A stretch of DNA of 34,820 bases from Desulfotignum sp. (lineage in GTDB: Bacteria > Desulfobacterota > Desulfobacteria > Desulfobacterales > Desulfobacteraceae): positions 1 to 34,820 of the forward strand of contig JAABSB010000016.1 in the NCBI GenBank assembly GCA_011390615.1, in the 5' to 3' direction. Every line of letters begins with the position of its first letter. The stretch's first letter is position 1. This document shows positions 1-34,820 of the stretch, one piece after another. The notes under the pieces were generated by a model. The model was not told where the DNA came from. It saw only the letters and a program-made list of their open reading frames with translations, and made no database searches. The translations under genes and the position numbers were made by a program.

Positions 1-1786
1 CGGCATAATCCAGATTTTCCAGATCCGGCGGCTGTTTGCCCTGTTTTTCAATCAGATCCATGCAGTTCTTGATAACGGTAAGGTTTCGCAACCCCAGAAA
101 ATCAAATTTTACCAGCCCCAGTTTTTCCACATAATTCATGTCAAACTGGGTGATGGTTTCCCCTTCCTTGCCCCGGAACAGCGGCAGGTACTGGTTAAGG
201 GGCTTGTCCGACACCACAACACCGGCAGCATGGGTGGAGGCGTGCCGGGGCAGGCCTTCCAGAAGCAGGGCGGTCTCCAGCATCTGGGTCTTTTCTTCGG
301 AACCGGCACATTTTTCCTGGATGGCCGGCACTTCCGCCAATGCTTTTGTCAGATTTTTGGCCCCGTCCGGAATCAGCTTGGCAATTTCATCCACTTCAGA
401 CAACGGCACACCCAAAGCCCGGCCCACATCCCGGATCACAGCCTTGGCCTTGAGCTTGCCAAAGGTGATGATCTGGCAGACATATTCAGGACCGCCGTAC
501 CGGTCAATGGTGTAATGGTAAACCCTGTCCCGGCCTTCAATACAGAAATCCACATCAATATCCGGCATGGATATTCTGGAAGGGTTCAAAAACCGCTCAA
601 AAATCAGGCCGTGTTCAATGGGATCCAGGGCAGTAATGTCCATGGCATAGGCCACCATGGACCCGGCAGCCGACCCCCTTCCAGGGCCCACCGGCACCCC
701 TATTTTTCTGGCATGGGCGATAAAATCCGCCACAATGAGAAAATACCCTGGAAATCCCATATCCAGAATGATCTTTATTTCATAGGCAATACGGTCCCGG
801 TATTCCTGTTCTTTGATGTCGGGATTCTGTTTTTTGATGCGGGCCAGTTTTTTTTCAAACCCGGCCATGGCCTTTTTCTGGAAAATCTGTGCCTCACTGC
901 CTTCATCATCTGCTGCATACTTTGGAAAATGGTATGTTTTATCATCAAATTCCACATTGCAACGGGCCGCAACCTTTCGGGTGTTTTCAACGGCCCCGGC
1001 AAACTGCCCGAGGCTGTCCATCATTTCTGCAGGGGATTTGAAATACAGCTGGTCAGAGTCAAATTTAAACCGGTTCTGGTTGGTAATGGTATCCCCGGTC
1101 TGGATACACAGCAGGATATCATGGGCTTTTTTGTCCGCTTTATTCAGATAATGGCAGTCATTGGTGGCCACCATGGGAATGGACAGCCGGTCACTGATAT
1201 CAGCGATACCCTGGTTGACCTTTTGCTGGATCTGCATGCCGTTTTCCTGAACTTCCAGAAAAAAATTGTCCTCACCCAGAGTTTCCAGATAAAACCGGGC
1301 AGCCGCTTCAGCGCCTGCCATGTCATTTTGGATGATGGCCTTGGGAATATCACCCTTCAGGCAGGCAGACAACCCAATGAGCCCGGTAGCATGGGCAGCC
1401 AGCAGTTCTCTGTCGATCCTGGGTTTGTAATAAAACCCGTTGAGCTGGGCAATGGACACCAGTTTACACAGGTTGGCATATCCTTCCCGGTTTCTGGCAA
1501 GCAGCACCAGGTGGCTTAATCCCTTGTGGTCCATCTGGGTTTTGTGGTTGATGGTCCTGGGGGCCACATACACCTCGCACCCCAGTATGGGTTTTATGTC
1601 CGCTTTTCTGGCTTTTTCATAAAACGCCGCCACCCCGAACATGGTGCCGTGGTCGGTCATGGACACGGCATCCATGCCGTATTCTTTGCATTTTTGCAAA
1701 AGCGGGTCCAGACGGATGGCACCGTCCAGCAGGGAATATTCTGTATGCAGATGCAGATGGTAAAACAAACAGGAAGGGTCGGTCAT
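1..1786 (-). CDS. dnaE: DNA polymerase III alpha subunit, N-terminal half (runs off the left edge)
   Basis: This is the replicative polymerase catalytic subunit. About 595 codons are visible of a family length near 1,150-1,180; the C-terminal half lies beyond base 1. The N-terminus shows the PHP-domain signature HLHTEYSLLDGA. The palm domain carries MPDIDVDF, giving Asp409 and Asp411, and KFDFLGL, giving Asp562. These match the three metal-binding aspartates known in E. coli DnaE (401, 403, 555) in spacing. The ATG at 1786 starts 5 nt after the guaB stop and its ribosome binding site is weak, so translation may be coupled to guaB. The reading frame is intact throughout the visible part. Confidence 0.95.
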   Translation of the reverse strand, partial: MTDPSCLFYHLHLHTEYSLLDGAIRLDPLLQKCKEYGMDAVSMTDHGTMFGVAAFYEKARKADIKPILGCEVYVAPRTINHKTQMDHKGLSHLVLLARNREGYANLCKLVSIAQLNGFYYKPRIDRELLAAHATGLIGLSACLKGDIPKAIIQNDMAGAEAAARFYLETLGEDNFFLEVQENGMQIQQKVNQGIADISDRLSIPMVATNDCHYLNKADKKAHDILLCIQTGDTITNQNRFKFDSDQLYFKSPAEMMDSLGQFAGAVENTRKVAARCNVEFDDKTYHFPKYAADDEGSEAQIFQKKAMAGFEKKLARIKKQNPDIKEQEYRDRIAYEIKIILDMGFPGYFLIVADFIAHARKIGVPVGPGRGSAAGSMVAYAMDITALDPIEHGLIFERFLNPSRISMPDIDVDFCIEGRDRVYHYTIDRYGGPEYVCQIITFGKLKAKAVIRDVGRALGVPLSEVDEIAKLIPDGAKNLTKALAEVPAIQEKCAGSEEKTQMLETALLLEGLPRHASTHAAGVVVSDKPLNQYLPLFRGKEGETITQFDMNYVEKLGLVKFDFLGLRNLTVIKNCMDLIEKQGKQPPDLENLDYA

Positions 1787-1791
1787 GGGCG

Positions 1792-3261
1792 TCAACTGCT
1801 TTCCACTCTATAGTTGGGTGCTTCCTTGGTAATCACCACATCATGGACATGGCTTTCTTTTAATCCGGCTGCAGTGATTTTCACAAAATGTGCCTTCTGG
1901 TGCAGATCTTCAATGGTGGATGCACCCAGATAGCCCATACCTGCCTTAAGACCGCCGATCATCTGAAAAATGTTTTCGCTGACAGTGCCCCGGTAGGGAA
2001 TACGGCCCACAATGCCTTCAGGCACCAGCTCTTCCGCCTCTCTGGTGTCTTTCTGGTAATACCGGTCAGAAGAGCCTTTTTTCATGGCTTCCACCGATCC
2101 CATGCCGCGGTAGGCCTTGTAGGAACGTCCCTGGTAGATGACAATCTCCCCGGGGCTTTCACGGGTACCGGCCAGAAGGCTTCCCAGCATCACAGAATGG
2201 GCCCCGGCTGCCAGGGCTTTGGCAATGTCACCGGAAAATTTTATCCCGCCGTCAGCAATAATGGGAACCCCGGTTTTTCTGGAGATATCCTTACAGTTCT
2301 GCACCGCTGTGAGCTGGGGTACCCCTACCCCTGCCACGATGCGGGTGGTACATATAGACCCCGGACCGATACCGATCTTTACGGCATCCGCACCTGCATC
2401 AATCAGGGCTTTTGCCCCGGTCTGTGTTGCCACATTACCGGCCACTACCTGGGAATCGGGAAAATCGTGTTTTATCTGCTTGACCGCATTAATGACATTT
2501 TTAGAATGGCCGTGGGAGGTATCAATAACCAGGGCATCGACACCGGCACGGATCAGGGCATCCACACGCTTCATCATATCGGATCCCACACCGATGGCAG
2601 CACCGGCCCGCAGCCGTCCAAAGGAATCTTTACAGGCATTGGGATATTTTTTTATTTTTTCAATGTCTTTTATGGTGATCAACCCTGTAAGTTTCCCATT
2701 GGCATCCACCACCAGCAGTTTTTCAATACGGTGCTTGTGGAGCAGAATCTTGGATTCCTCCAAAGTGCATTTGTCTGTCACTGTCACCAGATTTTCACTG
2801 GTCATCACATCCCTGGCAGGCTTTTCCAGCTGGGTTTCAAACCGCAGGTCCCGGTTGGTGACAATCCCCACCAGTTTTTCCCCTTCTGTCACAGGGATGC
2901 CGGAAATACGGTATTTGGCCATGATATTGAGCACTTCTGATATGGGCACATCCGGATGAATGGTCACCGGATCCACGATCATACCGCTTTCCGACTTCTT
3001 GACCCGGTCCACTTCCGTGGCCTGCTCTTCTATTGGCAGGTTCCTGTGGATAAATCCCATTCCCCCTGCCCTGGCCATGCTGATGGCGGTAAATGACTCT
3101 GTCACGGTATCCATGGCTGCTGAGACAATGGGGATATTGAGTTCAAGCTCCCGGGTCAGCCGGGTTTTGACCGACACTTCGTCAGGAAGAATGGCGGAAT
3201 AATCAGGAACCAGAAGGACATCATCAAAAGACAGCCCTTCATCCGGTAAAATTATGGACAT
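1792..3261 (-). CDS. guaB: IMP dehydrogenase
   Basis: It oxidises IMP to XMP with NAD+, the first committed step of GMP synthesis. The protein is 489 residues, the usual length. The sequence shows the N-terminal [12 protein letters not shown] motif, two CBS domains inserted at about residues 95-205, and the active-site loop [11 protein letters not shown] with the catalytic Cys at 304 (E. coli Cys305). The flap region contains the RYYQKD and [10 protein letters not shown] segments. The longer frame begins at 3315, but the ATG at 3261 is preceded by GGAGG with a 6-nt spacer and gives the normal family N-terminus, so I chose it. dnaE follows 5 nt after the stop codon. Confidence 0.97.
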
Positions 3262-3413
3262 AAAATGCCTCCAGAAAGGAAAAAATTGTTTATAAATACC
3301 ATTCAGGGCAGCCATTACAGGAATTGGAAACAGCCGGCCGGATTTGAAACCTCAAACCAGTATATAAACACGTACTCTTACCAAATTAAATCTTTTTAGG
3401 CAAGGTTTTGCCA

Positions 3414-4388
3414 TCAATCTGTGAGCTGATTTTTGAGCAGCCTGCGTATGACTGGAATTGCAGGCGGCATCCGGTTGCTGGAACTGGTTATATTGCGAAT
3501 CATGGTAAAATGGCTGCCGTTTACCCGGGTTACCGGCACTTTCTGTATCACTGCTGAATCCACAGACACAAGGCCATCTCCCAAAAAATTTTTCAAGGGT
3601 TCCTGAGGTAACCAGGGACAGATAATACCTGCAATCACATGCATCTGTGTATCTTCAGGCAACGGGTATTGGTTCAATTGTGTCAGAAATGCACTGCCCG
3701 GCAGCAGGTCAACAGCGGCAGCACCGGTACCGTCCAGCAGACAGTGAAGCCAGTGGGTATCCGGCCTGAAGAGATGAAATATCTGGTCTCTGATTTCAGT
3801 AAATATCCGGAACCGGGCCATTTGGGTACCATGGTTGGGCGTTCCCACCATGATAAACTGTTTCACTTCCGGCACTTGCCTGGCAGCGGCAGCTTCAGCA
3901 TAAGCATATTCCGGATTTGAGAGCATGTCACGGGCAACCAACCCGCCCATGGAATGGGCCACTACACAGACAGGCCCGGGATCTGTTGCGGCAAGCAGAA
4001 CCATCTGCTCAAAAAAAAACCGGGTTGATGCGGCAATGACCTGGTCATTGGGATATGACATGACAAAAACCTGGTATCCTTTTTCCCAGAGAAACGGGGC
4101 CAGGTTCTGCCAGATGATTCCCGGGTCATCCAGACCGTGGACAAGCACCACGCGATCTTGTCCGCAATAGACGTCATCTTTTCTGGATGGTTTAAACGGT
4201 CTGATACCGTATCTGTCTGCCAGGACCTGTGCTGCTTTCGGGTACCTGTCTTTAACAGCCTGGTGCAGCGCATGCCTGATCCGGTGTTCCTGTGACAGAA
4301 AACAGGTGCGCACTGTCTGAAAACAGATCCACCCCACCACAATCACCCCCATGGCTGTCAACCATTTATGGCGGCAAAACCACCCCAT
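3414..4388 (-). CDS. membrane-anchored alpha/beta hydrolase (lipase-like)
   Basis: It is probably an esterase or lipase; the substrate is unknown. A hydrophobic segment near the N-terminus (WLTAMGVIVVGWICF) looks like a signal anchor, so the hydrolase domain would face the periplasm. VVLVHGLDD is the oxyanion strand and loop. AHSMGG carries the nucleophile at about Ser146, a variant of GxSxG with Ala in the first position. Later segments GDGLVSVDS and NGSHFTMI could supply the Asp and His. The frame is open to a TTG at 4445, overlapping the upstream stress gene. I prefer the ATG at 4388, but neither start has a strong ribosome binding site. It follows the usp gene on the same strand and may be co-transcribed with it. 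Confidence 0.75.
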   Translation of the reverse strand: MGWFCRHKWLTAMGVIVVGWICFQTVRTCFLSQEHRIRHALHQAVKDRYPKAAQVLADRYGIRPFKPSRKDDVYCGQDRVVLVHGLDDPGIIWQNLAPFLWEKGYQVFVMSYPNDQVIAASTRFFFEQMVLLAATDPGPVCVVAHSMGGLVARDMLSNPEYAYAEAAAARQVPEVKQFIMVGTPNHGTQMARFRIFTEIRDQIFHLFRPDTHWLHCLLDGTGAAAVDLLPGSAFLTQLNQYPLPEDTQMHVIAGIICPWLPQEPLKNFLGDGLVSVDSAVIQKVPVTRVNGSHFTMIRNITSSSNRMPPAIPVIRRLLKNQLTD

Positions 4389-4434
4389 CAAACAAGGCCT
4401 GGCGCCTGAAAAACCGGGTGTGATCCAGATAACA

Positions 4435-5367
4435 TCACGGCACAACCCACAGGGCCGTATCTGAAATGTGACCGATTATCTGCCGGGACACAGATCCCAT
4501 GAAAAAGGATTTGTTGATGCCCCTTCTGCCGATAACCAGGGTATTGCACCTGTTTTTTTCTGCAAATTCCACAACCGTATGGCCCACACGCCGGCTGCCC
4601 GGAATGGTGTGGATCTCAATCCGGTCTTTTGGTATTCCCATCTGCGCAAATTTTTCCATGGCCATAGGATAAAACCGGTCCAGACAGGCCCGGTCTTTTT
4701 TTTCAATGATCTTTACAAATTCAGGGTCCAGGTCATCATCCAGATCAATCTCACAGTAATTGCGGGCAGTGTTGGTGACATGCAGCAGAGAAATTTTTAT
4801 ATCTTCATTTTCCGACACCATGAAACTGACATGGTCCACTGCCCGCAGAGAATCCTGAGATCCATCTATGGCCACCAAAATCTTCTCCGGCTGGACATCC
4901 CCCTGAACCAGCCACACAGGCAGGGCCTGGGACCGTTCGAGTACGGCATCTGAAACACTGGTATCAAAAAATTTCTGTATCCCTGTCACCCCCCGCCGTC
5001 CCACCACAATGGCATCAAGCATGTTTTTCTGGGCATATTCAATAACATCCTGGGCCAGGCCGAGTTCTCTGGGATGGGTGACCAGTTCAATGCGGTCCTC
5101 TGGAAAACCGGCCTGTGTCATTTCTGATTTCAGGTTATGCAAAACTGACAGGGCAGCATCGTTGTTTTTTTTTGTCACCTTTTTCAACTGGGCACGCACA
5201 TGCATGTCTTTTGCCGCTTCTTCCTTCAGATACAAGGAAACAGGGGGCTGTACATGAAACAGCACACAATGCAGATTTGTAATAGCAGAAGATATATGAA
5301 CAGCATACCGGACAGCGTGCAGGGACGACCGGGATGTGTCCACTGGTATGAGAATCTTTTTTTCCAT
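4435..5367 (-). CDS. tandem universal stress protein (two UspA domains)
   Basis: This 310-residue protein has two consecutive Usp folds, each starting with a beta strand (KKILIPVD and EKILVAIDGS). Each ends in a glycine motif: VVGRRGVTG then FFDTSVSDAV, and VIGRRGINKSFFMGSVS. The family ATP-binding motif is G-2x-G-9x-G-S/T. In the first domain the third Gly is Thr, and in the second the spacing is 7 instead of 9, so nucleotide binding is uncertain. The ATG at 5367 has AAAGGAG 6 nt upstream and is preferred over the upstream frame extension to 5496. A promoter with a palindrome in its spacer lies 61-89 nt upstream, which suggests regulated expression. The specific stress is not readable from the sequence. 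Confidence 0.9.
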   Translation of the reverse strand: MEKKILIPVDTSRSSLHAVRYAVHISSAITNLHCVLFHVQPPVSLYLKEEAAKDMHVRAQLKKVTKKNNDAALSVLHNLKSEMTQAGFPEDRIELVTHPRELGLAQDVIEYAQKNMLDAIVVGRRGVTGIQKFFDTSVSDAVLERSQALPVWLVQGDVQPEKILVAIDGSQDSLRAVDHVSFMVSENEDIKISLLHVTNTARNYCEIDLDDDLDPEFVKIIEKKDRACLDRFYPMAMEKFAQMGIPKDRIEIHTIPGSRRVGHTVVEFAEKNRCNTLVIGRRGINKSFFMGSVSRQIIGHISDTALWVVP

Positions 5368-5427
5368 GACACTCTCCTTTGTCTTTGGCATTTTTTTAAT
5401 ACCAGGCATTGTTTGTGGGTAATGTAT

Positions 5428-5456
5428 AACATATGCCCTGGTACGTTCCAGGTCAA
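5428..5456 (-). promoter_or_regulatory. sigma70-type promoter of the usp gene, with palindrome in the spacer
   Basis: On the minus strand, TTGACC (plus 5451-5456) and TATGTT (plus 5428-5433) are separated by 17 nt. The near-perfect palindrome CCTGGTACGTTCCAGG at 5437-5452 fills the spacer and touches the -35 box. That position fits an operator for a repressor or a MerR-type activator. The regulator is unknown. Confidence 0.55.
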
Positions 5457-5544
5457 GTCTTTGGAACATACCATGTTTTTCATTTGCCCGAAGCACCAGA
5501 TATGATATGGTGTGCTGCTGAAATCTTTTAACAGGAAAATTTTA

Positions 5545-6153
5545 ATGCTGCTTACAATTAATCCGGAAAATCCCCAGGAAAGACTAATTTCCCAGGTGGT
5601 GGATATTTTAAGAAAGGGCGGTATAATTGCCTACCCCACAGACACCTTCTATGGTATCGGATGTGATATCATGAACAAAAAGGCCATTGAACAGGTGTAT
5701 GCCATCAAGCAGCGCAGCCAGTCCAAGCCGTTCAGTTTTATCTGTCCGGATCTCAAGGATATCGCCACCTATGCCAAGGTATCCAATGTTGCCTACCGGA
5801 ATATGAAGCGGCTGCTGCCGGGCCCTTACACCTTTGTGCTCTCAGGTTCCAGAATGGTTCCAAAGATCATGCTCACCAAACGCAAAACCGCCGGTATACG
5901 GGTGCCCAACCACATGATCGCCCTGGCATTGGCCCGGGAATTGGGCAATCCCATTATATCCACATCTGCCACAGACCCGGAAGGAAGGGTTTTCCAGGAT
6001 CCTTCCCTGCTCCACGATTTTTTTAAAAACCGCCTGGATGTGGTCATTGACGGAGGAGCGGTCCCGGGCACAGCGTCATCTGTGGTCTCTTTAATTGATG
6101 ATATACCGGAAATTATCCGTCACGGTGCCGGAGATGTTGAGATCTTTGAATAG
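5545..6153 (+). CDS. Sua5/YciO/YrdC-family protein (threonylcarbamoyl-AMP synthase-like)
   Basis: Members of this family make threonylcarbamoyl-AMP from Thr, bicarbonate and ATP for the t6A modification of tRNA; YciO paralogues are less well defined. Seen here: GGIIAYPTDTFYGIGCDI, the KQRSQSKPFSFICPDL loop, LLPGPYTFVL, AGIRVPNH and GNPIISTSAT. These are the family's double-stranded RNA/nucleotide-binding core motifs. At 202 residues it has the YrdC domain alone, without the Sua5 C-terminal domain. I chose the ATG at 5545, with AGGA upstream, over a GTG at 5512. The last 63 nt overlap the 3' end of the convergent sppA. It could be the TsaC enzyme or a YciO-type paralogue; only a second copy elsewhere would tell. 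Confidence 0.85.
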   Translation: MLLTINPENPQERLISQVVDILRKGGIIAYPTDTFYGIGCDIMNKKAIEQVYAIKQRSQSKPFSFICPDLKDIATYAKVSNVAYRNMKRLLPGPYTFVLSGSRMVPKIMLTKRKTAGIRVPNHMIALALARELGNPIISTSATDPEGRVFQDPSLLHDFFKNRLDVVIDGGAVPGTASSVVSLIDDIPEIIRHGAGDVEIFE

Positions 6154-6987
6154 GGTCTGGGCTATTTTGCGCAGAAAGGATATGGGAGTTTCCTTCGGAT
6201 ATACCGGAATCAGCCGGCCTTCAATGCCAGCCAGTTCCCCTGCCCAGTGAACAGCATCATCCAGATTTCCCAGCCGGTCTATAAGATTGAGCTCCTGCGC
6301 GCTCTGACCGGTATAAATTCGGCCGTCCGCAAGCTTTGTCATTTCTTCCTGTAAAATATTCCTGGCCCTGGCAGTGTCTGTGACAAACTGGAGATGCAGC
6401 TCGTCCACCAGCTGCTGCAGCAGCTTTTTCTCATTTTCCCCCAGTTCCCGCAAAGGAGATCCCATGTCCTTGAATTCTCCGCTTTTTATGACCACAGGAG
6501 AAATCCCGATCTTTTTTGCCACCTCCATGATATTCACATATTCCATGATCACCCCGATACTGCCGGTAATTGTGCCTGGATTGGCCATGATTCCTTCAGC
6601 AGCAGCAGCCACATAATATCCCCCTGAGGCAGCAACCGATCCCATGGATGCAACCACTTTTTTGGCTTTGCGGGTTTTTATCAACTCTCTGAAAATCTCC
6701 TGGGACGGCCCGATGCCGCCACCGGGGCTGTCCACCCGGACGACAATGGCCTGAATTTTGTCATCTTCCCTGAAGGATGTAATGTGCTCAATGATTTTTT
6801 TGGATGACAGGATCGGTCCGGTCACTTCTATGATCCCGATATTTGCCCGGGATTCCTTATAGGTGCCGGTGGTGTCCACCACCTTTGCACTTACAAAGAT
6901 CAGAAACACCACCCCTAAAAACAGTGCAGTGGCGCAGCAGGCCATCATTAATAGAAAAAACAAAACCGGGTGTCGCCGTGAAAACAT
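6091..6987 (-). CDS. sppA: signal peptide peptidase SppA, short form (S49 family)
   Basis: This is an inner-membrane serine protease that degrades signal peptides left after secretion. Its 298 residues match the short Gram-positive/deltaproteobacterial type, about half the size of E. coli SppA. One N-terminal helix (about residues 8-34) anchors it with the catalytic domain outside. VDSPGGG is the substrate-binding strand, SVAASGGYY holds the nucleophile Ser121, and VIKSGEFKD holds the probable general base Lys168. The start ATG sits only 13 nt after the T-tract of the rpsA terminator, with GGGGAT as ribosome binding site, so expression may depend on read-through or a promoter inside rpsA. The last 20 codons overlap the opposing yrdC-like gene. 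Confidence 0.92.
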   Translation of the reverse strand: MFSRRHPVLFFLLMMACCATALFLGVVFLIFVSAKVVDTTGTYKESRANIGIIEVTGPILSSKKIIEHITSFREDDKIQAIVVRVDSPGGGIGPSQEIFRELIKTRKAKKVVASMGSVAASGGYYVAAAAEGIMANPGTITGSIGVIMEYVNIMEVAKKIGISPVVIKSGEFKDMGSPLRELGENEKKLLQQLVDELHLQFVTDTARARNILQEEMTKLADGRIYTGQSAQELNLIDRLGNLDDAVHWAGELAGIEGRLIPVYPKETPISFLRKIAQTLFKDLNISGTVTDNFRYIIN

Positions 6988-6999
6988 AACGCAATCCCC

Positions 7000-7039
7000 A
7001 AAAAAAGGGGCCGGATAAAAATCGTATTTTACCCGGCCC
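7000..7039 (-). terminator. rho-independent terminator after rpsA
   Basis: On the minus strand GGGCCGG plus TAAAA pairs with TTTTTA plus CCGGCCC across a short loop. A run of seven T follows directly (plus-strand A run at 7000-7006). It separates the highly expressed rpsA from sppA, which starts at 6987. Confidence 0.8.
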
Positions 7040-7086
7040 TCTTATTACAGTATAAAAACCCTGTGTGTTATAGAAGAAAAACAGCC

Positions 7087-8973
7087 TTATTCATCTTCTT
7101 TTTTATTTTCCTGGGCTTTGTTGGCTTCAATCTGTTCCTGGATATTGCTGCGCAGGATTTCACCAAATGAAGAGGTGGCGGGTTTCATGTTCTTGGCAAA
7201 TTCTTCCAGATATCTGTCATCATCATCATCTTCCAGACGTTTGATTGAGAGTCCGATGCGCCTTTCATCAGAATTAATATTCATCACCTTGGCGGTGATG
7301 GTATCACCCACCTGGTAATGGTCTTTGGGACTTTTAATGTTTTCCTTACTGATTTCAGATACATGAACCAGGCCTTCAATGCCCTCTTCCAGTTCCACAA
7401 ACACACCGAAATCTGTGAGATTGGTGATCACACCGGAAATTTCCTTGCCCACTTCATACCGCTGGGCCACTGTTTCCCATGGGTCTGACTGGGTCTGCTT
7501 GATGCCGAGAGAGAAGCGTTCATTGGCCTTGTCAATATCCAGCACCACTGCCTGGATGGTGTCCCCCTTTTTATATACCTCAGACGGATGCTTGATGCGC
7601 TTGGTCCAGGAAATGTCGGAAATGTGCACCAGACCGTCAATATCATCATCAATGCCGATGAACAGGCCGAATTCCGTAATATTTTTAATTTTTCCTTCAA
7701 TGATGGTGCCCACCGGATATTTCTGGGAGATCACTTCCCAGGGATTTTCCTGGGTCTGTTTGATGCCTAAAGAAATACGGCGGTTGTCAGGTTTGAGATC
7801 CAGAACAACAGCTTCCACCTCTTCTCCCACAGTTACCATCTGGGATGGGTGGCGGATTTTGCGGGTCCAGGACATTTCGCTCACATGGATGAGCCCCTCA
7901 ACCCCTTCTTCCAGTTCAATAAAAGCACCATAATCAGTGAGGCTGACCACTTTTCCCACAATTTTTGAACCAATTGGGTATTTGTCCACTGCAGTGGTCC
8001 AGGGATCGGGGGTGAGCTGTTTCATACCCAGAGATACCCGTTCCTTTTCAAAATCAAAGGACAAAATTTTAACCGTTATTTTATCACCCACGGAATACAG
8101 TTCTGACGGATGTTTCACCCGGCCCCAGGAGATATCTGTAATGTGGAGCAGTCCGTCCACACCGCCCAAGTCCACAAAAATACCGTATTCCGTAATATTT
8201 TTAACAATACCTTCCATTACCTTGTCATTTTCAATGGCCTGAAGGGTGGCGGCACGCAGTTTTTCACGTTCGGCTTCCAGCAGCACACGGCGTGACAGAA
8301 CAATATTGTTGCGTTTCTTGTTGTACTTGAGGATTTTGAACTCATAGGTCTTGTTGACCATTTCATCCATATTGCGTATAGGGCGCAGATCAGCCTGGGA
8401 TCCCGGCAAAAATGCCTGCAGTCCGATATCAACAGAGAAACCACCCTTGACCCGGTTGGTGATAACCCCTTCGATGGTACCGTCTGCATCATAGATTTCC
8501 TTGATGGCATCCCATACCTTGACTTTCTTGGCTTTTTCACGGGACAAAAGAACGGTTTCCTCCTCCTCATCCCATACCTCAATCATTACCTCAAAGCGAT
8601 CATTGAGTTTGACATTGACATTGCCTTCCTCATCAATGAATTCCTGAATAGAGATCCGCCCTTCGGATTTATATCCCACATCCACCAGCACCATATCACG
8701 GCCCACGGATATGACGGTTCCGGTAACCACCTGACCTTCTTCAAATTTTTTCAGGCTGGATTCATAAATGCCCAGAAGTTCTTCCATTGACTCTTCACCG
8801 GTAAATTCATGGCCGGACATGGAAGCATCATCCTGTTCATCCTGTTCTTCAGGTTCTTGCCGGGCTTCGTCCTGGGCATCAAGTTCTTCTTGTGCCGCAA
8901 ATTCAGTTTCCTGTGTCTGTGTTGTTTCAGTATTCATGTCTTGATTTTCGTTTTCTTCAGTAATGTTGTTCAT
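7087..8973 (-). CDS. rpsA: 30S ribosomal protein S1
   Basis: S1 binds mRNA and brings it to the 30S subunit. The 628-residue product has six S1 (OB-fold) repeats, starting near EGQVVTGTVIS, DGTIEGVITN, DKVMEGIVKN, IGSKIVGKVV, VGTIIEGKIK and VGKEISGVIT. Repeats 3-6 carry the conserved G-I/L-V/I-H-x-S/T-D/E-x-S/T-W core. It is longer than E. coli S1 (557) because of an acidic N-terminal extension of about 75 residues rich in Glu, Asp and Gln, and a charged C-terminal tail. The ATG at 8973 has AGGGGGA upstream. It lies downstream of cmk and has its own promoter in the gap; S1 is known to repress its own translation, and the leader here is about 64 nt. Confidence 0.96.
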   Translation of the reverse strand: MNNITEENENQDMNTETTQTQETEFAAQEELDAQDEARQEPEEQDEQDDASMSGHEFTGEESMEELLGIYESSLKKFEEGQVVTGTVISVGRDMVLVDVGYKSEGRISIQEFIDEEGNVNVKLNDRFEVMIEVWDEEEETVLLSREKAKKVKVWDAIKEIYDADGTIEGVITNRVKGGFSVDIGLQAFLPGSQADLRPIRNMDEMVNKTYEFKILKYNKKRNNIVLSRRVLLEAEREKLRAATLQAIENDKVMEGIVKNITEYGIFVDLGGVDGLLHITDISWGRVKHPSELYSVGDKITVKILSFDFEKERVSLGMKQLTPDPWTTAVDKYPIGSKIVGKVVSLTDYGAFIELEEGVEGLIHVSEMSWTRKIRHPSQMVTVGEEVEAVVLDLKPDNRRISLGIKQTQENPWEVISQKYPVGTIIEGKIKNITEFGLFIGIDDDIDGLVHISDISWTKRIKHPSEVYKKGDTIQAVVLDIDKANERFSLGIKQTQSDPWETVAQRYEVGKEISGVITNLTDFGVFVELEEGIEGLVHVSEISKENIKSPKDHYQVGDTITAKVMNINSDERRIGLSIKRLEDDDDDRYLEEFAKNMKPATSSFGEILRSNIQEQIEANKAQENKKEDE

Positions 8974-9043
8974 TAATGGTATTCCCCCTAATCGAATTTA
9001 GTTACTCATCCTAATGGGTCAAAAAGGACAAGTACAATTTACC

Positions 9044-9072
9044 TTTATAGCAATGGGTAAAAGAAAAATCAA
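9044..9072 (-). promoter_or_regulatory. promoter of rpsA
   Basis: On the minus strand, TTGATT (plus 9067-9072) and TATAAA (plus 9044-9049) are spaced by 17 nt, a good sigma70 match. A leader of roughly 64 nt would follow to the rpsA ATG. A second, weaker TTGACC box lies closer to the gene. Confidence 0.6.
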
Positions 9073-9098
9073 CAAAATAATCTCAAATTCCATTGATT

Positions 9099-9749
9099 TT
9101 ACAGATATGTGCGCATCTTATCCACTACTTGCCGGGGCGTCAGAAAAGAAGCGTCGATATGAATGGCATCAGGTGCCGGTTTCAAGGGTGCCTGGGCCCT
9201 TTGTGTATCATCTGTGTCGCGTTTTGCCATTTCTGCCATGACACGGGAAAAATCTTTGTTTTCATCCTGCGTCTCATCATACCGCCGCCTGGCCCGTACG
9301 GACAGATCGGCAAAGAGAAAAAATTTGACAGCGGCATCTGGAAAAACCACGGTGCCCATATCCCTGCCTTCGAATACAGCATCCTGCTGCCCGGCTATGC
9401 CGCGTTGCAGCGCCAGCAAGGCTGACCGGACATCAGGCTTTGCAGAAGCGGCAGATGCCAGCATGGTGATCCGGGATGTCCGGATTTGGTCGGTGATATC
9501 TTTTCCAGAAGAAAAGAGCCGGAGCCCCTCCTTTTCTAAATGAAATTGCAGGTCAAGGGTGGACAAAAATCGTTTCAATACAGCATCGTTTTCCCAGGCA
9601 ATATCCTGCTGCATAATTTCATATGCAACCCCCCGGTAAAGGGCCCCGGTATCAACCCGGATACACCCCAGGTCTTGTGCAAGCAGCGTGCTGACCGTTG
9701 TTTTTCCGGCCCCTGCCGGACCGTCAATGGTGATGATGCGATGGGGCAT
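9099..9749 (-). CDS. cmk: cytidylate kinase
   Basis: It phosphorylates CMP and dCMP with ATP. The 216-residue protein shows the P-loop GPAGAGKTT at residues 10-18, the CMP-site segment DTGALYRG, the EGRDMGTVVFPDA motif, and the lid region RARRRYDE, all diagnostic of Cmk. The ATG at 9749 has GAGGAT upstream at a rather long spacing. It stands between hisC and rpsA; the cmk-rpsA pair is widely conserved in proteobacteria. A gap of 106 nt separates it from hisC, so it may be reached by read-through from the hisC promoter. Confidence 0.95.
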   Translation of the reverse strand: MPHRIITIDGPAGAGKTTVSTLLAQDLGCIRVDTGALYRGVAYEIMQQDIAWENDAVLKRFLSTLDLQFHLEKEGLRLFSSGKDITDQIRTSRITMLASAASAKPDVRSALLALQRGIAGQQDAVFEGRDMGTVVFPDAAVKFFLFADLSVRARRRYDETQDENKDFSRVMAEMAKRDTDDTQRAQAPLKPAPDAIHIDASFLTPRQVVDKMRTYL

Positions 9750-9855
9750 CTTGGTTTATCCTCGTTTATATGAAAAAATTAGGTACGCTTCTGAACGCTT
9801 TCATTTTTTTTTGTACCTGTGCAGACCATGGGCCTTGGATTTCAAAAAAAAGGGG

Positions 9856-10953
9856 TCAGATATCAGATTTCAGAACGTTTTTCAATGCCGTGACAAATGC
9901 ATGATTTTCTTCACATGTACCTGTATTGACCCGCAGAAAAGTATCAAACCCGTATGATTTCATGGAACGGACAATTACCCCCTGCCTGAGCAGTTTTTCA
10001 AACATCTCTGTGGCATCGGTTTTGACATCCACCATCAGAAAATTGGCCTGGGTGGCCAATGGGGCCAATCCCATGGCGGAGAGTTCAGCTGTCAGAAAAT
10101 CAATGCCCTGGTGAATGACGTCAACGGTGTGCTTTAAAAAGATCTGGTCTGCCAGGGCAGCCTGTGCAGCTGCCTGTGCCAGCCCGTTTACATTGAAGGG
10201 CTGGCGGATCCGGTTGAGAATCAGGGCCGCCTCCTTGTCCATGATGCCGTACCCGATTCTGAATCCGGCCAGGCCATAGGCTTTGGAAAAAGTTCTCAAG
10301 GTCACAATCCGCGGATCCTGTAATGGGTTTTCCAGGGAATTGAACACCTGCGGATCCCTGACAAACTCCATATATGCCTCATCCACCACAATGAGCACAT
10401 CAGAAGGAACCCTTGCGGCAAATTCCTGAAAAGCATCCCTGGTAATAATACTGCCTGTGGGGTTGAAAGGATTGGTGACAAACACCATCCGGGTGTGGGA
10501 CGAGATGTTTTCAACCAGTGCATCCATATTGGTATCAAATCCGGACAAAGGCACCATCACCGGCACCCCTTTTGCCGTTCTTACACTGATTTCATACATA
10601 AGAAAAGATGGCAGCGGCATCAATGCCTGGTCCCCGGGATCTAAAAAAGCATGGGCCAGAAGGGCGATAAGGTCATCAGATCCATTTCCCAGCACGATAT
10701 TTTCCGGTTTCACCCGGTATTTTTCTGCCAGAGCACAGCACAGATCATGGGCAACCGGTTCCGGATACCGGTGCATGCCGGACAGACTGTCCTGCACAGC
10801 TGCGGCCACCTTTGGGGAAAACCCCAGCGGGTTTTCATTGGATGCCAGTTTCACAACCGACTGGATCTGGTATTCCCGGACAAATTCTGATAATGGTTTG
10901 CCGGCTTCATAGGGCTTGATACCGGCGATGGACCTGCTTGTCCTGAACTTCAT
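9856..10953 (-). CDS. hisC: histidinol-phosphate aminotransferase
   Basis: This PLP enzyme of histidine synthesis converts imidazole-acetol phosphate and Glu to histidinol phosphate. The 365-residue protein has the fold-type I features: LASNENPLGFSP at the N-terminus, the NGSDDLIALL helix, FVTNPFNPTGS, VVDEAYMEF, and TLRTFSKAYGLAGFRIGYG with the PLP lysine at 224. The C-terminal arginine region (MKSYGFDTFLRVNTGT) fits the substrate phosphate site. The ATG at 10953 has AAGGAG upstream. Stand-alone HisC sequences overlap with aromatic aminotransferases, and no other his gene is nearby, so side activities are possible. It leads the hisC-cmk-rpsA group. Confidence 0.92.
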   Translation of the reverse strand: MKFRTSRSIAGIKPYEAGKPLSEFVREYQIQSVVKLASNENPLGFSPKVAAAVQDSLSGMHRYPEPVAHDLCCALAEKYRVKPENIVLGNGSDDLIALLAHAFLDPGDQALMPLPSFLMYEISVRTAKGVPVMVPLSGFDTNMDALVENISSHTRMVFVTNPFNPTGSIITRDAFQEFAARVPSDVLIVVDEAYMEFVRDPQVFNSLENPLQDPRIVTLRTFSKAYGLAGFRIGYGIMDKEAALILNRIRQPFNVNGLAQAAAQAALADQIFLKHTVDVIHQGIDFLTAELSAMGLAPLATQANFLMVDVKTDATEMFEKLLRQGVIVRSMKSYGFDTFLRVNTGTCEENHAFVTALKNVLKSDI

Positions 10954-10983
10954 CTATAAAGGGCTCCTTGTGATAAAACCATT

Positions 10984-11012
10984 TATTTAGTTAGGATTTG
11001 AATTTTTGTCAA
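10984..11012 (-). promoter_or_regulatory. probable promoter of hisC
   Basis: On the minus strand a perfect TTGACA (plus 11007-11012) is followed 17 nt later by TAAATA (plus 10984-10989). The leader to the hisC ATG would be about 25 nt. The -10 match is weak, hence the moderate confidence. Confidence 0.5.
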
Positions 11013-11016
11013 CACC

Positions 11017-11037
11017 TGTGGTAAAAATCATACCACA
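11017..11037. promoter_or_regulatory. perfect 7-bp inverted repeat between hisC and the NamZ-like gene
   Basis: TGTGGTA and TACCACA flank a 7-nt AT-rich centre. The repeat lies just upstream of the hisC -35 box and 31 nt before the NamZ-like ATG, in the divergent intergenic region. Its size and position suit an operator. No regulator gene is adjacent. Confidence 0.4.
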
Positions 11038-11068
11038 ACACACCGGCAATTTTTATGGAGACAACAGA

Positions 11069-12244
11069 ATGCCCCCCTGCGTAACCCTTGGACTTGAAAA
11101 TCTGAAATACCGGCCCCCGGCAGCCTTTGAGGGATCACGGCTGGGACTGCTTGCCAATCCCGCATCCGTTGATTCACAGTTTTCCCATGCCCTTGGGGTT
11201 ATACAGGCCCTGTTTCCGGGACAGCTTGCCGCAATTTTTTCTCCCCAGCACGGATTTTATGCGGAAAAACAGGACAATATGATCGAATCTGACCATGGGG
11301 TGGAACCTGATCTGAACATTCCCATCTACAGTCTCTACAGCAGCACGCGGGTGCCTGAAACCCGGATGCTGGCAGACATCGACACCCTTGTGGTTGATAT
11401 CCAGGATGTCGGTACCCGTGTGTACACCTTTATATATACCATCTCCTTGTGCATGGAAGCAGCCGCAAAGATGAACAAAAAAGTGGTTGTCCTTGACCGG
11501 CCCAATCCCATAGGCGGCTTTCAGGTGGAGGGCAATGTGCTGCACCCTTCGGCAGCGTCATTTGTGGGGCGGTTTCCCATACCCATGCGCCACGGCATGA
11601 CCGTGGGAGAAATCTGCCGCTTCTTCAACCATGAATTCCAACTGGGGTGTGATCTGACCGTTGTTCCCATGACCGGGTGGAAACGCAGCATGTACTGGCA
11701 GGACACCGGTCTGGCCTGGATCCCGCCTTCGCCCAATCTGCCCACACCTTTATCCTGCATGGTCTATCCGGGCCAGGTAATTTTTGAAGGCACCAATATC
11801 AGTGAGGGCCGGGGGACCACCCTGCCCTTTGAACTGTTCGGTGCCCCGTTTCTGGACACATCCCAAATAGGACCTATCCTGAACCGGATGGTTTCCGGGG
11901 CCTGGTTCAGGCCGGTGTGGTTCCAGCCCACATCCGGTAAATGGCAGGACCAGGTATGTAAAGGATTCCATATCCATGTAACAGACAAAAATGTTTTCAG
12001 CCCCTATGCCGCATCCCTGCTGGCATTGCAGCTGATCATCAGATTTCATCCAGATGCGTTTGCCTATAAGCTCCCGCCCTATGAATATGAATATGAGCGG
12101 CTGCCCATGGATCTGATAATAGGAGACACACATATCCGGGAACGTATCACTGCACTGGAGGATCTGAAGTATCTGGAAGATTTCTGGCAAAATGACCTGT
12201 CGGCCTTTACAGCCAGAGCCAGCAGGTATTATCTTTATGACTGA
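11069..12244 (+). CDS. DUF1343 / NamZ-like exo-N-acetylmuramidase homologue, apparently cytoplasmic
   Basis: The DUF1343 family includes Bacillus NamZ, a secreted exo-muramidase that removes MurNAc from non-reducing ends of peptidoglycan fragments. Family motifs seen: RLGLLANPASVD, FSPQHGFYAEKQDNM, VDIQDVGTRVYTFIYT, LDRPNPIGG plus VEG, and FEGTNISEGRGTTLPFELFGAP. The ATG at 11069 (GGAG 8 nt upstream) gives 391 residues with no signal peptide or membrane helix; extending to 11006 adds none either. The family's common PEHG motif reads PQHG here, which may alter catalysis. The MurU-AmgK-like fusion encoded 3.2 kb downstream could use free MurNAc, so a salvage role is likely. The exact substrate is inference. 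Confidence 0.85.
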   Translation: MPPCVTLGLENLKYRPPAAFEGSRLGLLANPASVDSQFSHALGVIQALFPGQLAAIFSPQHGFYAEKQDNMIESDHGVEPDLNIPIYSLYSSTRVPETRMLADIDTLVVDIQDVGTRVYTFIYTISLCMEAAAKMNKKVVVLDRPNPIGGFQVEGNVLHPSAASFVGRFPIPMRHGMTVGEICRFFNHEFQLGCDLTVVPMTGWKRSMYWQDTGLAWIPPSPNLPTPLSCMVYPGQVIFEGTNISEGRGTTLPFELFGAPFLDTSQIGPILNRMVSGAWFRPVWFQPTSGKWQDQVCKGFHIHVTDKNVFSPYAASLLALQLIIRFHPDAFAYKLPPYEYEYERLPMDLIIGDTHIRERITALEDLKYLEDFWQNDLSAFTARASRYYLYD

Positions 12245-12266
12245 CGCCGGTGCCGTTTTCAGCCAT

Positions 12267-12298
12267 AAAAAAAGGGCCGGTTTGCAACTGGCCCTTTT
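12267..12298. terminator. bidirectional terminator between convergent genes
   Basis: AAAAGGGCC at 12270-12278 pairs with GGCCCTTTT at 12290-12298 around a short loop, extended by two more pairs. T runs occur on both strands, with seven T reading leftward. It would end both the NamZ-like gene and the opposing small membrane-protein gene. Confidence 0.8.
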
Positions 12299-12321
12299 CG
12301 TAAGCAATATGACAAAAGCGG

Positions 12322-12582
12322 TTATTTGCTTTTTTTCAGGTCATTGAGCTCTTTTTCAAGTTCAGCAATCCGTGACTGGTCATCAGCCGGGGCGTCTTTG
12401 CCCTCTTTGTTTTTCCAGGAATCCTTGAGTTCATCAAAGCCCAGATACAGAGCCAGCCCGCCGCCCAGCAAAAGCACAGGCGGAATACATCCAGCCAGAA
12501 GATCCAGAAATTCTCCAAACCAGACTGCCAGTCCCACAACACCGAGAAGAACAGCAATCGCACCACCAATTAAAGTTTTCAT
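12322..12582 (-). CDS. small two-helix membrane protein with charged coiled-coil tail
   Basis: I do not recognise a named family. The 86-residue product has two hydrophobic glycine-rich helices (about residues 4-22 and 30-48). A short linker follows, then a charged segment ending in RIAELEKELNDLKKSK, which fits a short coiled coil. The start is well supported: AAGGAGG stands 8 nt before the ATG. It is a single-gene unit, divergent from plsB and closed by the bidirectional terminator. Such a protein could self-assemble through its tail or recruit a partner to the membrane, but no function can be read from the sequence. Confidence 0.75.
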   Translation of the reverse strand: MKTLIGGAIAVLLGVVGLAVWFGEFLDLLAGCIPPVLLLGGGLALYLGFDELKDSWKNKEGKDAPADDQSRIAELEKELNDLKKSK

Positions 12583-12820
12583 AAAGACATCCTCCTTAAA
12601 TTTTTATTCAACACCCAAATCATCAAAACAATGAAACATCAACCTGCGTTTGTCAATGGAGAGTGAAAAATAACACAGCCCAAACGATTAATCAAGGCTA
12701 TTTTGGAAGGGTTTCACCCCGGGAGCAGCCAATTATAATATTGCCTTTAAACCCCAGTTTTGATAATACCTAGGGATCAAAACAGCATGACAGCAAGGCC
12801 AACTATTAAAGGGAAATTTC
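12583..12820. other. divergent intergenic region before plsB
   Basis: I see no gene here. A TATAAT box at 12734-12739 and a TTGCCT to TAATAC pair (17-nt spacing, about 12741-12769) face plsB, but their partner boxes are poor. The region should hold promoters for plsB and for the small leftward gene. None is convincing enough to call. Confidence 0.4.
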
Positions 12821-15466
12821 ATGAATCTGTTTGCGCTGCTCAAAACCCTTATTCCCAGAACCCGGGCAAGGATTCGTACCAGCATTGATTATCTGCTCGG
12901 GGACACCCAGGACTATTTCACCAATCTTTACCCGGGCAACCATAGCTATATCGCAAAAAAAATCCTTAACCGCCTTATTCGGAAACTTACCCTGGATGAC
13001 CATAGTATAGAAAAAATTCAATATCTGGACCCGGAAAATCATATAGTATTTGCCAGTAAAAACAAACGGCTGTTTGATTTTTTATATTTTCATACCCGGC
13101 TCAAGCAGCTGGATCTTCCTTATCCGGAACTGGGATTTGACCTGCGGTTCTTTTTTCTTTTGCCCGTCAAACGCCTGCTCAGGATATGGCTGTCCCATCT
13201 GGATTATTTTTTTCATCATTTTTCCTTCAAGGATTTTTATGGTTCCGGTTATGCGGAAAATGAACTGTTATCAGGAAAATCCGGATTTGTCTGTCTGATT
13301 GAGGAAGATGACTTTTACAACCGGTTCATCAAGGCATCACCTGATCCTTTGTACCATTTGATTGCATTTCAAAAACGCACGGAAAAACCGGTTGTCATTG
13401 TACCTGAAGACATCATTTATGTCACCAGACCCATGCACAAGAACCCGGGTCTGGGGGAGATTCTCTTTGGCACCCATGAAAAACCCGGATTAATAAAGCG
13501 GGTAAACATACTGTTGCGCCACCCGGAAAAAATCCGGGTGGAAATTGCACGGCCTGTCAATCTCAAAGAATTTCTTTTACGGCCTGATATCAGCTGCCTT
13601 GATTCGGAATTTCAAACCCATCGCCTGAGAAGCCATCTGGTGGACATCTTGAACCGGCAGCGCAAAAGCGTTACCGGCCCTGTACTCAAATCCCGACAGG
13701 AGATCACCGAAGATATTCTGACCCGAAAATCCTTACGGGAGTATCTGGCTGATTATGCGGCAAGAAACAATCTTTCCCTGAAAAAAACCAACAAAAAAGC
13801 AGCTGCCTATATCAATGAAATTGCGGCCAATTATAATCTGCGGGTTATCAACTTCGGCAACTGGATGCTGACCTGGATATTTAAAAATATTTTTGAAGGA
13901 CTGATGGTCAACCAGAAGGAGATCAACCGGATGCGGGAAAAATATACCGAAGCCCCCCTGATTCTGGTGCCCTGTCACAAAAGCCATCTGGATTATCTGC
14001 TGCTTCCCTATGTCATGTTCAGAAACAACATGCCCTGCCCCCATATTGCAGCTGGAAAAAACCTCTCCTTCTGGCCTTTGGGACCCCTTTTCAGGGGGGG
14101 CGGCGCATTTTTTCTGCGCCGGACCTTCAAAGGTGCGGAATTATATGCCAAAATTTTTGCAGCCTATCTGGAAAAACTGCTCTATGAAGGATTTAATATC
14201 AAAATTTTCATCGAAGGCGGCAGAAGCCGGACAGGCAAACTGCTGACCCCCCGTCCAGGGGGCATGGCCATGATCATCAATGCCTATCTCAGCGGCGCAT
14301 GTGACAACCTGTATTTTGTTCCCATATTTGTGGGCTATGACCGGGTTCTGGAGGAAGATGCCTACCTCAAAGAGATTGAAGGGGGATATAAAAGCCCTGA
14401 AACCCTCAAGGGCCTGATCTCCACCCGGAAATTTTTAAAAAAAAAATACGGCAAAGTATATATCCGGTTTGATGAACCCATTTCCATCAAAGATTATATT
14501 CAGAAAAAAAATATCGACCTGTCCAGGGCCACGGCCGAAGAATACATGGATTTTGTCAAAAGTTTCAGCTACAAGCTTATGGCAGCCATCAACAAAAAAG
14601 CTGTGGCCACACCCCACGGCATCATTGCCAGTGCCATTCTCAACAGCCCCAATAACAATTTTGCCAAAGGCCAGATGATAGAGCAGGTCAATACCTATCT
14701 GAACATACTGATGGCCCATGATGCGGAACTGTCAGAGACCCTGCTGCTGGATCTGGATAATACCTTTAATACGGTTATCTTCAACTTTTTGTCCAGAAAC
14801 TTCATTGAACTGGCAGATGAAGACGAGGAAGAGATAACGGATGAAACCTATTTTATTGTCAAGCACAACAAGCGTGCCATCCTGGATTACTATAAAAACT
14901 CGGTGATCTCCTTTTTTGTGCCTTCTGCATATACTGCGGTTGCCATTCTGGAGGTGGACCGGTTCAAGTTTGCCCTGTTTGACCTGGTCCAGCGGTACCG
15001 GTTTTTGCAGAAAATGTTCGGGGATGAATTTTTCTGTGACCAGGAGATCACCTGTGAAGAACACATTTCCAGATGTATCAGAGGATTCATCGATGAAGGA
15101 ATACTGGTACCGGACATTGAGCGGCAGGACATGCTCAACCTGACTTCCCTGGGATTGCGCAAGCTCAAATGGTTTGCCGCTTTCATGCTGCCTTTTTTTG
15201 AATCCTATGAAACCGCACTCCAGTATTTTGAAAGGGAAAAGAAAACCGTTTCCAGTGAAAAGGAACGGGCCAAAAAAATGCATGCTTACGGCATGCGCTT
15301 ATACAAGCGCAAACAGGTGCGCCTCAAAGAATCTTTGTCTTTGATAAACTTTCGGAATGCTGCCAGATTTTTTTCCAAAAACGGTATCAACGGATTTGAG
15401 GACCAGATCCAGATCGATTATTATAAACAGATTCTCAACCGCCTGACCCGGCTCATAATTTCCTGA
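12821..15466 (+). CDS. plsB: glycerol-3-phosphate 1-O-acyltransferase
   Basis: PlsB acylates sn-glycerol-3-phosphate at position 1, the first step of phospholipid synthesis, at the inner membrane. The 881-residue product (E. coli 807) shows all four acyltransferase blocks. Block I is HKSHLDY with His386 and Asp391, block II GGAFFLRRTF, block III FIEGGRSRTGK, and block IV VPIFVGYDRVLEEDAY. The long flanking N- and C-terminal regions are typical of PlsB and not of PlsC. The start ATG has AAAGGGAAA upstream. It leads a tightly packed plus-strand run of six genes; the next gene begins 7 nt after its stop. Confidence 0.93.
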   Translation: MNLFALLKTLIPRTRARIRTSIDYLLGDTQDYFTNLYPGNHSYIAKKILNRLIRKLTLDDHSIEKIQYLDPENHIVFASKNKRLFDFLYFHTRLKQLDLPYPELGFDLRFFFLLPVKRLLRIWLSHLDYFFHHFSFKDFYGSGYAENELLSGKSGFVCLIEEDDFYNRFIKASPDPLYHLIAFQKRTEKPVVIVPEDIIYVTRPMHKNPGLGEILFGTHEKPGLIKRVNILLRHPEKIRVEIARPVNLKEFLLRPDISCLDSEFQTHRLRSHLVDILNRQRKSVTGPVLKSRQEITEDILTRKSLREYLADYAARNNLSLKKTNKKAAAYINEIAANYNLRVINFGNWMLTWIFKNIFEGLMVNQKEINRMREKYTEAPLILVPCHKSHLDYLLLPYVMFRNNMPCPHIAAGKNLSFWPLGPLFRGGGAFFLRRTFKGAELYAKIFAAYLEKLLYEGFNIKIFIEGGRSRTGKLLTPRPGGMAMIINAYLSGACDNLYFVPIFVGYDRVLEEDAYLKEIEGGYKSPETLKGLISTRKFLKKKYGKVYIRFDEPISIKDYIQKKNIDLSRATAEEYMDFVKSFSYKLMAAINKKAVATPHGIIASAILNSPNNNFAKGQMIEQVNTYLNILMAHDAELSETLLLDLDNTFNTVIFNFLSRNFIELADEDEEEITDETYFIVKHNKRAILDYYKNSVISFFVPSAYTAVAILEVDRFKFALFDLVQRYRFLQKMFGDEFFCDQEITCEEHISRCIRGFIDEGILVPDIERQDMLNLTSLGLRKLKWFAAFMLPFFESYETALQYFEREKKTVSSEKERAKKMHAYGMRLYKRKQVRLKESLSLINFRNAARFFSKNGINGFEDQIQIDYYKQILNRLTRLIIS

Positions 15467-15473
15467 AAATCCC

Positions 15474-17147
15474 ATGAAAGCACTGATACTGGCTGCAGGA
15501 TTCGGCACACGGCTCCTGCCCTATACAAACACTGTTCCCAAACCCCTTTTCACCCTGGGATCCACACCTGTACTGGCACATACCATAGATCTGCTAATCC
15601 GGTCCGGGTGCCGGCAGATCATCATCAATACCCATTACCTGCCTGATCTGATCACAGATTTTATAGAAAACAGCAAAAAAACATTTGAAGCACAGATCCA
15701 CTGTATTCATGAACCGGAAATCCTGGACACCGGCGGTGCCATCGCCAATGTAAAAGGGTTCATGGCAGACCAGAATTTTTTTGTCATCAATGCAGATGTG
15801 GCAACCAATATTGACCTGGCAGATCTCTTTGACTTTCATATAACCCGAAAAGCCCTTGCCACACTTGCTCTCCATGACAGAAAAGCGTTCAACAAGGTTG
15901 CAGTGGATACTGGCGGCTGGATCACCGGGTTCAACTGTCCAGGCAAAGGACTTGCCTTCACCGGTATCCAGGTGCTGTCTCCGCAGATCTATGATTTTAT
16001 GCCTGACCGCAAGGTTTTTTCCAGTATTGACCTGTTTACAGAACTGTGCAAAAAAAAACAGGTGGCAGCCTATAAGGCTGACGGTATTTTCTGGGAAGAT
16101 ATGGGCACACAGGCTGCCTATTCACGGACTGCCAGACAGTGGATGGGTGCAGCTGCCCTTGAAACAGATATTATAAATATCAGTATCCAGGATCTGGCTG
16201 GTGACGGATCTGACAGAACCTGGTTCCGTGCTGTGCCCCAAACGCCCTCAAAAAACAAACCTGGATCGGTTGTCATCTGTGACCATGGGATCTGCCTGCC
16301 TGGCACTGACACAAGGGCACAACTGGATGCGTTTGTCCATATCGGCACCCATTTGTTCAAGCAGAAAGTGCCGGTGCCTGCCATACTGGCCCATGATGCT
16401 TTTGCCGGCCTGGTGGTTCTGGAGGACCTTGGCAATACCCATCTGGCAGACCTGGTGCAACAGGCCAAAGACAGATCCGCAATCAAACAGATCTACCAGC
16501 AGGTCATTGACCTGCTGGTTCTTTTTTCCAAAAAAGGGGCATACAGGTTTGATTCCGCCTGGACCTGCCAGACACCGACCTATTCCAGGTCCCTTATCCT
16601 GGAAAAAGAGTGCCGGTATTTCATGGATGCTTTTGTGAACGGGTATCTGGGAAAACATCTGTCTTTTGATGATGTTTCAGAAGCATTCAGTTTTGTGGCA
16701 CAAAAAGCTTTGGAGGGAAGTCTTCAAGGGCTTATGCACCGGGACTGTCAGTCCAGAAACATCATGGTGAAAAATGAGGGCTTTTATTTTATTGATTTTC
16801 AATCTGCCAGAACAGGGCCGTTTCAGTATGATCTGGCTTCCCTTTTGATTGATCCCTATGTTACACTTCCCGGACAGTTACAAAAGGATCTTGTATCCTA
16901 TGCCATGGACCGGCTGGGCCTTGGATCCAAAACCGAAAGACATGAATTCACACAATGTTTTCAATTCTGCTGCCTGACCCGGAACCTGCAGATGCTCGGT
17001 GCATTTGCCCATTTGAGCCGGGTGAAGAAAAAAACTGAATTTGAAGCACATATCCCTGCGGCAGCGGCCTCCTTGAAACAGCTGATACAAAACATGGAAC
17101 CATACCCTGTGATGACCGGTCTCAAAGAACTTATAATGCGGTTGTAA
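15474..17147 (+). CDS. bifunctional sugar-1-phosphate nucleotidyltransferase / sugar kinase, MurU-AmgK-like fusion
   Basis: This 557-residue protein joins two enzymes that are separate in Pseudomonas. Residues 1 to about 230 form a nucleotidyltransferase: LILAAGFGTRLLPYT, PKPL, EILDTGGAI, FFVINADV and GIFWEDMGT, as in MurU (MurNAc-1-phosphate uridylyltransferase). From about 240 to the end is an APH-type kinase. It opens with GDGSDRTWFR and has MHRDCQSRN, giving Asp424 and Asn429, then FIDFQSARTGPFQYDLASLL with Asp441, as in AmgK (anomeric MurNAc/GlcNAc kinase). Together they would turn MurNAc into UDP-MurNAc, bypassing de novo MurA/MurB and giving intrinsic fosfomycin tolerance, as known in P. 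putida. Other hexoses remain possible substrates. The gene starts 7 nt after plsB without a clear ribosome binding site. Confidence 0.85.
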   Translation: MKALILAAGFGTRLLPYTNTVPKPLFTLGSTPVLAHTIDLLIRSGCRQIIINTHYLPDLITDFIENSKKTFEAQIHCIHEPEILDTGGAIANVKGFMADQNFFVINADVATNIDLADLFDFHITRKALATLALHDRKAFNKVAVDTGGWITGFNCPGKGLAFTGIQVLSPQIYDFMPDRKVFSSIDLFTELCKKKQVAAYKADGIFWEDMGTQAAYSRTARQWMGAAALETDIINISIQDLAGDGSDRTWFRAVPQTPSKNKPGSVVICDHGICLPGTDTRAQLDAFVHIGTHLFKQKVPVPAILAHDAFAGLVVLEDLGNTHLADLVQQAKDRSAIKQIYQQVIDLLVLFSKKGAYRFDSAWTCQTPTYSRSLILEKECRYFMDAFVNGYLGKHLSFDDVSEAFSFVAQKALEGSLQGLMHRDCQSRNIMVKNEGFYFIDFQSARTGPFQYDLASLLIDPYVTLPGQLQKDLVSYAMDRLGLGSKTERHEFTQCFQFCCLTRNLQMLGAFAHLSRVKKKTEFEAHIPAAAASLKQLIQNMEPYPVMTGLKELIMRL

Positions 17148-17157
17148 GGAAAAACCC

Positions 17158-17991
17158 ATGGAAAAAACCCATATCATGGTCAATGGACTGCCCGGCAATG
17201 TTGCTGCAACCATGGCCCGGGCTGCCGTCACAGACCAGCGGTTTACACTGATCCCCTATTCGTTGACAGGACCTGATATTATCGAAAATTTTATTCAGAT
17301 TGGGGATATGCGCATCTGCCTGGTAAAACCGGACACCCGGGATGTAACAATATCAGATATCTGCAAACAGTTTCCTGCATTTATCGCCATTGATTATACC
17401 CATCCCAGTGCTGTTAACACCAATGCCAAACTCTATACACGCCATAACATACCCTTTGTCATGGGCACCACAGGCGGAGACAGAAAGCGTTTGGAAGCCA
17501 CAGTATCCCGGTCCAGGACCCCGGCTGTTATCGCCCCGAACATGGCCAAACAGATAGTGGGGTTCCAGGCTATGATGGCCTTTGCCGCGGAACAATTCCC
17601 CGGTCTTTTTGCAGGATACCGCCTTGAAATAAAGGAAAGCCACCAGCAGACAAAAGCGGACACTTCCGGTACTGCAAAGGCGATGGTACACTATTTCAAC
17701 CAGCTGGGAGTGGATTTTGATCCACAGGAGATTCAGCAGATACGCGATCCCCGGGTGCAAAAAAATCAGTGGCAGATTCCGGAACAATACCTGTCCGGCC
17801 ACGGCTGGCATACCTATACCCTTACAGCGCCGGATGGATCTGCCCGGTTTGTATTCACCCACAATGTCAACGGCAGAAACATCTATGTGGCAGGCACCTT
17901 TGATGCGGTATTGTTTTTAAGAAACCAGGTTGCAGACACCAAAAGATCCCGTCAGGTGTTCACCATGATTGACGTTTTAAAACAGGCCTGA
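17158..17991 (+). CDS. dapB: 4-hydroxy-tetrahydrodipicolinate reductase, plant-type
   Basis: It reduces the dihydrodipicolinate precursor in the lysine/meso-diaminopimelate pathway. The 277-residue protein starts with a variant nucleotide-binding loop (VNGLPGNVAA). It shows DYTHPSAV, VMGTTGGD, APNMAKQIVGFQ and the catalytic stretch ESHQQTKADTSGTAKA, which resembles plant and some bacterial enzymes more than E. coli DapB (there ExHHxxKxDxPSGTA). The ATG at 17158 has AAGGA upstream, 10 nt after the preceding stop. Meso-DAP made here feeds peptidoglycan synthesis, which fits the neighbouring muramyl-sugar gene. Confidence 0.92.
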   Translation: MEKTHIMVNGLPGNVAATMARAAVTDQRFTLIPYSLTGPDIIENFIQIGDMRICLVKPDTRDVTISDICKQFPAFIAIDYTHPSAVNTNAKLYTRHNIPFVMGTTGGDRKRLEATVSRSRTPAVIAPNMAKQIVGFQAMMAFAAEQFPGLFAGYRLEIKESHQQTKADTSGTAKAMVHYFNQLGVDFDPQEIQQIRDPRVQKNQWQIPEQYLSGHGWHTYTLTAPDGSARFVFTHNVNGRNIYVAGTFDAVLFLRNQVADTKRSRQVFTMIDVLKQA

Positions 17992-17999
17992 TATTTTCC

Positions 18000-18515
18000 A
18001 TGAGCTTTTTTTTCAAAATACTGCTTATACTTCTGGGGCTGGCCTATCTTATCGCTCCGGTGGACATCATTCCGGAAATTCTTGTTCCGTTTCTGGGATG
18101 GGTGGATGACGGACTGGTTTTGTACTGTATCTTTTATCTGATACGGTATGGCAAACTGCCCTGGTTTTTTTTCAAACGCGACCAGGGTGACGGATTTGGC
18201 CAGAAATCTTCCAGCCGCTTCGAACCGGATACAGAATCACGCACTGAAAACAACGGGACCGGCAGCCGGACAACCGCCGAAAACCAGAAATCCACATCAG
18301 ATGCAAACAGTTCCCCCAGGCCGGCACATGAAATTCTTGGTGTTGCAAAAGATGCCTCCTGGGAGGAGATCCAGGCTGCCTATAAGCAGCAGGTCAAAAA
18401 ATACCATCCAGACAAATTGTCCCATCTGGGAAAAGAGTTTTCAGACCTGGCTGCCAGACGCTTTGTGGAAATCCAGAAAGCGTTTGAATACCTTAAAACC
18501 AGAAAAGGCAGATAG
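18000..18515 (+). CDS. DUF1232 membrane domain fused to a C-terminal J-domain
   Basis: Residues 1-50 match DUF1232, with the LAYLIAPVDIIPE signature and a hydrophobic helical hairpin. A Ser/Thr/Asn-rich linker spans about residues 58-105. A J-domain follows (HEILGVAKDASWEEIQAAYKQQVKKYHPDK, then ARRFVEIQKAFEYL), with the HPD tripeptide intact, so it should stimulate an Hsp70 (DnaK) partner at the membrane. The ATG at 18000 is 8 nt after dapB and has only a weak ribosome binding site, which suggests coupling. The client is unknown. The location in an envelope operon hints at assembly or quality control of membrane proteins. Confidence 0.88.
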   Translation: MSFFFKILLILLGLAYLIAPVDIIPEILVPFLGWVDDGLVLYCIFYLIRYGKLPWFFFKRDQGDGFGQKSSSRFEPDTESRTENNGTGSRTTAENQKSTSDANSSPRPAHEILGVAKDASWEEIQAAYKQQVKKYHPDKLSHLGKEFSDLAARRFVEIQKAFEYLKTRKGR

Positions 18516-18545
18516 CCCGCAGTGCAAGCAGCTAAAGGAATGCCT

Positions 18546-19319
18546 GTGACCCACCGCCTTGTGGTTGAGAACAATACGTTTGAGATACAATGGCACTGGC
18601 ATGGGAAAAAAAACCACCCGGTCCTGGTGTTTCTCCATGAAGGGTTAGGGTGTGTGAAGATGTGGAAAACCTTTCCGGAACAACTGGCAAAAACAACCGG
18701 GTGCAACGCATTTTTATTTTCCAGACCGGGCTACGGCAGATCCGGCACCTGTAACCTTCCCTGGAAAACCAATTTCATGCATACCCAGGCCCTGGCGGTT
18801 CTGCCGAAAATCCTTGCAAAAGCCGGTATCCGGGACCACATTCTCATCGGCCATTCAGACGGCGGCTCCATTGCCCTGATTTTTGCGGGCAGCCCCTTTG
18901 CAGCAGGACTTTTGGGTGTGATCACCGAGGCTGCCCATGTTTTTTGCGAACCTGTGACACTGGCATCCATCCGGGCTGCTAGGCATGCATATCTTACAGG
19001 AACACTCAAGGAAAAGCTGGTCCGGTACCATGGCAAAAACACGGACACCGCTTTTTGGGGATGGAATGATGCCTGGCTGAATCCCGGATTTGTGCACTGG
19101 AATATCACAAAATATCTTTGGCGCATCCAGGTGCCGGTACTGGCCATCCAGGGAAAAAATGACCTCTATGGCACGGTACAGCAATTGACAGCCATAGAAA
19201 ATGGTGTCCAGGGCTGTGAGACACAGCATATCAAAAACTGCGGACATGTCCCCCACCATGAACAGCCGGATGTGGTGTTGGCCCGTATGGCCGCCTTTAT
19301 AAAAAAATGTATGCAGTAA
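18546..19319 (+). CDS. alpha/beta hydrolase
   Basis: It is a cytoplasmic alpha/beta hydrolase of unknown substrate with no signal peptide. VLVFLHEGLGCVKMW is the oxyanion region, GHSDGGS holds the nucleophile at about Ser104, IQGKNDLYG holds the likely acid Asp, and CGHVPHHEQPD the catalytic His. The GHSDGG elbow and HEGLG loop are common in small-molecule esterases and thioesterases. I chose the GTG at 18546 because AAAGGA stands 6 nt before it; in-frame alternatives are an ATG at 18540 and a GTG at 18522. Its 3' end overlaps an upstream extension of the next frame. Confidence 0.82.
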   Translation: MTHRLVVENNTFEIQWHWHGKKNHPVLVFLHEGLGCVKMWKTFPEQLAKTTGCNAFLFSRPGYGRSGTCNLPWKTNFMHTQALAVLPKILAKAGIRDHILIGHSDGGSIALIFAGSPFAAGLLGVITEAAHVFCEPVTLASIRAARHAYLTGTLKEKLVRYHGKNTDTAFWGWNDAWLNPGFVHWNITKYLWRIQVPVLAIQGKNDLYGTVQQLTAIENGVQGCETQHIKNCGHVPHHEQPDVVLARMAAFIKKCMQ

Positions 19320-19423
19320 CCCTGCCGCAGGTCCTGTCAAAAATGACCGCCGGCATTGACAAACCTATGGATCTCTGGGATATAGAACCATTTTACATTG
19401 CACAGACAAAAGGGAGAAACCGC

Positions 19424-19708
19424 GTGACCGGCGTAAGTGAAATTCTGGTTCTGATCCTGTTGATATCCGGTATACTGATTCTGCCAAGAATGCTCAAACC
19501 GGCCCCGCCCAAAAACGACACAGACACCCTTGCGCGCCTGTCCAAAAAAAAACGGGCAGCCATTGTTGCTTCCATTTTGTATCCCGTTGCCTGTGCCATG
19601 ATTATCAAACCCTGGAACGGACAACTGCTGCTGTTTGCAGCCACAGGCCCTGCCCCGGTGGCCCTGGCATGGGCGGTTTACTGGGTTTTGTCAGCCCCTA
19701 GAAAATAA
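19424..19708 (+). CDS. small membrane protein, two predicted helices
   Basis: No family is recognised. The product from the GTG at 19424 is 94 residues. It has one helix near the N-terminus (EILVLILLISGILILPRML), a polar linker with Lys-rich KKKRAA, and a hydrophobic C-terminal half. The start is chosen because AGGGAG precedes this GTG at a good distance. The same frame extends back to an ATG at 19307 that overlaps the hydrolase stop, so a 133-residue version is possible. It is the last gene of the plsB operon. Confidence 0.65.
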   Translation: MTGVSEILVLILLISGILILPRMLKPAPPKNDTDTLARLSKKKRAAIVASILYPVACAMIIKPWNGQLLLFAATGPAPVALAWAVYWVLSAPRK

Positions 19709-19730
19709 GCGCTGCCTTTAACAATCCCTG

Positions 19731-19783
19731 TAAAAAATAAACAGCTGCCCCGACCCTTTTTTCCAGGATCAGGACAGCTGTTT
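19731..19783 (-). terminator. rho-independent terminator of the qrc operon
   Basis: An 18-bp stem (19739-19756 with 19766-19783) encloses a 9-nt loop. Read leftward, the three non-Watson-Crick positions become G-U pairs, whereas rightward they are A-C mismatches. A six-T run follows at 19731-19737 on the minus strand. It therefore primarily ends the leftward qrc transcript, though it may also stop the plus-strand operon. Confidence 0.85.
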
Positions 19784-19816
19784 TGGTCATCAGATAAGAC
19801 AGGTGCTGTAAATGGA

Positions 19817-19975
19817 TCAGTGTCGGCTGTCCTGTGATTCCTTTACTGTGTCATAGGCTGCCTTGGCAATGCAGTATGTCATGCCAGCACCCAGAATGCC
19901 GATGGCATACCAGAAACCGCCGAAAAAAAGCATATGGCCGATATCCCATACCCATTCAAAGATAAATGGAAACAT
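19817..19975 (-). CDS. 52-residue single-helix membrane protein following qrcD
   Basis: This short gene begins MFPFIFEWVWDIGHM, has one hydrophobic segment (about residues 13-37, LFFGGFWYAIGILGAGMTYCIA) and ends in a polar tail (KESQDSRH). Its ribosome binding site is very good, AAGGAG 8 nt before the ATG. It starts 18 nt after the qrcD stop and ends about 35 nt before the operon terminator, so it is the fifth gene of the qrc transcript. Small one-helix subunits are common in respiratory membrane complexes. A role as an accessory Qrc subunit is inferred from position only; the four classical Qrc subunits do not include it. Confidence 0.75.
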   Translation of the reverse strand: MFPFIFEWVWDIGHMLFFGGFWYAIGILGAGMTYCIAKAAYDTVKESQDSRH

Positions 19976-19993
19976 AATTTTTCTCCTTTTTCT

Positions 19994-21244
19994 CTAAGAT
20001 TCCTGTGCCTTGGATTGGTTCAGTTCCAGTTCCTGGGGAAACACCGGCAGATACCGGTAGGTCACCGCAATAAGGATGATACCGTAGGCCACAGGCAGGA
20101 TCGTGGTGGCCACTTCCTGCCAGGAGGGAATATACAGGGCCCAGGTATCAAAGCTCATGACCGGAACAGCCATTACCTGGAGCACCATGACCCAGCGGTT
20201 GAGACAGACACCGATAACGCCCAGAATGATTGCCAAAAGCCGCAGGTTGGGATTTTCACGGGTACTTTTGTTGATGAGTAAAAGACCGGGGATCACACCG
20301 CAGATGATAATCTCTGTAACCAGAATCCAGTAGCCGTAAAGGCTGTTGCCGGTGTAAAAATGGCTGAGTTCATACCCGAGTCCGGGAACAGTAACATTTG
20401 CCCAGTAAATGGTATCAATGATTTTGGCAATAATATAGGTGAATATCATCCATCCGGAAATTTTGGCAAGCAGGTGGATTACATTGTCCTTGACCAGTTT
20501 TTTCCCGGTAACAGCTTCTGTGATCCGGGTGACCAGCAGGGTAAAACACGGGCCGAACGCCGCGGCAGACCAGGTGAACAGAAAAAAGGTCCAGGGCCAG
20601 ATCAAAAGCCCTTCCCGAACAGCAAACGGCCGGCCATACAGAACACCCGCAACACCGCCCAATGATCCCTGGTGGAAGAAGGACAAAAACGCACCGGTGG
20701 CGGCAAATATGGCCATGGTGCCGTGCATGTTGTGGGCCAGGTGATGGAAGAAAGGCACCTTGTTGAGCTGTCTGTTTTCCAGGATATTGGGGATAAACTC
20801 AATGGTGAGCACAGCAAAATAGCAGGACAGGCAAAAGGCCACCTCAGTGAGCATGGAATGTACATTGGCGTGCCAGAAGATAAACCACCCCCGCAGCGGC
20901 TGCCCGATATCAATGGCCAGAATCAGCAGGGCCGAGCTGTAACAGATAAACCCGATGATCACCGCAAAATTGATGATATTTTTGAGCTCATCGATTTTAA
21001 AAATATATTTGAGCAGGCCGGTGAAAAACGCACCGCCTCCCACGGCTATAACAGCCAGATCCGCCCAGATCCACAGGGCAAACCCGTAATAATCATTCAT
21101 ATTGGTCTGGTTCAGCCCTTTGAACCAGCACAGCAGCATGGCATAAACGCCCCAGAGCAGGACAGCACCCACAATGGCTATTCCCAGCATGAATTTGGGA
21201 AATGAACACCGTTTTGCGCCTTCAGGTATTAATGCAGCATCCAT
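19994..21244 (-). CDS. qrcD: Qrc complex membrane subunit QrcD (NrfD/PsrC family)
   Basis: It is the integral membrane subunit of the menaquinone reductase complex Qrc and is expected to bind the quinone. The 416-residue protein has about ten hydrophobic helices. NrfD-family features include GWFIFWHANVHSMLTEVAF, WPWTFFLFTWSAAAFGP and LRLLAIILGVIGVCLNRWVMVLQ. The frame opens at a TTG (21250), but the ATG at 21244 sits 9 nt from GAGGAG and is preferred. It follows qrcC by 33 nt. NrfD-like proteins also occur in polysulfide reductase and alternative complex III; the full gene order identifies Qrc. Confidence 0.92.
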   Translation of the reverse strand: MDAALIPEGAKRCSFPKFMLGIAIVGAVLLWGVYAMLLCWFKGLNQTNMNDYYGFALWIWADLAVIAVGGGAFFTGLLKYIFKIDELKNIINFAVIIGFICYSSALLILAIDIGQPLRGWFIFWHANVHSMLTEVAFCLSCYFAVLTIEFIPNILENRQLNKVPFFHHLAHNMHGTMAIFAATGAFLSFFHQGSLGGVAGVLYGRPFAVREGLLIWPWTFFLFTWSAAAFGPCFTLLVTRITEAVTGKKLVKDNVIHLLAKISGWMIFTYIIAKIIDTIYWANVTVPGLGYELSHFYTGNSLYGYWILVTEIIICGVIPGLLLINKSTRENPNLRLLAIILGVIGVCLNRWVMVLQVMAVPVMSFDTWALYIPSWQEVATTILPVAYGIILIAVTYRYLPVFPQELELNQSKAQES

Positions 21245-21277
21245 ATTCAATTACTCCTCACATAGATTTTGGATTTT

Positions 21278-22135
21278 CTAATCATGGGAAGCAGCCCCAT
21301 GATGATTCTTCACCTTGTCCCACTCTCCCTCCAGATAGCTGTCCCCAAGTTTTCTGACCCATTCGCGTTCTGACATGTAATAGACCTTGGGGTTGGTTCC
21401 CAAACGCTCCAGCAGCCTGAACACTTTGGGATTGCGTGATTTTCCCACCACATCATGGTTCAAAGGATCTGGATGGGGATCTGGTTTGACAATCTGGTGA
21501 ATTTTGTGGGAAGGATTGTTCAAATCACCGAATATGATGGCACCGGCAGGACATGCTGTGGTGCATGCCGTCTGGTATGCGTCTTCCGGAATTTCATCAG
21601 TTTCGTCAAAATAGGCCTGTTCCCTGGCCAGCTGGTACCGGTGGTAACAAAAACTGCATTTTTCCACTACCCCCCGCATCCGCGGGGACACATTGGGGCT
21701 CAGATATTTTTCCATGCCTTCGGGCCAGACCGGATCCCACCAGTTGAAATATCTGGCATGGTAAGGGCAGGCTGCCATGCAGTACCGGCACCCGAAACAC
21801 CGGGTGTAGATCTGGGAGACAATGCCTGTGTCATATCCGTAGTCAGTGGCAGTTGCCGGACATACGGACACACAGGGGGAATGGCCATGGTCTCCTTTAC
21901 CACCGCAGTGCTGGCAGGGCCTGGGCAGGTAAGCTGTCTGCGTTTCTGGAAATGGTTTGCCATTGGTGAGCTTGTATACCCGCATCCAGGTGAGGCTGTC
22001 CTTTTTATCGGACTCATCCTCCTTAAACGGAATATTATTTTCGGCCATGCACGAGACCGTACAGGAACCGCATCCGGTACATTTGTCCAGATCAATAACC
22101 ATCCCGAACTTATGTGCTTTTTTATCTTGTATCAT
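21278..22135 (-). CDS. qrcC: Qrc complex iron-sulfur subunit QrcC
   Basis: This electron-transfer subunit links QrcB/QrcA to the membrane subunit. The 285-residue protein has four cysteine clusters: CTGCGSCTVSC near residue 19, CQHCGGKGDHGHSPCVSVCP, CFGCRYCMAACP, and CSFCYHR with CTTACP. That is the NrfC/DmsB-type arrangement for four Fe-S clusters. The frame extends to 22228 inside qrcB, but the ATG at 22135 has AGAGG 6 nt upstream and starts at the family N-terminus. It has no Tat signal of its own, so export, if periplasmic, would rely on pairing with QrcB. Confidence 0.92.
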   Translation of the reverse strand: MIQDKKAHKFGMVIDLDKCTGCGSCTVSCMAENNIPFKEDESDKKDSLTWMRVYKLTNGKPFPETQTAYLPRPCQHCGGKGDHGHSPCVSVCPATATDYGYDTGIVSQIYTRCFGCRYCMAACPYHARYFNWWDPVWPEGMEKYLSPNVSPRMRGVVEKCSFCYHRYQLAREQAYFDETDEIPEDAYQTACTTACPAGAIIFGDLNNPSHKIHQIVKPDPHPDPLNHDVVGKSRNPKVFRLLERLGTNPKVYYMSEREWVRKLGDSYLEGEWDKVKNHHGAASHD

Positions 22136-22166
22136 CAGAACCTCTTTGAAAGTTTGTCCACACCAT

Positions 22167-24296
22167 TTAGGCCTTTGAAATACTGGCTTTGACGCCAAAG
22201 GCAGCATCCAGTCCAGAACCAGGTTCAATTACCGGGCTGATCAATTCATGTACGTTCACACCCTTGCCTGCGACATATCTATTGTCAAATCTATGGCCAA
22301 GCCCTTTAACCATGCCGATGACCCCCGGCATGATGCCTTCATTGAAATTAAGCCTCACCTTTGCAGATCCTGCGGGCGTGGTCAGTGTCACAAATCCGCC
22401 GTCTTTCAATCCATTGGCGGTCTTGGGATTGATTTCCACAAACATGTCCGTGTTTTTAATCACCCGGTCAGACACTGTTTTGATGGCAAATGGCGAAGAA
22501 GCCGGGGCTGTGCTGGCCACCCGCATATTGTCTATGGGCACCAGGATAAGATCAGCATCTCCTTGGGGCTGTATTGTTGGCGGATTTTCAGCCAGAAAGG
22601 CAAAATTGGTTTCCATTCTACCGGCAGGCGGCCCCTGGGAAACAACGGCATAGCCTTTTTTGTACAAATCGTTCCAGATACCGGGAACCAGGCTTTTCAG
22701 GCAGGTTTTATAATCAGGCCAGTCAAAACTTTCTCCCATGGTACCCCCGAGGGTTTTTGCCAGATGGATCAGGACATCGCCTGGACTGCGGGTATCAAAG
22801 ACAGGATCCACAACAGGGCGGGCCAGTCCCACAACCAGGCCGGCAAATCCTGCCTTGGACGGGACATCTTCAAACCGTTCCAGAAATGTGGATATCGGCA
22901 AGATCACATCCGATGCCATGGCGGTTTCATCCATGAATGCGGTAAAATTGACCACAAAGGGAATCTTTTCAAAAGCCGCACTGGTCTGGATGGGATCGTT
23001 CAAGGTGTAACAGGGATTTGCATTGTATACAAACAAGGTGTCCACAACCGGTGCATCAGACTGGTGTATTTTTGTCACAAGTTCCGGTGCCGAGCCGGCC
23101 AGTTTTTCTTTGGCAGCACCATCCCGGGCCACGGCATCCTGAACCGGATCTGGAAATGCCAGATATTCGGGCACCGGTTTGACAAAGGTGCCGCCTTTTT
23201 TATTGATATTGCCGGTCAGGCAGTTGAGGGTATGAATCGCGGCAAACTCTTTAAGGCTCTGGGCACCATCCCCGCGGCCTTTGCCGGGAACAGCCACAGG
23301 CATTTTTGCCTTTGCAAAAGCAATGGCGGTTTTTTTGATGTCAGCAGCACTGATACCGGTAATGGCAGCCACCTGCTCCACCGGATATTTCTGCTGCACC
23401 ATGGCATTGAAACGGTTGAGCCCCCCCCTGAACCCGGCGGCAAATTCCGGATCAAACAAATTTTCCTGCAGCAGGATACCGCACATGGCCATGGCCAGAT
23501 CCGCCTCTGTTCCCGGATGTATCGGTATCCATTTGTCAGCTCCCGCTGCAGTGCTGGAGAGCCTGGGTTCTATCTGATAGAGTTTTCCCCCCCGTTGCCT
23601 GCGCCCGGAATTGGCCTTGAAACAGGCCACCGGTGATCCCCAGCCCTCTATGATACCGGCCCCGAAGCTGAGGATAAAATCCGCATTTTCCAGGTCAAAC
23701 CCCAGGGTATGGCCGGGACCGTGAAGTGTCTGGGCGGTTTGTGTAAGCCAGGACTCCAGGGTCTGCATGAAAACATGGTTGGGGGAACCGAAAGCCGCCA
23801 TGAAATGGCTGAACAGCCCGGGCACCGAACCCAGGTTTGTATCAGTGATGCAGGCCAGGGCCTCAGGGTTCTGGTTTTTCCGGAGTTTTCCCAGTCTGCC
23901 TGCCACAAGTGTGATGGCTTCTTCCCAGGATATGGGTTCAAAGCGGCCATTGTTTTTCTTCAACGGTGTTTTCACCCGGCAGGGATCATACAGGTACTGG
24001 AGCCCGGCAATGCCATGGAGACATGCCCCGCCGTTATTCACAGGATAAGTGTCTTGCCCTTCTATTTTTACGGGTCTGCCGCCAATTTTTCTGACACTGA
24101 TACCGCAGGTTCCCGGACACAGGGTGCACACCGACTGGCCATAGGTAATTTTTCCGTCAGGGGGAACAGGGGTCCAGGGCCAGTTCTGGGTCCAGATGGA
24201 AGAATCATCTGTCAGTTTGGCCCCCACAGGGGAGATTGCAATACCTGCAACCGCGCCAAGTCCCAATCCCAAGAAGCTTCTTCTATCAACTTTCAT
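22167..24296 (-). CDS. qrcB: Qrc complex large subunit QrcB (molybdopterin-oxidoreductase family, Mo ligand not seen)
   Basis: The 709-residue protein belongs to the molybdopterin oxidoreductase family. It opens with a Tat signal (DRRSFLGLGLGAVAG), so it is exported folded to the periplasm. A [4Fe-4S] motif C-x2-C-x3-C-x27-C (CTLCPGTC to GGACLHG) follows at about residues 57-92. Where catalytic members have a Cys, Ser or selenocysteine Mo ligand, this protein reads FMQTLESWLTQTAQ with no such obvious residue. That agrees with the report that Desulfovibrio Qrc lacks molybdenum. It probably serves as an electron relay and scaffold. The ATG at 24296 has AGAGGA upstream, 41 nt after qrcA. Confidence 0.9.
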   Translation of the reverse strand: MKVDRRSFLGLGLGAVAGIAISPVGAKLTDDSSIWTQNWPWTPVPPDGKITYGQSVCTLCPGTCGISVRKIGGRPVKIEGQDTYPVNNGGACLHGIAGLQYLYDPCRVKTPLKKNNGRFEPISWEEAITLVAGRLGKLRKNQNPEALACITDTNLGSVPGLFSHFMAAFGSPNHVFMQTLESWLTQTAQTLHGPGHTLGFDLENADFILSFGAGIIEGWGSPVACFKANSGRRQRGGKLYQIEPRLSSTAAGADKWIPIHPGTEADLAMAMCGILLQENLFDPEFAAGFRGGLNRFNAMVQQKYPVEQVAAITGISAADIKKTAIAFAKAKMPVAVPGKGRGDGAQSLKEFAAIHTLNCLTGNINKKGGTFVKPVPEYLAFPDPVQDAVARDGAAKEKLAGSAPELVTKIHQSDAPVVDTLFVYNANPCYTLNDPIQTSAAFEKIPFVVNFTAFMDETAMASDVILPISTFLERFEDVPSKAGFAGLVVGLARPVVDPVFDTRSPGDVLIHLAKTLGGTMGESFDWPDYKTCLKSLVPGIWNDLYKKGYAVVSQGPPAGRMETNFAFLAENPPTIQPQGDADLILVPIDNMRVASTAPASSPFAIKTVSDRVIKNTDMFVEINPKTANGLKDGGFVTLTTPAGSAKVRLNFNEGIMPGVIGMVKGLGHRFDNRYVAGKGVNVHELISPVIEPGSGLDAAFGVKASISKA

Positions 24297-24337
24297 ATGT
24301 AAAATCCTCTATAAAATTTGCAATTCTTGTATCTGGT

Positions 24338-25009
24338 CTATTTGTGGCACTGGAAGCAATAGCCCTTATGGCCGGTCTCTTCTTCATGACACACTGCGCA
24401 GTCATCCATCTTCATGCTGTCCCAGGGATTTTTCGTGATACCCCAGATATTGTTACCCCAGATATCACGGCTGTAGCCGGTAAGTCTGTTTTCTTCATAA
24501 GGCCTGGAAGAAGTGGATTCACCGATGTGGCCATGGCAGGTTACGCAGTCCATGCCGGCTGCTTTGATATGGGCAGCGTGGGAAAAGTACACACAATCAG
24601 GCTGTTTTGCATACACATACCAGGGAACCTCCCGCTGTTTTGCCACATACTCTGCTGCAAAAATGGCTTCATCTTCTGTTTCACCCATGGGTTCATCTGT
24701 GTGACAGTCCAGACAGGATTCTGTTTTGGGGATGCCTGAAAAGGTACCATCTTCTCTGAGAAAATGGCAGGATTCACAGTCCCCGGTTTCCTGAACATGC
24801 AGCGCGTGATCAAAATTAAAGGGCTGCTCATGTTTGGAGTAGAGCAGCTTGGGGAACAGCAGCCAGCCGGATAAAAAGCAAATCAAAAATGCCAGAATAA
24901 AAAAAATGACACCCAGCCCCAGGCCTGTGTCATTTTTTGGATCTTCGGCAGCGCTTTCCTTTGCACCATCCATGGAACCATGTTCTGTTTTGTTTTCTAT
25001 TTCACTCAT
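24338..25009 (-). CDS. qrcA: Qrc complex multihaem cytochrome c subunit QrcA
   Basis: It receives electrons from periplasmic cytochrome c3, reduced by hydrogenases and formate dehydrogenases, and passes them into Qrc. The 223-residue protein has an acidic cytoplasmic N-terminus, one membrane helix (LGVIFFILAFLICFLSGWLLFP) and a periplasmic domain. I count five CxxCH motifs (CESCH, CLDCH, CVTCH, CAVCH, CFQCH). Between the second and third lies a lone Cys before YFSHAAH, which could bind a sixth haem in an unusual way; Desulfovibrio QrcA is described as hexahaem. The ATG at 25009 has GGAG 5 nt upstream. It is the first gene of the operon. Confidence 0.92.
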   Translation of the reverse strand: MSEIENKTEHGSMDGAKESAAEDPKNDTGLGLGVIFFILAFLICFLSGWLLFPKLLYSKHEQPFNFDHALHVQETGDCESCHFLREDGTFSGIPKTESCLDCHTDEPMGETEDEAIFAAEYVAKQREVPWYVYAKQPDCVYFSHAAHIKAAGMDCVTCHGHIGESTSSRPYEENRLTGYSRDIWGNNIWGITKNPWDSMKMDDCAVCHEEETGHKGYCFQCHK

Positions 25010-25145
25010 GAAAACTCCATCAATGTTAAAATGTTGATGTTACCTATAACCATTGTATCCAGGCACCCACCTGGACATATATTTTTTGCACCCGGCCCCG
25101 CTTTTTGCAGGATGCAATTCTTTCCAGGGAGCATAATCGCGTTAA

Positions 25146-25174
25146 TCTATAGTAATATCTGGATTTGTTGTCAA
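25146..25174 (-). promoter_or_regulatory. promoter of the qrc operon
   Basis: On the minus strand a perfect TTGACA (plus 25169-25174) and TATAGA (plus 25146-25151) have 17-nt spacing. The predicted leader is about 130 nt and includes a small hairpin (TCCAGG with CCTGGA, near 25058-25077). This fits strong constitutive transcription of a core respiratory complex. Confidence 0.7.
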
Positions 25175-25231
25175 GATAAAATGAGGCAGGAATAAAGGAA
25201 GGCAAAAAGGGAAAAGAGATAGGGACATAAT

Positions 25232-25274
25232 GCTTTCACACCCATTTCCGGAAATTGGGAAAGGATGTGAAAGC
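25232..25274. repeat. 43-nt inverted repeat between ccsA and the qrc promoter
   Basis: GCTTTCACA (25232-25240) and TGTGAAAGC (25266-25274) form a perfect 9-bp outer stem. Inside it, CCCATTT pairs with AAATTGGG through one bulge around a CCGG loop. It begins 18 nt past the ccsA stop. No T run follows on the leftward strand, so it is not a standard rho-independent terminator. It could stabilise the 3' end of the ccsA mRNA or attenuate transcription. Confidence 0.6.
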
Positions 25275-25292
25275 GATTTTCAGCCCCCGGTT

Positions 25293-26132
25293 TTACGCAT
25301 AACTGTGGAGGCCGGAAAGCAGAAAATTGACCCCGAAATAGGTGAACAATACCGCCACAAATCCCACAATGGAAACCAGGGCCAGATTCTTCCCGTGCCA
25401 TCCCCGCATCAGGCGCAGGTGCATGAAAATGGCATACACAAACCAGGTGATCAGGGACCAGGTTTCCTTGGGATCCCAGGACCAGTATTTCCCCCAGGCG
25501 GAATTGGCCCATACCGCACCGGTGATAATACCGATGGTCAAAAAAAGAAAACCGAATACCACCATCTGGTAAGTGAGTTCATCAATGACATCCCAGGATG
25601 GCAGGCGGGCAAAAGCACCATTTTCAGCTGTCTGTTTTGGTTTGATAAAATAGATAATGCTGAGGCCGAATGCCAGGGCAAACCCGGCATACCCCAAAAA
25701 GCAGGTGACCACATGGGCGATGAGCCAGTTGCTTTTCAACGCGGGAATTAATGGATTGATCCTGGCACTGATGCTCGGGTCAAAGGAAGCATAGGCAATG
25801 GCCAGAAATATCAAGGGTGAGACAAACACCCCGAAACCCTGTTCCCGGTATTTTAATTCCACAAAGACATAGAGCACGGCCATGGTCCAGGAAAAAAACA
25901 CAAGCGATTCATACATGTTGGAAAATGGGGCCCGGCCATACCCCATCTGGTAGGATTCCACCCACCGAAGACCGATGCCGGCCGTATTCATAAGCAAACC
26001 AGTGCACAGCACATAAAATCCCGCCTTTGCCAGGTGTTTGTTTTTAAAGGCGAACGAACCAAAATAACACACCATGGCCAGGCCATACAGAAAAGTTGTT
26101 GAAGACAATGCAAAAGAACTGTTCATACCCAT
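25293..26132 (-). CDS. ccsA: cytochrome c biogenesis protein CcsA/ResC
   Basis: Together with ResB it forms the System II haem transporter and ligase that attaches haem to CxxCH motifs outside the membrane. The 279-residue protein has about eight hydrophobic helices and the tryptophan-rich haem-binding segment WGKYWSWDPKETWSLITW (WWD-type domain). Conserved histidines lie in NWLIAHVVTCF and FMHLRLMRG. Its ATG overlaps the resB stop (TAATG), so translation is coupled; a second ATG is 6 nt downstream. The enzyme is needed for QrcA, encoded on the next leftward transcript. Confidence 0.93.
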   Translation of the reverse strand: MGMNSSFALSSTTFLYGLAMVCYFGSFAFKNKHLAKAGFYVLCTGLLMNTAGIGLRWVESYQMGYGRAPFSNMYESLVFFSWTMAVLYVFVELKYREQGFGVFVSPLIFLAIAYASFDPSISARINPLIPALKSNWLIAHVVTCFLGYAGFALAFGLSIIYFIKPKQTAENGAFARLPSWDVIDELTYQMVVFGFLFLTIGIITGAVWANSAWGKYWSWDPKETWSLITWFVYAIFMHLRLMRGWHGKNLALVSIVGFVAVLFTYFGVNFLLSGLHSYA

Positions 26133-27505
26133 TACCCTTTTTTCAAATGATTTTCCAGACGGGTGGCCATTCCTGCCAGTTTCAGGTTCAGATTCTGTGT
26201 GCTGCGGTTGGTTCTGCCTGCCAGATGGATGCTGGTTTTCCCGTCACTGACAGGCTCCACAGCAATAAGATACGACTGGTGGGACATGAAAAAGGTCACC
26301 CAGCATCCCAGTATCATGAGCACAAAACCGGCATATACATACCAGACCCCCGGGTCTTTTGTGACCTGGAGCCCGGTATAGTATTTTTTTTCAAACTCTT
26401 TGACAACAAAGGAGAACCTGCCTTTGCGCATTTTATCAAAGGTGGGAAACTGCAGGGGCAGACCGATCTGAAACCCCTCTTTATCATTCAGGGTCACTTT
26501 TCCGAAAAAAGCCTCACCCAGGTTACGTCCCCTGAAATCAAAATGGGGCAAAAACCCCTGGAGCTGAAAACTGCCTGTTTCATCCGGCAGTGTTATTGTC
26601 TCACCCACCTGCATGGTCCGGGTGATCTCCTGTCCTGTGATGTTATCTGTAATGGCCATTACAGCCGCACCGGCAGAAGTCGTTCCGTAAGAAGACTGGA
26701 AAATATTGATGCCTTTGTACCGCAAAGGATGGTTGACCCGGATATCTGTGGTCAGCGTTTCCTGTCCGTCTTCAATGATGGTCAGGTTGGATCTAAATTC
26801 TTCAGGCGCACCGGTATCATAAAATTTCACCTCAAATTCATTGCACCGTATCACAAAATCCAGCTGAACCGGTTCCCTTGTTTTGGCAGCAAATACCGTG
26901 TTTACCTGGTCTCCTTCATCAATGCGCACATTGGCCTTGAAGCCGAAAACAGACCCTATCAGTGCGCCCATCAGCAAAAGCAGCACACTGGCATGCACAA
27001 CAAAAACCCCGATGCGGGTCCACCGTCCTTTTTCGGCATACACCGTCCGGAAGTTTTCCCCTTTTTTTTTGTGCACCGGCCCCACCTGCTTTGACAGCCA
27101 GTTTTCACAGGCCGCCGTCGCAGAATCTGGAGACTGGTCCACAAAAAAGGTACATATCTTTTTGGATCGCAGAAACCGGTCCGGATTGAAACGGATCTGT
27201 TTCGGGAAAATGGTCTTCCATACAAGCGAAAGCCGTTCCACCGAACAGACGACAATGTTGATGCACAAAAGCAGCAGTAAAAACAGAAACCACCAGGCAT
27301 GGTACATATCATCAATGGAAAAGACCTGTATCAGATTATACAACCCCTTTCCATACAGGTTGATATACTGCTGCGGGGTGCCGTTCTGGAGCACCACTGT
27401 GCCGATGATGGAGGTGACAGCCAGCAGGACCAGGGTATAAACCGTCAGTTTGACAGAACAGAAAAATTCCCATATCTGCCGGGGGATAGTGTCTTGATTT
27501 TTCAC
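26132..27505 (-). CDS. resB: cytochrome c biogenesis protein ResB (Ccs1)
   Basis: It is the partner of CcsA in System II cytochrome c maturation and handles the apocytochrome. The 457-residue protein has three N-terminal helices (LTVYTLVLLAVTSIIGTVVL, WWFLFLLLLLCINIVV, IGVFVVHASVLLLLMGALIG). A large extracytoplasmic domain follows, then a last helix (WYVYAGFVLMILGCWVTFFM) and a short tail, the normal ResB topology. The start is a GTG at 27505 with a weak upstream purine tract. recD ends 40 nt upstream on the same strand, so the three may be one transcript. Confidence 0.92.
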   Translation of the reverse strand: MKNQDTIPRQIWEFFCSVKLTVYTLVLLAVTSIIGTVVLQNGTPQQYINLYGKGLYNLIQVFSIDDMYHAWWFLFLLLLLCINIVVCSVERLSLVWKTIFPKQIRFNPDRFLRSKKICTFFVDQSPDSATAACENWLSKQVGPVHKKKGENFRTVYAEKGRWTRIGVFVVHASVLLLLMGALIGSVFGFKANVRIDEGDQVNTVFAAKTREPVQLDFVIRCNEFEVKFYDTGAPEEFRSNLTIIEDGQETLTTDIRVNHPLRYKGINIFQSSYGTTSAGAAVMAITDNITGQEITRTMQVGETITLPDETGSFQLQGFLPHFDFRGRNLGEAFFGKVTLNDKEGFQIGLPLQFPTFDKMRKGRFSFVVKEFEKKYYTGLQVTKDPGVWYVYAGFVLMILGCWVTFFMSHQSYLIAVEPVSDGKTSIHLAGRTNRSTQNLNLKLAGMATRLENHLKKG

Positions 27506-27545
27506 TTTGTTTCTTTCATTGTCAGGTTATGCTGCCTTCACAAGG

Positions 27546-29264
27546 TCAGCAGCACTGTTTTTTTAGTTCACGGTCCAGCAGGTGCGGCAGGTGTGAGGTA
27601 TTCTCCAGGGACAGGTCCATAGCCTCTTTGATAACATCCAGACGGCCCACAATTATCGCTTTCTGCCTGGCCCTTGTTACCCCGGTATACAGCAGCTGGC
27701 GGGTGACCACCCGGGACAGCTGGTCCGGGATTACTATCAAAACCGTATTAAACTCTGAACCCTGGCTTTTATGGATGGTCACGCCAAAAGCTGTTTCATG
27801 GGAGGGCAGATCCAGATAACGAAATTTTTTCACCATACCGTCTTCCATTGTGAAACCGGCTGTCAGGATACCTTTTTGGTCCAGAACAACCCCTGTATCT
27901 CCATTAAAAAGCCCCCTGGTATAATCATTTGCAGTAATCATGACCAACTGTTTTAAAAACCGCTCCCTTATACCAGAATCAAAAACCCTGCGCAAAATCT
28001 TTTCACAAAGATGATTAATTTGTAATGTTCCATATTCCCCTTTTTTGTGGGCACATAAAATTCTGAAATCATCCATGGCAGCAAGAGATGCTGTCAGGCC
28101 CTGCTGATGCATGAACCCGGCATACCCTTCTCCTATATGGGTTTCCAGTGTCCGGGCATACCCTTTTTCCGGCTGTTCAAACAGCAGATCCGGGTACCGG
28201 TTTTTTGTGAGAATTTTTGTCACTTCAGCAACATCATTCTTCCGAATGGCATTGGCCAGATTCTCAATGCCTGTTTTGCCCCCGGATCTGAAGTTATAGG
28301 CCAGAAAAACCACACGTTTTTTCAGGGCATCTGTCCGGCAGATATCACTGAACACCGCCCCGGCCTGTACCGGAGACAACTGGTTTTCATCCCCCAGAAG
28401 AATCACCCGGGCATCCAGGGGAATGGCTTCGAACAACCGGGTCATCAATGCCATGTCAATCATGGATGCCTCGTCAACAATCACCACATCTGCGGCAAGC
28501 AGGTTGTCTTTTCCATGAACAAACCCGGGCTGGTTCTTTTTTGGAATCAGCACTGAATGGATGGTGGCCCCGTCCTGGAGGCGGACCGCGGCCTTTCCTG
28601 TGGGAGCGACAGATAAAAACCGCGGCATGGGCAGACCATTTGCTGCTGCATGATCCTGGATCACCTGTCTGATGACTCTGGAAATATGGGTTTTGCCGGT
28701 GCCCGGTCCCCCTGAAATCACCGTAAAATTACTGGAAAATGCCGTGATGATGGCTTTTTTCTGGTGCTGGACATGATCAGGATGCTGCCCCTTGAAGGTC
28801 TCGTCCACTGCCGCCTGAACAAATTTTTGGTCCAGGGGCAGCGGGCGGGACCGCATGCGTTCAGACAGGGCCTGCACCAGGCGGTGCTGAAAATCATGGT
28901 ATTTGGACAGGTAAAGACAGCTGTCAGCATCCAGAATCAGCGGAAAACAAAGGCTGTTTGTATCTTGTGGTTTTCCCACCATGGCGGATGATTCCAGCGC
29001 CTTTATCCAGACAGCAAATGCCGGCAGCTGCACCGTATCTTGAGGATTTTCTGTGAGACGTATGGCTGTGCCTGATATTTTTTTGATATCCAGGCAGATT
29101 TTTCCATCAGCCAGTTCCCTGGAAATCAGGGCGCAGGAAACCGGCATCAGGTCATGGTCATGGGGAAAAACAGCTGCCATGCTGAGGGCAAAATAATAGT
29201 CCAGGTGTGTTATCACACCATGTTCATGCAGTCTGTGCAGCCAGGGAAACGCTTTTGGGGTCAT
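27546..29264 (-). CDS. recD: exodeoxyribonuclease V alpha subunit RecD (SF1B helicase)
   Basis: RecD is the 5'-3' helicase of the RecBCD repair nuclease. The 572-residue protein (E. coli 608) shows Walker A GGPGTGKT with Lys191, SVAPTGKAAVRL (Ia), VVIVDEASMID (II), LLGDENQLSPVQ (III), FGVTIHKSQGSEF (V) and LLYTGVTRARQKAIIV (VI). The N-terminal part matches the RecB-contact domain of RecD and not the longer RecD2 extension. No recB or recC is next to it in the window. Upstream there is only a terminator of the preceding gene, so recB/recC would have to be elsewhere or the protein acts alone. Confidence 0.9.
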   Translation of the reverse strand: MTPKAFPWLHRLHEHGVITHLDYYFALSMAAVFPHDHDLMPVSCALISRELADGKICLDIKKISGTAIRLTENPQDTVQLPAFAVWIKALESSAMVGKPQDTNSLCFPLILDADSCLYLSKYHDFQHRLVQALSERMRSRPLPLDQKFVQAAVDETFKGQHPDHVQHQKKAIITAFSSNFTVISGGPGTGKTHISRVIRQVIQDHAAANGLPMPRFLSVAPTGKAAVRLQDGATIHSVLIPKKNQPGFVHGKDNLLAADVVIVDEASMIDMALMTRLFEAIPLDARVILLGDENQLSPVQAGAVFSDICRTDALKKRVVFLAYNFRSGGKTGIENLANAIRKNDVAEVTKILTKNRYPDLLFEQPEKGYARTLETHIGEGYAGFMHQQGLTASLAAMDDFRILCAHKKGEYGTLQINHLCEKILRRVFDSGIRERFLKQLVMITANDYTRGLFNGDTGVVLDQKGILTAGFTMEDGMVKKFRYLDLPSHETAFGVTIHKSQGSEFNTVLIVIPDQLSRVVTRQLLYTGVTRARQKAIIVGRLDVIKEAMDLSLENTSHLPHLLDRELKKQCC

Positions 29265-29370
29265 TACCGGAGTTTCCTGAAAATTGTGGTGATGCTGTCA
29301 TGGCAGCAGGTATTTTTACAAGAAATGAAAATGGGGAGGGTCCTGCAGGGGAAAATGCCATTGCATGCAA

Positions 29371-29402
29371 ATAAAAAGACACCTTTTTTACAAGGCGCCT
29401 TT
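29371..29402 (-). terminator. rho-independent terminator between the Arg-rich gene and recD
   Basis: On the minus strand AAAGGCGCCTT pairs with AAGGTGTCTTT (two G-U pairs) around a 6-nt loop, followed by TTTTAT. It lies 16 nt after the stop of the Arg-rich gene. The rest of 29265-29417 holds no convincing gene; a promoter for recD must lie in the 106 nt to its left. Confidence 0.7.
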
Positions 29403-29417
29403 ACAATTTTAACAGGA

Positions 29418-29708
29418 TTATCTTGAATAGGTAGGGTATACAGCAGATCCTCTTGTGGATTTTCTTCTGTCACCAGACACATTCCGTCTGTCCACTCCCT
29501 TTCTGCGGTTATTTTCAAAGGAAAGTTCCACAAAAATGCCTTCCCTTACACTGCTCCTTCTGTCAGCCCTGGCTTTGCGCCGGTCCCTTCTAAATTTTCG
29601 GGTAACGGTTCTTCTCCGCTCGGAAAATCCCCGTATCCTGTAAGGCGCATCAATGGCTTCGTCCTTAACCGGTAATATTTTATAATCAAATACCATGATG
29701 TTTTCCAT
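29418..29708 (-). CDS. Arg-rich basic hypothetical protein
   Basis: I do not recognise a family. The 96-residue product begins with a short ordered segment (MVFDYKILPVKDEAIDAPYRIRGF). It is then dominated by arginine pairs: ERRRTVTRKFRRDRRKARADRRSS, NNRRKGVDRRNVSGDRRKS. The repeated D-R-R pattern at roughly 10-20 residue intervals suggests binding of nucleic acid or another polyanion, but this is only inferred from charge. Two ATGs (29708 and 29696) are possible starts; the second has GGA at a suitable distance. It is the last gene before a terminator and follows the hemerythrin gene by 65 nt. Confidence 0.65.
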   Translation of the reverse strand: MENIMVFDYKILPVKDEAIDAPYRIRGFSERRRTVTRKFRRDRRKARADRRSSVREGIFVELSFENNRRKGVDRRNVSGDRRKSTRGSAVYPTYSR

Positions 29709-29773
29709 ACTTTTTTCAGATTAATAATAATCCTTTAACCTGTACATGGTATCGTCTTGTTTGATATGTAACT

Positions 29774-30214
29774 TTAATTTTTTTGCATGCTGTCTTCAAT
29801 ATAATGGTGAACTCTCAAAAACGGGACATACAATGCATCGCTGGTTTTAATGTGGTCCACAAGCCAGTTTCGCAACTCAAGTATGGTGTCCATGGTCAGG
29901 TTGTCAACATCTTCTGCGATCTCCCGGCGCAGGCTGATGGCGCTCCTGATAAACCGGCGGTGGGCCCTGGCATGGATCTCCCGGTCAGGATAATTTTTTT
30001 TTCTGAGAATTTTTTCCTCTGTTGAAAAGTACAGTTTTCCATAATCATTGATTTCAGAAATCATATTGGCTAACGCTTTGGGATCTGATTTTTTGTGTTT
30101 CAGGTCAATGAGTTCATTAAAAAGTGCAAACATTTTTTTCTGGTGGTTGTCAATTTCAGCCACATCCACACTGAATTTTGGATCCCATTCGATCTGAAGA
30201 TCGGATTTTGTCAT
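29774..30214 (-). CDS. bacteriohemerythrin-like protein with one iron ligand replaced
   Basis: Bacteriohemerythrins bind O2 at a di-iron site in a four-helix bundle. The 146-residue product matches the family along its length: EIDNHQKKMFALFNEL, YFSTEEKIL, YPDREIHARAHRRF and NWLVDHIKTSD. Ligands present are His24, Glu66, His81, His85, His121 and Asp126. The remaining position, normally His in HFxxEE, is Tyr62 here (codon TAC, clear in the sequence). This may change oxygen binding toward a different di-iron chemistry or weaken metal binding. The ATG at 30214 has GAGGAG upstream and is preferred over an extension to 30256. It lies 10 nt after the small membrane gene in the hemL-mpl transcript. 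Confidence 0.88.
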   Translation of the reverse strand: MTKSDLQIEWDPKFSVDVAEIDNHQKKMFALFNELIDLKHKKSDPKALANMISEINDYGKLYFSTEEKILRKKNYPDREIHARAHRRFIRSAISLRREIAEDVDNLTMDTILELRNWLVDHIKTSDALYVPFLRVHHYIEDSMQKN

Positions 30215-30224
30215 TCTTATCTCC

Positions 30225-30413
30225 TCAGTACTTCTTTCTTTTTCCAAACAAGGCATTACCGATAATTATGATGGAAAGCACCACCGCCAGAACCGTGGCA
30301 ATTACGATGCCCTGTTTTCCGAATTTTGGATAAATCACTTTGGGTACCAGATACATGTACAATAATATATGACACATCCCTATACAGACAAGGCGGTACC
30401 AGTTTTTTTTCAC
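30225..30413 (-). CDS. small two-helix membrane protein coupled to mpl
   Basis: The 62-residue product has two hydrophobic helices (LVCIGMCHILLYMYLVPKVIY and GIVIATVLAVVLSIIIIGNALF) and positively charged ends (KKNW and GKRKKY). No family is recognised. Its GTG start overlaps the mpl TGA in the sequence GTGA, a classic coupling arrangement. The hemerythrin gene follows after 10 nt. The tight packing supports a real gene. Confidence 0.75.
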   Translation of the reverse strand: MKKNWYRLVCIGMCHILLYMYLVPKVIYPKFGKQGIVIATVLAVVLSIIIIGNALFGKRKKY

Positions 30414-31813
30414 GGTATCATCTCAAGCAGCCTGGCATGAATATTATCGAATCCGCCGTTGGACATGACCAACACCAGATCTTCGGGTACCAGCCTGGGT
30501 ACCAGAAATGCCAGCACCTCCTGAACATCGGCAAAATGGCGGGCCTCCACCCCCAGGCTGCTGATATCTGATACCAGCTTTTCCCGGGAAAGGCGCTCGT
30601 TTTCCGGAATGTTTTTTTTCACCGAAGGATTGCATATACAAACCAGATCCGCCTCCTTAAAGGCCCGGGGATAGCTTTCCTGGAAAAAAGTGCGCATGGA
30701 GGTGTTGGTACGCGGTTCAAAAACAGCAATAACACGGCCCCTGGGATAAAATGGTTTGACTGCCCGGATGGTTTCTCTGACCGCAGAGGGGTGGTGGGCA
30801 AAATCATCCATCACCGTGATCCGGTTTTTCACCCCCCGGATCTCCTGCCGTCGCTTGATCCCGGAAAAAGAGGCCATGGCCGCCTGCACCAGGCCGGTAT
30901 CCACACCGATAATATCGGCTGCAGCTGCACAAGCCGTAAAATTCAAAAGATTGTGCACTCCCTGCAGCCGGGTTTCAATTTCATAGGATGTTTTTGGACC
31001 CTGTATCCGGGCACGGGTAAAAAAATCCTGGGGTGCAGAATCAGCTAATGACCAGTCAGCACCCTTGCCGTATGTGATAACATTTTTGGCATCATTTTCA
31101 TGGATATCCACCAGGACATCCATGAGATGGGGACTGTCTTTGCAGGCAATGACATGGCTTTTGCCTGCCACTTTTTTTACCAGGTCCGAAAAAACCTGTT
31201 TCACATGGCCCAAGTCCCTGAAAATATCTGCATGGTCAAATTCCACCCCGGTGATAATAGTAATAAATGGATCATAGTGCATGAACTTGGGGCCTTTGTC
31301 AAAAAAGGCTGTATCATACTCATCTCCTTCAATTACCATGTAATCACCTGATCCGATCCGGAAACTGGACTGGTAATCCTTGAGGATACCGCCGATCAGG
31401 AAACCTGGATCCAGCCCGGCAGATGCAAGGATATGTGCTATGATGGATGCAGTTGTGGTTTTTCCATGGGTGCCGGTCACCAGGATAATTTTTTTTCCGG
31501 CTGCAATAAACCGGTTCACAGCCTGGGGCATTGACATATAGGGAATGCCGCGCGCCATCACCGCCTGTGCTTCCGGATTATCCCGGGTGACAGCATTGCC
31601 GATAATAACAAGATCCGGATCATGGCCCAGGTTTCCGGTACCAAACCCCTCACAAAGCAATATTCCCTTTTCAGCCAGAAAATCACTCATGGGCGGATAC
31701 ACATGCTGGTCTGAACCGGTCACGGCATATCCCATTTCTTTTAAGACACAGGCAAGGGTGCCCATGCCTGTGCCGCAGGCAGCCGTCAGGTGGATCTTAT
31801 GGATGCGGGACAT
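30410..31813 (-). CDS. mpl: UDP-N-acetylmuramate:L-alanyl-gamma-D-glutamyl-meso-diaminopimelate ligase
   Basis: Mpl joins the recycled tripeptide L-Ala-gamma-D-Glu-meso-DAP directly to UDP-MurNAc, a salvage reaction of peptidoglycan turnover in the cytoplasm. The 467-residue protein has the Mpl-type N-terminus CGTGMGTLA and GSDQHVYPPMS, and the Mur-ligase P-loop VTGTHGKTTT (Lys118). It also carries the Mpl-specific EGDEYDTAFFDKGPKFMHY, DDFAHHPSAVRETI and VMSNGGFDNIH motifs. These separate it from MurC. It starts 3 nt after hemL and its stop overlaps the next small gene. It connects functionally with the MurU-AmgK-like and NamZ-like genes in this window. Confidence 0.95.
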   Translation of the reverse strand: MSRIHKIHLTAACGTGMGTLACVLKEMGYAVTGSDQHVYPPMSDFLAEKGILLCEGFGTGNLGHDPDLVIIGNAVTRDNPEAQAVMARGIPYMSMPQAVNRFIAAGKKIILVTGTHGKTTTASIIAHILASAGLDPGFLIGGILKDYQSSFRIGSGDYMVIEGDEYDTAFFDKGPKFMHYDPFITIITGVEFDHADIFRDLGHVKQVFSDLVKKVAGKSHVIACKDSPHLMDVLVDIHENDAKNVITYGKGADWSLADSAPQDFFTRARIQGPKTSYEIETRLQGVHNLLNFTACAAAADIIGVDTGLVQAAMASFSGIKRRQEIRGVKNRITVMDDFAHHPSAVRETIRAVKPFYPRGRVIAVFEPRTNTSMRTFFQESYPRAFKEADLVCICNPSVKKNIPENERLSREKLVSDISSLGVEARHFADVQEVLAFLVPRLVPEDLVLVMSNGGFDNIHARLLEMIP

Positions 31814-31816
31814 GGA

Positions 31817-33100
31817 TTAGATATCGGCCATCACCGCTTTTGCAGCGGCAATGGTTTGGGCAATATCTTCGTCTGTATGCGCCAGGGACACAAAACAGGC
31901 CTCAAACTGGGAAGGTGCCAGATAAACCCCATTTTCCAGCATCCCCCTGTAAAATGCGGCAAACCTTTCCAGGTCACAGGTTTTGGCCTCTTCAAAATTG
32001 CGCACTTTGCGGTCATTGAAGAAAAACCCTGCCATGGATCCTGCATGCCCGGTCTGAAACGGGATGCCTGCATCATCTGCTGCAGCCTGTAACCCCGTCA
32101 TAAGGGTCTGGGTCCGCAGGTGCAGGGTATCGTATACACCCTCCTCCTGAAGGGCTGTCAATGTGGCAATGCCGGCAGCCATGGCCAGGGGGTTGCCTGA
32201 CAGGGTTCCGGCCTGGTAAATGGACCCTGTCGGGGCAATCTGGGACATGATATCCCGCCTGCCCCCATAGGCCCCCACTGGCAGGCCCCCTCCAATGACC
32301 TTGCCAAAGCAGGTCAGATCCGGTGTGATGTTGAACAGTCCCTGGGCAGAATCCCTGGCCACCCGGAATCCTGTCATGACCTCGTCAAAAATCAGCAAAG
32401 CCCCGTATTTTTCGGTCTCCTGTCTCAGGGTTTCCAGAAATCCCTCTTCAGGCATCACCATGCCCATGTTTCCTGCCACCGGCTCCAGGATCACCCCGGC
32501 CACCTGATCCCCTTTTTGTTTCATCACCTGTCTGAATCCGTCAATATCATTATACGGCAATGACAAGGTGTTCTGGATAACCGACTCAGGAACACCGGGA
32601 CTGCCGGGAATACCCAGGGTGGCCACCCCTGATCCGGCCGCAACCAGCAGGGTGTCGGCATGTCCGTGGTAACAGCCGTCAAATTTGATGATGATGTCGC
32701 GTCCTGTAACCCCCCTGGCCAGGCGCAAGGCACTCATGGTGGCTTCAGTGCCGGAATTGACCATCCGCACCATATCCACGGACGGGACCATCCGGGTTAC
32801 CATGCCGGCCAGCCGGGTTTCCAGATGGGTGGGGGCCCCGAAACTGGTACCGGTTTCCAGCACATCCCGGAGGGCCTGGATGACAGCAGGCGGCCGGTGC
32901 CCCAGGATCAGCGGTCCCCATGACAATACATAATCGATGAATGCATTGCCGTCTGCATCATACAGCCGGCTTTTGTCCCCTCTTTGAATAAAAAGTGGTT
33001 TTCCGCCCACTGAACCGCAGGCCCTGACCGGAGAATTAACACCTCCGGGAATCAGTTCCCTGGCCTCGTCAAACAAGGCTGCAGATTTAGAAAATATCAT
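31817..33100 (-). CDS. hemL: glutamate-1-semialdehyde 2,1-aminomutase
   Basis: This PLP enzyme makes 5-aminolevulinate from glutamate-1-semialdehyde, the entry to tetrapyrrole synthesis (C5 pathway). The 427-residue protein shows [61 protein letters not shown] and [17 protein letters not shown] with the PLP lysine at 267 (E. coli Lys265). The ATG at 33100 has AGGGGGA 7 nt upstream; an extension to a GTG at 33118 is less likely. It leads the transcript that continues into mpl. Haem demand of the neighbouring cytochrome genes makes the location sensible. Confidence 0.96.
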
Positions 33101-33171
33101 AACAGGTCCCCCTGACACCTAAATGTTGTGTCCAAAATTTGCTGAAGTTATTATTGTTTCATAAATTTTTG

Positions 33172-33201
33172 ACTATACCAAACCTCCTTCGAACGGGTCA
33201 A
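33172..33201 (-). promoter_or_regulatory. promoter of the hemL-mpl operon
   Basis: On the minus strand, TTGACC (plus 33196-33201) and TATAGT (plus 33172-33177) are 18 nt apart, each matching consensus at five of six positions. The leader to hemL is about 65 nt. Confidence 0.7.
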
Positions 33202-33234
33202 CCGGTTTGTTTCCCCCTGCTCGTGAAAAAACCA

Positions 33235-33263
33235 TTGACAAGCGGTTTTACGGCTGTTATTTT
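33235..33263 (+). promoter_or_regulatory. promoter of tRNA-Lys
   Basis: A perfect TTGACA at 33235-33240 and TATTTT at 33258-33263 have 17-nt spacing. Transcription would start about 14 nt before the mature tRNA. It is divergent from the hemL promoter, with their -35 boxes about 33 nt apart. Confidence 0.7.
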
Positions 33264-33283
33264 GCCTTTTGTTGAAATGCAGC

Positions 33284-33359
33284 GGGCCGTTAGCTCAATT
33301 GGTAGAGCAACTGACTCTTAATCAGTAGGTCCAAGGTTCGATCCCTTGACGGCCCACCA
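33284..33359 (+). tRNA. tRNA-Lys (anticodon CUU)
   Basis: The 76-nt cloverleaf is complete. The acceptor stem is GGGCCGT with ACGGCCC, and the D-arm is GCTC with GAGC. The anticodon stem ACTGA/TCAGT holds loop CTCTTAA, giving anticodon CTT, which reads AAG. The T-arm contains GGTTCGATCCC. The CCA end is encoded. A promoter precedes it and a terminator follows. Confidence 0.97.
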
Positions 33360-33367
33360 GTAATGAC

Positions 33368-33403
33368 AAAGGTTTTCAGCTTTTTGGTTGAAAACCTTTT
33401 TTT
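33368..33403 (+). terminator. rho-independent terminator after tRNA-Lys
   Basis: AAAGGTTTTCA at 33368-33378 pairs with TGAAAACCTTT at 33389-33399, an 11-bp stem with a 10-nt loop, followed by further T to 33403. It lies 8 nt after the tRNA CCA. Confidence 0.85.
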
Positions 33404-33746
33404 GTTACACTTGATATTTTAATGTGGTTTTTGAAATTCTATTCATAGCCTGGGAAAAGACTCGCATTTTTCAAATACCCTGCTCCATTACTTTGTATGC
33501 GCCGGTTTCTTCCATTGACCACCTTCCTTCAATTGGAGATTTTCCCGTTGAAATAATCGGCCCACTTGTTGGGTTTAAGGCAGTTATTGGGGATGGACTG
33601 CCCTTCATGGCCATGCCTTATCACCGTCTGGAATGCCTGTCAATATTGAATTTTTATTGTCTCCCTTGTTGGCGTTCCTGCCGTCTAACTGCTACAGAAT
33701 GCATGTAACCAAGACCCAGGCAAAGAACCTGAGAGCAAGGTATTTG
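33404..33746. other. region without a confident gene downstream of tRNA-Lys
   Basis: A 94-codon plus-strand frame covers 33424-33708 and a 47-codon minus-strand frame lies inside it. The plus frame has a protein-like stretch (LPSIGDFPVEIIGPLVGFKAVIGDGLPF) but no ribosome binding site. Its C-terminal part reads like non-coding sequence rich in Cys and Arg. I recognise no family. It may be a remnant of a decayed gene or mobile element. Confidence 0.35.
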
Positions 33747-34145
33747 ATGCATCCACACAAAGATTATATCACAGATCTTGAAAATACTTTAGCAATTTAC
33801 GATGCGGTTCCTGTCTTGAATCCAACCGTCATGAAAATACAGCAGGAAGCCACAAGAAAAGATCTCCATTTTTCTTTACTGGCAAGCCTTATCCGTAAGG
33901 ACCCGGCCATGACCAGCCAGGTTTTAAAGGTTGCCAATTCCCCTTATTGCCGGGGCATCGAAGAAGCCCGAACCCTCAAGGATGCACTGACACGGCTGGG
34001 TCAAAAGGAAATTTGTCAATATTATAATGGTCCTGATATACCAGCAGCACTTCCGGTCAAAATATCCGGTGATCCATCCATTACAAAAACAGTTGTGGCA
34101 TCACTGTGTCAATATTTTGTGGCTGAGAAGTATAATTTTTTGTAG
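33747..34145 (+). pseudogene. truncated HDOD-domain protein
   Basis: HDOD domains occur in regulatory proteins linked to signalling, and the full domain spans about 200 residues. This 132-residue frame starts at an ATG with AAGG upstream. It matches only the first half: PVLNPTVMKIQQEATRKD, LASLIRKDPAMTSQVLKVANSPY, then ARTLKDALTRLGQKEI. After about residue 90 the resemblance stops and a low-similarity tail leads to the stop codon. Most likely a deletion removed the middle of the gene and joined it to other sequence. A short genuine protein cannot be excluded. Confidence 0.6.
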
Positions 34146-34257
34146 CCAGGCATTAAACTATATGGGCTAAGGTCAACATCAGAAGCCATTCTTACACATT
34201 AAGCTATATAATATATTTTGTTGAAAATCAGCCCTTTCTGGAGTCAAGGATTATCCC

Positions 34258-34332
34258 ATGGCTGAAAATTTCCAGGGTCATTTATTTTGGGATACCATGA
34301 ATATTGTTGAGACCGGAGAAAATTTATGGTAA
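34258..34332 (+). other. 24-codon ORF, possible remnant of a small gene
   Basis: The frame reads MAENFQGHLFWDTM and ends at LW. It has AAGGA 7 nt upstream, so initiation is plausible. The LFWD stretch resembles the start of small proteins that often sit in toxin-antitoxin-like pairs, but this is a faint match. The rest of 34146-34387 is AT-rich and shows nothing I can name. Confidence 0.25.
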
Positions 34333-34387
34333 ATACAAGAATCCTAAACTGCAATTCACATAGAAGTCTATAGAAGGAAATAAATTG

Positions 34388-34573
34388 ATGGCAAAGGAAT
34401 GCAGTGTTCCTGAGAATCCTTTAAGTTTCATTCAACAATGCGTTCACTTAAAAAAAATTCACTGGACTTATCATGTGAACATGCGAATGAGGGGAAGATT
34501 TATCTCACGAGAAGCGATTGATAACTCTTTCAAAAATTGTCAACTACCCAGGCCTGAAGGCCGGAGCTTGTAA
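34388..34573 (+). pseudogene. DUF4258-family gene interrupted by an inserted element
   Basis: DUF4258 proteins are small and are often encoded next to antitoxin-like regulators; their function is poorly defined. The ATG at 34388 has AAGGA upstream. Residues 21-46 (KKIHWTYHVNMRMRGRFISREAIDNS) carry the core family pattern of an aromatic-Thr/Trp strand, His, Arg-Met and I-S-R-E-A-I. Family members normally continue with an E/Y-rich segment and a second strand pair. Here the frame instead runs into a GC-rich hairpin (NCQLPRPEGRSL) and stops. The break, at about 34541, coincides with the start of the mobile-element-like sequence. Confidence 0.6.
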
Positions 34574-34820
34574 AAGGCTCCATGGTTGACCAGGGAAATG
34601 TTCAAAGTTTAATGGCAAAGACAAAAAAGGAGAACATTAAAAGTTGCATAGAGAGCTAAAGACCAACGGCGGGATGCTTCCTCAGTCCCGCCCTCTTGAA
34701 GCCCGGGTTGCAGACAACCTACAGGGGTGTGGACGAAACGGGTCCGGGCATACAGCCGCTGTGCAACAATCCCGAGGGGAGAGTTCAACCGATGCCAGGG
34801 TTGAACCGTCACCCGCCGTG
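34541..34820 (+). mobile_element. probable end of an IS200/IS605-superfamily-type element, continuing off the right edge
   Basis: The sequence changes abruptly within the DUF4258 gene. It begins with CTACCCAGGCCTGAAGGCC and GGAGCTTGTAA, a hairpin (GGCC-TGAA-GGCC) of the kind found at ends of IS200/IS605-like and TnpB/IscB elements. It becomes GC-rich and strongly structured after about 34660, unlike the AT-rich flank. No transposase or nuclease frame is present before the window ends. Assignment rests on recalled resemblance of the hairpin, the interrupted gene and the structured RNA; the other end is not visible. Confidence 0.45.
34640..34820 (+). ncRNA. candidate structured RNA, possibly HEARO/omega-RNA type (partial or near-complete)
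   Basis: Several strong pairings occur in 180 nt without a convincing reading frame. ACGGCGGG (34666-34673) can pair with CCCGCCGT (34812-34819), closing the whole region. GGCGGGA/TCCCGCC (34668-34692) is a competing local hairpin. GCCCGG pairs with CCGGGC around GGTTG-CAGA-CAACC, and GTTCAACC pairs with GGTTGAAC (34783-34806). The density of stems and the position inside a putative IS end fit the RNA that precedes iscB/isrB genes. A group II intron 5' domain or another structured element is an alternative. The identity is inferred, not shown. Confidence 0.4.

What the first reader, a model, noticed from the sequence alone, without database searches (positions are those of the whole stretch)
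34541..34820. Possible omega-RNA (HEARO-type) mobile element starting at the right edge
A GC-rich, densely self-complementary stretch follows an IS200/IS605-like hairpin and has no good reading frame. An 8-bp closing helix (34666-34673 with 34812-34819) spans the region and competes with a local 7-bp hairpin. IscB/IsrB nucleases are known to be preceded by such an RNA, with the start codon just after it. If so, the nuclease gene begins directly to the right of this window. This is the best candidate here for an RNA-guided system.
Basis: partly seen in the sequence, partly recalled or inferred. Interest (0 to 1): 0.7.

Follow-up and report, generated by a model that had tools for sequence, protein, structure and literature searches.

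The report
IscB transposon cut by contig end
The right edge of this window is the front part of a known kind of mobile element that carries an RNA-guided DNA-cutting enzyme (IscB) and its guide RNA; its relatives often sit just before gene start codons, which may spare those genes.

Summary
Window 34539-34787 (+) matches Rfam HEARO at 96.6 bits (gathering score 83, E 8.3e-19). The window is a whole contig that ends inside a multi-copy repeat: its genome holds eight copies, and five contigs stop at the same element base. The one copy whose contig runs on enters an IscB gene. Complete elements in same-genus genomes show the anatomy: HEARO/omega-RNA, IscB (NCBIfam guided_IscB 395 bits, cut-off 175), terminal hairpin, about 1.7 kb, no transposase inside. 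Joined flanks match empty sites in related genomes, so insertion is clean and directly before ATGA.

Beyond the finding: in this clade the ATGA is mostly a gene start (11 of 15 sites by my count; rough null 119 of 927). The 15 right ends seen carry GGAG shortly before it, and the IscB frame runs back through the omega-RNA. My paper searches listed nothing on the start-codon link. So: a new member of a known kind, with an insertion habit worth testing. The window copy's own nuclease and right end lie off the contig and were not seen.

The parts
34523..34538 (+). host sequence left of the element; expected 5' guide part of the omega-RNA (length of about 16 nt assumed from memory of the family)
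   Evidence: Position only: it lies directly before the element start GTCAAC. Guide use is inferred from the IscB family, not tested.
34539..34820 (+). left 282 bases of the IscB transposon (window copy), cut by the contig end
   Evidence: Seven further copies in the same genome, six at 98-99% and one at 90%; flanks left of 34539 differ between copies.
34539..34787 (+). HEARO / omega-RNA scaffold
   Evidence: RF02033, 96.6 bits, full model, gathering score 83.
34644..34820 (+). start of the IscB reading frame, inside the omega-RNA and open to the contig end; the true start codon is not known
   Evidence: 59 codons without a stop; in-frame with IscB in complete clade elements. In C83 one base is missing further on, so there the frame shifts.

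Best explanation
The right edge of the window is the left end of an IscB (OMEGA) transposon of the IS200/IS605 superfamily that carries no transposase of its own. Shown: a HEARO RNA at the left end; several near-identical copies with different flanks; an IscB gene directly downstream in the copy that can be read on and in same-genus elements; clean insertion directly before ATGA in relatives. Inferred from established family biology: a Y1 transposase acting in trans moves the element; the host sequence to its left is transcribed as the 5' guide; and the IscB-RNA complex cuts uninserted copies of the site (guide match plus ATGA as adjacent motif), so that repair restores the element. Inferred here: since the ATGA is mostly a start codon and the right tip carries a Shine-Dalgarno-like motif, an insertion replaces the target gene's ribosome-binding site instead of destroying the gene.
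For: HEARO over its gathering score. Eight copies in the genome. RRXRR match in C83 and open frame. Complete elements L053-L056. Protein: guided_IscB 395 bits against 175, RRXRR and HNH over Pfam cut-offs, solved IscB structures by sequence. Empty sites: L053 in five genomes examined, L055 in one, own copies C183, C144 and C89 by left flank; C11, C142, C55 by right flank. Five Y1 transposase matches in the genome, one partial. ATGA as gene start: 11 of 15 clade sites.
Against: The IscB gene of the window copy itself was not seen; the contig ends. No empty site was found for the window's left flank. No transposase lies inside the complete elements, and none was linked to them. Two of eight relatives of the C144 flank, and the one readable C173 relative, do not show ATGA at the junction. 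Expression, guide use and cutting were not tested.
Confidence: 0.93

Rival explanations
1. The window copy is a HEARO-only or decayed remnant: an internally deleted element without a working nuclease, moved, if at all, by proteins from other copies.
For: One own-genome copy (C140) is such a remnant, joined directly to an ATGA start. HEARO copies with no IscB match are frequent in relatives. The rest of the window copy is not in the assembly.
Against: Five contigs end at the same base and the window piece is 98-100% identical to copies there, one of which (C83) runs into IscB; the end of a collapsed repeat is the simpler reading.
Confidence: 0.2
2. The start-codon habit is only survivorship: insertions before any ATGA occur, and those inside genes are lost. 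The GGAG at the right tip is part of the end structure that the transposase recognises and has no role in translation.
For: The clade's GGAG overlaps the foot of the terminal hairpin in some folds. The proteobacterial and viral-contig group also ends at gene starts but has no linear Shine-Dalgarno at its tip. Native Shine-Dalgarno motifs in left flanks are not clearly enriched (9 of 32 against 17.7%, p 0.10).
Against: Sites are at gene starts more often than among start or intergenic ATGA (11 of 15 against 119 of 927). The spacer between GGAG and ATGA varies while GGAG stays.
Confidence: 0.45
3. An IsrB (RuvC-only) or TnpB element rather than IscB.
For: IsrB shares the HEARO type of RNA and an NTGA motif (passages of PMC9581776; HEARO of Limnospira with IsrB in passages of PMC12286853).
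Against: The relatives' protein has an HNH domain over Pfam's cut-off (PF01844, 29.9 against 21.4 bits) and matches guided_IscB.
Confidence: 0.03

Closest known systems
HEARO RNA (RF02033) with IscB nucleases, the OMEGA systems (OgeuIscB, TbaIscB and others)
   Same: RNA over the gathering score; IscB over the NCBIfam cut-off; RNA upstream of the gene; few linked transposases, as reported for HEARO nucleases (passages of PMC9755519).
   Different: In this clade the IscB frame is open through the 3' half of the RNA and the right tip carries GGAG before the ATGA target. I found neither in the passages read; I did not read whole papers.
IsrB of Desulfovirgula thermocuniculi
   Same: HEARO-type RNA; adjacent motif NTGA, with ATGA targets cut (passages of PMC9581776), like the ATGA seen here at natural insertions.
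   Different: IsrB lacks the HNH domain that is present here.
IS200/IS605 insertion sequences with TnpA and TnpB
   Same: Clean insertion next to a fixed tetranucleotide and subterminal hairpins.
   Different: No TnpA or TnpB inside the element; five Y1 matches lie elsewhere in the genome.
IStrons (group I intron plus insertion sequence; abstract seen in the listing)
   Same: A mobile element with a way of sparing the host gene.
   Different: There by RNA splicing; here, by inference only, by supplying a ribosome-binding site at the start codon.

Membership tests
HEARO RNA (RF02033) | Score at or above Rfam's gathering threshold over the model | tested here: met
   96.6 bits against 83, model 1-211.
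IscB (OMEGA) element | IscB gene downstream of the RNA in the window copy | tested here: inconclusive
   The contig ends at 34820; the frame is open to the end.
IscB (OMEGA) element | IscB gene downstream of the RNA in sister copies and relatives | tested here: met
   C83; L053-L056 and others; guided_IscB 395 bits against 175.
IscB (OMEGA) element | HNH domain within a RuvC nuclease | tested here: met
   PF01844 29.9 bits and RRXRR 243.7 bits for L053; alignment with TbaIscB. Catalytic residues were judged by eye only.
IscB (OMEGA) element | Guide-dependent DNA cutting next to ATGA | not testable with these tools
   ATGA is seen only as the base context of insertions.
IS200/IS605 superfamily | Insertion at a fixed tetranucleotide without target duplication | tested here: met
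   Empty sites of L053 and L055 aligned across the junction; not shown for the window copy.
IS200/IS605 superfamily | Y1 transposase inside the element | tested here: not met
   The complete elements hold only IscB; Y1 matches lie elsewhere. Transposase-free members are known, so this lowers only the claim of autonomy.
IsrB | RuvC nuclease without HNH | tested here: not met
   HNH present.
Cas9 / CRISPR type II | Score over the Cas9 model cut-off; CRISPR array | tested here: not met
   Cas9d 26.8 bits against 375, Csn1 15.1 against 100. A CRISPR array was not looked for.

The most novel reading that the evidence does not exclude
IscB transposons of the ATGA type are start-codon-targeting elements. 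Their adjacent motif is the start codon itself, and in this clade the right tip is a portable translation-initiation signal that replaces the gene's own ribosome-binding site, so that an insertion is nearly harmless and the gene joins the IscB/guide-RNA transcript. In the same clade IscB is translated from inside its own guide RNA, so that ribosomes and the nuclease compete for that RNA.
Probability: 0.4. Interest if true: 0.65.

Novelty: new member of a known kind. Interest (0 to 1): 0.45.

Why it matters
It adds a multi-copy IscB family in what are probably Desulfotignum genomes, with empty sites that fix both ends and the ATGA context from natural insertions. If the start-codon habit and the ribosome-binding tip hold, they would explain how an RNA-guided transposon spreads through gene-dense genomes without killing genes, and many natural IscB guides would be copies of translation-initiation regions.

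Tried and rejected
The long-range 8-bp helix as part of the RNA: rejected.

The empty site of the window copy itself: not found. In one search (13 genus genomes) the listed matches to its left flank stop at 34331; its listed non-self matches reach only the first 43 of 250 bases. Four right-end contigs of the genome could not be paired with it through relatives.

A Shine-Dalgarno tip as a general property of IscB elements: not supported. Copies with IscB about 27-34% identical to the query mostly end elsewhere (for example L120, L121, L130, L131 at ...GTTGAAA; L139, L140, L063, L064 at ...ATATAAA). The proteobacterial and viral-contig group has no linear Shine-Dalgarno at the tip. In clades B, B2 and in L124 an AAGGAGG lies before a terminal stem whose foot is some 5-10 nt from the ATG; a stem-bridged site is only a suggestion.

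A native Shine-Dalgarno in the left flanks: 9 of 32 strong against 17.7% of random stretches, p 0.10. The control mean printed in that call is spoilt by failed duplexes and is not used.

Coding selection on the frame inside the omega-RNA: weak. Third-position changes are slightly in excess, and length differences among the 10 complete elements compared are multiples of three, but C83 lacks one base there. The motif search failed for L053, L054, L055 and C83; searches cover the first three.

Selection effects to know. One search picked clade A rows by a pattern that contains TTGGAG, so the GGAG count is taken, read by eye (15 ends: L053-L056, L062, L144, L148, L149, L157, L163, L164 and own C11, C173, C142, C55); C55 itself failed the pattern. 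The truncated copy C140 has no such end. In one search the E row L126 is probably the end of a neighbouring element, not of the HEARO copy fetched. In one search I classified 15 sites by hand: L067 was dropped as the same site as L056; L148 and L163 (53 codons), L055 and L069 were counted as not at a start; L056 was counted as a start although the likely native start is an in-frame ATG five codons on; L060 (C140) was counted. The null there comes from crude frame calls on 59 sequences, which include the element loci themselves. Only about 60 HEARO loci and ten more of the matches were fetched. In one search rows ending before base 215 were not printed, and only loci kept were examined. In one search four of eleven printed rows (L328, L308, L317, L318) are on the wrong strand and say nothing.

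Papers: doi 10.1128/JB.00783-15 and 10.1038/nature08586 are not held. I recall, from no call, that HEARO elements were first described as integrated next to ATGA or GTGA. Searches: (listings only). Read as passages only: PMC9755519, PMC12286853, PMC9581776.

Full report
What is there. The Rfam scan of the whole window gives two gathering-level hits: HEARO at 34539-34787 (+), 96.6 bits against 83, over the full model, and a tRNA at 33284-33356. Rescanning 34400-34820 with permissive filters gives the same HEARO hit and one chance-level match. The element starts at 34539 (GTCAAC): a 22-base pattern of its start matches once in the window and in none of 100 shuffles.

Why the window stops there. 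The window is the complete contig C67 of a 3.02-Mb, 222-contig genome with eight HEARO matches, six of them over the cut-off. The 280-base piece has eight matches: the window itself, six at 98-99% and one at 90%. Contigs C67, C144, C89, C183 and C4 stop at the same element base, C162 stops earlier, C140 holds an internal truncated copy, and C83 runs on. This looks like a collapsed repeat (inference). The left flanks differ.

What follows. C83 continues into an IscB N-terminus (RRXRR 138.8 bits, the only RRXRR match in the assembly; frame). Four contigs hold the right end of the element (C11, C173, C142, C55), so the middle is missing from the assembly. Same-genus genomes hold complete elements: L053, L054, L055 and L056. 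Contigs of the same lengths as two of these (29288 and 10548 bases) are named Desulfotignum (L155, L156), hence my genus label. The protein (455 residues as cut) matches guided_IscB at 395 bits (cut-off 175), RRXRR at 243.7 and HNH at 29.9, and solved IscB structures by sequence. The elements are 1684-1704 bases long, with no transposase inside. Five Y1 transposase matches lie elsewhere in the genome, one of them partial with a stop. Among 98 related genomes, the window's own included, 22 have a HEARO match at E <= 0.001 and 20 are over the cut-off.

Ends and target. The 15 clade right ends seen read TTGGAG, a spacer of 5-8 nt (2 or 5 in L148, where two ATGA overlap), then ATGA. The joined flanks of the L053 insertion align across the junction to empty sites in the five genomes examined, 81-98% identical; those of L055 to one, 93%. 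One search lists three more spanning matches for L053 at 72-75% that I did not inspect. By left flank, own copy C183 has ATGA directly at the junction in 3 of 10 non-self rows; in the other 7 an ATGA follows 2 to 26 bases on, where the alignment had ended early. For C144, 5 of 8 have ATGA directly, one three bases on (its alignment ended three bases early), and 2 of 8 are followed by unrelated sequence. C89 has one row, followed by ATGA. C162 has one, which ends 15 bases early with no ATGA there. C67 (the window), C83 and C4 have no non-self row. By right flank, the C11 site (2 of 2 rows), the C142 site (3 of 3) and the C55 site (1 of 1 readable) start at ATGA in relatives without the element; the C173 site reads ATAA in its one readable row. 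The L054 and L056 joined flanks gave no spanning match. For L056 the left flank stands before a different gene in other genomes and in the window's own, which suggests recombination between copies.

Start codons. A frame of at least 50 codons opens from the ATGA in 29 of 36 ends (13 of 14 in clade A, 6 of 11 in B, 3 of 4 in B2, 7 of 7 in E), against 241 of 780 control ATGA sites. For clade A, I count 11 of 15 distinct sites at a gene start, against 119 of 927 among start or intergenic ATGA (binomial p 1.3e-7); one of the 11 is an in-frame ATG just upstream of the likely native start. Three more own copies, known by left flank only, point to frames of 281, 125 and 82 codons. Gene names that I use (tdh-like, trpB-like, thiD-like, vapC-like) come from reading translations, not from a search. 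Among eight ATGA ends of the proteobacterial and viral-contig group, six open 71 or more codons, L165 runs off its record after 49, and L160 has 12; L161 ends at GTGA with 3 codons. These nine ends were placed by eye.

Translation signal. The duplex energy of the last bases with the anti-Shine-Dalgarno averages -7.3 kcal/mol for the 14 clade A rows and -2.4 to -4.1 for B, B2 and E; clade A rows were picked by a pattern with GGAG in it, so only the independent reading counts. The tip could equally be a transposase recognition structure; nothing here separates the two.

IscB frame inside its own RNA. In the 10 complete clade elements compared the IscB frame is open from base 102-119 of the element, through the 3' half of the RNA, and so is the window's. 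In L148 no start codon lies between the RNA and the IscB core; in L062, L144 and L157 the nearest one is an ATG inside the RNA. So translation probably begins inside the RNA (inference). Codon-position evidence is weak, and C83 has a one-base difference there.

Mechanism. Shown: RNA, gene in sister copies and relatives, ends, target context, copy number. Inferred from the family: transposition in trans, guide from the left flank, cutting of empty sites next to ATGA (the related IsrB prefers NTGA and cuts ATGA targets; passages of PMC9581776), and repair that restores the element. Inferred here: replacement of the ribosome-binding site.

Verdict. The finding is correct. It is a member of a known kind; the start-codon habit, the terminal Shine-Dalgarno-like motif and the overlap of IscB with its RNA are the points worth testing.

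Noticed in passing
window 34250-34305 (longer match 34183-34331 in one relative): A short dispersed repeat (ATTATCCCATGG...GGGATACCATGAATATT) with dozens of copies, 12 of 13 genus genomes giving some match to the flank query; it is not part of the IscB element.
   Followed up: partly
window 33633-34145: A frame whose first part is 84-90% identical at the DNA level to stretches in four genus genomes and in own contig C100, but diverges after about 34113; it looks like a truncated gene.
   Followed up: partly
L060 (own contig C140): A truncated HEARO copy of about 200 bases joined directly to an ATGA that opens a 130-codon frame; AGGGG precedes the ATG.
   Followed up: partly
L056 (G005) against own contigs C184 and C173: Left and right flanks of one element copy belong to different sites in other genomes, as if two copies had recombined.
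   Followed up: partly
L096-L099, L132-L145: Many HEARO copies in related genomes carry no IscB match in the search and end within some 300-350 bases, as compact nuclease-free elements.
   Followed up: no
L158, L165, L167, L169 right ends: IscB elements in Cupriavidus and in IMG/VR viral contigs also end at ATG starts, two of them before related genes in viral contigs.
   Followed up: no
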